A stretch of 64,000 bases of DNA, taken from positions 1-64,000 of the forward strand of contig NZ_NESI01000004.1 in assembly GCF_002778325.1 (NCBI RefSeq). Reading direction: 5' to 3'. This DNA is from Limnohabitans sp. B9-3 (GTDB taxonomy: Bacteria; Pseudomonadota; Gammaproteobacteria; Burkholderiales; Burkholderiaceae_C). Within the stretch, counting starts at the first letter, position 1, and every line of letters starts with the position of its first letter. Made by a program: the position numbers and the translations under genes. This document shows, in pieces, positions 1-64,000 of this stretch. The notes under the pieces were generated by a model. That model did not search any database and was not told where the DNA came from. It saw nothing but the letters and a program-made list of their open reading frames with translations.

Positions 1-58
1 CTTCAGGTTTTTTGTAATCCGCCAACAGGCGGTCTATGAGTTCGTTGCTTACGGTCAT
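1..58 (-). CDS. IS256-family transposase, N-terminal fragment (cut by window edge)
   Basis: Only the first 19 codons are visible; the protein begins MTVSNELIDRLLADYKKPE. This matches the characteristic N-terminus of IS256/mutator-type transposases, where a short helical segment with a DYK.PEDL-like motif precedes the catalytic DDE domain. An AGGAAG ribosome-binding sequence sits 4 bases upstream of the ATG. The rest of the gene lies left of the window, so intactness cannot be judged. Its presence at the edge of the accessory zone fits a mobile-element-rich island. Confidence 0.6.
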   Translation of the reverse strand, partial: MTVSNELIDRLLADYKKPE

Positions 59-127
59 TTCTCTTCCTTTGAAGATGAAGGCAGTTTCCTGCCATTAGAC
101 CGTTTACACAAAATCTAGGACACGCCC
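1..127 (-). mobile_element. Terminal part of an IS256-family-like insertion sequence
   Basis: The left edge holds the 5' end of a transposase gene and about 70 bases outside its start codon. Read leftward, this outer segment contains GTGTCC, then TTTTGTGTAAAC, a layout typical of IS256-family terminal inverted repeats (from memory, not compared with a database). The outer boundary is estimated near 127, where the GGGGGCGTGTCC-like end lies. The other terminus is outside the window, so neither the inverted repeat pair nor a target duplication can be verified. Confidence 0.6.
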
Positions 128-480
128 CCATAAGACGGGTACACAGGGGCATACAGGGGCACGCAAGTCCTTGATTTCATTAGAAACACAACACTTTCAT
201 GCCCCTACGTTCCCCTAAATTAGCACTGGTTTAGCACTGGGGAACAACTTCAATCTCTACTTATTCATATCTTGCGAACTAACAGCCATTACCTTGACAG
301 CAAACTCAGTCCATATGAGTCCGAGCAGCAGCGTCAGACTGCGCCATAAAAGTGTCTACAGGTTTGAGGGAATGCCAGAAGCTGAAATCGCAAAGCTCGA
401 AGCTAACTTAAAAATCCCCAACCGCTCCGTAGATCAAGGCTTAGCGATAGGCCATTAATCTACCGAGAATTGACTCGAAA
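128..480. other. Intergenic stretch beside the IS end, no convincing gene
   Basis: The segment between the IS end and the antitoxin gene holds short GC-rich tandem motifs (GGGGCATACAGGGGCA-like, 146–161) and one copy of the 24-bp island-flanking repeat (217–240). A 47-codon open frame (315–458, + strand) begins MSPSSSVRLRHKS but has no Shine–Dalgarno sequence and no recognisable motif. I see nothing else. The composition resembles the sequence left of tRNA-His, which supports reading this as an integration-site flank. Confidence 0.4.
217..240 (+). repeat. Direct repeat, left copy (pairs with 6992–7015)
   Basis: This 24-bp sequence begins aaattagcactgg and contains two tandem ttagcactgg units 11 bp apart. 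It recurs in the same orientation at 6992–7015 with a single mismatch (t to a at position 14). Nearby, cgcaagtccttgattt (163–178) resembles cgtaagtcgttgattc beside the right copy. Flanking direct repeats next to a tRNA 3' end are typical of integrase recognition or attachment sites. That role is inferred, and no integrase gene is visible. Confidence 0.6.
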
Positions 481-852
481 TTATGCTGCGGCGCGAGCGG
501 AACGGGCCCGAACGCGACCCGTTTGAGTTGAGCTCGAGTGGATTGAAGAGTGTTCAACACCAAGATGATCGATAACAACAGGTGGGCGATTTGGAAATTG
601 AGCGACCAACTCTAGCTTGCCGCCCATGCTTTCCACATAGTGACGAAGAGTTGAAAGCAACATATCACTGCGTTTTTCTAATCGCGAAATTGTGTCTTGA
701 CCTACCCCAAGTGCAGCTGCCAAATCTTCTTGAGTTTGCTCTGCCGCTTTACGAAGATCTTTGAGGGTGGCCAACTCCATCGCACGGTCGTTGATGCGAG
801 CGCGCCGTTTGGCTGGCATTGCGGCCATGATGTCATCGAGTTTTCTTGCCAT
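481..852 (-). CDS. HigA-like antitoxin (XRE-type helix-turn-helix)
   Basis: This 123-residue protein has a central Cro/XRE helix-turn-helix at about residues 28–75 (QEDLAAALGVGQDTISRLEKR), the DNA-binding domain typical of HigA-type antitoxins. The C-terminal tail is Ser/Arg/Ala-rich and probably disordered. It starts inside the last codons of the upstream toxin gene (20-base overlap), giving the toxin-first order characteristic of higBA modules. Its predicted role is to neutralise the toxin and to repress the shared promoter at 1233–1269. The family assignment is firm; binding to the partner is inferred from the gene order. Confidence 0.85.
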   Translation of the reverse strand: MARKLDDIMAAMPAKRRARINDRAMELATLKDLRKAAEQTQEDLAAALGVGQDTISRLEKRSDMLLSTLRHYVESMGGKLELVAQFPNRPPVVIDHLGVEHSSIHSSSTQTGRVRARSARAAA

Positions 853-1225
853 TTTTAGGCTCCTTTTCTATTTGGTCATCTAACGATGCAAGATGCTCTT
901 CATAACGGGTATCTGCTAACGCAATCAGTCGCTTGTAAAACCGTTTTTGATCTGCCCCACCTTTGTCACCACCAACGAGCAAAACCGCCTGTCGCTGTGG
1001 ATCAAATGCAAAAGCAACGCGCCAAACCTCTCCCATCCAGTTAAATCGCATTTCCTTCATGTTGGCGTGCGAAGTACCTTTAAGCGTGTCTACTGTGGGG
1101 CGCCCCAGATTGGGACCGAACTCCGCCAGCAACTTGGCATGAGCCAACAGTTCGTCTTGTAATTTTTCATCTAGCTCCGCCACCTCATCAGCAAAGTCGT
1201 CGTGAAGTAATACGGTCCAAGTCAT
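833..1225 (-). CDS. HigB-like toxin (RelE/Gp49 superfamily)
   Basis: This 130-residue protein resembles the phage-derived Gp49/HigB-like branch of RelE-fold toxins, which are ribosome-dependent mRNA interferases. Typical features are the N-terminal helix hairpin, the NMKEMRF strand and the core stretch WRVAFAFDPQRQAVLLVGGDK, followed by KRFYKRLI. The C-terminus is a charged tail (EKEPKNGKKTR). It is first in a toxin–antitoxin pair and overlaps the antitoxin by 20 bases, which couples their translation. No Shine–Dalgarno sequence precedes its ATG, and the predicted transcription start lies almost at the ATG. Catalytic residues are poorly conserved in this family, so activity cannot be judged by eye. 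Confidence 0.85.
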   Translation of the reverse strand: MTWTVLLHDDFADEVAELDEKLQDELLAHAKLLAEFGPNLGRPTVDTLKGTSHANMKEMRFNWMGEVWRVAFAFDPQRQAVLLVGGDKGGADQKRFYKRLIALADTRYEEHLASLDDQIEKEPKNGKKTR

Positions 1226-1232
1226 GCGCTAA

Positions 1233-1269
1233 ATTATGTCTTTAAATGCATATGGAGTCAAATCCATAT
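1233..1269 (-). promoter_or_regulatory. Promoter and dyad operator of the toxin–antitoxin pair
   Basis: On the minus strand TTGACT (1256–1261) and CATAAT (1233–1238) are separated by 17 bases, a good sigma-70 arrangement. The -35 box lies inside a perfect 7-bp inverted repeat, ATATGGA (1250–1256) and TCCATAT (1263–1269), with a 6-bp spacer. An antitoxin bound there would cover the -35 box, the usual autorepression design. The -10 box ends only 7 bases before the toxin ATG, so the mRNA is probably leaderless. Confidence 0.65.
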
Positions 1270-1526
1270 ATTGGACCAAGCAATCTTTCGAAAGAACACC
1301 GTTGCTGTAATGACCTGAATGCAGCGATTGCAGCCGTTCAGTCCTGGGTTGCTAAGTTCGGCAACCGGTCAGAAGGGGAAGTTAATGACCGACCGCTTCC
1401 CGGGGGCCTCTCGATCCAAGCGAATCTTGGACTTCGGCCGTGTGCACTGATAGAACAGCGGCAATCGCGCTATTCGTCTTACATAATCAGTTTCTAAAAT
1501 GAATAAAAACTCATGGAGAACGTCCA

Positions 1527-2258
1527 GTGCACCAAAGATTGGCTGACGCCACATTTAGAGTTGAGTGCGGTACTAGCTCGGGTAGCGGGTTCAGCTTCCG
1601 CCATCCATCCATCGCTGCAACCAACTGTCATGTCATCGAACCATATTTGTCTGCTGGCAGCCCCATCTATCTAGTCACCGAGGCCGGCGCGCGAATTCCG
1701 GCTCAGTTAGTAAGCTACTCGCCGGAGAACCAATATGACTTTGCCCTGCTTACTGTGCAAGGCTCATTGTCGCAAGGTAGGCAAGTACTACAACCCAAAG
1801 CCAACGCCGCTGCACCACGCGGTTTGTCTACGCTGTTCGCTGGCTTTCCACACGGCATTCATGACTTGCTTGTTCACGAAGCGGTAGTGTCCGGGCCCGC
1901 CGCTTCTCACGCTTTCTACATTGATGGCTCTGTCAATGGCGGGAACTCTGGTGGACCAATTGTTGAAAAGGCAACAGGTGAACTTATCGGATTGGTAACG
2001 CAGCGACGGTTCCTTGGAGTAGTTCAGCTCGGTCAACTCCGGCAGAAAGTTCAGCAGTTAACGCAGCATTGCCAAGGCGTGGCGAGCCAAGGTTCCGTGG
2101 AAATCATGGGCGTGAACTTCGGTGCCTTCGCCCAAATGATGGCCCAGAACTTCATTGTTGTAGACCAGCTACTTCAGGCTAATGCCAACTCCGGCATTGG
2201 AATCGGCTTCTCCATTGAGCACATGAATGCTGAATACACGCGCTTAGGCCTTCCATAA
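1527..2258 (+). CDS. Trypsin-like (S1 family) serine protease, cytoplasmic
   Basis: The protein is 243 residues with a recognisable chymotrypsin-fold triad: His35 in ATNCHV, Asp71 in QYDFALL, and Ser141 in GGNSGGP. The oxyanion-hole context GNSGGP is intact, so activity is plausible. There is no signal peptide and no PDZ domain, unlike periplasmic DegP/HtrA proteases, which points to a cytoplasmic location. About 90 residues after the protease core form an unclassified tail. The start is GTG with GGAG 8 bases upstream. It stands alone within the accessory island. Stand-alone trypsin-like proteases occur in some phage-defence systems as effectors, but nothing here names a partner. Confidence 0.8.
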   Translation: MHQRLADATFRVECGTSSGSGFSFRHPSIAATNCHVIEPYLSAGSPIYLVTEAGARIPAQLVSYSPENQYDFALLTVQGSLSQGRQVLQPKANAAAPRGLSTLFAGFPHGIHDLLVHEAVVSGPAASHAFYIDGSVNGGNSGGPIVEKATGELIGLVTQRRFLGVVQLGQLRQKVQQLTQHCQGVASQGSVEIMGVNFGAFAQMMAQNFIVVDQLLQANANSGIGIGFSIEHMNAEYTRLGLP

Positions 2259-2485
2259 AGCGAGGCTTAACTCTCGGCTGGACCTTATGTCATCTCGACT
2301 ATCGAGCGACTGTTCATACATAGGCAGCCAGAGCGCTAAGTCTAGGGACTACTGCTAGTCGGCTCAAGGTGGATGAAGCGATCATCGGCCAGAGTCGAGG
2401 CTGTCAGCCCGTTCCTGAAATTCGCATGATGATTCAGTTGACGAGATTCATTTTTACATGTCCAGGCTTTCACTCGAACCTTTAT

Positions 2486-3487
2486 TCATCGAGCTAGCGA
2501 GTCGGTTCGCACAAGTTTAAAGTCATGCGACAGCGACATGTCCCGTGCCAAGTTGATGACTTCTACGTTGCAGTCGCCGAAATCTTCAGGAGCTTGGTCT
2601 CGAACGAACAATTTTTGGTCGCAGTGTTCGTGCGGGTCGAGGTCGGTATCGATTAGGGGGAAACAGATCTGTAGAGGGGCTTTGTTCGGGCTATTTATCG
2701 TTGCCTCACCCAAGATCATCAGCCGCCCAAAACTGGTTGGCTCGGAACTCATGATCCCAGTTGGAAGTTGGCGCTGTCCATTGAGCAGCCTAAAGTGGTT
2801 TTCGGTCTGTAGCTTACAGCTCGCTCGGCCTCCGTTTTCAAGCACAAAATCGGTATTCGACACTAGGCACAAAATTGCGAGTGATATAAGGTCCGCCTGT
2901 GCGTCCCAGATTAACTCGTCAAAAGGGACATTTTGCGTGCGCATTACATCCTTTAACTCCTTGTGAAAGTCGCGGACGTGAAAGGCCGCCCTTGAATGGA
3001 TGAAACCAGTGATGAACTGCAGAGCAGCGAACAGCTCAATGCCACCTTTGTTGCTTCGTAGACTGCATGAGCCAGTTTTCTTGTCGATCAAGAAATTGGT
3101 TTCGATTTTCTTGATGAGCGTGGCTTGACTCATCTTGTACTCAGCCTTCAGGCGGCCTTCGTCCGACAGGCGCGCTTGAGAAAGAAATAATCGGTAGATA
3201 TAAGCGGGAAAAGGTACGCTAAGGTTCAGCGGACATTTCTCAGACACATATTCCTGAAAGTACTGTATCGAGTCAGCGAACGCTGTAATGGACTGCTGCG
3301 CCAGACCTCTATCTCGTGCGTCTGAGTGCGCTACGAAATGCGCTACCTCAAGAAAGACTGTCTTCTCCCTAGCATGAGCGCGAAGCTTCATGAGTAAGTT
3401 GTCGACGTCGTTCTCATCGAAATGGCCGGCTTGGATGCGTTCAATGATTTGGTTCAGCTTGGCGAGGTCTTTAAGTTGTAGCGGCAT
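2486..3487 (-). CDS. Protein of unknown function, 333 residues
   Basis: I do not recognise this protein. It is soluble, with no signal peptide or membrane segment. The N-terminal third is mainly helical (residues 1–110), and the middle holds a hydrophobic helix pair (GGIELFAALQFITGF, then LISLAILCLVSNTDFVLE). The C-terminal third looks more mixed, with an acidic stretch (DTDLDPHEHCDQ). Base composition is lower in GC than the core DNA of the window. It is convergent with the protease gene, with 227 bp between them, and no clear Shine–Dalgarno sequence is seen. Its length and single uninterrupted frame make it a likely real gene; its position suggests island cargo. Confidence 0.6.
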   Translation of the reverse strand: MPLQLKDLAKLNQIIERIQAGHFDENDVDNLLMKLRAHAREKTVFLEVAHFVAHSDARDRGLAQQSITAFADSIQYFQEYVSEKCPLNLSVPFPAYIYRLFLSQARLSDEGRLKAEYKMSQATLIKKIETNFLIDKKTGSCSLRSNKGGIELFAALQFITGFIHSRAAFHVRDFHKELKDVMRTQNVPFDELIWDAQADLISLAILCLVSNTDFVLENGGRASCKLQTENHFRLLNGQRQLPTGIMSSEPTSFGRLMILGEATINSPNKAPLQICFPLIDTDLDPHEHCDQKLFVRDQAPEDFGDCNVEVINLARDMSLSHDFKLVRTDSLAR

Positions 3488-3752
3488 GTGGTGTCATCCG
3501 TTAATACAGGTCAGTTTACGGTTGAACGGCCGCTTTGTGGCGCCGAATTCAGTGGTGGCTACTTTTTGTTTGGATCGAAGCAGCTCACTATGATGCCGAC
3601 CACGGTCGGCTGCTATCAGCCTTTTCCAGCTGTTTGCTCGATGTCTGCACTGCAGCGTTAGCAGACTTCGACTTAAAGCGTAGGTTGCCCGCTACCGGCC
3701 AAAAGTTGTCATCGACGCGAATATCCAGGTGGTTCGTTACCAGACTGCAAGC

Positions 3753-3823
3753 TGTCACTTAGCATGGTAGAGGGCTACCTTTGGGACGTAGAGCCGGAGG
3801 TTCGAATCCTCTCACCCCGACCA
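3753..3823 (+). pseudogene. Truncated tRNA-Pro(TGG), 3' part only
   Basis: The 3' part is intact: a T-arm (GGAGG, TTCGAAT, CCTCT), the acceptor 3' strand CACCCCG, discriminator A and CCA ending at 3823. The anticodon loop TTTGGGA with anticodon TGG is preserved, and a D-arm-like AGCATGGTAG can be seen. The 5' acceptor strand, expected to be CGGGGTG near 3747–3753, is absent, so no cloverleaf can close. This is what remains when an element integrates into a tRNA gene and displaces the original 3' end. An intact tRNA-Pro would then lie left of the window. Confidence 0.7.
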
Positions 3824-3828
3824 ATCTG

Positions 3829-3869
3829 AACCCACTGATCACCCAAGGTCAGTGGGTTTTCTTGTTTTT
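3829..3869 (+). terminator. Intrinsic terminator behind the tRNA-Pro remnant
   Basis: The stem is perfect over 10 bp, AACCCACTGA (3829–3838) with TCAGTGGGTT (3849–3858), and is followed by TTCTTGTTTTT. It lies 5 bases after the CCA of the truncated tRNA, so it is probably the native terminator of the original tRNA-Pro gene, carried along with its 3' fragment. Confidence 0.8.
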
Positions 3870-4100
3870 GGGAGTCCCTACTCACTGCTCAAAGGATGAC
3901 GCAGCGGTGGCTCCACTCGCCCTCCACTCGACCAAATGCTTTTGTAGGAAGGTTTTCGGTCAGCTACTCGGGCAGGAGGTTTTGTAGACTCAAGCATGGC
4001 GGCAGTGTCAAGAGAATTTCCGCTGGAGCCATAGCTGATTGACGGCTGGGTCGTGAGCCGTCTGTTAGGTAGCGTGCCCTTCGCTGGACTTTCAGGTTAG

Positions 4101-4595
4101 CTACACCTGAGGGCTGGGTGGCTCGCGCTCCAGAACGACACCCTCGGTAGCGCAATCCTCAAAAACAACAATCAGGCCATCTGATCGTCTCTCCACACGG
4201 ATCATTTTGATCGGGAGGAGCACTGCGCCATTAGCGTCTTCAACTTCGGTGACGTCGCAACCCGCATCAAAAGCGAGTGCGATGATTTCTTCCTCAGTGA
4301 AAATATTGTGACTTCCCTCTTTGGCACTAGAGATGACAGTCATCAGTCGCCTTGCGGCTTTTTCTAGTGGCGTCAGATCGTCATAAGGCACAAATTCATG
4401 TGTTCCGCTTGGCGGACTCAGAACTTCACGGGCCAGCAGCGAAGATTCGGCCCCCAACTCAATATTGCTAGAAATTCTCAACACAACACTGACTGATCGG
4501 GCCAAAAAATCACGTCGATCAAAACTGACGGGCGCAGCGAACTGTGCCTGCGCAGCAGGCACATAAGTGTTCATTTTCAGATCAGTTGAATTCAT
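4101..4595 (-). CDS. Protein of unknown function, 164 residues
   Basis: I do not recognise this family. The protein is acidic and soluble, with a possibly disordered N-terminus and a conserved-looking C-terminal part where helix-forming stretches (TPLEKAARRLMTVISSAK, TEEEIIALAFDAGCDVTEVEDANG) precede beta strands (LLPIKMIRVERR, GLIVVFED). It lies 27 bases downstream of the HNH endonuclease gene on the same strand, so it is probably the third gene of one operon (HTH, HNH, this gene). ATG at 4577 (MNTYVPA) is an alternative start. Partnership with the endonuclease, for example as an inhibitor or cofactor, is speculation from position only. Confidence 0.55.
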   Translation of the reverse strand: MNSTDLKMNTYVPAAQAQFAAPVSFDRRDFLARSVSVVLRISSNIELGAESSLLAREVLSPPSGTHEFVPYDDLTPLEKAARRLMTVISSAKEGSHNIFTEEEIIALAFDAGCDVTEVEDANGAVLLPIKMIRVERRSDGLIVVFEDCATEGVVLEREPPSPQV

Positions 4596-4622
4596 TGCTT
4601 GAATGCTCTTGTGCTCTACTTT

Positions 4623-5855
4623 TCAATCACCCTCGTCTAATCTGAAAACTTGCTCACGATGTGCCTTGAGATAGGCCTTATGGCGGTCAGAAATGTGCCT
4701 TAGTCGTGTTGCCTTGGAGAGACTCAACGCATGTAATTGATCTTCAGTCAGCTGACTACTAACCAGAATCAATCCATCGTCCGTGAAAGAAATCAAGCCA
4801 CTATCGAAAAGCCGGTCAACAGAGGCTGTCAGTAGGAGCCCATTGAATGGATCAAGTCGCTCTTGGTTTGAGCACTTAGACCATGGCTTGGCATGTGAAG
4901 CAATCAAAACTTGATCAATATCGCAACCAGTGACAGCACAGCGCCGTTGCCAAAGATCCAACAGCTTCTTTCGGTAATCACCCTGACCAATGCGAGCTTG
5001 GACTAATGTGGCTCGTTGAGTTGGTCTCAATTCGCTGCCATGAGCATCAGCGTCGATCTCTGCCGCAGCCACCAATTCTTCTGGCATTTGAAAAACTGTC
5101 GTAGGCCAAAGTTGTTTAAGCGCCTCGACCAAAGCAGGTCGCATCTTCCATTGCCAATGACCCGAGTCGTCTTGATTTCGACAGACCGTTCCAATCATCT
5201 GCGTCTTTTGACTCAAGCCTTGGATGCCTAATGCTTCGGCCAATAGAGCGCCAACCCTTCCGTATTGAACATTAGCGGCTTCGAAACCGCTATAGCCAGC
5301 CAGTACAGCCAAGCATTCCATAGAAATCTCATGACTGCGAGCATTTACATGGCCGAGCAGCATTTCTTTCTGCGTCTGCGTGAACTGAGGCTCAAGGTTC
5401 CTGAGAACCTCGAGAAATTGACTGGCTGAGATTGTGGAAGCTAGGCGAAAAGCTCGAGCCTCTGGCGTTTCAAGCTCGCTAACCAAATTTTCCAATTGCT
5501 TGACTGTAGAGAGATCGATTTCTCGAACACCAAGACTGAAATTCTGCTGGCTCTTCTTGAACTCCTCAAACCAAGTCAGACCAGATAGCAAGAATGGCGG
5601 GGCAAAAGCAAAACCATTTGAGCCATGAGCAGAATTCGGACTACCCTGCTCAATGGAATCAACTGTGAACGTGTATTCGAGGTAAAAGGTCTTGCGCTTT
5701 TCACCTACGCCACTGATCAACCAGACTTGTTGACCAATCAAATGCCTGATGTGCTTTGATGAAAAAACTGAGAACCCGTCAGCTCCGCGCGCAGGCCTAG
5801 AACCAATTTTTTCTGTATTGTGATATTGGACGTAATGCTTCATAGAGTGGCTCAA
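4623..5855 (-). CDS. HNH endonuclease with long N-terminal region
   Basis: This 410-residue protein ends in an HNH_2-type nuclease domain (about 300–375). Visible elements are Cys306 and Cys311 (RRCAVTGCD), His321 in ASHAKPW, Asn338 in DPFNGLLL, and the tail motif DRLFDSGLISF. The first 280 residues are unclassified and could be a DNA- or partner-recognition module. Similar proteins are often annotated only as HNH endonuclease and occur in mobile islands and defence loci. The listed start is a TTG that overlaps the stop of the upstream regulator gene (TTGA), giving coupled translation; an in-frame ATG lies at 5843. Whether it acts in restriction or homing is not decidable here. Confidence 0.8.
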   Translation of the reverse strand: MSHSMKHYVQYHNTEKIGSRPARGADGFSVFSSKHIRHLIGQQVWLISGVGEKRKTFYLEYTFTVDSIEQGSPNSAHGSNGFAFAPPFLLSGLTWFEEFKKSQQNFSLGVREIDLSTVKQLENLVSELETPEARAFRLASTISASQFLEVLRNLEPQFTQTQKEMLLGHVNARSHEISMECLAVLAGYSGFEAANVQYGRVGALLAEALGIQGLSQKTQMIGTVCRNQDDSGHWQWKMRPALVEALKQLWPTTVFQMPEELVAAAEIDADAHGSELRPTQRATLVQARIGQGDYRKKLLDLWQRRCAVTGCDIDQVLIASHAKPWSKCSNQERLDPFNGLLLTASVDRLFDSGLISFTDDGLILVSSQLTEDQLHALSLSKATRLRHISDRHKAYLKAHREQVFRLDEGD

Positions 5856-6421
5856 CGCTTCCCGGCGCGAATGTCTTTGGCAATACGGTCACACTCTGCC
5901 TGGGCAGCACGGAATTCCTCATCCGCAGCGTCAAACTCGTCGAGTGAATCGTCTGTCGGCAAGCCACTACCGCGAGGCAGCCACTGTTCGTTCATGCCCA
6001 GCATGGCTTCCTGCCGACGGTGGAACGCCCGGTCCATGCGCAACATGGCCCGATGTTCCTCATTGAGCCTCTTCAGTCTCTCAAGTTCTACCAAGCACTT
6101 GACCTTGGCATCTGGGCCGTCACTAAGTCCAGTAATACGACCATCCTGAATAGCGTTGATCGTCCGTTCATTCGATTCAATCATCCGCATGAGGCCCGCA
6201 GGATATGCAGCTCGAAATTCCAAAGCCCTCAGGACAGGTGCGGGTGGCTTGCCATCACCAGCACACCAGCTTCGCATGGTCCTTTCATCTACGTTGAGAT
6301 ATTTCGCGGCAGTACGTTGACTGAGGTTCGCTGCCTTGAGCAAAAACCTGAGCTCTTCAGCATCTGTGTGAGCGTTTTTAGAATGTGATGCCGTAATCGG
6401 CAAATAGCGACTTGCGTACAT
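5852..6421 (-). CDS. Helix-turn-helix DNA-binding protein
   Basis: This 189-residue protein has an N-terminal helix-turn-helix (about 20–62; LLKAANLSQRTAAKYLNVDERTMRSW) like those of phage-type repressors. A long charged helical region with coiled-coil character follows (about 105–189; KVKCLVELERLKRLNEEHRAMLRMDRAFHRRQEAM is its basic core). AAGGA lies 6 bases before the ATG. It is the first gene of a three-gene leftward set with the HNH endonuclease and an unknown protein, overlapping the endonuclease gene by 4 bases. This layout resembles the controller proteins of restriction systems, so repression of its own operon is a reasonable inference. A short palindrome at 6432–6440 just upstream could be its site. 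Confidence 0.7.
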   Translation of the reverse strand: MYASRYLPITASHSKNAHTDAEELRFLLKAANLSQRTAAKYLNVDERTMRSWCAGDGKPPAPVLRALEFRAAYPAGLMRMIESNERTINAIQDGRITGLSDGPDAKVKCLVELERLKRLNEEHRAMLRMDRAFHRRQEAMLGMNEQWLPRGSGLPTDDSLDEFDAADEEFRAAQAECDRIAKDIRAGKR

Positions 6422-6431
6422 AAAGATCCTT

Positions 6432-6440
6432 GTAAGTTAC
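6432..6440. promoter_or_regulatory. Short palindrome upstream of the HTH gene (possible operator)
   Basis: GTAAGTTAC is a perfect 9-bp palindrome located 11 bases upstream of the HTH gene's start codon. Its position between promoter and start would suit an autoregulatory site. The evidence is weak because short palindromes occur by chance. Confidence 0.25.
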
Positions 6441-6868
6441 CGGGTTTGATTGGCACGCCGCAAGGGCTGCAGTGGTGATTTTAACTTTAGCAGCCGGTTT
6501 TGGCAAACAAGTCCGTCCGGTTGCTCAGGACACCGCTCCGAAATTACGCTTGAGCGCATGGACTTGGGCATTTGGGTACAGCATCAAACGACACCGACTA
6601 CAAGCTATCGAGGTACCGCACTCTGCCCATTTTGGCGTCAACCACGCCCATTGCCAACTGCCCGATCAAGGTCCGCAATCGCTCAAGTCCTGACTGTGGC
6701 CAGAATTTCTTCATAGACCGCAACGGGTCGGCAACTGCCAATCATTAACCCATGGCCTAGTCCGCTTTCAGCCTGAAGCGGTCGTTATGTCACCCGACTA
6801 GAGGAAATTTCCAGCTTCTTTATGTGTGTGCTGATAATTACCTAAATCCAACGGAACGGACGATGGTC

Positions 6869-6904
6869 GAAAAAAAACCGCAGATTGCTTGAACAATTCT
6901 GCGG
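6869..6904 (-). terminator. Intrinsic terminator, leftward, downstream of tRNA-His
   Basis: On the minus strand CCGCAGA–TTG pairs with CAA–TCTGCGG through one bulged A, and is followed directly by eight T residues (complement of 6870–6877). The only leftward genes feeding it are ppiD and tRNA-His, about 155 bases upstream. It therefore most likely ends the ppiD–tRNA-His transcript, or an integrase gene since lost. Confidence 0.75.
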
Positions 6905-6991
6905 AAATATTTTAAAAAGCGATCCAACTTGGGGCCTTACGACCTCAAAACGAAGCTGGAAAAACCTCGCTTCAGCGCTGCTTAAAAATCC

Positions 6992-7015
6992 AAATTAGCA
7001 CTGGATTAGCACTGG
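6992..7015 (+). repeat. Direct repeat, right copy (pairs with 217–240)
   Basis: This copy matches the left one at 23 of 24 positions and contains the same two ttagcactgg units. It lies 45 bp from the 3' end of tRNA-His. The 6.8 kb between the copies contains only accessory genes, so the pair plausibly marks the ends of a mobile segment or binding sites of its recombinase. Confidence 0.6.
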
Positions 7016-7059
7016 AGACCCCCTAGGCAACGTAAGTCGTTGATTCTAAAGGGAAAAAA

Positions 7060-7136
7060 TGGGGTGGCTGATGGGGCTCGAACCCACGACAACAGGAATC
7101 ACAATCCTGGACTCTACCAACTGAGCTACAGCCACC
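7060..7136 (-). tRNA. tRNA-His(GTG)
   Basis: The gene folds as a standard cloverleaf: acceptor GTGGCTG with CAGCCAC, D-arm AGCTCAGTTGGTAGAG, anticodon arm with GTG in the loop TTGTGAT, and T-arm GTGGG TTCGAGC CCCAT. The extra G at position -1, diagnostic of tRNA-His, pairs with C73, and CCA is encoded. It lies 12 bases after the ppiD stop codon on the same strand, so it is probably co-transcribed with ppiD. Its 3' end faces the accessory island, the usual orientation for tRNA-targeted integration. Confidence 0.97.
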
Positions 7137-7148
7137 GTAGAGGGGAAA

Positions 7149-9044
7149 TTATAACCTAGCTACTTTGATTTCCGCCTTAAATTTTTCTTTTAATACACGG
7201 TAGTAAGCCAATCCTTCTGCCGATGCCCACCACTGCGCGTATTGGTCACGCTCACGAGCACGATTTTGTGCAGCATCACGCGGGACGATCTTCTCCACCT
7301 TCACCACGGCATAACCGCTGGTGCCAAGATCAACGCCCACCCAAGCTGGCAGAGTTTGAGTGCTCGCACGCAACGCAGCTTCGACCACAGCGGGTGCCTG
7401 CTGCTGCTTTTGTTCACGCGAAATCACCACGGAGGCTGGGAGTTTTGCGTTGTCTGGCGATGCCTTCCATTCTGTCAACTTGGCAGTACCCTCTTGGCGT
7501 GCACGCTCTGCTGATTGGATGGCTTTTACTTGTTCCAGTACACGGGCCTTAACTTCGTCCAACGGCAAGGTGCGTGCCGGGCTATGTTGGATGATGCGTG
7601 CTGCCGCCAACACATTAGTACCGAGTTCAACGGCTTCTGTGTTGCGCTTTTTCTCAATCGAATCAGCAGAAAAAATAGATGCCAAAAACTTTGGATTACC
7701 CAGGACACTGGCAGCAGATGCAGGTAAGGGATCGCGGGTCAAACCATTGGCTTGCTGAATATCGAGTTTCAAACGCTCAGCCACAGGCTTCAGGCTGTCG
7801 GACTGCTCGTAAACCATATTCGTAAACTGCTCAGCGACCTCGGCGAATTTGCGTTGTGCCAACTGACGTCGCACATCGACTTCTAAGCTCGCACGTTGCT
7901 CTTCGAAGCTCTTTTGTTTGGGTTGCTTGATGTCAGTCACTCGAATGATGTGGAAACCAAACTCGGTTTCCACAACGCCACTGATCTCGCCCTTTTTCAA
8001 GGTGAACACAGCATCTTCGAAGGGTTTCACCATGGCACCACGCGCAAAGAAATCAAGGTCACCGCCTTTGCTCGCAGAGCCTGTATCTTGCGAGTTCTTG
8101 CGAGCCACGTCAGCAAACTTCTCAGGTGACTGTTGAACAGTCGTCAACAAATCTTGCGCGTTGGCACGCGCTTTGTCGCGCTCTGAGGTAGGCGCGGCTT
8201 TGTCAGCATTGATCAAAATATGACTGGCACGACGCTCTTCTAAGCCTGCCAAGCGTGACAGATTTTGTTCGTAATAGCTTTTAAGTTCAGCCTCAGGCAC
8301 CACGATGCTTTTTTGCACAGACGCCAAATCTAAAACTACATACTCAACGTCAGCACGCTCCATCGATTGAAACTGCTCAGGGCGCGACTTGTAATAGGCC
8401 TCTAAATCTGCGTCGCTCGGTTTAATTTGCGCGGCGTAGTCAGAGGCTGCAAAGCGTGCCACCTGCACTTGACGCTGCTCATAAAAAGCATTCAAAGTTA
8501 CGTTGGCCAGGGCTGCAGGCGAAAAGCTGGTCACCCCTACGCCGGACATCACTTGACGAGAAGCCAAATCTCCACGCACTTGGGCTTCAAACATCTCAGG
8601 TGTCATACCTTGACTGCTCAAGAGTTGGCGATAACGTTCAATATCCAATGTCCCATCGGCACGACGGAGTGCAGCGATGTTGGGATTTTGTTGTAATTCT
8701 CCAGCCAACCGTTGGTCACTCACGCCCAAATGCAACTGGTTTGCCGCGACTTGTAACAGTCGTTCACGCACCATGCGCTCCAAGGTGCTGTATTTGGCTT
8801 CAGGTGTATCAAAGAGTTTCATGTCGGCATTGGGCATGGAACTGCGCATGCGGTCCACTTGAACGCGATGCGCGTTGTCCCACTCGGATTGCATGATGTC
8901 CACGCCATTCACAGTGGCAACAGGTGCACCTTTTTCAAGAGACCGGTTGTAGCCTTCCAGGCCAAACAAAACAAAGGAAGGAAAGATCAATAGGAACAGT
9001 AAAAACTGCATGATCCTGGTGTGCTGGCGGACAAAATCAAACAT
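7149..9044 (-). CDS. ppiD: Periplasmic chaperone / peptidyl-prolyl isomerase PpiD
   Basis: PpiD is an inner-membrane-anchored foldase near the Sec translocon that helps newly exported proteins fold. The 631-residue length fits the family. A short cytoplasmic N-terminus is followed by one membrane anchor (about 12–30, IMQFLLFLLIFPSFVLFGL), a SurA-N-like chaperone region, and a parvulin domain at about 265–365 (RRASHILI through FGFHIIRVTDIK). A second, degenerate C-terminal region completes it. Upstream on the same strand lie hupB and tRNA-Val, separated by a terminator at 9077–9103; hupB–ppiD linkage is common in proteobacteria. tRNA-His follows it directly. Confidence 0.93.
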   Translation of the reverse strand: MFDFVRQHTRIMQFLLFLLIFPSFVLFGLEGYNRSLEKGAPVATVNGVDIMQSEWDNAHRVQVDRMRSSMPNADMKLFDTPEAKYSTLERMVRERLLQVAANQLHLGVSDQRLAGELQQNPNIAALRRADGTLDIERYRQLLSSQGMTPEMFEAQVRGDLASRQVMSGVGVTSFSPAALANVTLNAFYEQRQVQVARFAASDYAAQIKPSDADLEAYYKSRPEQFQSMERADVEYVVLDLASVQKSIVVPEAELKSYYEQNLSRLAGLEERRASHILINADKAAPTSERDKARANAQDLLTTVQQSPEKFADVARKNSQDTGSASKGGDLDFFARGAMVKPFEDAVFTLKKGEISGVVETEFGFHIIRVTDIKQPKQKSFEEQRASLEVDVRRQLAQRKFAEVAEQFTNMVYEQSDSLKPVAERLKLDIQQANGLTRDPLPASAASVLGNPKFLASIFSADSIEKKRNTEAVELGTNVLAAARIIQHSPARTLPLDEVKARVLEQVKAIQSAERARQEGTAKLTEWKASPDNAKLPASVVISREQKQQQAPAVVEAALRASTQTLPAWVGVDLGTSGYAVVKVEKIVPRDAAQNRARERDQYAQWWASAEGLAYYRVLKEKFKAEIKVARL

Positions 9045-9076
9045 GCTATGAACCCGATGTGATTCTTGGTAACAAT

Positions 9077-9103
9077 AAAAAAGGCGAACATGTGTTCGCC
9101 TTT
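9077..9103 (-). terminator. Intrinsic terminator after hupB–tRNA-Val
   Basis: GGCGAACA (9083–9090) pairs perfectly with TGTTCGCC (9093–9100). On the minus strand it is followed by six T residues. It sits between tRNA-Val and ppiD, so it ends the hupB–tRNA-Val transcript and leaves ppiD to its own promoter or to read-through. Confidence 0.8.
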
Positions 9104-9113
9104 ACGTGTGTGG

Positions 9114-9189
9114 TGGTGGGCGCTGACGGTCTCGAACCGCCGACCTACTCCGTGTAAAGGAGCCGCTCTACCAACTGAGCTAAGCGCCC
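9114..9189 (-). tRNA. tRNA-Val(TAC)
   Basis: The cloverleaf is complete: acceptor GGGCGCT with AGCGCCC, D-arm TAGCTCAGTTGGTAGAGC, anticodon loop TTTACAC with TAC, T-arm GGCGG TTCGAGA CCGTC, and an encoded CCA. It lies 13 bases downstream of hupB on the same strand and before a strong terminator, so the two are probably co-transcribed. Confidence 0.97.
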
Positions 9190-9202
9190 CACCGATTCAA
9201 AA

Positions 9203-9475
9203 TTAATTCAACGCATCTTTCAGGCCCTTGCCTGGACGAAACTTAGGCACTTTAGCAGCTTTGATTTTGATCGCGTCGCCGGTGCGTGGGTTACGGCCTG
9301 TGCGGGCTGCACGTTTGCCAACAGCAAAGGTACCGAAGCCCACCAAAGACACAGTACCGCCCTTTTTCAGAGTGGTTTTCACGGCGCCAATGATCGATTC
9401 GAGCGAGCGTGTGGCTGCGGCCTTCGAAATGTCTGCGTGCTTGGCGATATGCTCAATCAGTTCAGTCTTATTCAC
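9203..9475 (-). CDS. hupB: DNA-binding protein HU-beta
   Basis: This 90-residue protein is a typical [23 protein letters not shown] at the start, the [11 protein letters not shown] strand, and the [10 protein letters not shown] beta-arm tip containing the intercalating proline, ending in [14 protein letters not shown] bends and compacts DNA as a dimer. The start codon is GTG with GAGGGG about 5 bases upstream. It heads a transcript that includes tRNA-Val, followed by ppiD after a terminator, a gene order seen in many betaproteobacteria. Confidence 0.97.
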
Positions 9476-9709
9476 AAAAATCCCCTCTCATCGAGATGTG
9501 ATGTTGATCGGTTGTCGCAGCAGGTCGATGTGATGATTTGCCTCATCAGATCTTGTCTTAAACACTGCTGGATTTTCTTTTAAGTTACCCAAAGCGCTCA
9601 CGCTTTGAGCAGAGGGCATGCCGGTAAGACACGCCTTGCAGGGCAACTGGATTGGGAATTCTAGTCGGTTTTTTATGCGTTTTTGTGGCTATCAGATGAC
9701 AAGCACAAC

Positions 9710-10798
9710 TCACAAAGCCTCTGCAATCGAGCGACCGACGTCAGAAGTATTACCTTTTCCGCCGATATCAGGGGTCTTAGGTGCGCCACTTCCAGGAGCC
9801 AACACTTTTTCAATCGCAGCCAGAACAGCATCGTGCGCGTCTTTGTAACCCAAAAACTCCAGCATCATGGCGCCACACCAAATCTGACCAATCGGATTGG
9901 CAATGCCTTTGCCCGCGATGTCAGGTGCCGAACCGTGGACAGGCTCAAACAACGACGGGAACTTGCGGTCTGGGTTCAAGTTCGCGCTGGGCGCAATACC
10001 AATCGTGCCGGTGCATGCAGGGCCTAAGTCGCTCAAGATGTCGCCAAACAAATTGCTGGCCACCACCACGTCAAAGAAGTCGGGGCGTTGCACAAAGTGC
10101 GCGGTCAAGATGTCAATGTGGAACTTGTCGACGTTGATGTCTGGGTAGTTCTTGGCCATCTCCACCACGCGCTCATCCCAATAAGGCATGGTGATAGCAA
10201 TACCGTTTGATTTGGTCGCGCTGGTCAAATGCTTTTTAGGACGCGTCTGGGCCAACTCGAAGGCAAACTTCAGCACGCGGTCCACGCCAATGCGCGACAT
10301 CACGGTTTCTTGCATCACGATTTCACGATCGGTGCCTTGGTACATGCGACCACCGATGCTGGAGTACTCGCCTTCGGTGTTTTCACGCACGATGTACATG
10401 TCGATCTCACCAGGCTGGCGTGGCGTGCCGTCACGACGCACCACCGGCGCGATGATGCCAGGCATCAAACGGGCTGGGCGCAGGTTGATGTACTGGTCAA
10501 ACTCGCGGCGGAACATCAACAACGAGCCCCACAGCGACACATGGTCTGCAATTTTTTCAGGCCAACCCACAGCGCCAAAGTAGATGGCGTCGTGGCCACC
10601 GATTTGGTCTTTCCAATCGTCGGGCAACATCTTGCCGTGCTTCTCGTAGTAGTCCCAGCTGGAGAAGTCGAAGTGATCGAACTGCAAATCAATGCCAAAT
10701 TTGCGCGCAGCGGCCTCCATCACGCGAATGCCCTCGGGCATCACTTCTTTGCCAATGCCATCTCCCGCGATAACGGCAATGCGGTGTTTTTTACTCAT
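9710..10798 (-). CDS. ttuC: Tartrate dehydrogenase / D-malate dehydrogenase-type decarboxylating enzyme
   Basis: The 362-residue protein belongs to the isocitrate/isopropylmalate dehydrogenase family, in the tartrate dehydrogenase/decarboxylase (TtuC) and D-malate dehydrogenase (DmlA/YeaU) subgroup. It begins with IAVIAGDGIGKEVMPEG, has the substrate-binding run LRPARLMPG with nearby arginines, IVRENTEGEYSS in the middle, and the metal-binding Asp region NLFGDILSDLGPACTG, then FEPVHGSAPDIAGKG. The reaction is NAD-dependent oxidation with or without decarboxylation of tartrate or malate-like substrates. GGAG lies 7 bases before the ATG. It is the second gene after the haloacetate-dehalogenase-like hydrolase (16-base gap), facing a LysR gene. 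The exact substrate is not decidable from sequence. Confidence 0.88.
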   Translation of the reverse strand: MSKKHRIAVIAGDGIGKEVMPEGIRVMEAAARKFGIDLQFDHFDFSSWDYYEKHGKMLPDDWKDQIGGHDAIYFGAVGWPEKIADHVSLWGSLLMFRREFDQYINLRPARLMPGIIAPVVRRDGTPRQPGEIDMYIVRENTEGEYSSIGGRMYQGTDREIVMQETVMSRIGVDRVLKFAFELAQTRPKKHLTSATKSNGIAITMPYWDERVVEMAKNYPDINVDKFHIDILTAHFVQRPDFFDVVVASNLFGDILSDLGPACTGTIGIAPSANLNPDRKFPSLFEPVHGSAPDIAGKGIANPIGQIWCGAMMLEFLGYKDAHDAVLAAIEKVLAPGSGAPKTPDIGGKGNTSDVGRSIAEAL

Positions 10799-10814
10799 GA
10801 AATGCTCCTAAAAA

Positions 10815-11693
10815 TTAAACAGTGAAAAACGTTTGGGCCTCAGCGATCACCCGCTCGGGTGCCTCTTCGGCCAAGTAATGCCCGCATGGCAGCGAGTGCC
10901 CTGAAACATCCTGTGCGCGCTCACGCCACAACGACAAGACATCAAAACAACGGGCAACCGCGCCATGTTCGCCCCACAGCACGCGCAGGGGTTGGGTTAA
11001 TTTTCGCCCTGCCGCCACATCAGCGCGGTCGTGGTCCAAGTCAATCGTGGCGCTGGCTCGGTAGTCTTCACAAATGGAGACAGATGTGCCTGGCAGCTCC
11101 GAACAACGGGCGTACTCAGCTAAAGCCTCTGGGGCAAAAGCCGCCAAGCCCGCATGACGGCTGCCCATGACACTGCGCACATAGTGCGCGGGCCCCGCAT
11201 CCAACAAAGCCTCAGGCAAAGGTGAAGGCTGAATCAGAAAGAACCAATGCCAATAAGCACGCGCAAACGATTCGCTGGTGTGTTCGTACATGCCCAAAGT
11301 CGGCGCAATGTCGAGCAGCATCAAACGCTGCACGGCCTGCGGATGATCCACCGCCAAACGGTGCGCCACGCGTGCGCCACGGTCATGGGCCAACACATCG
11401 AAACGATCGAAACCGTGCTGCTTCATGACGGCCATCGCATCCAACGCCATTTCGCGTTTGCTGTGGTTCGCATGCGCAGCGTCGGCAGGGGGACGGGCTG
11501 AATCGCCATAACCGCGCAAATCCATCAACACCACACGCCGTGTTTTTGCCAACTCGGGCGCGACACGATGCCACATCACCATGCTCTGTGGATGGCCATG
11601 CAACAGCAAAAGCGGCGGGCCCTCCCCGCCTACTCGGCTGTGCAGCAGCACGCCGTTGCGTTCCACAGTCAGGGTTTGGAATGAATTCAACAT
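10815..11693 (-). CDS. Alpha/beta hydrolase of the haloacetate dehalogenase type
   Basis: This 292-residue hydrolase resembles fluoroacetate/haloacetate dehalogenases. It shows the oxyanion region HGHPQSMVMW, the nucleophile context AHDRGARVAHR where Asp replaces the usual Ser, the conserved ARAYWHWFFLIQPSPLPE segment, and the C-terminal catalytic His in CGHYLAEEAP. In characterised relatives the Asp attacks the carbon bearing the halogen and the Asp-Arg-x-x-Arg pair holds the carboxylate; both arginines can be seen here. It is the first gene of a two-gene operon with the tartrate-type dehydrogenase. Activity on haloacids is inferred from the family, and epoxide hydrolase is the main alternative. 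Confidence 0.82.
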   Translation of the reverse strand: MLNSFQTLTVERNGVLLHSRVGGEGPPLLLLHGHPQSMVMWHRVAPELAKTRRVVLMDLRGYGDSARPPADAAHANHSKREMALDAMAVMKQHGFDRFDVLAHDRGARVAHRLAVDHPQAVQRLMLLDIAPTLGMYEHTSESFARAYWHWFFLIQPSPLPEALLDAGPAHYVRSVMGSRHAGLAAFAPEALAEYARCSELPGTSVSICEDYRASATIDLDHDRADVAAGRKLTQPLRVLWGEHGAVARCFDVLSLWRERAQDVSGHSLPCGHYLAEEAPERVIAEAQTFFTV

Positions 11694-11719
11694 AACGACA
11701 GCTTACCCCTCCATAAAGC

Positions 11720-11741
11720 AATAATCGAGCAATTGATTATT
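11720..11741. promoter_or_regulatory. Inverted repeat between hydrolase and LysR genes (probable operator)
   Basis: AATAATC (11720–11726) and GATTATT (11735–11741) form a perfect 7-bp inverted repeat with an 8-bp AT-rich spacer. It lies centrally in the 64-bp gap between divergent genes, 27 bases upstream of the hydrolase start. LysR-type regulators commonly bind such dyads in the shared promoter region. The binding protein would most simply be the adjacent LysR. Confidence 0.5.
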
Positions 11742-11757
11742 TCTATTCAGGCAACAG

Positions 11758-12732
11758 TTGGACCGTTCAGATTTAGAGTTGGTGTTGGCCGTCAGGCTGC
11801 ACGGCAGTTTGGTCAAAGCGGCGCGCGTCCTGCAACTCGCCCCGCCGGTGGTCACCAAACGGCTCTCCGCCCTTGAGAGCCACTTAGGCGTACGCCTGTT
11901 TCAACGCACCACGCGGCGCGTCAGCCCTACCACTGAAGGGCACGCCTTGTGCGACCGTGCTGCGGAATTGCTCAACCGCTTTGTGGCCCTAGAAGACGAG
12001 CTGCGCGAACGTCAAAGTGAACCCTCCGGCCCTCTTCGCATCGCCTGCAGTTTTGGTTTTGGCCGACTTTGGCTGGGCCCACTGCTGGCGGAGTTTCAAG
12101 CACGCTACCCAGCGGTGCGGGTGGATTTGCAACTGTCCGAGCAATTGCCCGACTTGGCCAACGAAGGCTTTGACGCTGCCATTTGGCTCTGGCACCCGCC
12201 CGCGCACATCGCGGCCGAGTGGATTTCACGCAAACTCGCCGCCAACCAACGCGTACTGGTGGCATCGCCCGTGTATCTGGCGGCACACGGCACGCCACAA
12301 ACACCTGAAGACTTGGCCTCACACGCCTGTCTGGTGGTGCGTGAAAACGGCGGCGACACGGGACAAGGGCAGCGCTTTGACCACTGGCGGCTCAGCCAAG
12401 AAGGTCAAGCCCGTGCGTTGCATCTGGCCGTCCAAGGCCCACTGACCAGCAACTCCGGCGAAATGGTGCGCGACTGGTGTTTAGCAGGCCGCGGCATCAT
12501 GCTGCGCAGCCTGTGGGACATTGCCCCACAGTTGGCCTCGGGCCAGTTGGTGAGGGTACTGCCCGATTACGCCATGTACGACGCCGATATCCATTGGTTG
12601 GCCCCCTACCGCGCACAAATGCCGCTGCGTATTCGCCTGCTGCAAGATTTTTTAGCCGCACGGTTTCGCGAAGAACCGTGGAAGGCCCTCAGCCCGATGA
12701 GCGCCGTTAGCTCACCACACGCGGCGGCCTGA
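11758..12732 (+). CDS. LysR-family transcriptional regulator
   Basis: The 324-residue protein has the LysR winged helix-turn-helix at residues 1–60 (AARVLQLAPPVVTKRLSALESHLGV) and the substrate-binding fold from about 90 to 300. The start codon is TTG, chosen because it gives the canonical N-terminus immediately before the helix-turn-helix. It is divergent from the hydrolase–dehydrogenase operon, the normal position for a regulator of that operon, and an inverted repeat lies between them. Its last 26 bases overlap the convergent EamA transporter gene. The inducer is unknown; tartrate or a related hydroxyacid is a guess from the neighbour. Confidence 0.9.
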   Translation: MDRSDLELVLAVRLHGSLVKAARVLQLAPPVVTKRLSALESHLGVRLFQRTTRRVSPTTEGHALCDRAAELLNRFVALEDELRERQSEPSGPLRIACSFGFGRLWLGPLLAEFQARYPAVRVDLQLSEQLPDLANEGFDAAIWLWHPPAHIAAEWISRKLAANQRVLVASPVYLAAHGTPQTPEDLASHACLVVRENGGDTGQGQRFDHWRLSQEGQARALHLAVQGPLTSNSGEMVRDWCLAGRGIMLRSLWDIAPQLASGQLVRVLPDYAMYDADIHWLAPYRAQMPLRIRLLQDFLAARFREEPWKALSPMSAVSSPHAAA

Positions 12733-13597
12733 CGACCAAGCTCACGCCTACTGCGGTCACAGCAATGCCGGCCAGCGTCACCAACGTGATGGGCTCATCA
12801 AACAAAAACCAAGCCATCACCGCTGTGGTGGGTGGCACCAAATACATCAAGCTGGTGACGTTGGCGGCAGCTCCGCGCTGGATCAACACATACAACAACG
12901 AGCTACCGCCCAAGGTCAGCCCGATCACGGACCATGCCAACGCACCCATCATCTCGTGCGTCCAACGCACCGGCTCAGCCTCAACACAAGCAATGGGCAA
13001 AGTGATCACAAACGCCGCCATCAACTGCACCGCATTGGCGCTGCGCACATCACAAGACTGCACAAAACGCTTTTGGTACAGCGTGCCGATGGTGATCGCA
13101 CACAAGGCCATGAAGGCCATCGCCAAACTCCAAGGCGTGACCTCAATGCCGCCCTCTAACTTGCGAGAAACAACCATCGCCAAACCCATAAAGCCTAACG
13201 TCAACCCAAGCCATTGGCGGCGCGACACATGGCCACCGCGTGACGACAACCAAATTGCAGTCAGCACTGGCTGCAGCCCCACAATCAGCGCCGACAAGCC
13301 TGAGCCCATACCCACTTTGACGGCGGCCCAAACGCCTCCCAAATAGCCGGCATGCATCAGCACTCCCGTCAGGGCCAAATGTCCCCACTGTGCGCGCCCA
13401 ACCGGCCAAGGCACACGCGCCCAAATCACCCAGGGTACAAAACACAAAATGGAAAAAGCGTAACGCCACAGCAAAAACGTGAACGGCGGGGAATGGGGCA
13501 TGCCGTAGCGCGCCACGATAAAACCTGTGCTCCAAATGCCCACAAAGACCACAGGCATGGCACGCAGCCATGCTTGGTGTGACACACCACCGCTCAT
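12707..13597 (-). CDS. EamA/DMT-superfamily transporter
   Basis: The 296-residue protein has about ten hydrophobic segments arranged as two EamA repeats (roughly 8–140 and 155–290), the hallmark of drug/metabolite transporters in the inner membrane. Typical motifs include WSTGFIVARYG near the N-terminus and MYLVPPTTAVMAWFLFDEPIT in the second repeat. Its start overlaps the pgsA stop by one base (TAATG), so it ends the dnaE–pgsA run. It overlaps the convergent LysR gene by 26 bases. The substrate is unknown. Confidence 0.9.
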   Translation of the reverse strand: MSGGVSHQAWLRAMPVVFVGIWSTGFIVARYGMPHSPPFTFLLWRYAFSILCFVPWVIWARVPWPVGRAQWGHLALTGVLMHAGYLGGVWAAVKVGMGSGLSALIVGLQPVLTAIWLSSRGGHVSRRQWLGLTLGFMGLAMVVSRKLEGGIEVTPWSLAMAFMALCAITIGTLYQKRFVQSCDVRSANAVQLMAAFVITLPIACVEAEPVRWTHEMMGALAWSVIGLTLGGSSLLYVLIQRGAAANVTSLMYLVPPTTAVMAWFLFDEPITLVTLAGIAVTAVGVSLVVRPPRVVS

Positions 13598-14160
13598 TAT
13601 TTGGCGTGCCGCACGATGTCAGGCCATGCTTTTTGCAGGTAATACACCATCGACCAAACCGTCAAAACACCGGCCAGCCAAATCAGCACCAATCCCCATA
13701 GTGCTGTGTCGATCACGCCAAACAACATGCCATCAAACAGTAAAAAGGGAATCGCCACCATCTGCACCGTGGTTTTCAGTTTGCCCAGCACATGGACTGC
13801 CACGCTGCGTGACGCGCCAATTTGCGCCATCCATTCGCGCAAGGCAGAAATCGCAATTTCACGGCCAATGATGATCAGGGCCACCAACACATCGGCACGC
13901 CCCAATTGCACCAACACCAGCAAACTGGCACAGACCAAAAACTTATCGGCCACGGGATCTAAAAACGCGCCGAAGGCAGAAGATTGATTCAATTTACGAG
14001 CCAAGTAACCGTCTAGCCAATCGGTCAAGGCAAACACCACAAACATGACAGTGGCCCAAAGGTTGCGCTGCTCGGTTTCGATGGGCAAATAAAACAGCCC
14101 CACGATCAACGGAATAGCCACGATACGGGCCAGGGTCATGAGCGTTGGGATGGTCCACAT
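13597..14160 (-). CDS. pgsA: CDP-diacylglycerol–glycerol-3-phosphate 3-phosphatidyltransferase
   Basis: PgsA makes phosphatidylglycerol phosphate, the committed step to phosphatidylglycerol and cardiolipin. The 187-residue integral membrane protein carries the CDP-alcohol phosphotransferase signature D-G-x2-A-R-x8-G-x3-D-x3-D, seen as DWLDGYLARKLNQSSAFGAFLDPVADK at about 46–72. Four or more membrane segments surround it. It follows dnaE by 6 bases and is followed by the EamA gene with a 1-base overlap, so all three are probably co-transcribed. Confidence 0.95.
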   Translation of the reverse strand: MWTIPTLMTLARIVAIPLIVGLFYLPIETEQRNLWATVMFVVFALTDWLDGYLARKLNQSSAFGAFLDPVADKFLVCASLLVLVQLGRADVLVALIIIGREIAISALREWMAQIGASRSVAVHVLGKLKTTVQMVAIPFLLFDGMLFGVIDTALWGLVLIWLAGVLTVWSMVYYLQKAWPDIVRHAK

Positions 14161-14166
14161 AAAAAG

Positions 14167-17100
14167 TTACTCGTAAATGATTTGAGACTGGCCCTCATGG
14201 GCCTGCGCCATCCAGCTGGCCAAAGCGGCATCGCTGGGGAAAAATTTGGAGGACTCACCCAATTGAAGGTCTGCCGTCGCGCCCTCGCGCAGCAGCTTGA
14301 AGCGCACGCCAAGACCGCGCACCAACTCGCCTTGCTCTGAGGTTTCAACCTTGGCCGGATGGTCGCGCAGCAAACGCGCCACATCAGGCGCGGTGCCGTT
14401 GACCGTCACGCTGAGGTATTTGCCAAAGCGGCAGCGCGCTTGCCCCAAGTCCCAGACTTGGTTGATCACCAAGCGCAAGCCACCCGAAAAACGGTCAGGC
14501 TGCGCCTTGCCCATCACGATCACCAGCTCATCGTCTTTCAAGCTGTTGCGAAACGCATTGATGGTTTTTTCGTCCGCCGTCGCTTCGATCACACCCGACT
14601 TATCGTCGAGTTTGAAAATGGCCAACTTGCCGCGCTGGCCGTTGATCACGCGCATGTCGCTGATGATGCCCGACAGCAGTTGCGGCTCTCGCGAGTCCAT
14701 CAATTCTTCAATGCGGGTGCGGGCAAAGCGGCGCACTTCGCGCTCGACCTCGTCAAACAAATGGCCGGAAATGTAGAAGCCCAGCGCCACCTTCTCGTGC
14801 GTCAAGCGCTCTTTCACACCCCAAGGCATGACGGACACCACTTCGGGTTCTTGCGTGCTGGAGCCGTGGGCGTCATCACCCATCATGTCGAACAAGCCAC
14901 CTTGGTTGGCATTGGCTTCGCTGGCGGCGGCAAAGTCAAAGGCACGCTCCACGCTAGCCAGCAGCTCAGCACGGTTCAGGTGCAAATTGTCAAACGCACC
15001 GGCTTTGATGAGTGCCTCAACCGTGCGCTTATTCAAGCGGCTGCGGTCCACACGGCGGCAAAAATCAAACAAACTGGAGAACGGGCCACCCGCTTCGCGG
15101 GCCGCCACGACGGCTTCAATCGCTTGCTGTCCTGAGCCTTTGATCGCGCCTAAGCCATAGCGAATCACCTTGTCGGAGATGGGCTCAAAGCGGTAAAAAC
15201 CACGGTTCACATCAGGTGACTCAAAGGTCAAGCCCATTTTTTGGGCGTCTTCGTACAAGACTTTGAGCTTGTCGGTGTTGTCCATCTCCACCGTCATGTT
15301 GGCGCAGAAGAACTCGGCCGTGTAGTGCACCTTCAGCCAACCCGTGTGATAGGCCAGCAGTGAGTAAGCGGCCGCGTGCGACTTGTTGAAGCCATAGCCC
15401 GCGAACTTTTCCATCAAGTCAAAGATCTCGTCGGCTTTGTCTTGGTCGATGCTGTTTTTGGCTGCGCCCGCGCGGAAGATAGAGCGGTGCTCGGCCATCT
15501 CTTCGGCCTTCTTTTTACCCATGGCGCGGCGCAACATGTCGGCGCCGCCGAGCGAGTAGCCACCCAAAATCTGCGCGGTCTGCATCACCTGCTCTTGGTA
15601 AACCATGATGCCGTAGGTCTCGGACAACATCTCAGCCACCATCGGGTGCGGGTACTCAATGGTTTCGCGCCCGTGTTTACGCGCCACAAAGCTCGGAATC
15701 AGGTCCATCGGGCCGGGGCGGTACAAGGCGTTCAACGCGATCAAATCTTCCAAACGCGTGGGTTTGGCATCGCGCAACATACCTTGCATGCCGCGACTTT
15801 CAAACTGGAACACCGCTTCGGTTTTGCCGTCTTGGAACAAGCGGTAAGTCGGACCATCGTCCAGCGGGATATTTTCAAAGGCGAAGTTCTCTTGGCCTTT
15901 GTGGCGCTTCATGATGAACTCGCGCGCAATCTCCAAAATCGTCAGCGTGGCCAAGCCCAAAAAGTCGAACTTCACCAAGCCAGCGGCTTCCACGTCGTCT
16001 TTGTCAAACTGGCTCACCGCCGATTCGCTGCCGGGCTGTTGGTACAGCGGGCAGAAGTCGGTCAGTTTACCTGGGGCAATCAACACACCACCCGCGTGCA
16101 TGCCCACGTTACGCGTCATACCTTCGAGCTTCTGCGCCAGCTCCAACAAGGTTTTAACTTCGTCTTCTTTGGCCAAACGCTCGGCCAAGATGGGCTCGAC
16201 CTCGATCGCGCCTGCGATGGTGATGTGCTGGCCCGGCTTGTTGGGAATCAGGCCGCTGATGCCCTTGCAAAAGGTGTAGCTCATGTCCAGCACACGACCC
16301 ACGTCACCAATCGCGGCACGCGCCGCCATGGTGCCGAAGGTGGCAATTTGCGACACCGCCGCACGGCCGTATTTGTCTTTCACGTAGTCAATCACTCGAT
16401 CGCGGTTGGTTTGGCAAAAGTCGATGTCAAAGTCGGGCATCGAGACCCGCTCTGGGTTCAAGAAACGCTCGAACAGCAAGTTGTATTGCAGCGGGTCCAG
16501 GTCGGTGATCTTCAGCGCGTACGCTACCAGCGAGCCCGCACCTGAGCCACGACCAGGGCCTACGGGGCAACCATTGGCCTTGGCCCATTGGATGAAGTCA
16601 CCCACGATCAGGAAGTAGCCGGGAAAACCCATCTTCAAAATCGTGTTCAGCTCAAACTCCAAGCGGTCGACGTAGCGCGGGCGCTCTTCATTGCGTTTGG
16701 CCTCGTTGGGATACAAGTGCAACAAGCGCGCTTCTAAGCCCTCGTGCGACACATGGCGGAAGTAGTCCTCGACCGACATCACCACGCCGTTGACGGGGGG
16801 AATGGGAAAGTTGGGCAACTGCGGCTTGCCCAACACCAAAGTCAGGTTGCAGCGCTTGGCAATTTCTAGGGTGTTGGCAATGGCGCTGGGCACATCGGCA
16901 AACAAGGCCTCCATTTGCTCGGACGATTTGAAATACTGCTCGCGGGTGAAGCGGCGCACGCGGCGCTGGTTGCCCAAAATTTCGCCCTCAGCAATACACA
17001 CGCGGGCCTCATGGGCCTCGTAGTCGTCGGGCAAGGTGAACTGAATCGGATGGGTCGCCACCACCGGCAAATTCAAACGCGCCGCCAATTGCACAGCAGC

Positions 17101-17640
17101 CGTGACATGCGCCTCGTCGTCCGCGCGCCCTGCGCGCTGCAACTCGATGTAGAAGCGATGCGGAAAAATACCAGCCAACTGCAAGGCCACTTCACTGGCA
17201 CGTGTCGTGTCACCCTGCACCAAAGCCTGGCCCACTGCGCCAGCTTGCGAACCGGCTAAGGCAATCAAGCCTTGAGACAGTTCTTGCAGCCACGCCAACT
17301 TGATGACACCCACGGCCCGGATGACGTTTTGCGTCCAGCCCCGGCTGATCAACTCGCACAAGTTCAAATAACCTTGGTGGCTTTGCACCAACAAAATCAT
17401 GCGCGAGGTTTGTGCGGGGTCTTGCGTCAGGCTTTCGAGGTAGATCTCGGCACCGATCAGCGGTTTGACGCCCTTGCCACGCGTTTCTTTGTAGAACTTG
17501 ATGGCACCGTACATGTTGTTGATGTCGGTGATGGCCATCGCGGGCTGTTGGTCAGCAGCCGCCGCTTTCACCACCTCGTCGATGCGGTTGGTTCCATCGA
17601 CGACAGAAAACTCGGTGTGAAGGCGCAGGTGAACAAACAT
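14167..17640 (-). CDS. dnaE: DNA polymerase III subunit alpha
   Basis: The 1157-residue protein is the replicative polymerase catalytic subunit. The N-terminal PHP domain is clear (FVHLRLHTEFSVVDG through MAITDINNMYG). Palm-domain catalytic aspartates lie in MPDFDIDFCQTNRDRVI, with upstream GPGRGSGAGSLVAYAL. The helix-hairpin-helix/tandem region includes KGSGQQAIEAVVAAR, and an OB-fold follows (SGIISDMRVINGQRGK). Length matches betaproteobacterial DnaE. It is followed 6 bases later by pgsA. A 101-bp gap separates it from the upstream DUF599 gene. Confidence 0.97.
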   Translation of the reverse strand: MFVHLRLHTEFSVVDGTNRIDEVVKAAAADQQPAMAITDINNMYGAIKFYKETRGKGVKPLIGAEIYLESLTQDPAQTSRMILLVQSHQGYLNLCELISRGWTQNVIRAVGVIKLAWLQELSQGLIALAGSQAGAVGQALVQGDTTRASEVALQLAGIFPHRFYIELQRAGRADDEAHVTAAVQLAARLNLPVVATHPIQFTLPDDYEAHEARVCIAEGEILGNQRRVRRFTREQYFKSSEQMEALFADVPSAIANTLEIAKRCNLTLVLGKPQLPNFPIPPVNGVVMSVEDYFRHVSHEGLEARLLHLYPNEAKRNEERPRYVDRLEFELNTILKMGFPGYFLIVGDFIQWAKANGCPVGPGRGSGAGSLVAYALKITDLDPLQYNLLFERFLNPERVSMPDFDIDFCQTNRDRVIDYVKDKYGRAAVSQIATFGTMAARAAIGDVGRVLDMSYTFCKGISGLIPNKPGQHITIAGAIEVEPILAERLAKEDEVKTLLELAQKLEGMTRNVGMHAGGVLIAPGKLTDFCPLYQQPGSESAVSQFDKDDVEAAGLVKFDFLGLATLTILEIAREFIMKRHKGQENFAFENIPLDDGPTYRLFQDGKTEAVFQFESRGMQGMLRDAKPTRLEDLIALNALYRPGPMDLIPSFVARKHGRETIEYPHPMVAEMLSETYGIMVYQEQVMQTAQILGGYSLGGADMLRRAMGKKKAEEMAEHRSIFRAGAAKNSIDQDKADEIFDLMEKFAGYGFNKSHAAAYSLLAYHTGWLKVHYTAEFFCANMTVEMDNTDKLKVLYEDAQKMGLTFESPDVNRGFYRFEPISDKVIRYGLGAIKGSGQQAIEAVVAAREAGGPFSSLFDFCRRVDRSRLNKRTVEALIKAGAFDNLHLNRAELLASVERAFDFAAASEANANQGGLFDMMGDDAHGSSTQEPEVVSVMPWGVKERLTHEKVALGFYISGHLFDEVEREVRRFARTRIEELMDSREPQLLSGIISDMRVINGQRGKLAIFKLDDKSGVIEATADEKTINAFRNSLKDDELVIVMGKAQPDRFSGGLRLVINQVWDLGQARCRFGKYLSVTVNGTAPDVARLLRDHPAKVETSEQGELVRGLGVRFKLLREGATADLQLGESSKFFPSDAALASWMAQAHEGQSQIIYE

Positions 17641-17741
17641 GAAAGAGATTGTAGAGATGACAGGTGGGCACTTGCCGCCTTCAAGGCCTTATGCCTGGGA
17701 ATATTTCAGGCCAACTCTGACCTGTTTTTGAGTACTCTTGC

Positions 17742-18449
17742 CTACTCTTGAAGAAGCGCCAGCACTTCAGATTTAAATTCGCGGGTGTACAAAACACCCG
17801 CCACCAGCATGGTGGCTAGGACAAACATCGTGGGCGAAAAAAACCAACCCAATGCGGCAAACGAAAAGTAATAAGCGCGCAAGCCACCGTTGAAGGTTTC
17901 GGCGGCCAAGCCTGTCATCGCTGCGGCACGGTCCGCGCAATGCTGGCGGTTGGCCACGCCTTCATTTTCAAAACTTGAGGGCGGAGGCATGGCGCCAATC
18001 AGCAGGGCCACAAAGGTGTACTGGCGCATCGACCAAGAAAACCGAAAAAACGAATACACAAAAATTACCACCAACACCAAGATCTTGAACTCAAACACCA
18101 GCATGGGGGTTTGCTCGGCAAACGGGATTTCTCGCACCAACTCGGCCGCTTTGTCGGTGGTGCCTAACAGGGCGAACAAGCCGCCCAAAATCAAAATGGT
18201 GGTGGAGCAAAAAAACGCGGGCGTGGCCGACAAGGTTTGCGTGATGATGCCGTCCAGCATGCGCGGGTCACGCGCCGTGGCCTGCAACATCCACAAATGG
18301 CGGTAGCGGTTGGTCATCGCCAAAATAGAGTGCTGACCATCGCTCCAATACTTGGCAAACAAGGCGTAACCCACCCACACCAAGACAAAAAAACTGAGCG
18401 CAAACCAATCGGCCCAAGGTAGCAGTTGAAAAATTTTCATAGTCAACAT
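17742..18449 (-). CDS. DUF599-family membrane protein
   Basis: This protein of about 235 residues has four hydrophobic segments (near residues 12–32, 72–92, 115–135 and 190–215) and matches the DUF599 family, bacterial inner-membrane proteins of unknown function. Family-like runs include RYRHLWMLQATARDPRMLDG near the first loop and FNGGLRAYYFSFAALGWF near the end. The start is uncertain: ATG at 18449 or 18440, or TTG at 18458. It follows the flavodoxin gene by under 20 bases on the same strand, so it may belong to the pirin–flavodoxin operon. Confidence 0.8.
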   Translation of the reverse strand: MLTMKIFQLLPWADWFALSFFVLVWVGYALFAKYWSDGQHSILAMTNRYRHLWMLQATARDPRMLDGIITQTLSATPAFFCSTTILILGGLFALLGTTDKAAELVREIPFAEQTPMLVFEFKILVLVVIFVYSFFRFSWSMRQYTFVALLIGAMPPPSSFENEGVANRQHCADRAAAMTGLAAETFNGGLRAYYFSFAALGWFFSPTMFVLATMLVAGVLYTREFKSEVLALLQE

Positions 18450-18467
18450 GCTACCCAAAGAAAACCC

Positions 18468-19001
18468 TTAGCTGCGCAATTTCGCCGCCACAACTGCCAC
18501 GCGCTCGCCGTAGGCTTTGGCGGTGTCCAAGTCGCCTTGAGGAATGTCAGCCGCTGGGCTGGTCGGGCCCACTTGGGCCATCAGGCCGGAGTTAGAACCC
18601 AAACGGTTGATGGTGCCGTCGTTCATGGCGGGCTGACCCACCCACACCATGCCTTGCTGCATGGCCAAGGTGATGAAGTATTGGATGGTCGACAGTTTGT
18701 CGCCGCTGGGGCTGGCCGAGATGGTGAAGCCACCAGCCACTTTGTCTTTCCAAGCGCTGCCGAACCACTGCTTCGATGTGGCGTCAGCAAATTTCTTGAA
18801 CTGCCAAGACACGGTGCCCATGTAAGTGGGTGAGCCAAAGATGATGGCGTCAGCGGCATTCAAAGCCTCCCACTCTGCATCGGTGATGTTGCCATCTGCG
18901 TCAATGGCGACGACGGTGGCTTTCGCGCCTTCGGCCACGAATTGAGCCACGCGTTGGGTGTGGCCGTAGCCTGAGTGGTAAACAACAACGGTTTTGGTCA
19001 T
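18468..19001 (-). CDS. Flavodoxin-family NAD(P)H-dependent reductase (WrbA-like)
   Basis: The 177-residue protein begins with the FMN phosphate-binding loop of flavodoxins, VVVYHSGYGHTQRVAQFV, and continues with the GSPTYMGTVSWQFKKFAD segment that contacts the isoalloxazine ring. It resembles WrbA/NAD(P)H:quinone reductases and multimeric flavodoxin reductases. The start at 19001 is chosen because AGGAG lies 6 bases upstream. It is 42 bases downstream of the pirin gene, a common pairing suggesting quinone or electrophile detoxification. The cytoplasm is the expected location. Confidence 0.88.
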   Translation of the reverse strand: MTKTVVVYHSGYGHTQRVAQFVAEGAKATVVAIDADGNITDAEWEALNAADAIIFGSPTYMGTVSWQFKKFADATSKQWFGSAWKDKVAGGFTISASPSGDKLSTIQYFITLAMQQGMVWVGQPAMNDGTINRLGSNSGLMAQVGPTSPAADIPQGDLDTAKAYGERVAVVAAKLRS

Positions 19002-19043
19002 GAGGAACTCCTGTGAGTGGTTTAAAAAAATGAAAGTCAACGA

Positions 19044-19739
19044 TCAGGCTACTAAGTCAAACACCAGCACCTCGGCATCTTGGCCTTGTGTGAGCGTGAT
19101 GGTCGGTTCGTTGTCCAACAATGCCGCGTCGCCCGCTGACAAAGCCACACCATTCACGCGCAAGTTGCCGCGAATCAAGTGAACATAAGCTTTACGTTGC
19201 GGGGCGATCTGCAGGGTGGCCGTTTCCGCGCCATCAAACAAACCCGCGTACAGCGACGCATCTGCGTGAATTTTGACCACCGCGCCCTCGGGGCCTGCAA
19301 TGCAACTCAAGGCGCCGCGCTTGGAAGCCGGCGGCACGGTTTTTTGCTCGTAGCCGGGGGCAATGCCGCGCACATTGGGTTCGATCCAAATTTGGAAAAA
19401 GTGCGTCGTTTGATCTGGGGCGTGGTTGAACTCGCTGTGCTGCACGCCCGTGCCAGCGCTCATGCACTGCACATCGCCGGGCGGGATGCCTTTGACGTTG
19501 CCCATGCTGTCTTTGTGCGCCAAATTACCGCTCAGCACATAGCTGATGATTTCCATGTCGCGGTGGCCGTGGGTACCAAAACCGCCACCGGCCGCAATGC
19601 GGTCTTCGTTGATGACGCGCAAATTGCCCCAGCCCATGAACTGCGGGTCGTAGTAACTGGCGAATGAAAAGCTATGGAACGACTTGAGCCAGCCGTGGTC
19701 GGCATAACCGCGATCTTGAGATTTGCGAAGGGTCAGCAT
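19044..19739 (-). CDS. Pirin-family bicupin (YhhW-like)
   Basis: The 231-residue bicupin has the pirin N-terminal domain with its metal ligands, GTHGHRDMEIISYVLSG (His, His) then GVQHSEFN (His and Glu). YhhW-type members can oxidise quercetin in vitro, but the physiological role is unclear. It is the first gene of a leftward set with a flavodoxin-type reductase and faces a LysR gene across a short region containing a perfect palindrome. That arrangement suggests LysR control and a response to a quinone or aromatic compound. Confidence 0.9.
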   Translation of the reverse strand: MLTLRKSQDRGYADHGWLKSFHSFSFASYYDPQFMGWGNLRVINEDRIAAGGGFGTHGHRDMEIISYVLSGNLAHKDSMGNVKGIPPGDVQCMSAGTGVQHSEFNHAPDQTTHFFQIWIEPNVRGIAPGYEQKTVPPASKRGALSCIAGPEGAVVKIHADASLYAGLFDGAETATLQIAPQRKAYVHLIRGNLRVNGVALSAGDAALLDNEPTITLTQGQDAEVLVFDLVA

Positions 19740-19810
19740 GGTTTTTTCTCCTAAGACTGAACTTTAGGCGCTTCGCGGGCCTTGGCCGTGCATCGCATTT
19801 GATGGCATCA

Positions 19811-19825
19811 TTCAAATTATTTGAA
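19811..19825. promoter_or_regulatory. Palindromic LysR box between pirin and LysR genes
   Basis: TTCAAATTATTTGAA is a perfect 15-base palindrome that satisfies the T-N11-A LysR consensus. It lies 18 bases upstream of the LysR start codon and 72 bases upstream of the divergent pirin gene, a position suited to autorepression plus activation of pirin. Confidence 0.65.
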
Positions 19826-19842
19826 CGATCAGAGCGCTTGAC

Positions 19843-20820
19843 ATGAACTCCCCCCGCGACGTGCTGACCCCCGACTCCCTAGCCATGCTGCACGCCATTG
19901 AAAAAGCAGGCAGCTTTGCTGCAGCGGCCCGCGTCTTGGGCGTGGTGCCCAGCGCCCTCACCTACCGCGTTCGCCTGATCGAAGATGCGCTGGACGTATT
20001 GCTCTTTAACCGCAGTTCCAGACAAGCCAAACTCACCGCGGCAGGCGTTGAGTTGATGCGCGAAGGCGAGCGTTTGCTGGCTGACATCGACGCCATCGCC
20101 AACCGCGTGAAGCGTGTGGCCACCGGCTGGGAGAGCCAATTCACCATCGCGGTGGACGGCATCATCGACCGCAGCACTGTGATGGAGTTGTGCGAAGCCT
20201 TTTTGGCCTTGAACGCCCCCACCCGCCTCAAACTGAGGGACGAAACCCTCACCGGCACCTTGGCTGCCGTCACCAGCGGTCAAGCTGACTTGGCGCTTGG
20301 CATTCCTGGCATCTTGGGCGAAGGCGGCGTTGCATCGGGCATTCACAGCCAGAGCTTGGGCATCATGAAATTTGTCTTCGCCATGGCACCCAACCATCCA
20401 CTAGCCATCGCCCCCGAACCTTTGAGCGACGCATTACTTGGCCAACACCGCGCCGTCGCCGTGGCCGACTCGGTGCAAAGCGGAACAGGTATGACCATAG
20501 GTTTGCTGCCTGGCCAAGACGTGTTCACTGTTTCCAACATGGACCGAAAAATAGACGCGCAACTGCGCGGCATGGGCGTGGGCTTTGTGCCTGAGTTAAT
20601 GGCTCAGCCTTGGATCAAAGCAGGACAGTTGGTGACGCGTGAGGTCGAACGTCCCAGACGCGAGTCCAACCTCAGTTACGCTTGGCGCATCCCCGACGGC
20701 AGCGAGGGCGAACGCGGTGGCCGCGCTTTGCAGTGGTGGCTTAAGCAACTCAAAAGCCCCGCTACCCGATCTGCCTTATTGGTGAACCCCCGAACCTTCA
20801 ACCCCACACACAACGTGTAG
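19843..20820 (+). CDS. LysR-family transcriptional regulator
   Basis: The 325-residue protein has the LysR helix-turn-helix at about 12–70 (AAAARVLGVVPSALTYRVRLIEDALDV) and an effector-binding region from about 95. It is of the YhaJ/DntR-unrelated general type, and I cannot assign a subgroup. It is divergent from the pirin–flavodoxin pair, with a perfect LysR box in the gap, so regulation of that pair is the simplest reading. The flavoprotein gene downstream starts 10 bases after its stop and may be co-transcribed. Confidence 0.9.
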   Translation: MNSPRDVLTPDSLAMLHAIEKAGSFAAAARVLGVVPSALTYRVRLIEDALDVLLFNRSSRQAKLTAAGVELMREGERLLADIDAIANRVKRVATGWESQFTIAVDGIIDRSTVMELCEAFLALNAPTRLKLRDETLTGTLAAVTSGQADLALGIPGILGEGGVASGIHSQSLGIMKFVFAMAPNHPLAIAPEPLSDALLGQHRAVAVADSVQSGTGMTIGLLPGQDVFTVSNMDRKIDAQLRGMGVGFVPELMAQPWIKAGQLVTREVERPRRESNLSYAWRIPDGSEGERGGRALQWWLKQLKSPATRSALLVNPRTFNPTHNV

Positions 20821-20830
20821 AGTGCAACAC

Positions 20831-21898
20831 ATGACCTTAAACATCGCCATCATCGGAGCCGGCATCGCTGGCATCACCGCAGCCCGCACCCTGGCCCAAG
20901 CTGGCCACCGTGTGCATGTGTTTGAAAAGAGCCGCGGCGCAGGCGGACGCATGTCCACCCGCGAAAGCGCTTTTGGCACCTTCGACCACGGCACCCAGTT
21001 CTTCACCGTGCGTGACCCGCGCTTTTCGCTGGCTCTGCAAAGCGTGGCCGGTACCACCGACATTTGCCGCCCTTGGAGCGCCAACGCCGTGCGTGTGCTC
21101 GACCCGCAAGGCCATGTGTTTGAAGCCGCTCGCAACACCAAAGATGCACACTTCGTGGCCAAGCCCGGCATGAATGCCTTGGTCCGCCACTGGGCCAAAC
21201 CTTTGGGCAATGACGTGGTTTATCAAACCCAAGTCACACGCTTGGAACGCTCGGCCAAAGGCCAATGGACCGTGCATGCCGTCAACAGCGCATCAGGCAC
21301 CGACGTGACCGAAAAACACGCCGGCTTTGACCGCGTGCTGATGGCAATTCCCTCCGTGCAAACCGAACAACTGCTGCGCAACTCCGGCAAAGGCACTGCC
21401 AGCGCCGCTTGGCTCAAAGCCATGGCCAAAGTAGAAGTGGCCCCTTGCTGGACGCTGATGTTGGCCTTCCCCAACGCCATCCAACCCGAATTGCACATCG
21501 GCCCTCAATGGAACGCTGCCCGCAGCACCCACCACCGCGTGGCGTGGTTGGCGCGTGAATCGTCCAAACCCGGTCGCGGCAAGCTGGAGCGCTGGACCGT
21601 CCAGGCCAGCGCCGATTGGTCCACCGAACACTTGCAAGACACAGCCCCCCGAGTGAAAGCCAAACTGCTGCGCGCCTTCGCCGAACTGACCGGCATTCGC
21701 GCCGAGCCCTCGCACGCCGAAGTGCACCGATGGCTGTATGCCAAAACCATCACGCCCCTGGGCGTGTCGCACCAGTACAACCCCGCCAATGGCTTGGGCA
21801 CCTGCGGCGACTGGCACTTGGGTCACCGCGTCGAAGACGGTTTTGTGTCGGGTCTTGAACTCGCCTTGACCGTTTGCCAATCGGCACACCGCCTGTAA
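20831..21898 (+). CDS. FAD-dependent oxidoreductase, renalase-like
   Basis: The protein of about 355 residues opens with a Rossmann dinucleotide-binding loop, [38 protein letters not shown], typical of the renalase/amine-oxidase-like flavoproteins. The C-terminus has the second FAD contact, [20 protein letters not shown]. Bacterial renalases oxidise isomeric forms of NAD(P)H; that role is only a family-level expectation. ATG at 20831 is preferred over an upstream GTG because it begins directly before the Rossmann strand. It sits 10 bases after the LysR gene and upstream of gluQ. Confidence 0.82.
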
Positions 21899-21933
21899 CC
21901 CGCTCACACGCGGGCAACGCGTGTGATTTTTCT

Positions 21934-22836
21934 GTGCACTACATCGGTCGCTTTGCACCTTCACCCACGGGCCCGCTTCATGCGGGCTCGCTCGTTGCTG
22001 CGCTCGCCAGTTGGTTAGACGCCCGTGCGCACGGTGGCCAATGGCTGGTGCGCATCGAAGATGTGGACACACCGCGCTGCATACCCGACGCCGACCAACG
22101 CATCCTCCAACAACTCGCCACCTGCGGCCTCATGCCCGATGCCCCTGTAGTGTGGCAATCGCAACGCGGCAATGCCTACCAAGCTGCGCTAGACAGTTTG
22201 ATTGCCAAAGGCTGGGCCTACCCCTGCGGCTGCTCACGCAAAGACATTGAAGGCGCCCATGCGTTGATGGGCAACGCCCGCGCCCGCCACAGCGCGGCGG
22301 TCTACCCCGGCACATGCCGCCACGGTTTGAACGGCAAAGATGCACGCGCATGGCGTTTGAATGTGCAACGCGTGATCGACGATTTAAAACTTGCCACGCC
22401 TTTGACATGGCAAGACCGTTTGCTTGGCAGCCAACAACAAGACGTGGCCAAAGAAGTCGGCGACTTTGTGCTGCGCCGAGCCGACGGCCTGTGGGCCTAC
22501 CAACTCGCAGTCGTCGTCGACGATGCTGCCCAAGGCATCACCCACATCGTGCGTGGCGCAGATTTGACCGACAACACCGCACGCCAAATCGTGTTGCAAC
22601 ATGCGTTGGACTTGCCCACGCCTAGCTACATGCACACGCCACTGGTGCTGGGTGAGAACGGGGAGAAGTTGAGTAAACAAAACGGCGCTGAGGCGTTGGA
22701 CTTGAACGATCCTCTCCAAGCTTTGAACCGTGCGGCACAAGCTTTAGGTCTTGCTGGTTGCCCCACTTCGATTAAAGATGCGTTGCGTCAATGGACGCAA
22801 GCCTCACTCGCGCCAGCCTTCGTGCCCCAGAGGTAA
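21934..22836 (+). CDS. gluQ: Glutamyl-Q tRNA(Asp) synthetase
   Basis: GluQ-RS attaches glutamate to queuosine in tRNA(Asp). The protein is a truncated GluRS catalytic core without an anticodon-binding domain, about 300 residues as expected. It has [22 protein letters not shown] (HIGH-type signature), a zinc-binding CGCSRKDI with further Cys and Tyr ligands, and GEKLSKQNG (KMSKS-type). The start is uncertain: GTG at 21934 begins just before the conserved YIGRF, while TTG at 21874 would overlap the preceding gene by 25 bases. Its last 33 bases overlap the convergent YgjP-like gene. Confidence 0.93.
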
Positions 22837-23520
22837 GGCGTTGAGCTCAGCGCGACATTCGCGCCAATGTGGCCAATGCTGATCAAGTAACGCCACGAAT
22901 CGTTCGTTGTGTGTGGGCTCTAATAAATGGGCCATCTCATGAACCACCACGTATTCCACCAAGTCTTTGGGTTTTTTCACCAGCTCAGTATTAAGTCGAA
23001 TATTGCCCGCATGGTGGTTACAGCTGCCCCACTTTGTTTTCATACGTTGCAAAAAGTAGCCTGACACCTTCACGCCTAACTTAGGCTCCCACTTGGCAAT
23101 CAGCTTGGGCACCAGCGCATGCAGCAGCGACTTGTGCCATTCATGCATCACCTCTAGCCGCTTTGCGGCATCGTGCCCAGGCCTAACGCTGAGGGTAATG
23201 CGTTTGTGGTCTAGCTTGACATGTGGTTTCACGTTTACATCAACCACTGTCATCAAATAACGGCGTCCCCACACATGATGGCTCTCTCGCTCCACAAATT
23301 GGCGCGGGGCTTCGCGTGCTTGCGCACTGAGCATGGCCTGCTGCTGGCGAATCCATTGCAACTTGGTAATGGCATAAGCACGAGCCACTTCAGGACGTGT
23401 GCCTAGCGGAGCCACCAGCGTGACCTTGCCATGTGGCGGCAACACGGTCAGGTGCACGTTCTTGATGGCTTTAAACGCCATCGAGATCGTGATGTCACCC
23501 AACTCAATCACGCTACTCAT
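22804..23520 (-). CDS. YgjP-like zinc metallopeptidase (DUF45)
   Basis: The 238-residue protein carries the zincin motif in [18 protein letters not shown] (HExxH plus a downstream His), with the family stretch [32 protein letters not shown] before it. The YgjP/DUF45 family is M48-like and its substrate is unknown. In my recollection members often sit next to type I restriction genes, and here it is the last gene of that operon, its start overlapping the hsdR stop by one base. No signal peptide or membrane helix is seen, so it is cytoplasmic. It overlaps convergent gluQ by 33 bases. Confidence 0.88.
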
Positions 23521-26500
23521 CAGTAACCCGGTTGGTTCTTGACCAGTTCAAACACCGCCAGCGTGGCCTCGCGGCTTTTGCCAAGCGCTTTGTGGATCAG
23601 GTTTTGCACCACTCGCTCTTTGACTTCATCGCCCTTCCAGCCAGCAGGCGCTTCAGCCTTGATCGCTTTATCCAACTTCAAAGCCAACTGCAAACGCTCA
23701 TCGCCATAGGCAGTTTTGGCTTCGGCTATTGCATGCACCTCTACTTCAGGAGCAACCACATTTATCAAGTTGTTGTACAGCGTTGTGGCTTCACGATTGC
23801 CTTTCAGCGCCATAGGCACGCCAGCATCAGGGTGGCCTTGAACCAGCTTCTTCACCAGCACCTCTGCATTGCGCAAGAACGATTCATAGGCCTCGGTGTC
23901 GTCACGCTTTTGCTTGATCAAATCGTCCAACAACTTGGACATCTGGTCATAAAAACGCGGATCGGTAAGGCGGTCGCGAATGATGGTTTTTCGCACGTTG
24001 TTGATGATGCCCTCTGCAATCGAATCCCGCGACGCCTTGCCCTTGGCATTGAGCTTTTGGGCAATCGCATCGTGAATGCCAGTCTTGATGATCAAGTCGG
24101 TCAACGACAAGGTTTCCAGGTCTCCCAACACATGGGCCGAATCGGCCTGAATGTAGGTGTTGATCAAGTGCCGCATATCAGCCTCGTAAGGCTTGATGTC
24201 AAACTCTTCGCCCGAGTGCATCTTGATGGCCTCACGCACCTCGACGTAAAAATCAGCCTCTTTTTGCAGGGCCTGAACATCGGCAGGCGAGTAACCCGCT
24301 TCGGCCAGGTTTTGCGCCAAATCGGCATAGGCCCGCACAAAGGTCGACACCGACTTGTAAAACGTGATGCGCAGCGGCTCGGTGTTGGTCAGCGCCTCGG
24401 GGTCGCTGGCGTGACCACAAAAGTAGTGAATGAATTGCTCAATCTCTTTGGGCGAAGACACTGGCGCACACAAATAACTCAGCGCCTCGCGTGCTGCGTC
24501 CAGCTTGGCTTTGCCTTCTTTGAGCCAGTCTTTGACGATCACGTTGCCGTCATCGCCATCGGCGTCGTCAATGTCCAGCTCGTCAGACGTGTAAACCGCA
24601 ATCGCGTTTTGCACGTTCTGAAACAGCTCTTTGTAGTCCACGATGTGGCCGTAATCCTTGTCCTCACCATCCAGGCGGTTGGTGCGGCAAATGGCCTGAA
24701 AGAGGTTGTGGTCCCGCAGTTCGTTGTCCAGATAAATGTAGGTGCAGCTGGGCGCATCAAAGCCCGTGAGCAGCTTGCTCACCACAATCAACAGCTTCAA
24801 GTTGGCAGGCTCTTCAATGAAGCGGCGCTTCATCTCGTCTTCGTACTGCTTGGTGGTCTGGTCTTTGGCCAGCACATGCTGGGTGTATGTGTCGAACTTG
24901 TAACGCTCATCGCTCTTGGGCGGTTCGCGAGAAATCGCGTTGTGGTTAGGCTGGTACGACGTAATGATGCCGCAGTAATCACCAAAGCTCGTATTCCTGA
25001 ACAAGCGCAAATAGTGACAGGCATCGTAAATGGACGCCGCCACCAAAATGGCGGTGCCCCGGTTGTTGTCCAGTCGGGGCTTGACGCCAAAGTCGTGAAT
25101 GATGTCGGCCACGATGCGGCCCTTGCGCTCACCCGCGCTCATCAGGCTCTCCATCGTCGCCCAATGGCGGCGCAGCTCTGACTTTTTGTAATTGTTCAGC
25201 CCACGGGTCTTGGTTTCAAACCAATCGTCCACGGCCTTTTTGTTGGTCAGCTGCTGGGGCACCGTGCGGGCTTCGTATTTCAGGTCCAGCACCACCTTGT
25301 CTTCCACCGCTTGGTGAAACTTGTAGGTGTGGATGTAGGTGCCAAACACATCACGCGTGGTTTGCTTGTCTTTGCGCAGCAGCGGCGTGCCGGTAAAGCC
25401 AATGAACACGGCCGAAGACAGCCAGCGCTTCATCTGCTTGTTCATGTCGCCGCCCTGGGTGCGGTGGCATTCGTCCACAAACACATAAAAGCGGCCCTTC
25501 ACGGGCGGCGGATCGCCCTTCAGGTCGGCTGCATCAAACTTGTGGATCAAGGCGCACATCAAACGCGGCGCAGGCTGCGACAGCATGTCTACCAACTCGC
25601 GGCGGCTGGTGATGCGTGGCGACGGCGCATCGGCGCTGATCACCCCAGCGTTTTTCATCACCCCGGTGATCTGTTTGTCGAGCTCGTCCCGGTCGGTCAC
25701 GATCAGCACCCGCGCATCGGGCTCGTTTTCCAGAATCCACTTGGCCAGCAGCACCATCAAAATGCTCTTGCCGCTGCCCTGGGTGTGCCAGATCACGCCG
25801 CCCTCGCGCATCTTGATGCGCAACTGCGCCGCCTTGATGCCCTCGTATTGGTGCAAACGCGGCACCTTCTTTTGACCCGCGTCAAACACCACAAAATTGC
25901 GCATCAAATCCAGCAAACGAGTTGGCTCGCACATTTGCGCCAATGGCTCGTCCAACAAACTGCCCGCAGCCAAATCGCTGGCAGCGCCCGGCATGCCTAG
26001 GGTGTGGTGTTTCCACTCGACATAAAACTTCTCAGGCGTGCCCGCCGTGCCATAACGCAAGCCCTGCGAGTCGTTACCCGCCAAAGTCAGCTGCACCGTG
26101 CTGAAAAAGCTTTGGTTAAAGATCGGCTCTTGGTTGGTGTTGAGCTGACGAATGCCATCGGCCACCTCCACAGAACCGCGCTTGAGCTCCAGCACCACCA
26201 CGGCCATGCCGTTGATGTAGAGCACCACGTCGGGGCGACGCTCGTGCCCACCTCTGAGCGTGACCTCTTGGGCCAAACCAAAGTCATTGGCCTGCGGGTT
26301 GCCCCAGTCAATCAGGTGCACCGTCTCGTGCGCAGCGCCTGCAGCCACTTGCACTTGCACGCCGTAGCGCAACAGCTGGTAAGTGCGCAAATTTGCCTGG
26401 TACAGCGTGATGCCCGTCACATCGGTTGCCGCTTGCAACTTGGTCAAGGCCTGCGAAATATGAGCCGCTGAATAACCCCGCTTTTGCAGGCTGGCATGCA

Positions 26501-26648
26501 ACAGGTCCAACTCTACACAGCGGTTTCCATCGCGTTGACTCCAGTCGCCCAAGTAGGCGTAACCCAAGCCACCTTGGGCCACGGGCCGGGTGATGCGCTC
26601 GACCACGCGGTTTTGTGTGACCCGCTCGGGCCGCAATGTTGTGCTCAC
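23520..26648 (-). CDS. hsdR: Type I restriction enzyme, endonuclease/translocase subunit HsdR
   Basis: The 1042-residue protein has the HsdR layout. An N-terminal PD-(D/E)xK nuclease domain shows Asp140 and Glu154-x-Lys156 (DVVLYINGMAVVVLELK). An SF2 motor follows with Walker A (HTQGSGKSILMVLLA), Walker B/DEAD-type VDECHRTQGG, and motif III GFTGTPL. The C-terminal helical region (from about 740) contacts the methylase core. HsdR translocates and cuts unmodified DNA as part of the R2M2S1 complex. It is separated from hsdS and hsdM by three inserted genes, follows the AlbA_2 gene by 21 bases, and is GC-rich like the core. All motifs look intact. Confidence 0.95.
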   Translation of the reverse strand: MSTTLRPERVTQNRVVERITRPVAQGGLGYAYLGDWSQRDGNRCVELDLLHASLQKRGYSAAHISQALTKLQAATDVTGITLYQANLRTYQLLRYGVQVQVAAGAAHETVHLIDWGNPQANDFGLAQEVTLRGGHERRPDVVLYINGMAVVVLELKRGSVEVADGIRQLNTNQEPIFNQSFFSTVQLTLAGNDSQGLRYGTAGTPEKFYVEWKHHTLGMPGAASDLAAGSLLDEPLAQMCEPTRLLDLMRNFVVFDAGQKKVPRLHQYEGIKAAQLRIKMREGGVIWHTQGSGKSILMVLLAKWILENEPDARVLIVTDRDELDKQITGVMKNAGVISADAPSPRITSRRELVDMLSQPAPRLMCALIHKFDAADLKGDPPPVKGRFYVFVDECHRTQGGDMNKQMKRWLSSAVFIGFTGTPLLRKDKQTTRDVFGTYIHTYKFHQAVEDKVVLDLKYEARTVPQQLTNKKAVDDWFETKTRGLNNYKKSELRRHWATMESLMSAGERKGRIVADIIHDFGVKPRLDNNRGTAILVAASIYDACHYLRLFRNTSFGDYCGIITSYQPNHNAISREPPKSDERYKFDTYTQHVLAKDQTTKQYEDEMKRRFIEEPANLKLLIVVSKLLTGFDAPSCTYIYLDNELRDHNLFQAICRTNRLDGEDKDYGHIVDYKELFQNVQNAIAVYTSDELDIDDADGDDGNVIVKDWLKEGKAKLDAAREALSYLCAPVSSPKEIEQFIHYFCGHASDPEALTNTEPLRITFYKSVSTFVRAYADLAQNLAEAGYSPADVQALQKEADFYVEVREAIKMHSGEEFDIKPYEADMRHLINTYIQADSAHVLGDLETLSLTDLIIKTGIHDAIAQKLNAKGKASRDSIAEGIINNVRKTIIRDRLTDPRFYDQMSKLLDDLIKQKRDDTEAYESFLRNAEVLVKKLVQGHPDAGVPMALKGNREATTLYNNLINVVAPEVEVHAIAEAKTAYGDERLQLALKLDKAIKAEAPAGWKGDEVKERVVQNLIHKALGKSREATLAVFELVKNQPGY

Positions 26649-26669
26649 TCAGTCGTCTCCCTGATTTTT

Positions 26670-28088
26670 TTATTCTGTATAGGCCTTGCCTGCTGCAGTC
26701 AGTCGGTATTTTTGATTGCGGCTTTGCGGCTTGTCGGGGATGGTCATTTCCACCAAGCCCGAGGTCACTGCTGCCTGCTGGTAGCTTTCACGGAAGTGTT
26801 TTTCATCCTTGAGACCCAAACTGGCCATGAGTTCTGCCCTACTCATCTCCCCGACCAGCACTTGCAACAAGCGCCCAACTTCGGGGGTGACTTCGGGGGT
26901 GACTTCGGGGGTGACTTCGGTAGAAACCACCGAAGCAGCCACCGTCCGCCAAACCACCGCCCTAAATTGGTTAATTTCCGGTTCATCCACCAAATCAATC
27001 TTGGGCCAAGCATCCAAGGCGCGGGGCACGCCTGTGCCCATGCCACGGTAAGGCAAGATGTGCGCCGCGTGCTCGGCCAGCACTTGGTTGCGGCGATTGG
27101 ACACGCCCGTGCGAATTTGCTCGGGCGTCAGGCTGTCGGGCAAATGGCCGGGGCTGATGATCTCCACCCGGTCGGTGAACACAAACAGGCGAATGGTGGC
27201 GCTGACCAAAAAGTCGCGGTGCACCAAGGCGTTGACCAGCAACTCCACCAATGCTTCTTCGGGGAGCTCTAGCTGGCCCAGCGTGTTGAAGCCCCTGCCC
27301 GCCTGCACCTTGTGCAAGCTGCGCTTGAGAAAAGCCATGCCGCGCTCAAACTGCTCGTCCAGCGGGCCATCAATGTTCTCGCTGTCGAGGTAACGCATGT
27401 CGCCCAAGCGAGTGCTCGGAAACCACACCGCGCCAATCTGGCACACCGGCAGCAGCCGCTGCGGGTGCTTGCCAAACAACAACACCCCCGCCAAGTTGGG
27501 CACGCCGCCCTGCGCCAGTTGCAGGTTTTCCATCAGCTGGGCAACGGGCAAGCCTGCTGCGCTCAGGCTTTGGCCATAGCGCCGCTCGAAGTAGCGGCCA
27601 AAGGCACGCTCGTCAATGTCGGCCACCGTGGCGTTGCGCACCGGCACTTGGTCGGCCTGCAGCAGCCCACCGCGCTGGAACATGCGCTGCATTTCTTCAC
27701 GCGCCGTCACATGGCGCTTATCGGCCCCGCTTTTCACCCAGACGCGGCCTTGCAGGTCCATATAAGGTTTGTTCAGCCCATCGGGCACCGACACCACCAG
27801 CACCAAACCTTGGGCGGTTTGCACGTTGTCGGTCTGCGGGTGCAGCGGCGGGCGCACATGCTGGCTGGCCGCGTTGCTGATGAGCTGGTTCAAACGCCGT
27901 ACATCGGCCGCATCCAGCCCGACAATACTGCCGTCATCGTCCACGCCCAAAAACACCGTACCTCCGCCGCTGTTGGCGAACGCAGCCAGCTCCGCCGCCA
28001 TGCCGTCGGCATTGGTGGCGTCGCGCTTGAACTGGTGGCGGCTGTCTTCGCCACGGGCCAATGTTTGCAGTAGGTCGACTTCGGTCAT
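26670..28088 (-). CDS. AlbA_2/Schlafen-domain ATP-binding protein with C-terminal winged helix
   Basis: The 472-residue protein has an AlbA_2 domain at about 12–130 (EDSRHQFKRDATNADGMAAELAAFANSGGGTVFLGVDDDG), a family described as divergent AAA-4/Schlafen-like. A central ATP-dependent-helicase-like region follows (LPEEALVELLVNALVHRDF, then FTDRVEIISPGHLPD), plus a threonine/proline/glutamate linker and a C-terminal winged-helix region. Such proteins occur between hsdS and hsdR in many type I loci. Its stop and start overlap the SLATT gene by 4 bases. The linker is encoded by 12-bp tandem repeats (26878–26920). Function is unknown: defence regulation or RNA/tRNA targeting by analogy to Schlafens is inference. 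Confidence 0.85.
   Translation of the reverse strand: MTEVDLLQTLARGEDSRHQFKRDATNADGMAAELAAFANSGGGTVFLGVDDDGSIVGLDAADVRRLNQLISNAASQHVRPPLHPQTDNVQTAQGLVLVVSVPDGLNKPYMDLQGRVWVKSGADKRHVTAREEMQRMFQRGGLLQADQVPVRNATVADIDERAFGRYFERRYGQSLSAAGLPVAQLMENLQLAQGGVPNLAGVLLFGKHPQRLLPVCQIGAVWFPSTRLGDMRYLDSENIDGPLDEQFERGMAFLKRSLHKVQAGRGFNTLGQLELPEEALVELLVNALVHRDFLVSATIRLFVFTDRVEIISPGHLPDSLTPEQIRTGVSNRRNQVLAEHAAHILPYRGMGTGVPRALDAWPKIDLVDEPEINQFRAVVWRTVAASVVSTEVTPEVTPEVTPEVGRLLQVLVGEMSRAELMASLGLKDEKHFRESYQQAAVTSGLVEMTIPDKPQSRNQKYRLTAAGKAYTE
26878..26920. repeat. 12-bp tandem repeat inside the AlbA_2 gene
   Basis: Three exact copies of acttcgggggtg plus a 7-base partial copy encode a VTPE repeat at about residues 390–404. 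The unit is a multiple of three, so changes in copy number would alter linker length without a frameshift. Similar EVTPEVTPEV linkers are common in AlbA_2 proteins. Confidence 0.85.
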
Positions 28089-28663
28089 GGTTGCTTGCGC
28101 TTCAATTCCCTGGGAAGAAATGCATCAATCTCGTCATCAGAGAATGTCATATCTTCAAGTTCTTTGAGTGCCTTTTGAGCTTGCGTATATGCTTTGTAGT
28201 TGGTACTCGGTGCGCCTGAATAAACAACGTGCAAATCATCCGCCAAGTGGTCACGCAGACTTCGTAAATCATCAAGCGAAGCACCGCCCATGCGCAGATC
28301 AGTCAAGAGTGAGAGGTACTTTTCACGAATGACCCACAAGTCCGCGCCAGCTTGTCTGTGTTTTTGAGCAATCTCTCCCAAATCGTAGTCTTTGGTATAT
28401 GAGTTCAAGACGAGAAGGATTGTTGACAGTAAAACGACAATCAGTGTTCCAAATTTTTTAAATTCAGCCAGTGATGAAAACTCAAACAGTGTCGTTAGCA
28501 AACCTCCTGTAACCAAAGCCGACAAAATGATTTGTGCAAGCTTAATTTTCTTATGTAGTTCCAACAAAATATCGGCGCATTTTTCATGGGTTTTATGAGA
28601 GTAAACCACACGCACATAGCACTCACGAAGCTGCCCCTCAAGAACCATTTCTGCATTAGTCAT
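28085..28663 (-). CDS. SLATT-domain two-helix membrane protein, probable CBASS effector
   Basis: The start at ATG 28663 is chosen because it overlaps the CD-NTase stop by 8 bases with GGGAG 5 bases upstream. This gives 192 residues, shorter than the 212 of the longest frame. Two adjacent membrane helices (about 42–60 and 70–88) are followed by a conserved soluble helical stretch (LGEIAQKHRQAGADLWVIREKYLSLLTDL), the SLATT pattern. SLATT proteins were predicted as pore-forming effectors linked to nucleotide second-messenger synthases. The immediate upstream neighbour is a CD-NTase, so this is probably its effector, disrupting the inner membrane on signal binding. AT-rich unlike hsdR. Confidence 0.85.
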   Translation of the reverse strand: MTNAEMVLEGQLRECYVRVVYSHKTHEKCADILLELHKKIKLAQIILSALVTGGLLTTLFEFSSLAEFKKFGTLIVVLLSTILLVLNSYTKDYDLGEIAQKHRQAGADLWVIREKYLSLLTDLRMGGASLDDLRSLRDHLADDLHVVYSGAPSTNYKAYTQAQKALKELEDMTFSDDEIDAFLPRELKRKQP

Positions 28664-29960
28664 AGTCACTCCCATCCGCAACAATCGGCACATGAATTCT
28701 GTCTTTGGCAACAACCACGCCATCCATCACGCAATAACACTCAACGATATGTTCGCCCATGAACTGCGTTTTTTCTGATCTACGCATACTGCCGTCATCC
28801 TCAACTATTTGCCCTCGAATGGAGTCTCTTCGAATTGCCTCTACCCCTCGATTTAGAACCTTCCAATAGATTTTGTAGGGTTCGGCAACGGAAACCTCAC
28901 TGACATAGAAAAGCAAGTCTTTCTTCGCTCTCAGAGGAAACCTCAACCTGAGTAAATCACGAAGAATGAACTTTCTAAAACCATTTTGTTTGACCTCACA
29001 GTCAATATTCAAATACTCTCGAATGTCAATTGGAAATCTATCTTCAATGAATTCCTCAGTATCACGCCAGCTGCGAGCTGCCATTCTTACTGTTGCTTCT
29101 TTTGCTGCTGGGAAAGGTCGTCCATAGACCTTTTTCCATTTTTCATTGACATTTTTTTGCTCTTCTGCATCGATAGCTTCAAGGCATAGGCTGTAGGCCT
29201 TTTTAGCTTTCTTTTGAAACTTTCTTTTTACCTTGACTCGCTGACGACTTCCTGGGGCTGCGTACTCAGTTTGCTCAGGCAATTCAGAAAGATATTTGAA
29301 AAAATCTCGACTCAGAAAATCGTAATAAAGAAAACTTTTCTCATCGTAGTCAGAAGTTGAATCAAGAAATTTATAGGCCAACGTATCGATTAATAAGCCA
29401 CCCATCCCAACGCCATGCTTGTTCTTCCATGCACGAGCCATTTTGCATAGCCGTCGCAGATTTGAGTTTTTCAACGTATCCAGGTCAGCGATTGCGTCCA
29501 TTTCTTCTCTGGGTTTGGTAATTTTCCAGTTACCGCCATTGGCCGTGTCGGGGTATTTGTAACTATTGTCGTCTTGCTCAAATACTGGCTGAACCTCAAC
29601 ATGAAAGTCCTTATAAGTCACTGTCACCACAAGGCGATCTACTCGGACTTTGGTGGTTGGATAACGATTCACGATTGCTTCTTTTGCGTCCTGCAAAAGC
29701 TTCAACTGGCCACCCACCTTGTTGTAGTCATCCCATTTCGTCTTGGGCATGATGAAGAGCATGTCCAAGTCAGAAATTCCATTGATACCAGTTTTTCTAC
29801 CGAATGACCCAACTTGCAATGTATTAGCTGTCTTTGACTCGGTATCTCGAAATTGCTTGTTGAGTGCTGCCGTTAACTCACCATATCGCAAACTGATAGT
29901 TTCGGCATTGAAAATGACCAAGTTACCGATGAACTCAGAAAACATATCGGCGATGCTCAT
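28656..29960 (-). CDS. CD-NTase (cGAS/DncV-like nucleotidyltransferase) with AGS-C domain
   Basis: This 434-residue protein is a SMODS-type CD-NTase, which makes a cyclic oligonucleotide signal after phage sensing in CBASS. Motifs are intact: the GS loop GSFGRKTGI (51–59), the catalytic Asp64-x-Asp66 in ISDLDMLF, and a third acidic residue Glu122 in FHVEVQPVF. The C-terminal part (about 340–434; YWKVLNRGVEAIRRDSIRGQ through FMGEHIVECYCVMDG) fits the AGS-C sensor domain. A basic helical region lies at about 255–275. Its start overlaps hsdS by 4 bases and its stop overlaps the SLATT gene. No Cap2, Cap3 or HORMA/TRIP13 genes are present, so it would be a minimal type I CBASS. The product nucleotide cannot be predicted. 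Confidence 0.92.
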   Translation of the reverse strand: MSIADMFSEFIGNLVIFNAETISLRYGELTAALNKQFRDTESKTANTLQVGSFGRKTGINGISDLDMLFIMPKTKWDDYNKVGGQLKLLQDAKEAIVNRYPTTKVRVDRLVVTVTYKDFHVEVQPVFEQDDNSYKYPDTANGGNWKITKPREEMDAIADLDTLKNSNLRRLCKMARAWKNKHGVGMGGLLIDTLAYKFLDSTSDYDEKSFLYYDFLSRDFFKYLSELPEQTEYAAPGSRQRVKVKRKFQKKAKKAYSLCLEAIDAEEQKNVNEKWKKVYGRPFPAAKEATVRMAARSWRDTEEFIEDRFPIDIREYLNIDCEVKQNGFRKFILRDLLRLRFPLRAKKDLLFYVSEVSVAEPYKIYWKVLNRGVEAIRRDSIRGQIVEDDGSMRRSEKTQFMGEHIVECYCVMDGVVVAKDRIHVPIVADGSDYD

Positions 29961-31189
29961 ACCAAACGTGTCCTTCCTGTCAAAAGCTCTTGCATCATTC
30001 CTTGCTTTAAGTCCAGAGTTTTTTTGAATCGAAACTCGAGGGCAGAGAGTTCGGCATCTATGTCAGAGAGGGCTGCAGCGATGGCAACTTGTTCGCTGAA
30101 ATCATTAGGTACAGCAATTTGCACGGCTGCTACATCTGTTGAATTGACGGAGTCAAAGGTTGACCCTTTGGAGATTCTTTCCCAACTGGGTTCAAGATAG
30201 ATAAGTGCGTGATAAATAAAATCATTTGAAGTTCGTACAACACAGACACCCCGACCAATACAAAAATCAAAAGTAGCACGAGCGACCTCACCAACAGGCG
30301 CACGAACCGACAACAAAACATCACCCAACTTACCTTGCTTAGTAATTTTTGTCGTAAATACGCGTTTGATCGTCTGGCGGTCTCGGATATCTGCGTTACC
30401 TTGAATTAGTGGTAAACCTTGACCTTTGCTGTTGTAGTTGACAGAGCTAGGTGATTGACCCATTTCAATCTCTGAAATATCACCCAACCCCCTCACTGAC
30501 CACGCCCCACTAAACCCAGGCAAGCGGGTTTGGCCGGTAAGGAGTTGTTGCATGATGGCTTGCTTGAGGTCGCGCTTTTTGACGATCAGTTTTTCCAGTC
30601 CGGCGATCAGGGAATCGACGTCGGAGAGGGCTGTTGCGATCGCTCTCATTTCAGTGTCATCTAAAGGCAAAGAGATTCTGAATTGAAAAAGTTCTTTAAG
30701 AGTCACGCTTGCCTGATTTGCGTTGCCCCGAAAGATTGCCTCAATGTGTGAAAAATATCTCTTCGTTCGTAAATTATTTAGAAGAATTCGCTGAACGTAC
30801 TCACGATGATTCCTGTCGCGTAGTAACACTGCATTTTGATTGAGCAGCATATTTTTATGCGAATGATCAATCAGGATCACCTTGCCCACCATAGAGTCAT
30901 ACATTGGGGGCTTTGATCCAACTGTGGAGACAATCAGGTCATGCTCCTTGAGTTGCCAATTGGCGTACTTAGACACATTTCGGTCAGACACGTAGATCGC
31001 GTCTTCTGCTTTGATCGAATCATAGGTTGTGTCACTAACTCGCAGAACTCGAATGCCCGTGCTTTGGTATTCACTTGATTTAAAAGGAAAGCCCTTCGTA
31101 TAGGTAATTAGCTCTGAAAGTTGTGCAACTTCCCACTCATCGGGAATTACACCGACCTCAGTCTGCTTGTAGCCGATTTCTAGCCCCAT
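29957..31189 (-). CDS. hsdS: Type I restriction specificity subunit HsdS
   Basis: The 410-residue subunit has two target recognition domains (about 1–165 and 215–365), each followed by a conserved helical spacer: LKQAIMQQLLTGQTRL after the first and LKQGMMQELLTGRTRL after the second. The N-terminus GYKQTEVGVIPDEWEV is typical. Two recognition domains mean a bipartite target; the sequence itself cannot be read. Its start overlaps the hsdM stop by 10 bases and its stop overlaps the CD-NTase start by 4, so translation of all three is coupled. The recognition domains are AT-rich compared with hsdM, as often found in horizontally exchanged specificity genes. Confidence 0.94.
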   Translation of the reverse strand: MGLEIGYKQTEVGVIPDEWEVAQLSELITYTKGFPFKSSEYQSTGIRVLRVSDTTYDSIKAEDAIYVSDRNVSKYANWQLKEHDLIVSTVGSKPPMYDSMVGKVILIDHSHKNMLLNQNAVLLRDRNHREYVQRILLNNLRTKRYFSHIEAIFRGNANQASVTLKELFQFRISLPLDDTEMRAIATALSDVDSLIAGLEKLIVKKRDLKQAIMQQLLTGQTRLPGFSGAWSVRGLGDISEIEMGQSPSSVNYNSKGQGLPLIQGNADIRDRQTIKRVFTTKITKQGKLGDVLLSVRAPVGEVARATFDFCIGRGVCVVRTSNDFIYHALIYLEPSWERISKGSTFDSVNSTDVAAVQIAVPNDFSEQVAIAAALSDIDAELSALEFRFKKTLDLKQGMMQELLTGRTRLV

Positions 31190-33654
31190 ATCACCCCCAT
31201 CCGCTTGAGGTGCTCACCCACCTTGGCCGACAGGGCCTCCACCTCATCTTCCAGAGCAGGCAGCGGCGTGGCATAGCGTTCGGCCAGTTCGCGGATGCGG
31301 CGGGTCAGGGTTTGGCTCACGCGGTCCAGTTCGGCTTGCAGACTGGTTTGCAAGGTGGCCAGCCATTTGTCGTGCACCACCAGTTGTTGGGTTTCTGCTT
31401 CGGTTAGCGTGGCGTAGCGGCTGTAGGCTTTTTGCTCCAGCGCGGCGTCCAGCGTTTTCACGGTTTTCTTGAGGGTGGCTTCTTCGTCGCTGAGTTTGAG
31501 CCAAGTTTTCAGCACCGCCAACTCGTCAGCAGCATCCGCATCGTTGCCGATTTCCTTGATGCGGCTTTTCACTTCTTTGTCGTTGATTTTTTCGAAGCCG
31601 GCAAAGGTCATGTCTTCGGCGCTGTGCTCTTCTTCCAGCTCGGCCAGTTGGGCGCTCACGGCGTCGAGCTCGGCCTGTTTGGCGTCGAGTGCGGCTTGTT
31701 CGGCGGCGTAGTAGCGGGCAATCAGCAAGGCCCGGGGAATCAGGTCACTCTTGTAGCGGCGTTTGTTGACCACAAAGTCGTGCGCTTCGGGCCACACCAG
31801 TTTGTTGTCTTTGTTTTTGACTTGCACCACTTCGCGCAGGGTGCGTGCGCTGGCCCAGCCGTCTTGCACCAGCAGGTACACGTCGTCTTGCATGACCTCG
31901 GCCCAATAGTCCATGAGGTGTTGGTACACGTCATACGCGTCCACCAAGGGCACGGGCTTGAAGGTGGCCAGCAGGTCTTCGGCCAGTTGCTCCACCAGGG
32001 CTTTGGGTTTGTCGCCGGGCTGAATGCCTGGCAGTGCAGGCAAGTTGCGAGTTTGCCATGCGGCAAAGCTGCTGGTGGCTTGGGTGTTGAAGGCCACAAA
32101 CTCGGGGTGGGCCAGCACGGCGGCCTTCACCTCGTTCATGGGTTGTTGCAGCTGGGCATAGCCTTCGCGCAGGTGTTTAAACAGCATGTTGCGCAAGGCG
32201 GGCATGACCTTCCAGTAGGCGGCCAGTGCGTCCAGGTCGCGGTTGGGGATGCCGCCCGTCATGTGGGCTTGCAGGTCTTGAATGTCTTCGGCCTCTGTGC
32301 TGTCGATGTAGCGCGGCAGGTTGAGGTTGTAGGCGTTTTTGTCGCTGGCAATTTCATCCAACGGCACCATGCGGGCGAAGCCAGCCAAGTCTTCGAGCTT
32401 GTCAAACGCATCGACGATTTTGTGGATGTCTTGCTCGCGCAGTTTGTTTTTGTTGCCGTCTTTGATGAAGCCTTTGCTGGCGTCGATCATCATCACGCCC
32501 TTGCGGGCGTTGGCGTTTTGCTTGTCCAGCACCAACACACAGGCCGGAATGCCCGTGCCATAAAACAGGTTGGCAGGCAGGCCGATGATGCCTTTCAAGA
32601 TGCCGGACTTGACGAGCTTTTCGCGAATCACCGCCTCGGCATTGCCCCTGAACAACACCCCGTGCGGCAAGATGCAGGCAGCTTTGCCGCTGCTGTTCAT
32701 GCTGCGGATGATGTGCATGAGGTAGGCGTAGTCGCCCTGCTTGGGTGGCGGCACGCCCCAGCCAAAGCGTTGGTACGGGTCGCTGGCACCGCTGTCGCCC
32801 AAGGTCAGACCCGTGCTCCACTCTTTGTCGCTGAATGGTGGGTTGGCCACTACGTAGTCGTAGGTGCGAAGCTGTTCGCCGTCTTTGAACTTGGGCGCAG
32901 TGAGCGTGTTGCCGCTCAGCACATTGGCCGTGGGGAAGTCGTGCAAGATCATGTTCATGCGGGCCAGGCCCGCTGTGGTCACGTCTTTTTCTTGGCCTTC
33001 AAGGGTGATTTGCTTGCCTGCCTCGGCAGCTACTTTGAGCAGCAGCGATCCGGACCCACAGGTGGGGTCGTATGCCGTGGTTTTGGCGCTGGTGTTGTCG
33101 GGGCCAACGCCCAGCACCTTGGCCAGAATGCGGCTGACTTCGCTGGGGGTGTAGAACTGGCCTTTGCTTTTGCCCGAGTCTTGCGCGAAGTGGCGCATGA
33201 GGAATTCATATGCATCGCCCAGGATGTCGTCGTGGTCAGCGCGGTTTTGCGAAAAGTCCAGCTCGGGCTTTTGGAAAATGGCAATCAGGTTACCCAGCCG
33301 CTCAACCATTTCCTTGCCTTCGCCCAGTTTGTTGGGGTCGTTGAAGTCCGGAAAGTCGCTGCGGGCCAGTTTGCTGTTGGCATCAATCAGCGGCTGGATG
33401 ATCTGGGTGTTGATCTTGTCGCCAATGTCGCTCTTGCCCTTCAGCTCAATCATGTCCTTGAAGCTGCCCCCTTGGGGGATGACCACCGCCGGGGCAAAGT
33501 CGTCGCTGTTGGCGTACTTGTCGCTCACGTATTTAATGAACAGCATGAACAGGACGTAGTCCTTGTACTGGCTGGCATCCATGCCCCCGCGCAATGCGTC
33601 GCAAGAGGCCCAAAGGGAGGAATACAGGTCGGATTTTTTGATGGCCATAGCCAA
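31180..33654 (-). CDS. hsdM: Type I restriction methyltransferase subunit HsdM
   Basis: The 824-residue protein is larger than a typical HsdM (about 500–550). It has an N-terminal HsdM_N helical domain (SLWASCDALRGGMDASQYKDYVLFMLFIKYVSDKYA) and an N6-adenine methyltransferase domain with the SAM site YDPTCGSGSLLLK and catalytic NPPF (VANPPFSDKEW). It continues with an additional C-terminal region of about 250 residues rich in predicted coiled coil (DAKQAELDAVSAQLAELEEE). Larger M subunits with such tails exist in some type I systems. It is the first gene of the operon and divergent from trmB across 93 bp, which must hold both promoters. Confidence 0.95.
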   Translation of the reverse strand: MAMAIKKSDLYSSLWASCDALRGGMDASQYKDYVLFMLFIKYVSDKYANSDDFAPAVVIPQGGSFKDMIELKGKSDIGDKINTQIIQPLIDANSKLARSDFPDFNDPNKLGEGKEMVERLGNLIAIFQKPELDFSQNRADHDDILGDAYEFLMRHFAQDSGKSKGQFYTPSEVSRILAKVLGVGPDNTSAKTTAYDPTCGSGSLLLKVAAEAGKQITLEGQEKDVTTAGLARMNMILHDFPTANVLSGNTLTAPKFKDGEQLRTYDYVVANPPFSDKEWSTGLTLGDSGASDPYQRFGWGVPPPKQGDYAYLMHIIRSMNSSGKAACILPHGVLFRGNAEAVIREKLVKSGILKGIIGLPANLFYGTGIPACVLVLDKQNANARKGVMMIDASKGFIKDGNKNKLREQDIHKIVDAFDKLEDLAGFARMVPLDEIASDKNAYNLNLPRYIDSTEAEDIQDLQAHMTGGIPNRDLDALAAYWKVMPALRNMLFKHLREGYAQLQQPMNEVKAAVLAHPEFVAFNTQATSSFAAWQTRNLPALPGIQPGDKPKALVEQLAEDLLATFKPVPLVDAYDVYQHLMDYWAEVMQDDVYLLVQDGWASARTLREVVQVKNKDNKLVWPEAHDFVVNKRRYKSDLIPRALLIARYYAAEQAALDAKQAELDAVSAQLAELEEEHSAEDMTFAGFEKINDKEVKSRIKEIGNDADAADELAVLKTWLKLSDEEATLKKTVKTLDAALEQKAYSRYATLTEAETQQLVVHDKWLATLQTSLQAELDRVSQTLTRRIRELAERYATPLPALEDEVEALSAKVGEHLKRMGVIWG

Positions 33655-33747
33655 TGATTATTAGTGATTTGAGATCCTATAAATTCACCAGAATTTGGCA
33701 TGCTCTAGTCCCACGATAATCACCGGTAACTGAAAGACTCGCTTGCC

Positions 33748-34473
33748 ATGACCGCCGACACACCCACCACTCCAGACGCCACAAAATCCGACGCCCCCTT
33801 CATGCGCGTCATCAAAACCTACGTGCTGCGCGCGGGGCGTATGGGGCCTGGTCAGACGCGTGCTTTTGAGCAGTTCGGCCCGCAGTTTTTGGTGCCCTAC
33901 ACGCCTGAGCGTTTGGACACCGCCGCCACTTTTGGCCGCACCGCTCCCCTGATTTTGGAAATCGGCTTTGGCATGGGCGACGCGACCGCCAAAATTGCGC
34001 AGACCCGACCTGACGACAACTTTTTGTGTTGCGAAGTACATGCTCCCGGTGTGGGCGCGTTGCTCAAGCGCTGCGGCGAAGAAAGCATTGGCAATATCCG
34101 CATCGTGCAGCACGACGCGATCGAGGTGATGGACCACATGCTGGGCGAAAACAGCCTCGACGGTGTGCACATCTTCTTTCCCGACCCTTGGCACAAGAGC
34201 CGTCACCACAAACGCCGTTTGATTCAAAGCGCGTTTGTCAACCGCTTGGCCAAACACATCAAACCCGGCGGCTATCTGCACTTGGCCACCGACTGGCAAC
34301 CGTATTCAGAGCAAATGATGCACGTGGTGTCCGCCGAGCCCTTGCTCAAAAACACCGCAACAGACCCCAGCGGCTTTGCCGAAAAGCCCGCCTACCGCCC
34401 GCTCACGAAGTTTGAAAACCGTGGCTTGAAACTCGGTCACGGCGTGTGGGACTTGGTGTTCACCAAGGTCTAA
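33748..34473 (+). CDS. trmB: tRNA (guanine-N7-)-methyltransferase
   Basis: TrmB makes m7G46 in tRNA variable loops. The 241-residue protein has the SAM-binding strand [18 protein letters not shown], then the family signature [17 protein letters not shown] and a C-terminal [19 protein letters not shown]. Its N-terminal extension (about 40 residues) includes the [14 protein letters not shown] motif. It diverges from the hsdM operon and is followed 20 bases later by a pseudouridine synthase gene, so two RNA-modification genes are likely co-transcribed. Confidence 0.96.
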
Positions 34474-34493
34474 CACCTCTGAAAACCACTCCC

Positions 34494-35390
34494 ATGCGAA
34501 TCCCCACGCGCAACGGCGTAGGTGCCAGCCGCGTGTCGCTGCCGGTTGGACCTTGGTCCACGGTGTTGGATTTCTTGCTGGAGCGCATGCCCGACATTTC
34601 GCGCGACGAGTGGTTGCAACGCTTCGATGACCAACTGGTGCTGGATGAATCCGCGCAACCTGTCAAAGCCACGCAGACCTACAAGCCACGCACCAAGCTT
34701 TACTACTACCGCCACATCGCCAACGAACCGGTGCTGCCCGAAAAAGCCAGCCTCGTGTTTGAAGACGACCGTTTGCTGGTGGCCGACAAACCGCACTTCA
34801 TGCCGGTCACGCCTGCGGGTCGTTATGTGCAACAAAGTTTGTTGGTACAGCTCAAACACCTCACCAGCAATGACGACCTCGTGCCCCTGCACCGCATCGA
34901 CCGCGAAACCGCTGGACTCGTGATGTTTGGCAAGCGCCTGCAAGATCGCGATGCCTATCACGCCTTGTTTCGCGACAAAAAAATGCACAAGGTGTACGAA
35001 GCGGTGGCGGCCTACGACCCCGCGCTTGAATTGCCACGCGTACACATCAGTCGCCTAAAGCCCGACGAACTTTTTTTCAGAACTCAAGAAGTGGATGGCG
35101 AGCCCAACAGTGAAACACGCATCAGCCTGCTCAAAATAGAGGGTGCGCGCGCGCTGTACCAGTTAGAGCCCGTCAGCGGCAAGCGCCACCAACTGCGCGT
35201 ACACATGATGGCACTGGGCTTGCCACTCGAAGGCGACCAGTTTTACCCCACAGTTTTACGCGGGCCAGATGCAGACGAAGACTTCAGCCAGCCGTTGCAG
35301 CTGCTGGCCAAAAGCGTCGCCTTTACCGACCCCGTCACAGGGCAAGACCGAGAGTTTCACAGCGCAATGCGTTTGAGCATCGCGCTTTAG
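34494..35390 (+). CDS. RluA-family pseudouridine synthase
   Basis: The start at ATG 34494 gives about 298 residues. The RluA catalytic motif is HRIDRETAGLVMFGK, where Asp in RIDRETAG is the nucleophile, preceded by LVFEDDRLLVADKPHFMPVTP. The end has SGKRHQLRVHMMALGLPLEGD. The family modifies specific uridines in rRNA or tRNA; this member lacks an evident S4 domain and its target is unknown. It immediately follows trmB. Confidence 0.88.
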   Translation: MRIPTRNGVGASRVSLPVGPWSTVLDFLLERMPDISRDEWLQRFDDQLVLDESAQPVKATQTYKPRTKLYYYRHIANEPVLPEKASLVFEDDRLLVADKPHFMPVTPAGRYVQQSLLVQLKHLTSNDDLVPLHRIDRETAGLVMFGKRLQDRDAYHALFRDKKMHKVYEAVAAYDPALELPRVHISRLKPDELFFRTQEVDGEPNSETRISLLKIEGARALYQLEPVSGKRHQLRVHMMALGLPLEGDQFYPTVLRGPDADEDFSQPLQLLAKSVAFTDPVTGQDREFHSAMRLSIAL

Positions 35391-35458
35391 AGCTTCAAGC
35401 ATGAAGGCGCGAAGGCCCGAGGCATTGAAGCGTCAGGCCAACCCAACGCTTCCAACAT

Positions 35459-36595
35459 TTAAGCTTTGATTTCGCGTGCCGTGATTTGGTACTTGAAACT
35501 GTCAGGTGCGTAAGAGTCTGAGCGGCCATCCACCGTCTCAGCGACGGGGTACATCAAGAAACCCAAGCGGTCTTCTTTGCTGCCGGGCAAGGTCACATCG
35601 TGCGCCGTGTTCCAGCCCAGCCAGTTGCCTTCCCAGCCGCCGAACAGGCGGTTGTAGACGGGCTGCACGACGGCGTTGTCGGTGCGCTTGATCCACTCAG
35701 GTGTCTCCATGCGCATCACTTTGGCCACGTCAGCGGGGTCCATCGCCACCCAACCGTGGGCTTGCAAATACACCTCGGCACGGCAGTGTTGCGCGCCTTT
35801 CAAGCTGGCAGGGTTGCCCGACAACTCTTTGTAGCCAAAAGCCGAAGGCACCAAACGAATGCCGTACACATCGCGGGCGGGCACGCCGACCGAGCGGCAC
35901 AGGCCCACAAACAAGGCGTTGATGTCGGCGCATTTGCCGCCTAAGTTGCCCGTTTCCAGCATGGTTTTGATGTCGCCCTCACCGCAACCGCGTGTCTTGG
36001 GTTCGCGCCAAGCATTGGCCACGACCCAGTCGTAAATAGCGCGCGCTTTTTGGGCGTCGGTCTTCGCACCTTGCGTGGCTTTGAGGGCCGTGGTGCGCAC
36101 GATGCCGTCGGTCGGCAAGAAATGTGTGGCTCGGGTGTAGTGATGCAACGTACCCGCATCCTCTCGGGTGAATGCGTGCGCTGTGGGTTGATTGATGTCC
36201 ACAAAGCGGCTTTGGGTTTGCACGCGGCTGGTGATTTCGACAAACGGCGTGACGCCGGCAGCGAACTGGGTGTAGAGCATGCGAGCGCCGTCCACACCGT
36301 CGCTGGTGATGCGTGAGGTGCCGTTGGATTGGAAGCTGCTTTCCAGCGATTGCTGCCAATCCGAATTGATGCTGGGCACGGGCAACCAGACACGAGAGGC
36401 TGCACCTTTGACGTCGGCCAAGTCAACACGGGTGGTGACTTCAAACGTGCGCCATTGGCCCGCTTGTGGCTCGAAGCGGCGCGCAGTTTGGAAGTTTGTT
36501 TGGGAATTGGTTTGGGCCACAGCAAAGCCAGGCACACCAGAGAGGGCGCACGCAGCTGCGGCCCCCTTGAGAAGGGAACGACGCACGAGAGTCAT
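35459..36595 (-). CDS. Transglutaminase-like cysteine protein with Tat signal
   Basis: ATG at 36595 is preferred, since it gives a twin-arginine signal peptide (TLVRRSLLKGAAAACALSG...FAVAQ). The mature part has the transglutaminase core with Cys in NLGGKCADINALFVGLCRS, His in AQHCRAEVYLQAHGWVAMDPADV, and the following Asp. Proteins of this family are often annotated as transglutaminase-domain or cysteine peptidases with unknown substrate. Export by Tat suggests it folds before translocation. It faces the rluA-type gene convergently and follows tlpA on the same strand with about 130 bp between them. Confidence 0.85.
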   Translation of the reverse strand: MTLVRRSLLKGAAAACALSGVPGFAVAQTNSQTNFQTARRFEPQAGQWRTFEVTTRVDLADVKGAASRVWLPVPSINSDWQQSLESSFQSNGTSRITSDGVDGARMLYTQFAAGVTPFVEITSRVQTQSRFVDINQPTAHAFTREDAGTLHHYTRATHFLPTDGIVRTTALKATQGAKTDAQKARAIYDWVVANAWREPKTRGCGEGDIKTMLETGNLGGKCADINALFVGLCRSVGVPARDVYGIRLVPSAFGYKELSGNPASLKGAQHCRAEVYLQAHGWVAMDPADVAKVMRMETPEWIKRTDNAVVQPVYNRLFGGWEGNWLGWNTAHDVTLPGSKEDRLGFLMYPVAETVDGRSDSYAPDSFKYQITAREIKA

Positions 36596-36723
36596 GAAAG
36601 AGAGCTCCGAATAGTGAATGAGACCTGTCGGCACATGCAAGGCGATCACGCGAGATGAAACAACGCGCCGCACCTATGCCCCGAAGGCAGGTCACCTCAC
36701 ACAAAGCGCATGAGGCGCGCAGA

Positions 36724-37335
36724 TTATCGCTTGGGGGTAGCCACCTTCGATGGCACGTTGGAGATGGGAACGGTTTGGCGTACATCGGCCAACCATGTAT
36801 TCGCCTGCGGCCCACTCCAGTCCACATCCCCCATCACGCGCCAGCGGGCTTGGCCGTTAGGAGCAATGAGGATGGTGGTGGGGTAGACGGCCACGCCCCA
36901 CCGCTTGGCCAACTCGCCTTTGGGGTCTGAAATGACTGGGAACGTCATGCCCGTGCTTTGCATGTATCGGGCTGCGCGTGCAGCAGGTTCTCGCACGTTG
37001 ATGGTGAGCACCACGGTTTGGCTGTCGCTGATGTCATGCAGGGTTTGCAACGTGGGCAATTCGTCTTTACACGGCGCGCACCAAGTGGCCCAAAAATTGA
37101 GAACGACCACTTTGCCTGTTAGCTCAGCTGTGGTCCACGCTTTGCCTTGCAAATCGACGGCTTCGATTTTGGGCGTCGCCGTGTTGGCGGGCCATGCGGT
37201 TTTATCAAACTGCGCCCAAGCATCCGTGGCCATCAAACTTGAAGCCAAGACGGCGAGGCAAACACCAAGAAAAAGGCCCAACACGGGTTGGGCCTTTGTT
37301 TGCATGTCTTGTGAACGTGAGTTCATGCGGATCAC
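36724..37335 (-). CDS. TlpA-family periplasmic thioredoxin
   Basis: The protein of about 203 residues has an N-terminal signal peptide ([24 protein letters not shown]) and a thioredoxin fold with the active site [13 protein letters not shown] (CAPC). TlpA/ResA-type proteins reduce disulfides in the periplasm, commonly for cytochrome c maturation. Its GTG start overlaps the alaS stop by 4 bases; an ATG at 37326 is an alternative. A terminator-like hairpin lies inside its signal-peptide codons (37269–37294), which may limit read-through from alaS. Confidence 0.88.
37269..37294 (-). terminator. Terminator-like hairpin inside the tlpA signal-peptide codons
   Basis: GGCCCAAC (37275–37282) and GTTGGGCC (37287–37294) form an 8-bp perfect stem with a CCGT loop. 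On the minus strand it is followed by TTTTTCTT. This is a good intrinsic terminator, but it lies about 40 bases inside the tlpA coding sequence, just downstream of alaS. It could end alaS transcripts and attenuate tlpA. Confidence 0.6.
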
Positions 37336-39983
37336 AAGCGTTCAGTCACCCAAGCTTGCACACTGGCCAAAGCCTTGGGCAAGGCTGCAGCGTCAGTGCC
37401 ACCCGCCATCGCCATGTCCGGCTTGCCGCCACCTTTGCCGCCGACTTGCTGGGCCACAAAGTTGGCCAACTCGCCCGCCTTGACTTTGCCCACGTTGTCA
37501 GCGGTGACACCTGCAGCGATGTTCACCTTCTCGCCATCAACAGCCGCCAACACGATGACGGCCGACTTCATCTTGTCTTTGAGCTTGTCCATGGTGTCGC
37601 GCAAAGTTTTGGCGTCTGCGCCGTCGAGCTTGGCCACCAAAAGCTTGGTGCCTTTGATGTCCACCGCTTGCGTCAGCAGCTCATCGCTTTGCGCGGAAGC
37701 CACTTTGCCTTTGAGGGCCGACACTTCTTTTTCGAGGGTTTTGATTTGCTCCAACACTTGCGCCAAACGTGCGTTGAGTTCGGTGGGTGGCGCTTTGAGC
37801 GCACCAGCGGCTTGCGCCACAGAGTCTTCAAGGGACTGCAAATAAGCCAGCGCATTGGCGCCTGTGACGGCTTCAATGCGGCGTACACCAGCGGCCACAC
37901 CGCTCTCGCCCACCACTTTGAACAAGCCGATGTCGCCCGTGGCTTTGACGTGTGTGCCACCGCACAGCTCACGGCTAGAACCAATGTCGAGCACGCGCAC
38001 GGTCTCACCGTACTTCTCGCCAAACAACATCATGGCGCCAGTTTTCTGAGCGGACTCGATATCCATCACACGCGCTTGTGCTGCAGCGTTGGCCAAAATT
38101 TCGGCGTTGACCTTGGCTTCAATCTCCCGAATCTGCGCATCGGTGACGGGTGCGTTGTGCGCAAAGTCAAAACGGGTGCGCTCGGCATTCACCAAGCTGC
38201 CTTTTTGTTGCACGTGGTCGCCCAACACTTCACGCAAGGCTTTGTGCATCAAGTGGGTGGCAGAGTGGTTGCGCACGGTAGCTGCGCGCACTTGTGTGTT
38301 GACCTGTGCGTCGACGTGGTCGCCTACGGCCAACGTGCCTTGGGTCAAAGTGCCGTGGTGGCCAAACACATCGGCCTTGATTTTCAAGGTGTCTTCCACC
38401 GCAAAGCTGGCTGAACCACTGACCAACACGCCAGCATCGCCCACTTGGCCGCCGCTCTCGGCGTAGAAGGGGGTCGTGTCCAACACCACCACGCCCGTTT
38501 GGCCGTGCTTGAGTTCGGCCACGGCGTTGCCGTCTAAGTACACAGCCACCACTTTGGACGTGGCTTTGAGGTCGTCATAGCCCACAAACGTGTTGCCAGC
38601 GCCGGTGTAGTCCAAGGCCTTGTCCATTTTGAACTTGCCGGCGGCGCGGGCTTGGGATTTTTGTTTCTCCATCGCGGCGGCAAAGCCTGCTTCATCCACG
38701 CTCAAGCCACGCTCGCGGCACACGTCGGCCGACAAGTCGAGTGGAAAGCCGTAGGTGTCGTGCAGCTTGAAAGCCACATCACCCGGCAATACTTTCACGC
38801 CGCCTTCCAAAGCGGCATCCAAAATTTGCATGCCCACGCCAAGGGTTTCAAAGAAGCGTTCTTCTTCGGCCTTCAACACCGACGCAATGCGCTCGGCTTG
38901 GCTGGCCATATTGGGGTAAGCATCTCCCATGAGCTTGACCAAGTCAGGAACGAGTTTGTGGAAGAACGGTTTTTTCTGACCCAACAAATACCCGTGGCGA
39001 ATGGCGCGGCGGATGATGCGGCGTTGAACATAGCCACGGCCTTCGTTGCTGGGCACCACGCCGTCGCTCACCAAGAACGAGGTGGCCCGGATGTGGTCTG
39101 CAATCACACGCAAGCTCTTATGGCCCAGATCGGTGCAGCCGGTTTCGCGTGACGCGGCTTTGATGAGCGCATCAAAAATGTCGATTTCGTAGTTGCTGTG
39201 CACATGTTGCAAGATAGCCGCCAAGCGCTCGAGGCCCATGCCCGTGTCCACGCAAGGCGCGGGCAGTGGTGTTACGGCGCCTGTATCGTCCATGTTGAAC
39301 TGCATGAACACGTTGTTCCAAATCTCAATAAAGCGGTCACCGTCTTCATCGGGGCTGCCGGGCGGGCCGCCTGGGATGTGGTCGCCGTGGTCGTAGAAGA
39401 TTTCAGAACAAGGACCGCAAGGGCCGGTGTCGGCCATCATCCAAAAGTTATCGCTCTTGTAGCGGCCGCCTTTGTTGTCGCCAATTCGGATGATGCGGGT
39501 TTCTTGCACGATGCGCTCAGGCGTCCAGCCGGCCTTGACAAAAATGCCGTGCCAAATGTCATACGCCTCGTCGTCTTCCATGTACACAGTGGCATAGAGC
39601 TTGTCGGCGGGCAATTTGTAAACCTCGGTCAACAACTCCCAAGCCCACTGCAACGATTCGCGTTTGAAGTAGTCACCAAACGACCAGTTGCCCAGCATTT
39701 CGAAGAAGGTGTGGTGGCGGGCGGTGTAGCCCACGTTTTCTAAGTCGTTGTGTTTGCCGCCGGCGCGCAAGCAGGCTTGGACTGAGGCTGCGCGCACGTA
39801 AGAGCGCTTGTCTTCGCCCAAGAACACGTCTTTGAACTGGACCATGCCCGAGTTGGTGAACATCAAGGTGGGGTCATTGCCCGGCACCAGGGGGCTAGAG
39901 GCCACCACGGTGTGGCCTTTGGACTCGAAGAAGTCCAAGAACGTTTTGCGGATGTCGGCGACGGTGAATTGCGGTTTAGTCAT
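37332..39983 (-). CDS. alaS: Alanyl-tRNA synthetase
   Basis: The 883-residue enzyme is full length. It shows the class II aminoacylation core ([41 protein letters not shown]), the tRNA-recognition helical domain, the editing domain with zinc-type motifs [11 protein letters not shown] and CGGTHV, and a C-terminal C-Ala region ([13 protein letters not shown]). It is translationally coupled to the TlpA gene through a 4-base overlap. A divergent aldehyde dehydrogenase gene begins 88 bp away. Confidence 0.97.
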
Positions 39984-40071
39984 CCTGAAATTATAAGTTT
40001 GGGTGTCACCCCAGGGTCATTCAGGCTACCGACCCAGCGGTATGCTCGGTGCATTGAATTTGGAGACCCAC

Positions 40072-41550
40072 ATGGACATGAAAACAGCGCCCCTTTCTTT
40101 GCTCAACGACCCCAGCTTGCTCAAGACCGACGCCTTGATCAACGGTCAATGGATACAAGGCGCCAGCCGTTTCGATGTGCTTGACCCCGCCACCGGCAAA
40201 AAACTGGCCGATGTGGCCAACCTTGGGGCTCAAGATGCCGAAGCCGCCATCAACGCCGCCAATGCGGCTTGGCCTGCGTGGCGCAACAAAACCGGCAAAG
40301 AGCGCAGCATTTTGTTGCGCAAGTGGTACGACCTGTTGATGGCCAACCAAGAAGACTTGGGCCGCATCATGACCGCCGAGCAAGGCAAACCCTTTGCCGA
40401 AGCCAAGGGCGAAGTGGCCTACGGCGCGAGCTTTGTGGAATGGTTTGCTGAAGAAGCCAAGCGCGTGAACGGCGAAACCTTGCCCCAGTTCGACAACAAC
40501 CGCCGCTTGATGGTGCTCAAGCAGCCCATTGGCGTGTGCGCCGCCATCACGCCATGGAACTTCCCGCTGGCCATGATCACCCGCAAGGTTGCTCCAGCCC
40601 TGGCTGCAGGCTGCCCCGTGATCATCAAACCCGCCGAACTCACACCGCTCACCGCCTTAGCGGCTGCCGAGCTGGCTATTCGCGCAGGCATCCCTGCTGG
40701 CGTGTTGAACATCCTCACCGCCGACAGCGACAACAGCATTGCCGTGGGCAAAGTGTTCTGCTCACACGACGTGGTGCGCCACATCAGCTTCACAGGCTCT
40801 ACCGAGGTGGGCCGCATCTTGATGGCGCAGTCGGCACCCAGCATCAAGAAACTGGCCTTGGAACTGGGCGGCAACGCCCCCTTCATCGTGTTTGACGATG
40901 CCGACATCGACAGCGCCGTCGAAGGTGCGATGGCGAGTAAATACCGTAACGCGGGCCAAACTTGCGTCTGCGCCAACCGTATTTACGTGCAAGACGCGGT
41001 GTACGACGAGTTTGTGCAAAAGTTCGCTGCCAAGGTCAAAGCGCTTAAGGTCGGCAACGGCTTTGAGGACGGCGTGATGCAAGGCCCACTGATCGAAGAT
41101 GCGGCCGTCGAAAAAGTCGAGCGCCATGTGCAAGACGCGCTCGCCAAAGGCGGCAAACTGATCACCGGCGGCCACAAAATCGGCGGCCAGTTCTTCGAAC
41201 CCACCGTCATTGCCGATGCCCGAGCCGACATGCTCTGCGCCCGCGAAGAAACCTTCGGCCCCTTCGCCCCCGTGTTCCGCTTCCACAACGACCAAGAAGC
41301 CATCGATGCCGCTAACAACACCGAGTTTGGTTTGGCCAGTTATTTCTACAGCCGCGACGTCGGCCGCATTTACCGCGTGAGCGAAGCGCTGGAGTACGGC
41401 ATGGTGGGCATCAACGTGGGCATCATCGCCACTGAACATGTGCCATTTGGCGGTGTCAAACAGTCCGGATTGGGGCGCGAAGGCTCCAGTCACGGCATGG
41501 ACGAATACCTAGAAATGAAGTACCTGTGTATTGGCGATATCTTGAAATAA
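40072..41550 (+). CDS. gabD: NAD(P)-dependent succinate-semialdehyde dehydrogenase
   Basis: The enzyme of 492 residues belongs to the aldehyde dehydrogenase superfamily, GabD subgroup. Catalytic Cys is in NAGQTCVCANRIYVQ, the general base Glu is in LELGGNAPF, and the coenzyme site includes TPWNFPLAMITRK and FTGSTEVGR. The reaction is succinate semialdehyde to succinate, typical of GABA or 4-hydroxybutyrate degradation. ATG at 40072 is selected because TGGAG lies 7 bases upstream. It diverges from alaS and precedes a small winged-helix gene. Confidence 0.93.
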   Translation: MDMKTAPLSLLNDPSLLKTDALINGQWIQGASRFDVLDPATGKKLADVANLGAQDAEAAINAANAAWPAWRNKTGKERSILLRKWYDLLMANQEDLGRIMTAEQGKPFAEAKGEVAYGASFVEWFAEEAKRVNGETLPQFDNNRRLMVLKQPIGVCAAITPWNFPLAMITRKVAPALAAGCPVIIKPAELTPLTALAAAELAIRAGIPAGVLNILTADSDNSIAVGKVFCSHDVVRHISFTGSTEVGRILMAQSAPSIKKLALELGGNAPFIVFDDADIDSAVEGAMASKYRNAGQTCVCANRIYVQDAVYDEFVQKFAAKVKALKVGNGFEDGVMQGPLIEDAAVEKVERHVQDALAKGGKLITGGHKIGGQFFEPTVIADARADMLCAREETFGPFAPVFRFHNDQEAIDAANNTEFGLASYFYSRDVGRIYRVSEALEYGMVGINVGIIATEHVPFGGVKQSGLGREGSSHGMDEYLEMKYLCIGDILK

Positions 41551-41585
41551 CATCAAAGTTAACAGCCACCCTTGATTTCAGGGAT

Positions 41586-41618
41586 TTGACGCCAATTTAT
41601 GGAAACAATGTATACAAT
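41586..41618 (+). promoter_or_regulatory. Possible promoter of the small winged-helix gene
   Basis: TTGACG (41586–41591) resembles a -35 box, and TATACAAT (41611–41618) contains a -10-like TATACA. The spacing to TATACA is 19 bases, longer than optimal; TGTATA overlapping it gives 17. A GTATAC palindrome (41610–41615) is centred here and could be an operator. The evidence is suggestive only. Confidence 0.35.
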
Positions 41619-41660
41619 TCATGCAGTCGATTTTCCTAGGCAAGCGAGGGCATAAGCATC

Positions 41661-42002
41661 ATGAAAACCAAACAAATTTACCTACGTTTTCTCAACCTCA
41701 TCCACGCGTTGGAAGGGGAAGCGCACACGCCTGCCATGGACCTCGATGCCAAGAAATTGCTCGAAATGATTGCAGTGCGTCATGAGCAAGAAAAACCGCT
41801 GACGGTGACAGAAGCCATGGCGCTTGGCACCATTGCGTCCCCTGCCACCATTCACCGCAAACTCGATCAATTGCGCGAACTCGGCATGATTGACACGGTG
41901 TTTGAAGGCAAGAACCGCCGTACCAAATATTTGGTGCCAACCCAAGCATCACACGACTACTTCGAAAGCATCGGCAAGGCCATGCAAGCCGCACTGGCCT
42001 GA
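41661..42002 (+). CDS. Small winged-helix (MarR-like) DNA-binding protein
   Basis: The 113-residue protein resembles MarR-type winged-helix regulators. The recognition region reads LTVTEAMALGTIASPATIHRKLDQLRELGMID, followed by the basic wing TVFEGKNRRTKYLVPTQ. No ligand domain is present. It lies 19 bases upstream of tRNA-Gly on the same strand and downstream of gabD. The regulated gene is unknown. Confidence 0.75.
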   Translation: MKTKQIYLRFLNLIHALEGEAHTPAMDLDAKKLLEMIAVRHEQEKPLTVTEAMALGTIASPATIHRKLDQLRELGMIDTVFEGKNRRTKYLVPTQASHDYFESIGKAMQAALA

Positions 42003-42020
42003 ACGGTCTGACACTCACAA

Positions 42021-42094
42021 GCGGGTGTCGTTCAATGGTAGGACTCTTGCTTCCCAAGCAAATAACGTGGGTTCGATTCCCATCACCCGCTCCA
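42021..42094 (+). tRNA. tRNA-Gly(CCC)
   Basis: The sequence folds as a complete cloverleaf: acceptor GCGGGTG with CACCCGC, D-arm TTCAATGGTAGGAC, anticodon arm TTGCT/AGCAA enclosing loop TCCCAAG with CCC, and T-arm GTGGG TTCGATT CCCAT, with CCA encoded. It is followed 3 bases later by a strong terminator. Confidence 0.97.
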
Positions 42095-42097
42095 AGT

Positions 42098-42126
42098 AAA
42101 AAAGCCGCTCACTGAGCGGCTTTTTT
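42098..42126. terminator. Bidirectional intrinsic terminator
   Basis: GCCGCTC and GAGCGGC form a 7-bp stem with loop ACT, flanked by six A residues on the left and six T residues on the right. It ends the tRNA-Gly transcript rightward and the scoAB transcript leftward, since scoB stops 18 bases away. Confidence 0.9.
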
Positions 42127-42143
42127 GTGGCTGACGCACTAAG

Positions 42144-42782
42144 TTAAATGAGCGCCACGCCTGTCTTGCTCTGCAAGAACTCACGCGTCACACCGGGTGC
42201 CAACTCAATCACCTTCAGGCCTTCGGGCACCACGTCCATCACGGCCAAGTCCGTGATGATGCGGTCCACCACGCCGACGCCAGTCAAAGGCAAGGTGCAT
42301 TCTTTCAAGATTTTCAAATCTTCGGTACCGTCTTTTTTCTTGGCAACATGCTCCATCAAAATGATCACGCGCTTGACGCCTGCGACCAAGTCCATCGCGC
42401 CGCCCATGCCCTTGACCATCTTGCCGGGGATCATCCAGTTGGCCAGATCGCCCTTTTCGCTCACCTGCATGGCACCCAAAATAGACAGGTTGATCTTGCC
42501 GCCACGGATCATGGCAAACGACTGCTCGCTGCCAAAAATTGACGAGCCTTTGATGGTCGTCACGGTTTGCTTGCCGGCGTTGATCAGGTCGGCATCGACT
42601 TCGTCTTCAACGGGGAAGGGGCCGATGCCCAACATGCCGTTCTCACTTTGCAACCAGACTTCCTTGTCGGCGGGCACGAAGTTGGCCACCAACGTGGGGA
42701 TACCGATGCCCAGGTTCACGTAGAAACCGTCTTCCAGTTCATGGGCCGCACGGGCAGCCATTTGGTCTTGACTCCAGCTCAT
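42144..42782 (-). CDS. scoB: 3-oxoacid CoA-transferase subunit B
   Basis: The second subunit (212 residues from ATG 42782) of a succinyl-CoA:3-ketoacid CoA-transferase. It begins [28 protein letters not shown], and the catalytic Glu lies in [13 protein letters not shown]. It starts one base after the stop of scoA, so the two are coupled. The enzyme activates acetoacetate or 3-oxoadipate with CoA from succinyl-CoA. Confidence 0.92.
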
Positions 42783-42783
42783 A

Positions 42784-43491
42784 TCAAACTCCAGCCTTTT
42801 CAGTGATGGTGCGCTTTTCAATGCGCTTTTCGGGGGACGCATTCAGCACAATGCGGTGCACATAAATGCCGGGCAGATGCACGCTGTCGGGGTGCATGTC
42901 ACCGGTCTCGACGATCTCTTCGACCTCGACCACGCAGATCTTGCCGGCCATCGCCACAGCCGGGTTGAAGTTGCGTGAGGTGTAGCGGAACTGCAGGTTG
43001 CCAGACTTGTCAGCGCGGTGCGCTTTGACAAATGACACATCGGGCACCAAAGAGCGCTCCATCACATACATCTCGCCGTCGAACTCACGCAGCTCTTTGC
43101 CTTCTGCCACCAAAGTGCCCACACCCGTCTTGGTGAAAAAGGCCGGAATGCCTGCACCACCCGCACGCAGCTTCTCGGCCAGCGTACCTTGTGGGGTGAA
43201 CTCCAGCGCCAGCTCGCCCGCCAAGTACTGGCGTTCGAACTCTTTGTTCTCGCCCACGTAAGACGAAATCATCTTCTTGATTTGGCGGGTCTGCAGCAGC
43301 AAACCCAGGCCAAAGTCATCGACGCCCGCATTGTTAGAAATGGCAGTCAGGTTTTGCACACCGCTGTCGCGCAGGGCTGCAATCAAGGCTTCAGGGATGC
43401 CGCACAGGCCAAAACCGCCCACGCCAATGAGTTGCCCGTCAGCCACGATGCCCTTCAAGGCCTCAGCTGCGGATGGATAAATCTTGTTCAC
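42784..43491 (-). CDS. scoA: 3-oxoacid CoA-transferase subunit A
   Basis: The first subunit (235 residues) of a class I CoA-transferase, with the CoA-binding [15 protein letters not shown] segment near residues 23–37. GTG at 43491 is selected since GGAG lies 7 bases upstream and the family usually begins [12 protein letters not shown]. It is divergent from a PAS–LuxR regulator, with a perfect 10-bp inverted repeat in the gap, so ligand-dependent control of scoAB is plausible. Confidence 0.92.
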
Positions 43492-43526
43492 GCCAATCTC
43501 CAAATAGAGGATGAAAACGCCACGAT

Positions 43527-43548
43527 ACTACGTATTCAAATACGTAGT
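43527..43548. promoter_or_regulatory. Perfect 10-bp inverted repeat between scoA and PAS–LuxR gene
   Basis: ACTACGTATT (43527–43536) and AATACGTAGT (43539–43548) are exact inverted repeats with a 2-bp spacer. It lies 36 bases upstream of the scoA start and 56 bases upstream of the regulator start. A dimeric LuxR-type protein would bind such a site, and the neighbouring regulator is the obvious candidate. Confidence 0.7.
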
Positions 43549-43603
43549 TTTTCGTAATGGTCAGTCCGTACACAGACCGGCAGACATTGTCACAGGATTG
43601 CGC

Positions 43604-44170
43604 ATGAGCACAGCCCAGAAAATAGATTACCGCCTCGCCTTTGACTTGGCCCCCATCGGCATGGTCCTCTCAAGCAACCGCACCATGGTCGATTGCAACC
43701 AGCGGGTGTGTGAAATGTTTGGCACATCCCGCGAACAGCTGATCGGCCAGAGCTTTCAGCTGCTCTACCCCAGCGCCGACGAGTACGAGCGCACCGGCCA
43801 ACGCATCACCCCCATCTTGAACACCAAAGGCGTGTACGCCGACGACCGCGTGATGAAACGCGTAGACGGCCGATTCAAGGGCGAAACCTTCTGGTGCCAT
43901 GTGACCGGCCGGGCTCTGAACCGCGATGCCCCGCACGAGGCCGGCATCTGGACCTTTGAAGACCTGTCCGCACGCAAACCCGTCAAGGCCGAACTCACCG
44001 CCCGCGAACGCGAGGTGGCTGCCCACCTGATGGACGGCATGACCAGCAAAGAAATCGGCAAAGCACTGAACATCAGCCACCGCACAGTAGAAATCTACCG
44101 CGTCAAGCTCATGCGCAAATACCAGGCTTCAGGGGCTGCAGACTTGATTCAGAAGTTGATGCGGGGTTAA
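43604..44170 (+). CDS. PAS-domain LuxR-type transcriptional regulator
   Basis: The protein of 188 residues (ATG 43604) has an N-terminal PAS domain (about 10–120; FDLAPIGMVLSSNRTMVDCNQRVCEMFG through WTFEDLSARK) and a C-terminal LuxR/FixJ helix-turn-helix (LTAREREVAAHLMDGMTSKEIGKALNISHRTVEIYRVKLMRKY). There is no phosphoacceptor domain, so it senses through PAS, possibly a small ligand or redox state. It faces scoAB and converges with the acyl-CoA dehydrogenase gene, whose stop is 4 bases away. Confidence 0.88.
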   Translation: MSTAQKIDYRLAFDLAPIGMVLSSNRTMVDCNQRVCEMFGTSREQLIGQSFQLLYPSADEYERTGQRITPILNTKGVYADDRVMKRVDGRFKGETFWCHVTGRALNRDAPHEAGIWTFEDLSARKPVKAELTAREREVAAHLMDGMTSKEIGKALNISHRTVEIYRVKLMRKYQASGAADLIQKLMRG

Positions 44171-44174
44171 CAGG

Positions 44175-46496
44175 TCAAACTGCGCCGACCAACCCAGCCA
44201 AGCGGCGCAAATGCTGCGTGACCCCGCCAAACTGTTGCTCGATCACCGTCAGTCGCTTGAAAGCATGTCCCACGGCCAGCTCGTTGGTCATGCCCATGCC
44301 ACCGTGCAACTGCACCGCGCCCTGCCCCACCAAACGGGCGGCACGCAGCACCGTCACATGGGCAGATGACACGCGCTGCGCGCGGCGCGCCGCACTGTCG
44401 CCACACACATCGGCACAAGCACCGACCGCAGCCGCGGCTTGCACCAGCGCTAGGTACATATCTGCCATGCGGTGTTGCAGCGCTTGAAAGGTCGCCAAAG
44501 GCTGGCCGAACTGTTTACGCTGGCTGGTGTAGCTGAGCGTGTCGCGCATCAGCGCCTGCATCACGCCCACGGCTTCGGCACCAGCAACCAAGGTTGCCGT
44601 GTCCCACGCTTGCGAGAGTGCGGCCAATGCGTCGCCCTGCCCCAAGACAGCCTGAACAGGCACTTGGTCAAACGCCAACTCTGCGGCCCAGGCCCCGTCG
44701 ATCAATTGAACATCGCGCCGCTGCACGCCGCTGGCCGCCCGTTCAATCACGCAGATGCACAGTTGCCCCGCCTCATCTCGCGCACTGACCAGCCAGTGTG
44801 TGGCCCAAGGTGCACTGCGCACGAGGGTTTTGCGCCCACTGACGCAGCGCTGGCCACCTTTGGTGTGCAAGTGGGTCGACACCCGACTCAAGTCGGTGCG
44901 CCCCTCAGGCTCAAAGGCTGCCACAGCCAGACGGACTTGGCCGTTGGCTAAGCCCTGCAACAAAGCCTCGGCCGCCGGATCGTCCAGCGCCTGCAGCAAG
45001 TTCGCGCCCAGAACGGCGGAACTGCTGTAAGGCTCAGGCACCAAGGCAGCGCCCAAAGCTTGGCAGATCAGCATCTGCTCAGGTAATCCACCCCCCATGC
45101 CCCCTAGGTTTTCAGGCAATGCTGCGCCCAAAAGACCCAGCTCGTGAGCCAAGCCTCGCCAAAGCGGCGCGATCGCTTCAGGCGTGGCGATCATCTGGGC
45201 CCGTTGGTCGACAGACAAGGTGTTCTGCAGCCAGGCTCGCAAACTGTCCAACAGCATGGTCTGCGTTTCGTCGGTAGGCAACACGGGCTCCACCACCTCG
45301 GCACTCAAAATATGGCGGGCAATCAGATTGCGCTGCACCTCGTTGGTGCCGCCATAAATCGATGCGGCACGGTCGTTCAAATACGCCCTTGTCGCAAATA
45401 CCGACGCCTCGGGAACGGACAGCACATGATCGCTGGCCTCTTCCACAGTCAGGCTGGTGGCTCCATAGGGGCCTGCAATGCTCAGACCTAACTCGGTCAA
45501 GTGCTGTTTGAGTTCAGTCGCCAGCACCTTGCCCATCGATGGGGCCGCGGGCATACAGCAAGGCTGAGGACCGCCGCTGATGCGCGCAGTCAGCACCTGC
45601 TGCTCCCAAGCGTGCAAGGCGTCGATACGGCATTGCGCGTTGGCCAAGGTCAAGGCGATGTCGTCGTGCTCGGAATCAGCCGCTCCCTGTGCAAAGGACT
45701 CGCGCAATGAGGCGTACAGGCGAGCCAATCGGCCCCGCAAAAACGGCGCAGAGGAGCCGCCCCGTTCGTGTTCCAGCAAGAATTTGGCAATGGTCCAGCC
45801 CTGGTTTTCTTGACCGATCAGCGCGTCTGCAGGCACACGGGCGTCATCAAAGAAAACTTGGTTGAATTCATGATCGCCCGAGATGCTGACGATCGGGCGA
45901 ATCTGAATGCCCGGGTTGTTCAGCTCGAACATCAAAAAGCTGATACCTTGCTGCGGCTTGCCGCTGCTGTCGGTGCGCACCAGGCAAAACATGTGCGTGG
46001 CGCGGTGGGCGTGGGTTGTCCAGATTTTGGAGCCGTTGATCACCCATTCGTTGCCCTCACGACGGGCGCGGCATTGCAGCGATGCCAAGTCGGACCCGGA
46101 TCCAGGCTCGCTGTAGCCCTGGCACCAGTAACTCACGCCGTTGCGAATGTCGGGGAGCCAACGTTCTTTTTGGGCCTGCGTGCCAAACGCCACCAGCACA
46201 GGTGCCGCCATGACCAACCCCAAGGGCGAGACTTTGGGAGCGTCGGCCGCCGCCATCTCGCTGGCAAAAATGTCGTGCTGCTTGGGCGTCCAACCGCAAC
46301 CACCCCACTCAACCGGCCAGTGTGGCGCCGCCCAGCCACGCTTGGCCAGAACCCGCTGCCAAGGAATACCCACTTCGTAATCCGAAAAAATGCCCGAGGT
46401 GCGGTGACCGCCAAGACGGATCTCCTCCGTCAGCTCGGTCGCCAAAAAGGCGCGCACTTCGTCGCGGAAAGCCAGTTCGTCTTTGCTCAAATTCAT
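44175..46496 (-). CDS. Fused double-domain acyl-CoA dehydrogenase
   Basis: The 773-residue protein consists of two acyl-CoA dehydrogenase units, roughly 1–395 and 410–773. The first has QGYSEPGSGSDLASLQCRA and ends with ASIYGGTNEVQRNLIARHIL, the FAD/dimer segments of the family. The second is more divergent, with QRKQFGQPLATFQALQHRMADMYLALVQ and VQLHGGMGMTNELAVGHAFKRL. Tandem or paired acyl-CoA dehydrogenases act on sterol and other bulky acyl-CoAs in some bacteria, and a fused form suggests an internal heterodimer. It is the last gene of a leftward run with the nitroreductase and the carboxymuconolactone-decarboxylase-like gene. GGAG lies 8 bases before the ATG. Confidence 0.85.
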   Translation of the reverse strand: MNLSKDELAFRDEVRAFLATELTEEIRLGGHRTSGIFSDYEVGIPWQRVLAKRGWAAPHWPVEWGGCGWTPKQHDIFASEMAAADAPKVSPLGLVMAAPVLVAFGTQAQKERWLPDIRNGVSYWCQGYSEPGSGSDLASLQCRARREGNEWVINGSKIWTTHAHRATHMFCLVRTDSSGKPQQGISFLMFELNNPGIQIRPIVSISGDHEFNQVFFDDARVPADALIGQENQGWTIAKFLLEHERGGSSAPFLRGRLARLYASLRESFAQGAADSEHDDIALTLANAQCRIDALHAWEQQVLTARISGGPQPCCMPAAPSMGKVLATELKQHLTELGLSIAGPYGATSLTVEEASDHVLSVPEASVFATRAYLNDRAASIYGGTNEVQRNLIARHILSAEVVEPVLPTDETQTMLLDSLRAWLQNTLSVDQRAQMIATPEAIAPLWRGLAHELGLLGAALPENLGGMGGGLPEQMLICQALGAALVPEPYSSSAVLGANLLQALDDPAAEALLQGLANGQVRLAVAAFEPEGRTDLSRVSTHLHTKGGQRCVSGRKTLVRSAPWATHWLVSARDEAGQLCICVIERAASGVQRRDVQLIDGAWAAELAFDQVPVQAVLGQGDALAALSQAWDTATLVAGAEAVGVMQALMRDTLSYTSQRKQFGQPLATFQALQHRMADMYLALVQAAAAVGACADVCGDSAARRAQRVSSAHVTVLRAARLVGQGAVQLHGGMGMTNELAVGHAFKRLTVIEQQFGGVTQHLRRLAGLVGAV

Positions 46497-46521
46497 GGGG
46501 TCTTAGCTCCAAGCGTGGGGT

Positions 46522-47193
46522 TCAGAAGCCGACGTATCGCACAAAGTTGGCGTGGTCCTCGCGCACCGACTTGACGGTGTTGGCCACAAAGGATTCGTCT
46601 GGGTAGCCCAGCGCAATACAAATCATGATGTTTTGGTCATCTGGTATGCCCGCGTGCTCACGCACCACGGCCGATTGCATGATGCCCTGCCCATTGATCA
46701 CGGTTCCTAAGCCCCGTTCCCAAGCCGCCAACACGATGGCGTGCGACAAAGCACCTAGGTCAAACTGGCTGATGGCCGCAGGCTCTAGGTATTTGTCGTA
46801 AGTGAGCACCAGCGACACAGGCGCGTCGAACTGGCGAAAACCGCGCATGACCCAATCGGTGCGGCGTTCTTTGTCGTCACGCGCAATGCCCATGACGTCA
46901 AACAGCTGAATCGCGATGTCCACTTGGCGCTTACGGTGGATGCCATCGTAGGCCTCTTTCATTGGGAAGTCGCGCTTGGGCGGCACACCTTTGAGCATGT
47001 TTTCGGTGTTGCCCTGTCGAATGCGCTCCAACGGTTCACCCGTGATCACGTGCACGTGCCAAGGTTGTGTGTTCATCGACGAGGGCGACCATTTGGCAAC
47101 CTCGATGATCTCTTCGATCACTGCACGAGGAACCGGTTTTTGTTGGTAGCCTCGGATACTTTTACGGGCCTTGATGAGTTCTGAAAATTCCAT
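46522..47193 (-). CDS. Nitroreductase-family FMN enzyme
   Basis: The 223-residue protein begins MEFSELIKARKSIRGYQ, the standard nitroreductase N-terminus with FMN-contacting Arg and Ser, and includes EVAKWSPSSMNTQPWHVHVITGEP. The C-terminus has MICIALGYPDESFVANTVKSVRE. It reduces nitro groups or quinones with NAD(P)H in the family's typical members; the physiological substrate is unknown. It lies 25 bases upstream of the fused acyl-CoA dehydrogenase on the same strand. Confidence 0.9.
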   Translation of the reverse strand: MEFSELIKARKSIRGYQQKPVPRAVIEEIIEVAKWSPSSMNTQPWHVHVITGEPLERIRQGNTENMLKGVPPKRDFPMKEAYDGIHRKRQVDIAIQLFDVMGIARDDKERRTDWVMRGFRQFDAPVSLVLTYDKYLEPAAISQFDLGALSHAIVLAAWERGLGTVINGQGIMQSAVVREHAGIPDDQNIMICIALGYPDESFVANTVKSVREDHANFVRYVGF

Positions 47194-47289
47194 GCGCTTG
47201 TCTCCTCACCGAAGAATCGGTGAAAAGCCAAGCTACGTCAACGCGACGCTGTTGCGTCCGTTACTCAGCGCTCATGAGGCCCCAACCCC

Positions 47290-47712
47290 TCAGGCCAAGG
47301 ACTCGACCACCTCAGTCACCGATCGGAACGCATCAATCGCTGTGGGAAAACCACAGTACACCGTGGCGTGCAGCATGACTTCGCGCAGCTCTTCAGGCGT
47401 CGCGCCGTTGTTGAGTGCCCCACGCGCATGGGCTTTGAGCTCGTGTTGCTTGCCCAAGGCAGTGAGCATGGCGACGGTGACCAAGCTGCGGGTCTTCAAA
47501 TCTAAACCAGGGCGCTGCCACACGTTGCCCCACGCATTGCGGGTGATGAACTCTTGCATGGGCAGGGTGTAGTCGGTGGCATTGCCAAACGCACGGTCCA
47601 CAAACTCAGGCCCCATGACTTGAGTGCGAGTGGTCAAGCCTGCCTGAAAGGGTGCGTCATCAAGACGTTCGGCGCGGGCTTGTTGGGAGGGCGAGATGGG
47701 TGTGTTTGACAT
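47290..47712 (-). CDS. Carboxymuconolactone decarboxylase-like protein (PcaC type)
   Basis: The 140-residue protein matches the PcaC/CMD family: ATDYTLPMQEFITRNAWGNVWQRPGLDLKTRSLVTVAMLTALGKQHELKAHARGALNNGATPEELREV. The conserved His in HELKAH is in the usual place. CMD enzymes act in protocatechuate degradation, but many family members are of other function. It is divergent from the AhpD-type gene and precedes the nitroreductase gene by about 97 bp. Confidence 0.85.
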   Translation of the reverse strand: MSNTPISPSQQARAERLDDAPFQAGLTTRTQVMGPEFVDRAFGNATDYTLPMQEFITRNAWGNVWQRPGLDLKTRSLVTVAMLTALGKQHELKAHARGALNNGATPEELREVMLHATVYCGFPTAIDAFRSVTEVVESLA

Positions 47713-47773
47713 GACAGGCTCCTAGAAAATCTCTGAGCATAATCAAAAGCTAAAACCTCAGCCTGGAGACCCG

Positions 47774-48361
47774 ATGAGCAACCGCTACCCCCAACCCGAA
47801 CTCACTGACTTGCCCGAAGACATCCGTGCCAAAGTGCTGGAAGTGCAAGACAAAGCGGGCTTTATCCCCAACGTCTTTTTGGCCTTCGCGCGACGCCCAG
47901 CCGAGTGGCGCGCGTTCTTTGCGTACCACGATGCCTTGATGGTGCCCGAGTCGGTGGGGCGAGAAAGCGGCCTCACCAAAGGCGACCGCGAAATGATCGT
48001 CACCACCACCAGCGCGGCAAACAACTGCCTGTATTGCGTGGTCGCCCACGGTGCGATTTTGCGCATTTACGAGAAAAAGCCCTTGGTGGCCGATCAAGTC
48101 GCGGTGAACTACCGCAAAGCCGACATCAGCCCGCGCCAACGCGCCATGCTCGATTTCGCGATGAAGGTTTGCCAACATTCCGACCACATTGAAGACGCCG
48201 ATTTTGCCGCCTTGCACGCGCACGGTTTCAGCGACGAAGATGCGTGGGACATTGCCGCCATCACTGCCTTCTTTGGCCTGAGCAACCGCATGGCCAGCTT
48301 CAGCAGCATGATGCCAAACCCCGAGTTCTACACCATGGGTCGCGTGCCCAAACAAAAGTAA
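47774..48361 (+). CDS. AhpD-like peroxidase-related protein (CMD superfamily)
   Basis: The 195-residue protein has the CxxC redox motif in NNCLYCVVAHG and the AhpD-like core DREMIVTTTSAANNC. It fits the uncharacterised peroxidase-related enzyme family. The start has GGAG 7 bases upstream. It is followed directly by a cysteine-cluster gene (TAA then ATG without gap), so the two are coupled. Confidence 0.85.
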   Translation: MSNRYPQPELTDLPEDIRAKVLEVQDKAGFIPNVFLAFARRPAEWRAFFAYHDALMVPESVGRESGLTKGDREMIVTTTSAANNCLYCVVAHGAILRIYEKKPLVADQVAVNYRKADISPRQRAMLDFAMKVCQHSDHIEDADFAALHAHGFSDEDAWDIAAITAFFGLSNRMASFSSMMPNPEFYTMGRVPKQK

Positions 48362-48637
48362 ATGCAATGCCGCAGCGGTTGCGGCGCGTGCTGCATTGCG
48401 CCGTCCATCACCAGCCCCTTGCCTGGCATGCCCAACGGCAAACCGGCGGGTGTGCCCTGCGCGCAGCTGATGCCCGACATGCGTTGCGCCGTGTTTGGCA
48501 AGCCTGAGCGGCCCGCGTTTTGCGGCGGGCTGCAACCCCAGCCGGAGATGTGCGGGGCAGACCGGCCAGCCGCCCTGCTTTGGTTGACCCAATTGGACCG
48601 AGCCACGACGCCCGAAGCAATCGGAGCGTGTCTCTAA
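48362..48637 (+). CDS. YkgJ-family cysteine cluster protein
   Basis: The 91-residue protein begins MQCRSGCGACC, the CxxxCGxCC metal-cluster motif of the YkgJ (zinc- or iron-chelating) family, with further cysteines at VPCAQ, MRCAV, FCGG and MCGA. Family function is not firmly established. It is translationally coupled to the preceding AhpD-like gene, and its stop lies 9 bases from the convergent thioesterase gene. Confidence 0.85.
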   Translation: MQCRSGCGACCIAPSITSPLPGMPNGKPAGVPCAQLMPDMRCAVFGKPERPAFCGGLQPQPEMCGADRPAALLWLTQLDRATTPEAIGACL

Positions 48638-48646
48638 CTTAGTCCG

Positions 48647-49069
48647 TTAGGGCGTCACGATCGCCCGCACCCAGTCGGGCAGCTCAATCGCTTTTTGATT
48701 CGGAAAATCCACCCAAATGGTGGTGGCTCCGCCTGCCGCGTGAATGACGCCGGGTTTGCCGACCAATTCCATCGTGCCCCAAGTCTCAAACGTGGTGCGC
48801 CCGGGGTCGCTGGTGTACATCTTCAGCAGCACATCGCCGGGGTACTCCAACTGTTTGTAGAAGTTGCAAAACGCATTCACGATCACCGGGCCATGGCCAT
48901 CGGGTTGCGGTGTTGCGCCGATAGAGCGCATCCAGTCAATGCGGATGGTTTCGAGGTAGCGAAAGTAAGTGGCGTTGTTGACGTGCCCCATGGCGTCCAT
49001 GTCGCCCCAGCGAATGGGCACCACCAGTTCAAACACCAGCTTTTTGTGCTCAGGAATGTCGTACTTCAT
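48647..49069 (-). CDS. Acyl-CoA thioesterase (4HBT hotdog fold)
   Basis: The 140-residue protein has the hotdog 4-hydroxybenzoyl-CoA thioesterase pattern, VPIRWGDMDAMGHVNNATYFRYLETIRIDWM, where Asp of GDMDAMGHV is the likely catalytic residue. It hydrolyses acyl-CoA; the chain length is not predictable. It overlaps the upstream SDR gene by 4 bases, forming a coupled pair. Confidence 0.9.
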   Translation of the reverse strand: MKYDIPEHKKLVFELVVPIRWGDMDAMGHVNNATYFRYLETIRIDWMRSIGATPQPDGHGPVIVNAFCNFYKQLEYPGDVLLKMYTSDPGRTTFETWGTMELVGKPGVIHAAGGATTIWVDFPNQKAIELPDWVRAIVTP

Positions 49070-49845
49070 AGGGCAAAACCATCGTCAGCCGCGATGATGG
49101 CGCCGTTCACAAAACCGCTCTCGCCGCTGGCCAGCATGACCAGCAAGGCGTCCAAATCTTTGGGCTCGCCCACACGCTTGCGCGGCAACATGTTGACCAG
49201 CTTCTGGCCTTGCTCGGTGCTCCAATGGTGGTGATTGATTTCGGTGTCGATGTAGCCCGGGCAAATGGCGTTCACATTGATACCAAAACGGCCCCACTCC
49301 ATCGCAAACACCTTGGTCATTTGCACCACCGCCGCTTTGCTCATGCAATACACGCCGATTTGCGGCAGCACTTTCAGACCCGCCACCGAAGCGATGTTGA
49401 TGATGCGACCACTGAAGGTGCCGGGCGCTGCGCCCTTGGCACGGGCCAGCATGCGCTTGCCCACCTCTTGCGCCACAAAAAACGAGCCTTTCACGTTGGT
49501 GTCAAAGGTGAAATCAAAGTCGGCCTCGCTCACATCTTGCACGCGTTGGGTGGTGCTGACGCCGGAGTTGTTCACCAAAATGTCAATGGGCCCAGCTTGC
49601 TGCTCGGCCAGTGCCACCGCCGCTTGAATGCTGCTGAGCACGGTGACATCCATCGCCACCACGTGCGCCGCACCGCCTTCGGCTTGCAACTCGGCACGCA
49701 GGGCTTCTAACTTTTCAACGCGACGGCTGGCCAACACCACCGTGGCGCCAGCGCGAGACAAGGTGCGCGCAAACTGCGCCCCCAAACCGCTGGATGCGCC
49801 CGTGACCAATGCCACGCGACCCGATAAATCGATGCTGTACGCCAT
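49066..49845 (-). CDS. SDR-family oxidoreductase
   Basis: The 259-residue short-chain dehydrogenase (start ATG 49845, AGGAG about 6 bases upstream) has the NAD(P) loop VTGASSGLGAQFA and the catalytic Tyr-x3-Lys in YCMSKAA, with Asn and Ser upstream (NNSG; NIASV). The C-terminus includes ICPGYIDTEINHHHW. 3-hydroxyacyl-CoA or alcohol oxidation is a family-level guess. It is coupled to the acyl-CoA thioesterase gene downstream. Confidence 0.9.
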   Translation of the reverse strand: MAYSIDLSGRVALVTGASSGLGAQFARTLSRAGATVVLASRRVEKLEALRAELQAEGGAAHVVAMDVTVLSSIQAAVALAEQQAGPIDILVNNSGVSTTQRVQDVSEADFDFTFDTNVKGSFFVAQEVGKRMLARAKGAAPGTFSGRIINIASVAGLKVLPQIGVYCMSKAAVVQMTKVFAMEWGRFGINVNAICPGYIDTEINHHHWSTEQGQKLVNMLPRKRVGEPKDLDALLVMLASGESGFVNGAIIAADDGFAL

Positions 49846-49947
49846 GTGTGTCTCCTCTTTGTCTAGGTGATTTTCATTATGACAAGGGCATCTAAGCAAG
49901 GCCCTAAAATCTGTCTCACCTCTGACAACAGACTCTGACGAGACTTT

Positions 49948-51633
49948 ATGACGCAAGAAGACATCCTGGCCCAGTTCGGCCCCCGCGAAGCCATGGAATA
50001 CGACGTGGTCGTGATTGGTGGCGGACCTGGTGGTTTGGCCACTGCCATTCGCATCAAACAACTCGCCGCAGAAAAGGGCAACGACGTGTCTGTTGTGGTG
50101 CTAGAAAAAGGCTCAGAGCCTGGCGCCCACATCTTGTCTGGCGCGGTGATGGACCCCAAGGCCATGACCGAGCTCATCCCCAACTGGAAAGAACTCGGTT
50201 GCCCGCTGAACCAAGAAGTCACAGGCGACGACTTGCTTACCCTCACTGAAACTGGCGTCAGCCGAGTGCCAGGTTGGCTGATGCCGCGCAACTTCCACAA
50301 CGATGGTTGCTATGTGGTGTCGCTCAGCAACGTGGTGAAGTGGATGGCGGCTCACGCTGAATCGATCGGTGTGGAAATCTTCCCAGGCTTCGCAGCCGCT
50401 GAAGTTTTGTATGACGAGCAAGGTGCCGTTAAAGGCGTGGCCACCGGCAACCTCGGCATCGGCAAAGACGGCGAACCCACCGACAACTTCCAGCTCGGCA
50501 TGGAACTGCACGCCAAGTACACCATCTTCGCCGAAGGCGCACGCGGTCACTTGGGCAAACAAGTCATTGCCAAATACAACTTGGCCGAGGGCCGTGACCC
50601 TCAAAGCTACGCCATCGGCATCAAAGAGCTGTGGGAAGTCGACCCCTCCAAAGCCAAGCCCGGCTTGGTGGTGCATACCTCTGGCTGGCCCATGCAAGAC
50701 GACGCCTTTGGCGGCGGTTTTTTGTACCACCTCGAAGACAACAAAGTCACGCTCGGCTTTGTGCTTGGCCTTGACTACAAAAACCCATGGCTCAGCCCCT
50801 TTGAAGAAATGCAACGCTGGAAAACACACCCAGCCATTGCAGCCCACCTCGAAGGCGCCAAGCGCATTGGCTACGGCGCACGCGCCATCAACAACGGCAC
50901 GCCACAAGCTTTGCCCAAGACCGTGTTTCCAGGCGGTGCACTGATTGGTTGCGACGCGGGCTATTTGAACGCTGCGCGTATCAAGGGCAGCCATGCCGCC
51001 ATCAAGAGCGGCATGTTGGCGGCTGATGCAGCCTACGAGGCTGTGTCTGCAGGCCGTGCCAACGACGAGCTCAGCGCCTACCCCGCTGCGTTCGAGAAGA
51101 GCTGGCTGAGCAAAGAGCTCAACCAATACCGCAACTTCAAACTGTGGTTCAAAAAAGGCATGTTGGTCGGCACGGTGATGACTGGCATCGAGCAATGGCT
51201 GCTGCCCAAGCTCGGCATTGACACCCCACCTTGGACCCTGCACGGCACCAAACCCGACCACGTGAGCTTGGAGCCTGCGGCACAGCACGCCCAAATCAAC
51301 TACCCCAAGCCCGACGGCAAGCTCACGTTTGACCGCTTGAGCAGCGTGTTCATCAGCAACACCAACCACGAAGAAAATCAACCCGCCCACTTGACGCTGA
51401 AAGACGCGTCCGTGCCCGTGGGCATCAACCTCGCTCAATACGCAGGCCCCGAGAGCCGCTATTGCCCCGCCGGTGTCTATGAGTACGTGAAGAACGACGA
51501 CAACAGCGATCGTTTGCAAATCAACGCGCAAAACTGCGTGCACTGCAAAACCTGCGACATCAAAGACCCCACCCAAAACATCATCTGGGTCACGCCAGAA
51601 GGCGGTGGCGGCCCTAACTACAGCGGCATGTAA
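49948..51633 (+). CDS. Electron-transfer flavoprotein–ubiquinone oxidoreductase
   Basis: The 561-residue protein is full-length ETF-QO, which passes electrons from acyl-CoA dehydrogenases via ETF to ubiquinone. The N-terminus has the FAD loop DVVVIGGGPGGLATAIRIK, and the C-terminus has the 4Fe-4S cluster cysteines in CPAGVYEYV then NCVHCKTCDIKDPTQNI. It supports the several acyl-CoA dehydrogenases in this window. It is followed 5 bases later by a GcvH-like gene on the same strand. Confidence 0.96.
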   Translation: MTQEDILAQFGPREAMEYDVVVIGGGPGGLATAIRIKQLAAEKGNDVSVVVLEKGSEPGAHILSGAVMDPKAMTELIPNWKELGCPLNQEVTGDDLLTLTETGVSRVPGWLMPRNFHNDGCYVVSLSNVVKWMAAHAESIGVEIFPGFAAAEVLYDEQGAVKGVATGNLGIGKDGEPTDNFQLGMELHAKYTIFAEGARGHLGKQVIAKYNLAEGRDPQSYAIGIKELWEVDPSKAKPGLVVHTSGWPMQDDAFGGGFLYHLEDNKVTLGFVLGLDYKNPWLSPFEEMQRWKTHPAIAAHLEGAKRIGYGARAINNGTPQALPKTVFPGGALIGCDAGYLNAARIKGSHAAIKSGMLAADAAYEAVSAGRANDELSAYPAAFEKSWLSKELNQYRNFKLWFKKGMLVGTVMTGIEQWLLPKLGIDTPPWTLHGTKPDHVSLEPAAQHAQINYPKPDGKLTFDRLSSVFISNTNHEENQPAHLTLKDASVPVGINLAQYAGPESRYCPAGVYEYVKNDDNSDRLQINAQNCVHCKTCDIKDPTQNIIWVTPEGGGGPNYSGM

Positions 51634-51638
51634 CGACT

Positions 51639-52001
51639 ATGAACCAATATCACGCAGAACACACTTGGGTGCGCATCGAAGGCGACACCGCTTTGGTGGG
51701 CATCACCCAGCACGCACAAGACACACTGGGCGACATCGTTTTCATCGACTTTGCCGAGGTGGGTAAAACCTTTGCACAAGGCACGGTGGCCGGTGTGGTC
51801 GAGTCTGTCAAAGCCGCCGCTGACGTGCACATGCCCGCGAGTGTGAAAATCCTCGAGCAAAACGAAGCCCTGCGGGCTGACCCATCTCTTGCCAACAGCG
51901 ACCCCGAGGGTGAGGGTTGGTTTTACAAAGTCAAACTCAGCAACCCTGCTGAGTTGGATGGGTTAATGGATGGTTCGGCTTATCAGGCCATCACTGGGTG
52001 A
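51639..52001 (+). CDS. gcvH: Stand-alone glycine cleavage H-like protein
   Basis: The 120-residue protein is a GcvH homologue with the lipoylation lysine in VESVKAAADV and the family ending GEGWFYKVKLSNPAELDGLM. Lipoyl-H shuttles aminomethyl groups between P and T proteins. Here gcvT, gcvP and lpd are absent, and the gene directly follows ETF-QO with a 5-base gap. It may be a second, free-standing copy used elsewhere, such as in lipoate transfer. Length is about normal (family about 125–130). Confidence 0.85.
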   Translation: MNQYHAEHTWVRIEGDTALVGITQHAQDTLGDIVFIDFAEVGKTFAQGTVAGVVESVKAAADVHMPASVKILEQNEALRADPSLANSDPEGEGWFYKVKLSNPAELDGLMDGSAYQAITG

Positions 52002-52019
52002 GTTGAAGACCAGGGCAGC

Positions 52020-52859
52020 TCAAAAGCGGCGACCCTCCAAGGTTTGGACGGAGCCGTCTGTCGAGAGGGTGCCGCTCATGACGTTGGCATTGACTTTGCC
52101 ACTGAAGCTGCGCACAGCCTGACCAACGCCCCGGAACTGAAAACTCAAGACATCACCCCGCAAACGTGCACCTAATATTTGCTGGGTGCTGCCTTCAAGG
52201 GTAACGGTGCCACCCACGTTCTGGAAGGTTTGCTCTAGGTCCAAACGCGCTGTTTGCCCTCCCTCAAAGCTCACGCGCCAGCCGCCCTGCACAGACGCAG
52301 GAACGATCCACATAAAGGCATCGGCATTTGCGGCGCTAGCGGTCTCATCGGCCTGCCATTCGCCCATGTCAAAAGCATGCGCAACTACGCGCGTACCTGG
52401 TTTCATTTGCAAGATCGTGGGTCGAAGTTGCAAGTTGAGTTCGGGCAACAGGTACAGCGTGACCACGGTGGCCGAGCTGAAATCCTCTTTAAAAATGTCG
52501 CCCGTGATGATGCGCACTTTGTCCTGCACACCGGCCTCGGCCACCTTGCGTCGGGCAAACTCAGCCATGTTTGGATTGAATTCAATGCCCACTGCATTGG
52601 CCTTGAATTTTTGGGCAGCCGCAATCGCGATGATGCCGTCGCCGGCTCCCAAATCAAACACGCGGTCTTGAGGCGTGACTTTAGCCATGGTCAGCATTTT
52701 TTCAACCAACTCGGGCGGTGTGGTGATCCACATCACGTCTTTACCGTTCTGGCCTCGCGAGGGCTTGTAGTTGGGGTCGGTGGGTGGGGTGCTGGCACAA
52801 CCTACCAAAATGAATGAAGACAAGAGGGTAAAAGCAACACGGCGAGACAAGGACTGCAC
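52020..52859 (-). CDS. Lipoprotein with SAM-dependent methyltransferase fold
   Basis: The 279-residue protein joins a lipoprotein signal peptide (FTLLSSFILVGC, Cys21) to a class I methyltransferase fold (VFDLGAGDGIIAIAAAQKF) and a C-terminal beta-rich region (about 190–279). SAM is cytoplasmic, so the extracytoplasmic location raises the question of how it acts. It is convergent with the gcvH-like gene. Homologues annotated as SAM methyltransferases occur in other betaproteobacteria. Enzymatic activity is not established by the sequence alone. Confidence 0.8.
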   Translation of the reverse strand: MQSLSRRVAFTLLSSFILVGCASTPPTDPNYKPSRGQNGKDVMWITTPPELVEKMLTMAKVTPQDRVFDLGAGDGIIAIAAAQKFKANAVGIEFNPNMAEFARRKVAEAGVQDKVRIITGDIFKEDFSSATVVTLYLLPELNLQLRPTILQMKPGTRVVAHAFDMGEWQADETASAANADAFMWIVPASVQGGWRVSFEGGQTARLDLEQTFQNVGGTVTLEGSTQQILGARLRGDVLSFQFRGVGQAVRSFSGKVNANVMSGTLSTDGSVQTLEGRRF

Positions 52860-53065
52860 GGCAAAACTCCTAAAAACGCTTGAAATGGGAGGGCAAAATA
52901 ACTTGGAATGAGATCCAGCTTTTAAATGTCAGGCATAACTGGCATGCTAAGTTTGAAGGTTGACGGATGCTTGGGCTGATCACCCCCTAACAAGCTGATA
53001 CCTCAACTGCTGTTTTCCAAAGTGATTGCTGGCTGAACAGGCTTTTTCAATCGCATTCAAAGTAC

Positions 53066-53824
53066 TCACCAACAATTGAGCCCGTTCCATGCTTGGTCGT
53101 ATTTTTGCTCAGTGTTTTTCACTGAGAGAACCTTACTCAAACGATCATTAGCTTTGTCGCCAGCCCAAGTGAAATCCGAGGGGCCATCAAATCTCGGAAC
53201 GTTTGTTGGGGATACAACATCTGCCCCACTGTCGTTGATAGAAGCAAAAGGATTTTTAAATAAATTAAACACCATTTTTTTATCTAGTTGTGCTTGCCTT
53301 GTTGCTAGCTCCTTGCAAGCCACATAGCGGCTGGGGTAAAACGCAATGTTCTTAAGAGATTTGCCAGAATCATGGCTAATTAGAATAATCTGCTTTTGAT
53401 ACTCGGCAGCGACCAAAAATTTACCGCTCTCAGACTCAAACCAATCATTCCAAGCTTTGTAGGCTGTTTTATCAGCGGCATCACCAGCAACTCGATCGAG
53501 CAGCAAATCCACCCTATTCTGAGAGGTCACCTTCTTTAACTTAAGAATATCACCCTGATATTGGATCAAAGCCAAGCCTTTGCTTCTATCAATATTGACT
53601 GTGGCGTTATATTTAACTGAATCTTCATTTTTCAACAGCGTTCCATTGCCATACTCGCTGAATGAAAACGAGATGTAGTCGATGGATGATCCATCGTAAT
53701 AATCCCATTTGTTATTCTTTAACTCAGTAGTTGGATTCCTGTATTGAACATTTTGATTCAACCCGCCACACCCGCTGAAGCTCACAAAGAGAATAACAAC
53801 CCCGAAAAATTTAATTAAATTCAT
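53066..53824 (-). CDS. Lipoprotein of unknown function, AT-rich
   Basis: The 252-residue protein begins MNLIKFFGVVILFVSFSGCGG with a lipobox Cys19, so it is a predicted lipoprotein. I do not recognise the family. The gene is clearly more AT-rich than its neighbours, and its stretch LLKNEDSVKYNATVNIDR and Lys/Asn-rich composition suggest recent acquisition. It stands alone, with 206 bp on its downstream side holding nothing recognisable, and precedes an aminotransferase gene on the same strand. Confidence 0.65.
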   Translation of the reverse strand: MNLIKFFGVVILFVSFSGCGGLNQNVQYRNPTTELKNNKWDYYDGSSIDYISFSFSEYGNGTLLKNEDSVKYNATVNIDRSKGLALIQYQGDILKLKKVTSQNRVDLLLDRVAGDAADKTAYKAWNDWFESESGKFLVAAEYQKQIILISHDSGKSLKNIAFYPSRYVACKELATRQAQLDKKMVFNLFKNPFASINDSGADVVSPTNVPRFDGPSDFTWAGDKANDRLSKVLSVKNTEQKYDQAWNGLNCW

Positions 53825-53853
53825 TCCACAACACTTTCAAAGTCACCAATTAT

Positions 53854-55044
53854 TCACAACGCCTGCCCCAAACGCGCAATCCCCTCTTTGATCTTCTCCA
53901 CATCAGCCGTCGCAAAACTCAAACGAATCGCTGATGTATCGGGGTCGTTGGCAAAAAAAGGTGCGCCGGGAACAAAAGCGACGCCTTTTTCAATGGCACG
54001 TTTGGCCAATTCGGCACCGTCTTTCACCTTGCCGCCTGCGCCGGTGAGGTTGGCCCAGAAGAACAAGCCGCCTTGCGGTTGCGTAAACGTCAAGGCATCG
54101 CCCAATTCGCGCTTCAAGGCATCGCCCATGGTTTGGGCACGCTCGGCGTAAACACTGCGCACATGCGCCAAGGTGGCAGGCATGCGGCCTGCTTTGAGGT
54201 AATGCGCGGCAGTGGCTTGCGCAAAGGTGGAGGTGTGTGCATCACTGAATTGTTTGCACATGGTGGCGCGGGCCAAAAGCTCGGGCGGGGCAATCATCCA
54301 ACCCACGCGCAGACCGGGTGACAACACTTTGCTGAGCGAACCGCAGTAAACCAACAAATCGCGACTGCCCGGCACTTGATCGCTCAAAGCGAGCAAGGAA
54401 GGTGGCGGTGCCTCCCCAAAGTACAAGTCGCCGTAAGGGTCGTCTTCGACCACCACAGTTTGGTATTTCACCGCAAGCTCCAGAATGCGCAAACGGCGCT
54501 CTAGGCTCAGCGTGGCGCCGCTCGGGTTACCAAAGGTGGGGATGAGGTACACCAGCTTTGGTTTGTGCTGCACCATCAATTCTTCGAGCTTGTCCACTTG
54601 CACACCATGCGCATCAATGGGCACGCCCACCACTTGCGGGCCATACAAACGGAAGCACTGAATGGTGGCTAAGAACGTGGGGCCTTCGACCAAGGCCACA
54701 TCGCCTGGGTCGAGCAAGGTTTTCGCAACCAGGTCAAGCGCTTGTTGGCTACCTGTCGTGACGATGAGGCCGTTGGCGTCTAAGCCCTTCACGCCTTTAC
54801 TGGCCATGAAAGCAGCAAGCTGTTCGCGCAGGGGGTTGTAGCCTTCAGTTGCGCCGTACTGCAAAGCAGCGCCTGGCTCTTCGGTCAAGGCGCGGCTGCT
54901 GGCCTCGCGAATGCCTTCCACGTCAAACATGGCGCTGTCGGGAAAGCCGCCTGCAAAGCTGATGATGCCGGGCTTGCCCAGGAGTTTGAACAGTTCACGA
55001 ATGGCGGAAGTTTCAACGTTGTTGAGGCGGTCAGCAAATTGCAT
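53854..55044 (-). CDS. PLP-dependent aminotransferase (class I/II fold)
   Basis: The enzyme of about 396 residues from ATG 55044 fits fold-I aminotransferases of the 2-aminoadipate/LysN and aromatic-type group: GGFPDSAMFDVEGI near the start, VVVEDDPYGDLYF, and the PLP lysine in YCGSLSKVLSPGLRVGWM. Substrate is unpredictable. The start was chosen by family N-terminus (MQFADRLNNV). It is divergent from nth, with only 19 bp between the start codons. Confidence 0.88.
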   Translation of the reverse strand: MQFADRLNNVETSAIRELFKLLGKPGIISFAGGFPDSAMFDVEGIREASSRALTEEPGAALQYGATEGYNPLREQLAAFMASKGVKGLDANGLIVTTGSQQALDLVAKTLLDPGDVALVEGPTFLATIQCFRLYGPQVVGVPIDAHGVQVDKLEELMVQHKPKLVYLIPTFGNPSGATLSLERRLRILELAVKYQTVVVEDDPYGDLYFGEAPPPSLLALSDQVPGSRDLLVYCGSLSKVLSPGLRVGWMIAPPELLARATMCKQFSDAHTSTFAQATAAHYLKAGRMPATLAHVRSVYAERAQTMGDALKRELGDALTFTQPQGGLFFWANLTGAGGKVKDGAELAKRAIEKGVAFVPGAPFFANDPDTSAIRLSFATADVEKIKEGIARLGQAL

Positions 55045-55063
55045 GGTGGGGAATAATGGTCGT

Positions 55064-55702
55064 ATGAAAACACAGCACATTGAGCCTTTTTTTGCGACGC
55101 TGAAAGCAGCCAATCCGCAGCCCAATACCGAATTGGAATATACCAGCGTGTTCGAGTTACTCAGCGCGGTCTTGCTCAGTGCTCAAGCCACCGATGTGGG
55201 GGTGAACAAAGCCACGCGCAAGCTGTTTGCGGTGGCCAACACGCCGCAACAAATTTTGAATTTGGGCTTAGAGGGTCTGGAGGGTTACATCAAGACCATT
55301 GGTCTGTACCACAGCAAAGCCAAACACTTGATTGAAACCTGCCGCCTCTTGGTGGACCAGCACCACAGCGTGGTGCCGCGCACACGCGAAGCGCTGGAAG
55401 CCTTGCCGGGTGTAGGCCGAAAAACCGCCAACGTGGTGCTGAACGTGGCTTTTGGCGAACCTGCGATGGCGGTGGACACACACATTTTTCGCGTGGGCAA
55501 CCGCACCGGTTTGGGGCCTGGCAAAACCCCTCTGGCCGTCGAGATGAAGTTGATGAAGCGCATTCCAGCCGCGTACTTGGTGGACGCACACCACTGGCTC
55601 ATCTTGCATGGGCGTTATGTGTGCCAAGCCCGTAAGCCGCTGTGTTGGCAATGCAGCGTGTCAGACTATTGCAGCTTCAAACCCAAGACACCCAAGCCCT
55701 GA
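55064..55702 (+). CDS. nth: Endonuclease III
   Basis: Nth removes oxidised pyrimidines and nicks the strand. The 212-residue protein has the helix-hairpin-helix LPGVGRKTANVVLNVAF, catalytic Asp in AVDTHIFRV, and a 4Fe-4S loop C-x6-C-x2-C-x5-C (CQARKPLCWQCSVSDYC). ATG at 55064 is chosen because upstream in-frame codons fall inside the divergent gene. It converges with the VOC-family gene at its end, with 12 bp between the stops. Confidence 0.95.
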   Translation: MKTQHIEPFFATLKAANPQPNTELEYTSVFELLSAVLLSAQATDVGVNKATRKLFAVANTPQQILNLGLEGLEGYIKTIGLYHSKAKHLIETCRLLVDQHHSVVPRTREALEALPGVGRKTANVVLNVAFGEPAMAVDTHIFRVGNRTGLGPGKTPLAVEMKLMKRIPAAYLVDAHHWLILHGRYVCQARKPLCWQCSVSDYCSFKPKTPKP

Positions 55703-55714
55703 TCAGGTGCGCTC

Positions 55715-56236
55715 TTATTTGTGCATCCACGCCGCGTGCTTGGGTGCGCGCTTGGTCTGGCTCCACTCTTCGAGCATGTCCCATTTCACGGCGTCGAGCT
55801 TGTCATACATGTCGGGCGTGCCCACATCGCAGGCGAGTTCTAGGCGATGGCCATTGGGATCGAAGAAATAAATCGATTTGAAGATGGCGTGATCGGTGAT
55901 GCCGAGCACCTCCACCCCACCCGCTTGCAGCCGCTCCTTGGCGGCCTCCAAAGTCGCCAAGCTGTCTACTTTGAAGGCGATGTGCTGCACCCACGCCGGT
56001 GTATTGAGGTCTCGCCCCATCGCGGGTGCGGTGGGCAATTCAAAAAATGCCAACACGTTGCCGTTGCCTGCGTCTAAAAACACATGCATATAAGGGTCAG
56101 GCGCTTTGGTGCTGGGCACTAGGTCCTCGGCAATAGCAAGCACGAAGTTCATGTTCAGGTGCTTGACATACCACTCCACGGTTTCTTTGGCGTCCTTGCA
56201 GCGGTAAGCGACATGGTGAATGCGGTCGATTTTCAT
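55715..56236 (-). CDS. VOC-superfamily (glyoxalase/extradiol-type) protein
   Basis: The protein of 173 residues has two VOC half-domains: DRIHHVAYRCKDAKETVEWYVKHL at the start and WVQHIAFKVDSLATLEAAKERLQAGG in the middle, with IYFFDPNGHRLELAC near the end. Metal-ligand His and Glu are in the expected positions. It might be a ring-cleavage dioxygenase or lactoylglutathione-lyase-like enzyme. It is the third gene of a leftward set with the FAD monooxygenase and DUF2783 genes, 16 bases after the latter. Confidence 0.82.
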   Translation of the reverse strand: MKIDRIHHVAYRCKDAKETVEWYVKHLNMNFVLAIAEDLVPSTKAPDPYMHVFLDAGNGNVLAFFELPTAPAMGRDLNTPAWVQHIAFKVDSLATLEAAKERLQAGGVEVLGITDHAIFKSIYFFDPNGHRLELACDVGTPDMYDKLDAVKWDMLEEWSQTKRAPKHAAWMHK

Positions 56237-56252
56237 GGTCAGTCTCCAGTGA

Positions 56253-56495
56253 CTAGGTGGGATCTTGGTTGACATCAGCACGGGCCAAAGTCAAAGCTTC
56301 ACGCAGCACCTGCATGTCGCCAACATGGTTGGCCAGCAGCAAGATGAGCTTGGCATTTACCAAGGCGCTTTGCGCGTCACTGAGCTCGCGATGGGTGTCA
56401 ATCAAAGCTTGATAAAAGTCATCGCCCGGCGTGAAGTCACGAAAGTAGCGTTTACCTGGCTCGTTGAAATTCGGGGCTAAATTGAGGTGTTGCAT
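56253..56495 (-). CDS. DUF2783-family small protein
   Basis: The 80-residue protein reads LNLAPNFNEPGKRYFRDFTPGDDFYQALIDTHRELSDAQSALVNAKLILLLANHVGD, matching the DUF2783 family of unknown function. It starts 16 bases after the end of the FAD-dependent monooxygenase gene and precedes the VOC gene, so the three are one operon. Its conservation beside flavin hydroxylases suggests a helper role for that enzyme. Confidence 0.82.
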   Translation of the reverse strand: MQHLNLAPNFNEPGKRYFRDFTPGDDFYQALIDTHRELSDAQSALVNAKLILLLANHVGDMQVLREALTLARADVNQDPT

Positions 56496-56511
56496 CGGTT
56501 CTGCCTTGTGC

Positions 56512-58173
56512 TCAAACATTGCAAGTGGCTTGGTTCAACGCTGCTTTGAGCCACGCGGAATTGAAACGTCGCGCACGCGCGCAGACGTGTTGATCGGGAC
56601 GAATTAACCAGACGCTGCCTGGCTGCGCGTCGTAGCGTTTGGCAAACAAGCCTTGCGTGTCCACATAGACTGGCAAACCTTCGATCGCGCCTGTGTGGCG
56701 ACTGACCACGGCAGCATGCACAGGCACAGGCTCATCCGCGAGTGCCTTCAAGGCGTGACGTGTGGCGGCATCAAGCTGGCCCACCTCGTCGACAAACACC
56801 AAGCACTGAAAACGGTGCCCCATTTGGTCTATCAGCCAAGCGTCTTGGCCGTTGACGTGAATGGGGGCGTCGTCCATCGGTGCGCCGGGCAACATGTTGC
56901 CCTCAAAGGCATCCACATCGGGGGTGTTCAGGGACGAGTCGGTGATGAAACTGGGCACCGACAAACGCCCCGAGTTGACCAATTTGCGCGCAAACGGGTG
57001 ATGCCGCGCCAACGCCAAGGCCGCATCACGGAACACGCGGCTGGTGGCGGTTTTAGGCGTCAGGAAATCGGTCGAACGGGTGGAATTCAAAATGTTTTCA
57101 TCGGCGGCAAAACCACGCTCGGTGTTGTAGGTGTCGAGCAAGGCTTGGGGTGCCAAACCACGCAGCACCAAGGCCAACTTCCACATCAAACCATCGGCGT
57201 CTTGAATGCCCGAGTTCGCGCCACGCGCACCAAAGGGCGACACCTGATGCGCCGCGTCACCCACAAACAGCAAGCGCTTGTGGCGAAAGTCTTTCATGCG
57301 CCGGCACTGAAAGGTGTAGATGCTGACCCACTCCAACTCAAACGGGCGCTCGTCACCCAACATGGCTTGTAAACGCGGCAGCACACGCTCGGGCTTTTTC
57401 TCTTCTTCAGGATCGGCATCCCAACCCAGTTGAAAGTCGATGCGCCACACGTTGTCGGCTTGCTTGTGCAAGAGCACGCTTTGGCCGGGGTGAAACGGGG
57501 GGTCAAACCAAAACCAACGCTCGGCTGGAAACTCGGCCTTCATCACCACGTCGGCGATCAAGAAGCGGTCTTTGAACACATGGCCTTCGATGTCCAAGCC
57601 CAGCATGCGGCGCACAGGGCTGCGTGCGCCGTCGCCCACGACCAGCCAATCGGCCTCGATCTCAAACTCACCGTCGGGTGACGACACGCACACGCACGCG
57701 TGGTCATTGTGCGAGGTGACGCCCACCACCTGGCATTTCCACCGAATGTCCACGCCCAGCTCTAAGGCGCGATTGACCAAGGCTTCTTCCAAGTAGTACT
57801 GCTGCAGGTTGATCATGCCAGGGCGCTTGTGGCCAGGGTCGGGCACCAGATTGAATTGGTACACCTCCTCTTGCTGCCTGAACGTGCGCCCAATGTTCCA
57901 ACTCACCCCTTTGTCGCACAAAGGCTGGCCCACGCCCAAACGGTCCAAGACCTCTAGCGTGCGTTTGGCGTAACACACGGCCCGCGAGCCCACCGACACC
58001 GAATCATCTTCGTCAAACAACAAGACATCCAAGCCTTGCAAACGTGCATCAATGGCCGCAGCCAAACCCACAGGGCCACCACCAATGACGATCAGTGGCC
58101 GGCGTTGCGGTGGCTGCGCCATCAAGTCAGTGGGTGCAACGTAGTTGAATTTTGGATAGGTGTAAGAACCCAT
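56512..58173 (-). CDS. FAD-dependent aromatic-ring monooxygenase (MhpA-like)
   Basis: The protein of 553 residues belongs to the flavin-dependent phenol-type hydroxylases: LIVIGGGPVGLAAAIDARLQGLDVLLFDEDD at the start, GDGARSPVRRMLGL in the middle, and the FAD-ribityl motif LLFVGDAAHQVSPFGARGANSGIQDA. The C-terminal thioredoxin-like region of such hydroxylases is present from about 440. It would hydroxylate an aromatic ring at the expense of NAD(P)H. It heads a three-gene operon with DUF2783 and VOC genes, consistent with ring hydroxylation followed by cleavage. Confidence 0.88.
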   Translation of the reverse strand: MGSYTYPKFNYVAPTDLMAQPPQRRPLIVIGGGPVGLAAAIDARLQGLDVLLFDEDDSVSVGSRAVCYAKRTLEVLDRLGVGQPLCDKGVSWNIGRTFRQQEEVYQFNLVPDPGHKRPGMINLQQYYLEEALVNRALELGVDIRWKCQVVGVTSHNDHACVCVSSPDGEFEIEADWLVVGDGARSPVRRMLGLDIEGHVFKDRFLIADVVMKAEFPAERWFWFDPPFHPGQSVLLHKQADNVWRIDFQLGWDADPEEEKKPERVLPRLQAMLGDERPFELEWVSIYTFQCRRMKDFRHKRLLFVGDAAHQVSPFGARGANSGIQDADGLMWKLALVLRGLAPQALLDTYNTERGFAADENILNSTRSTDFLTPKTATSRVFRDAALALARHHPFARKLVNSGRLSVPSFITDSSLNTPDVDAFEGNMLPGAPMDDAPIHVNGQDAWLIDQMGHRFQCLVFVDEVGQLDAATRHALKALADEPVPVHAAVVSRHTGAIEGLPVYVDTQGLFAKRYDAQPGSVWLIRPDQHVCARARRFNSAWLKAALNQATCNV

Positions 58174-58284
58174 GGCGCTTGTCTCCTGGTTGGGCGGCGC
58201 ATTTTTAATGGGCAAAAGTTTAACATTGGTAAATTAGTTTCTCTAAACGAAACCCATCACACATCCCAAAAAATCCAATAGACG

Positions 58285-58310
58285 CAAAAAAGGCCACACG
58301 AAGTGGCCTT
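58285..58310 (-). terminator. Intrinsic terminator of the catabolic operon
   Basis: GGCCAC (58292–58297) and GTGGCC (58303–58308) pair with loop ACGAA. On the minus strand six T residues follow. It lies just past the stop of the Bug receptor gene, the last gene of the leftward CoA-ester operon. Confidence 0.8.
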
Positions 58311-58331
58311 TTGTTGTGCGCGTGATTGAGC

Positions 58332-59321
58332 TCAGTCGGCGTAAATACCCGACTTGGCGATCACAGGGCCCCACTTCTTGATTTCAGCCTCTAAGTGCGT
58401 CTTCAAGCCTGCGGGGGTGACTTTGTCCATAGGAGGAACATCCGAGCTCAAATCTGCCAAACGTTGCTTGACCGCTGGGTCTTGCAAAGCGGCACGCAGG
58501 GCCACGTTGATCTTGTCAATCACAGCAGCAGGCGTGTCTTTAGGTGCGTACATGCCGTGCCACACTTTGACCTCAAAGCCCTTCAACCCTTGCTCGTCCA
58601 ATGTGGGCACGTTAGGCAAGGCGCTCAAACGCTTAAGCGTGGTGACGCCATACACCTTGACGCGTGACTCTTTGATCAAGGGCACGGTTTGTGTGGTTTG
58701 GTCGCACAACAAATCCACTTGGCCACCCAGCAAATCGTTCATCGCGGGGCCGGTACCTTTGTAAGGAATGGTGTTGAGGTCGGTCTCCATGGCGCTCATG
58801 AACAGCAAGCCGCACAGGTGCGACACAGCGCCTAAACCGGCATTGGCCAAAGACACTTTGTCTTTGTTGGCTTTGACATAAGTTTGCAACTCTGCAAAGT
58901 TGTTGGCCGGAAAGTCCTTGCGTGCCAGCATGGTCATGGGCACGTCGACCACTTGGCCGATGTATTCAAAGTCTTTCAGTGGATCGAACGACAGCTTTTT
59001 GTACAAAGCAGGCGCCGTAGCCATGCCCATATGGTGAATAAAAATGGTGTGACCGTTGGGCGCAGCACGCGCGACACGCGCTGCGGCAATGGTGCCACCA
59101 GCACCCACCGTGTTTTCAACCAACACGGTTTGCCCCAAAGACTTGCCCATGGGAATGGCGATCATGCGCGCCACCACATCCGTTGGGCCGCCCGCCGCAA
59201 AAGGCACGACCAAGGCAATGGGCTTGTCTGGGAATGCAGAGGTTTGGGCGCTTGCCACGCCGCTCAAAGTGCCGCACGCCACAGCGCAGGCCAATAGTAA
59301 AGTTTTCATTTGTTGTTTCAT
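58332..59321 (-). CDS. Tripartite tricarboxylate transporter receptor (Bug family)
   Basis: The protein of 329 residues from ATG 59321 has a signal peptide (MKTLLLACAVACGTLSGVASA) and the Bug fold start FPDKPIALVVPFAAGGPTDVVARM. Bug proteins are periplasmic binders of carboxylates such as citrate, often orphaned from the membrane components, which are not in this window. It follows CitE by about 80 bases and probably binds the carboxylate degraded by the operon. Confidence 0.92.
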   Translation of the reverse strand: MKQQMKTLLLACAVACGTLSGVASAQTSAFPDKPIALVVPFAAGGPTDVVARMIAIPMGKSLGQTVLVENTVGAGGTIAAARVARAAPNGHTIFIHHMGMATAPALYKKLSFDPLKDFEYIGQVVDVPMTMLARKDFPANNFAELQTYVKANKDKVSLANAGLGAVSHLCGLLFMSAMETDLNTIPYKGTGPAMNDLLGGQVDLLCDQTTQTVPLIKESRVKVYGVTTLKRLSALPNVPTLDEQGLKGFEVKVWHGMYAPKDTPAAVIDKINVALRAALQDPAVKQRLADLSSDVPPMDKVTPAGLKTHLEAEIKKWGPVIAKSGIYAD

Positions 59322-59401
59322 GATGGTCTCCGTTTTTAAAATACTGACGAAGCATAAACGGCAAGCAAGGTTTGAGCGCGAATGCCTGATATGCAGCAAT
59401 G

Positions 59402-60241
59402 TTATTGGTCCACCAAAATTTGACGCGCCAACCGCAAAACAGGGGGGTCCACCATCTTGCCATCCACACTGAAAGCACCACCTCCAGCGGCAGTTTCCGC
59501 GGCCAAAACACGGTGCGCCCAATCTCGCTGAAGCGCGGTAGGCATGAATGCGGCACGTACCGGTTGCAACTGTGCAGGATGAATGCACAACTTTGCAAAA
59601 AATCCAAATCGTCGGCTGCGAGCGGCATCGGATTGCACCAAAGCCATGTCTTGTGTGCTGGTGCTCACGCCATCGATGGGTGGCGGCAAACCTGCACAGC
59701 GCGAAGCCAAGACCAGCTGAAAGCGCACAGGACCCAGCTCCGCCTCATCGGCCTCGCAGGCCATGCCCAAATCGGCTTGCAAGTCCAAATGCCCCAAAGC
59801 CAAGCGTAGAACCTGTGGGGCTTGGGCGATGACATCGAGAGCGCGCACGGCTTGCGCAGTTTCGATCAAGGGGACGAGCTGCATCTGAACAGGACCACCT
59901 TTCGCCACGCGCTGGAGCTCTGCCACCGATTCGGCCTTGGGCACCATCACAGCACTCAAACCGTCGAGCGTGCCCAACCAAGCCAAATCAGCCGTCGCCT
60001 CGTTGCTGCTGAGGGCGTTGATGCGAATCAGCACACGCGCACGTTGCGCGCTGGTCCATGTTTGCCAAGCCTGAGTGATCGCATCGCGCGCTTTGGCTTT
60101 GTCAGACAAAGGCACCGCATCTTCAAGGTCCAAAATCACGGCATCCGCGCCACTTTGCAAGGCTTTGTCAAAGCGGTCGGGGCGATGGCCGGGCACAAAT
60201 AAAAATGTGCAAGCGCGCGCTAAAGGATGAAGTTCAGTCAT
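59402..60241 (-). CDS. CitE-like lyase (HpcH/HpaI aldolase family)
   Basis: The 279-residue protein resembles CitE-type beta-lyases: CTFLFVPGHRPDRFDKALQSGADAVILDLEDAV, with the Mg-binding Glu in PLIETAQAV and Asp in LGHLDLQADLGM. Such enzymes cleave 3-hydroxy-acyl-CoA such as malyl-CoA or citramalyl-CoA. It sits between PrpD-like and Bug genes in a catabolic operon, supporting a CoA-dependent cleavage step. Confidence 0.88.
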   Translation of the reverse strand: MTELHPLARACTFLFVPGHRPDRFDKALQSGADAVILDLEDAVPLSDKAKARDAITQAWQTWTSAQRARVLIRINALSSNEATADLAWLGTLDGLSAVMVPKAESVAELQRVAKGGPVQMQLVPLIETAQAVRALDVIAQAPQVLRLALGHLDLQADLGMACEADEAELGPVRFQLVLASRCAGLPPPIDGVSTSTQDMALVQSDAARSRRFGFFAKLCIHPAQLQPVRAAFMPTALQRDWAHRVLAAETAAGGGAFSVDGKMVDPPVLRLARQILVDQ

Positions 60242-60267
60242 AGCGGACCGCAAAACTCAACACAGCC

Positions 60268-61653
60268 TCAAGCCTGCACGGGCATCACCCGCGGGACGAT
60301 CGGCCACTGCATGACTTGCCAAAGCTGCGCCACGGCGGCAGCCATCTCATCCGGCGTGGCGCCACCGCTGTGCGCGGCAAGAAGCAGGGCCTTGGCCGTG
60401 ATTTCATCGCGGCTCAGCGTGTTGCCTGGGTCGCCCTTGGGCTCATCCACGCGCCCGTGCAACACGCGGCCATCCGTCGTGTGCACGGTGACCTTGCCAA
60501 TCCAACGCTGCGGGTAAGCGGTGTCCACTTCGTCGTCCAACACCATCTCCACTTTGTCGCGCAAGGCTTGGGTGATGTCGTCTTTGAAATGCTGGTCAAA
60601 CTCGCTCAACCCCGCATGCTCAAAGCGCGCCACCAAGGCCAACACCGTGCCCATGCTGAACTTGCTTTGGTGCACGGTGCTCGGGTTTGTGACAGGGCCC
60701 AACACGTCAATCGCCCCTTGGTGCACATGGGTGACCACGCGGGCCAAGTGAGCAATTTTGAGCTGGTGGTCTTGCATCACTTTCAGCAAGGCATCGGCCG
60801 CAGGATGCGTATGGCGGCACGAGGCGTGGTACTTGAACGAGGTTTCTGCCGTGGCCCAACGGGTGCCCAAGCCGTCGGTGAGTTTGCGCACATCGGCATC
60901 GCTGGACATGCCCGCAGCCATGCCTTGTGGACCTTCCAAAATTTGTGCCGCACCGGTGAAGTTGTCTTTGGCCAAATAAGCGGCCATCAAGCCGGCACCT
61001 GCAGCGTGGGCGGTGTGCAATTGTTTGGAGTCTGCTGCGGTACGCAAGAACTCCCACAAACCCGCAGACTGTGTGCCGGCCGATCCAAACGCGTGCTGCA
61101 TCTGCGTGGCATTGAGCCCCAGCAAATGCCCCACAGCCGCAGCGGCTGCCAAGGTGCCCGCTGTCCCTGTGGTGTGAAACACGCGGTAATGCGAGCGTCC
61201 TAAAAACTCACCCACACGAATGCCCACCTCATAACCCGCCACGGCTGCGGTGATGAGTTGCGCACCCGTGGCCCCAATGGCTTGCGCGACAGCCAACACG
61301 GGCGAGAACACCACCGTGGCTGGGTGAAACACCGAGCCGTTGTGCACATCGTCTTGCTCGGCCACATGCGATGCGGCGGCATTGGCCATCGCCGCCCAAT
61401 AAGGGCTGGTGGTGCGGCGGTTGGTCAACACCTCGCTGGGGCCGGATGCAGGCCCCATGCTCACCGCGAATTTGGTCAAGGTTTCAACAGGTCGCGAGCC
61501 ATGACCTGCAATGGCTGAGCCAAACCAATCGACCCACAGGTCTTCGGTTTTGCGCAGCACATGCTCAGGAATGTCAGCGGTCTTCAGGTTCGCAGCAAAG
61601 GCAGCGAGCGTGGCGGTGGCGCTAGAGGGCACGGTTGTGGAAATGGCACTCAT
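60268..61653 (-). CDS. MmgE/PrpD-family protein
   Basis: The 461-residue protein matches MmgE/PrpD, whose members are 2-methylcitrate dehydratases and related enzymes. It has the helical N-terminal core (VDWFGSAIAGHGSRPVETL) and the conserved segments YEVGIRVGEFLGRSHYRVFHTTGTAGTLAAAAA and FKYHASCRHTHPAADALLK. The reaction in this operon is probably hydration/dehydration of a carboxylic acid or its CoA ester. Its start overlaps the CaiB gene stop by 4 bases (ATGA). Confidence 0.9.
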   Translation of the reverse strand: MSAISTTVPSSATATLAAFAANLKTADIPEHVLRKTEDLWVDWFGSAIAGHGSRPVETLTKFAVSMGPASGPSEVLTNRRTTSPYWAAMANAAASHVAEQDDVHNGSVFHPATVVFSPVLAVAQAIGATGAQLITAAVAGYEVGIRVGEFLGRSHYRVFHTTGTAGTLAAAAAVGHLLGLNATQMQHAFGSAGTQSAGLWEFLRTAADSKQLHTAHAAGAGLMAAYLAKDNFTGAAQILEGPQGMAAGMSSDADVRKLTDGLGTRWATAETSFKYHASCRHTHPAADALLKVMQDHQLKIAHLARVVTHVHQGAIDVLGPVTNPSTVHQSKFSMGTVLALVARFEHAGLSEFDQHFKDDITQALRDKVEMVLDDEVDTAYPQRWIGKVTVHTTDGRVLHGRVDEPKGDPGNTLSRDEITAKALLLAAHSGGATPDEMAAAVAQLWQVMQWPIVPRVMPVQA

Positions 61654-62843
61654 CGTTGAACTCCCAGTTCTTTCAAAATCGCTTCGGTGTGCTCGCCCAC
61701 TTTAGGAATAGCACCCATGCGGTAATCAAACGCACTTTGTTTGCCGGGTGGCAACAAGGCTGGCAAGTCACCCGCAGGTGAATCGACCGAAGTCCAACGC
61801 TCACGCGCTTGGAGCTGCGGATGTGCCCACAGCTCGGCCATGGTGTTCATGCGGGCGTTGGCAATTTGCGCCACATCCAAACGCGCAATCACTTGCTCAG
61901 CCGTCAACGCGGCAAAGGTGTCGAGGATGATTTTTTCTAACGCGTTGCGGTTGGCGTTGCGCAGGGCATTGCTGTTGAAACGCGCGTCGGTGGCCAGTTC
62001 GGGTTGCTGCAGCACATGCTGGCAAAACTGCACCCACTCACGTTCGTTTTGCAAGCCCAACATCACCGTGCCACCATCGCCTGCGGCGAAAGGACCATAC
62101 GGGTAAATGGTGGCGTGCGCCGCGGCGCTGCGCGGCGGCGGCGACGCGTTGTCCATCGCGTAATACATGGGGTAGCCCATCCACTCGCCCAAGGCTTCGA
62201 GCATGGACACATCGATGTGTGAACCCTCCCCTGTTTTGTCACGCTGAATCAGCGCTGACAAGATGTTGGTGTAGGCGTACATGCCCGCTGCGATGTCGGC
62301 AATCGAGTTGCCGCTTTTGCTGGGGTGATCGGGCGTGCCGGTGATGCTCAAGAAACCCGCTTCACTTTGGATGAGTAAGTCGTAGGCTTTCTTGTCGCGG
62401 TACGGACCGTCGTTGCCGTAGCCGGAGATGTCGCACACGATGAGGCGCGGGTTCTCGGCGCGCAAAGTGGCGGCATCCAAGCCCATTCGCCCCGTGGCAC
62501 CGGGTGCGAGGTTTTGCACCAACACATCGGCCTTGGCAATGAGCTGTTTGAGCACCGCCAAATCTTGCGGGTCTTTCAGGTCCAGCGCCAGACTTTCTTT
62601 GGAGCGATTGACCCATACAAAGTGCGAGGACTGACCTTTGGCACGTTGGTCGTAAGCGCGTGCAAAGTCACCGGCGCCGGGGCGCTCCACCTTGATGACG
62701 CGGGCGCCCAAGTCCGCCAACTGGCGCGTGCAAAACGGCGCGGCAATCGCGTGCTCTAGAGACACGACGGTGATGTGGTCGAGCGGACGCACGCCGGCAT
62801 TGGCGGCAAACGGTGATGCGGAATGTGAAGCAGCGTGTGTCAT
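61650..62843 (-). CDS. CaiB/BaiF-family CoA-transferase
   Basis: The protein of 397 residues (ATG 62843) is a class III CoA-transferase: RPLDHITVVSLEHAIAAPFCTRQLADLGARVIKVERPGAGDFAR at the start, and LDLKDPQDLAVLKQLIAKADVLVQNLAPG after. These enzymes move CoA between carboxylic acids. It follows the acyl-CoA dehydrogenase gene with a 1-base overlap (TGATG) and is coupled to the PrpD gene, so it probably activates the acid that the operon degrades. Confidence 0.93.
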   Translation of the reverse strand: MTHAASHSASPFAANAGVRPLDHITVVSLEHAIAAPFCTRQLADLGARVIKVERPGAGDFARAYDQRAKGQSSHFVWVNRSKESLALDLKDPQDLAVLKQLIAKADVLVQNLAPGATGRMGLDAATLRAENPRLIVCDISGYGNDGPYRDKKAYDLLIQSEAGFLSITGTPDHPSKSGNSIADIAAGMYAYTNILSALIQRDKTGEGSHIDVSMLEALGEWMGYPMYYAMDNASPPPRSAAAHATIYPYGPFAAGDGGTVMLGLQNEREWVQFCQHVLQQPELATDARFNSNALRNANRNALEKIILDTFAALTAEQVIARLDVAQIANARMNTMAELWAHPQLQARERWTSVDSPAGDLPALLPPGKQSAFDYRMGAIPKVGEHTEAILKELGVQR

Positions 62844-64000
62844 CAGAACGACCTTGGCAAACCCAGCAAATGCTCGGCAACATAAGAAAAGATCATGTTG
62901 GTCGACACCGGCGCCACTTGGTACAAGCGGGTCTCGCGGAATTTGCGCTCGATGTCGTACTCGCAGGCAAAGCCAAAGCCGCCATGCGTTTGCAAACAAA
63001 CGTTGGCCGCTTCCCAGCTGGCCTTGGCCGCAAGATACTTCGCCATGTTGGCTTCAGCGCCAGCGTTTTGTAGGGCATCAATTTTTTCGCAGGCCTTCCA
63101 GCGCATCAGGTTGGCGGCTTCCAGCTCGATGAAGGCATCGGCAATCGGGAACTGCACGCCCTGGTTTTGACCAATGGGGCGGCCAAACACCACACGCTCG
63201 TTGGCATATTTGCTGGCGCGGTCAATGAACCAATAACCGTCGCCAATGCACTCCGCAGCGATCAAGGTGCGCTCAGCGTTCAGGCCGTCGAGCAGGGTCT
63301 TGAAGCCTTTGCCCTCTTCACCCAGCAGCGCGTCTTCGGGAATTTCGAGGTTGTCAAAAAACAATTCGTTGGTCTCGTGGTTGACCATGTTCAGGATCGG
63401 ACGCACGGTTAGGCCGTTGCCAATCGCTGTTTTGAGGTCGATCAAAAAGCAGGACAAGCCTTCGGACTTTTTCTTCACCTGGTCAGCGGGCGTGGTGCGC
63501 GCCAGCAGAATCATCAGGTCGCTGTGCTGGATGCGCGAGATCCAAACCTTCTGGCCGTTGATGACCCAGCGGCCATCTTTTTTGACAGCGCTGGTTTTGA
63601 GTTTGGTGGTGTCGCTGCCGGTGGTGGGCTCGGTCACGCCCATGGACTGAATGCGCAATTCGCCCGTGGCAATTTTGGGCAGCAACGTGTCTTTTTGTTG
63701 TTGAGAACCGCTGCGCACGATGGAGTTCATCACGTACATCTGGCCGTGACAGGCGCCCGAGTTGCCGCCCGAGCGGTTGATCTCTTCCATGATGACCGAG
63801 GCCTCGGCCATGCTCAGGCCCGAGCCGCCGTATTGCTGCGGAATCAGCGCGGCCATCCAGCCCGCTTTGGTGAGCGCGTCCACAAATTCTTCGGGATAGC
63901 CGCGTTTTTCGTCAATCTTGCGGTGGTATTCGTCAGGGAACTGGGCGCAAAGGTCGCGCACAGCGTCGCGGATGTCTTGGTATTGGTCAGGGGTGTGCAA
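62843..64000 (-). CDS. Acyl-CoA dehydrogenase (may continue past the window edge)
   Basis: The visible 385 residues are nearly a whole acyl-CoA dehydrogenase. They include TEPTTGSDTTKLKTSAVKKDGRWVINGQKVWISRI and the late-domain motif LQTHGGFGFACEYDIERKFRETRLYQVAPVSTNMI; the start is at the edge (TTG), so a few residues may lie outside. It oxidises an acyl-CoA, donating electrons to ETF and the ETF-QO encoded nearby. It is the first visible gene of the CaiB–PrpD–CitE–Bug operon. Confidence 0.88.
   Translation of the reverse strand: MHTPDQYQDIRDAVRDLCAQFPDEYHRKIDEKRGYPEEFVDALTKAGWMAALIPQQYGGSGLSMAEASVIMEEINRSGGNSGACHGQMYVMNSIVRSGSQQQKDTLLPKIATGELRIQSMGVTEPTTGSDTTKLKTSAVKKDGRWVINGQKVWISRIQHSDLMILLARTTPADQVKKKSEGLSCFLIDLKTAIGNGLTVRPILNMVNHETNELFFDNLEIPEDALLGEEGKGFKTLLDGLNAERTLIAAECIGDGYWFIDRASKYANERVVFGRPIGQNQGVQFPIADAFIELEAANLMRWKACEKIDALQNAGAEANMAKYLAAKASWEAANVCLQTHGGFGFACEYDIERKFRETRLYQVAPVSTNMIFSYVAEHLLGLPRSF

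Follow-up and report, generated by a model that had tools for sequence, protein, structure and literature searches.

VqmA of Vibrio cholerae and phage VP882 is a PAS–LuxR one-component receptor for DPO, and the phage protein acts at a divergent promoter where it activates both genes [PMC8284805, available part of the article]. A sequence-only reading of the DNA considered here had called receiver-less PAS–LuxR proteins poorly characterised as ligand sensors, which is too strong given that VqmA is well studied [PMC8284805, same part]. The PimM-type PAS–LuxR proteins of Streptomyces have the same architecture and are pathway-specific activators, but of actinobacterial secondary metabolism, and are likened here from partial descriptions only. 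Proteins of the EL222 type, recovered by both Foldseek and phmmer, likewise join a PAS-fold (LOV) domain to a LuxR helix-turn-helix (HTH). Finally, the PAS domain of a LuxR-family regulator from Burkholderia has been solved by structural genomics (pdb:3mqo and 3mqq). This is an isolated domain for which the records examined give neither function nor operator, and the four papers found to name it deal with fold prediction, to judge by titles; the isopropanol in the title of 3mqo probably comes from crystallisation. Searches of the open-access literature in PubMed Central turned up no paper on the regulator or motif described below at scoAB, and PMC6449761 mentions neither LuxR nor TACGTA.

The regulator examined here is encoded on the forward strand at 43604–44170 of a 64,000-nucleotide stretch of Limnohabitans sp. 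B9-3 (contig NZ_NESI01000004.1), the whole of which we call the window. It is a protein of 188 aa with a PAS domain at about residues 8–125 and a GerE-type HTH at 130–183. Pfam places PF13426/PF00989 (PAS) and PF00196 (GerE/LuxR HTH) above cut-off in one chain and has no receiver domain among its matches; NCBIfam response-regulator matches cover only the C-terminal HTH and fall below cut-off. The AlphaFold2 model (mean pLDDT 88.6) shows PAS and HTH folds. As the phosphoacceptor receiver is absent from Pfam, NCBIfam and the model alike, the protein is not a response regulator of the NarL/FixJ class. Three features of a PAS–LuxR one-component regulator are present, namely PAS and HTH in one chain, no receiver, and a conserved, putative palindromic operator at the target promoter.

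Its PAS domain belongs to the same subfamily as 3mqo (E 8e-44), with which the model superposes at Z 20.6 and an rmsd of 1.0 Å over 113 residues with 62% identity. After 3mqo, the full-length chains that Foldseek ranks highest are those of VqmA bound to ligand or DNA, but at only 19–26% identity (22–26% for the V. cholerae chains), and phmmer against 6ugl, 6kju and 6ide aligns just the C-terminal part at E ~7e-4, which falls short of a close relation to VqmA. VqmA is similar in combining a receiver-less PAS with a LuxR-type HTH and a palindromic operator (here putative), but its operator is GG-N6-CC [PMC8284805, available part] rather than ACTACGTA-N6-TACGTAGT, and it targets a quorum-sensing RNA rather than a metabolic operon. 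By sequence and by operator, the regulator is not a VqmA. As a working analogy it may nevertheless operate like one, as a cytoplasmic PAS–LuxR dimer that sits on a palindrome and responds to an activating small molecule. The regulator is also unlike EL222 in lacking the LOV cysteine motif, and is not a light sensor by sequence. The photoactive cysteine of LOV domains lies in GXNCRFLQ; the equivalent stretch here is GQSFQLLYP, and no invariant cysteine occurs there in 67 aligned sequences. Among 67 aligned orthologues, the charged or aromatic PAS residues D80, R82, R86, W97, C98 and W116 are invariant, a set compatible with a polar pocket.

Divergent from the regulator, on the reverse strand, are scoA (42784–43491; NCBIfam TIGR02429; GTG start at 43491, or alternatively TTG at 43503) and scoB (42144–42842; TIGR02428), encoding subunits A and B of a 3-oxoacid CoA-transferase. 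A Shine–Dalgarno-like GGAGA at 43497–43501, retained in the relatives listed, precedes scoA. Just past scoB, a perfect inverted repeat (14 bp; 42098–42126), accompanied by runs of A and T, is the likely scoAB terminator. Two neighbours deserve mention in passing. A 113-aa open reading frame at 41661–42002, between an aldehyde dehydrogenase gene and scoB, matches nothing in Pfam or NCBIfam at 0.001. The gene at 44175–46496 encodes a single chain of 773 aa with two acyl-CoA dehydrogenase units, which resemble, both below cut-off, the large and small subunits of pimeloyl-CoA dehydrogenase.

The gap between scoA and the regulator is 112 nt, and within it lies the dyad ACTACGTATT-CA-AATACGTAGT (43527–43548). 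The sequence-only reading had described a perfect 10-bp inverted repeat with a 2-bp spacer between scoAB and a receiver-less PAS–LuxR gene; the repeat is exact, and domain and family searches bear out both neighbours. The dyad occurs once in the window with up to three mismatches allowed, and in none of 100 shuffles. Perfect inverted repeats with arms of at least 10 and gaps of at most 10 are found at seven distinct places in the window (13 listing rows), several of them terminator-like, against 0–2 rows in each of 12 dinucleotide shuffles. The dyad is thus above chance, yet palindromes are not unique to it in the window, so palindromicity by itself does not prove an operator and the proof has to come from comparative data.

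Named genomes possessing the regulator provided 80 loci, mostly from Limnohabitans, Polaromonas, Curvibacter and their relatives and 78–96% identical; 16 loci that failed the start-codon rule first applied were located by tblastn. In all 78 loci with a readable scoA upstream region the site matches in at least 13 of the 16 arm positions, and in 57 of the 78 it matches in all 16, so that the dyad is kept at the same divergent locus in relatives, where its absence was to have counted against the sequence-only reading. The invariant unit is ACTACGTA-N6-TACGTAGT, with the six inner bases free to vary; both inner pairs are complementary in just 14 of the 76 relatives' sites that score 15–16 of 16. 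The full 10-bp arms are therefore ruled out as the recognised unit; in each arm conservation is confined to the outer 8 bp. In the scoA orientation a longer element can be read, TTACGAAAA-ACTACGTA-N6-TACGTAGT-ATCGTA. Its centre is 43–60 nt from the scoA start (median 46; 78 loci), but the distance to the start of the regulator match varies between 34 and 318 nt among the loci measured. This anchoring tally leaves out L045 and L067 (contig ends), L103, and L146, L148, L207 and L216 (stretch without scoA). As the distance to scoA is fixed and that to the regulator variable, the site belongs to the scoA promoter, and the earlier suggestion that it serves both divergent genes is unsupported as it was put. 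The comparison thus establishes both the site and its anchoring to scoA. At locus L024 the site stays with scoA although a transposase-like gene (L024:1741–2841, named by eye) separates scoA from the regulator. In another family of the order, a regulator 52% identical lies beside scoAB (L258:4424–6501) with a gap devoid of the TACGTA dyad. One record titled as an Akkermansia muciniphila MAG (L059) bears this Burkholderiales locus at 88% identity; probably the contig, or the name it carries, was assigned in error.

Our preferred reading, to which we give a probability of about 0.6, is that the neighbouring PAS–LuxR one-component regulator recognises an operator array in which the dyad is the strongest element, and would control scoAB (succinyl-CoA:3-oxoacid CoA-transferase), most likely as an activator. 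The conserved core of the dyad consists of two TACGTA half-sites on the reverse strand, B (43541–43546; columns −12 to −7 of the conservation profile) and C (43529–43534; columns 0 to 5), the latter beside the putative scoA −10, TATCGT (43522–43527). A half-site-like TACGAA in the scoA orientation, A' (43551–43556; columns −22 to −17), is co-conserved with the dyad 10 bp upstream of B. Counted from half-site C, the lineage nearest the window has half-sites at −22 (TACGAA), −12 and 0, and another lineage at about −33, −23, −12 and 0. As the steps are of 10–12 bp, every half-site faces the same side of the DNA. Dimers of the regulator would bind these TACGTA-type half-sites about one helical turn apart, in an array ending directly at the scoA −10.

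TANNNT immediately downstream of the site is present in all 127 aligned promoters (TATCGT in 100, TACGCT in 20), but 16–18 bp further up the −35 hexamer (TTGACA-like) is absent, with a mean of 2.1 of 6 matches against 2.4 for random sequence; sequence reading finds no TG-extended −10. A scan with the sigma-70 consensus called no promoter at the dyad locus, so the −10 is drawn from conservation alone, and the start site we infer from it. With TANNNT taken as the −10, the centre of the dyad would fall near −22 and the upstream part of the element near −34 to −45. A promoter with a −10 but no −35 would most likely be activated by the regulator, which speaks for activation. The position of the dyad fits repression at least equally well, and a dimer of the same regulator on the same site, blocking RNA polymerase between −35 and −10 until released by ligand, is the most serious alternative, possible though doubtful. 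It would suit a dyad apparently situated between −35 and −10 with its right arm abutting the −10, and a dedicated local regulator with one target. It sits poorly with the lack of both a −35 and a TG-extended −10, which leaves little basal promoter to repress, with upstream half-sites that reach about −52 in some lineages and outlive the dyad there, and with a thiolase site, discussed later in the text, 80–103 nt upstream of an ATG. Nor do scoA genes of regulator-less genomes have a sharper sigma-70 promoter (mean best score 7.23 of 12, n = 57) than those with the regulator (7.21, n = 125); the scores being equal, this comparison lends activation no support. Overall we rank activation ahead of repression by roughly two to one.

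That the regulator next door is the protein concerned was examined in 299 genomes of the family, in which it is present in 226, belonging to 108 of the 135 genera sampled. Near-exact matches to the site (14 positions, at most one mismatch) occur in 184 genomes; 182 have both, two the site only, 44 the regulator only and 71 neither. As a reversed control pattern likewise matches 0–3 times in many genomes, presence counts alone are weak and the argument rests on position. For the 44 regulator-only genomes, 39 scoA upstream regions were examined: 20 have the site at 2–3 mismatches (13–14 of 16), and the other 19 retain TTAGGCGATTCTACGTA just upstream at 12–17 of 17 positions (at least 14 in 14 of these 19). 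Regulator-less genomes number 73, of which 60 have a scoA match; 57 upstream regions were examined after setting aside G078 (partial), G290 and G355 (58–60% identical), second copies in G246 and G148 being excluded and a G212 match at 44% identity not counted as an orthologue. The site is missing from all of these 57, the best score being 12 of 16, and none has TTAGGCGATTCTACGTA at 14 or more of 17. Species with and without the regulator are mixed in 16 genera, 14 of which include species with both regulator and site; in those 14 the site is absent from all 15 regulator-less species, although 12 of them (in 11 genera) retain scoA.

Dependence of the site on the regulator is thus evident from comparison: the dyad accompanies the regulator and vanishes without it, and is very probably the control site on which this PAS–LuxR protein docks, although direct binding is something we infer. 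As regulator and site are adjacent, their joint loss could in part be a single deletion, a worry that the thiolase copies answer for one genus only. That some other protein binds the site and the PAS–LuxR gene is a bystander is accordingly quite improbable. In its favour is that the right half of the site plus TATCGT survives in some regulator-less promoters (e.g. L153, L173 and L205), which fits decay of an operator around a core promoter that was kept; a bystander would hardly be possessed by 182 of the 184 genomes with a match, nor be missing together with the full site so repeatedly within 14 genera. Were the dyad to act at the RNA level, as a forward-strand hairpin or intrinsic terminator, this would account for a stem followed by a T run (retained in the lineage nearest the window) that was called terminator-like. 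This reading was rejected as hardly credible because the genes diverge, so that no transcript would obviously terminate between them, the inner stem pairs vary, the T run is absent from a second lineage and the position relative to scoA is fixed.

The sequence-only reading had proposed that further copies of the dyad would define a regulon. The genome to which the window belongs has a single copy in 3.4 Mb, the only other place at three mismatches being C17:140409 (L265), and a lone site makes this a local regulator of scoAB rather than a global one. A second target is found in one genus (g42), where all four species sampled (G077, G201, G281 and G347) have an extra site unlinked to scoA, 80–103 nt upstream of the ATG of one orthologous gene, a beta-ketothiolase. 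The G281 copy is an NCBIfam BktB equivalog (765 bits; cut-off 725). ScoAB yields acetoacetyl-CoA, which thiolases of the BktB type then cleave as the next step in acetoacetate use. Sequence downstream of the thiolase sites has diverged between these species and the site itself is kept; TANNNT does not adjoin it in the thiolase promoters. The thiolase as second target in this genus emerges from the comparison, and supports a tie between the regulator and the use of acetoacetate or other 3-oxoacids. Further matches to the site occur in G088, G294, G235 (L103), G116, G224 and G251; L103 has neither scoA nor regulator.

The regulator, as we prefer to see it, would be triggered perhaps by binding of a small 3-oxoacid metabolite such as acetoacetate to its PAS domain, the ligand being a guess. 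A bolder version, which we regard as speculative and rather unlikely in full, would make the family-wide regulator a dedicated acetoacetate or 3-oxoacid sensor, with the PAS domain binding the ketone-body metabolite directly and up to four phased half-sites reaching the −10 letting the protein replace the missing −35, so that it activates from inside the promoter and not from the usual position at about −42.

The window's regulator is 94–95% identical to copies in another genus (g109) and its ScoA matches named Limnohabitans records at 95–97%, whereas compared with other members of their own genus the two reach just 77–88% identity. The alanyl-tRNA synthetase of the window (AlaRS; 37332–39983), in contrast, is 95–96% identical to that of three genomes of its own genus and 83–89% to g109. 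From this difference the scoA–regulator block (42784–44170) looks horizontally exchanged. Palindromes resembling the PhaR consensus (as given in the available part of PMC12849132; at most one mismatch) are present in five of the 57 regulator-less scoA upstream regions (L174, L182, L195, L199 and L203) and in one of 146 with the regulator, shuffles giving ~0 for both sets. In certain lineages, this suggests, scoA is instead wired to the PHB regulator. Paralogous PAS–LuxR genes, about 46–47% identical, are found elsewhere. One is divergent from a thiolase-domain gene (L253:4422–6226) with GGTAGTTCTACGTC in the gap, and another (L252:4293–4871) lies beside genes resembling an ABC transporter and an acyl-CoA dehydrogenase (named by eye). 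These may belong to a wider family controlling acyl-CoA operons.

The locus thus supplies a putative operator and target for a PAS–LuxR subfamily whose PAS fold has been solved (3mqo) but to which the records examined assign no role. Metabolic wiring at scoA seems to have been gained or lost repeatedly, with PhaR-like sites in some of the lineages that lack the regulator. The arrangement would amount to a small, local switch of one regulator and one operator for acetoacetate use, perhaps usable as a biosensor.
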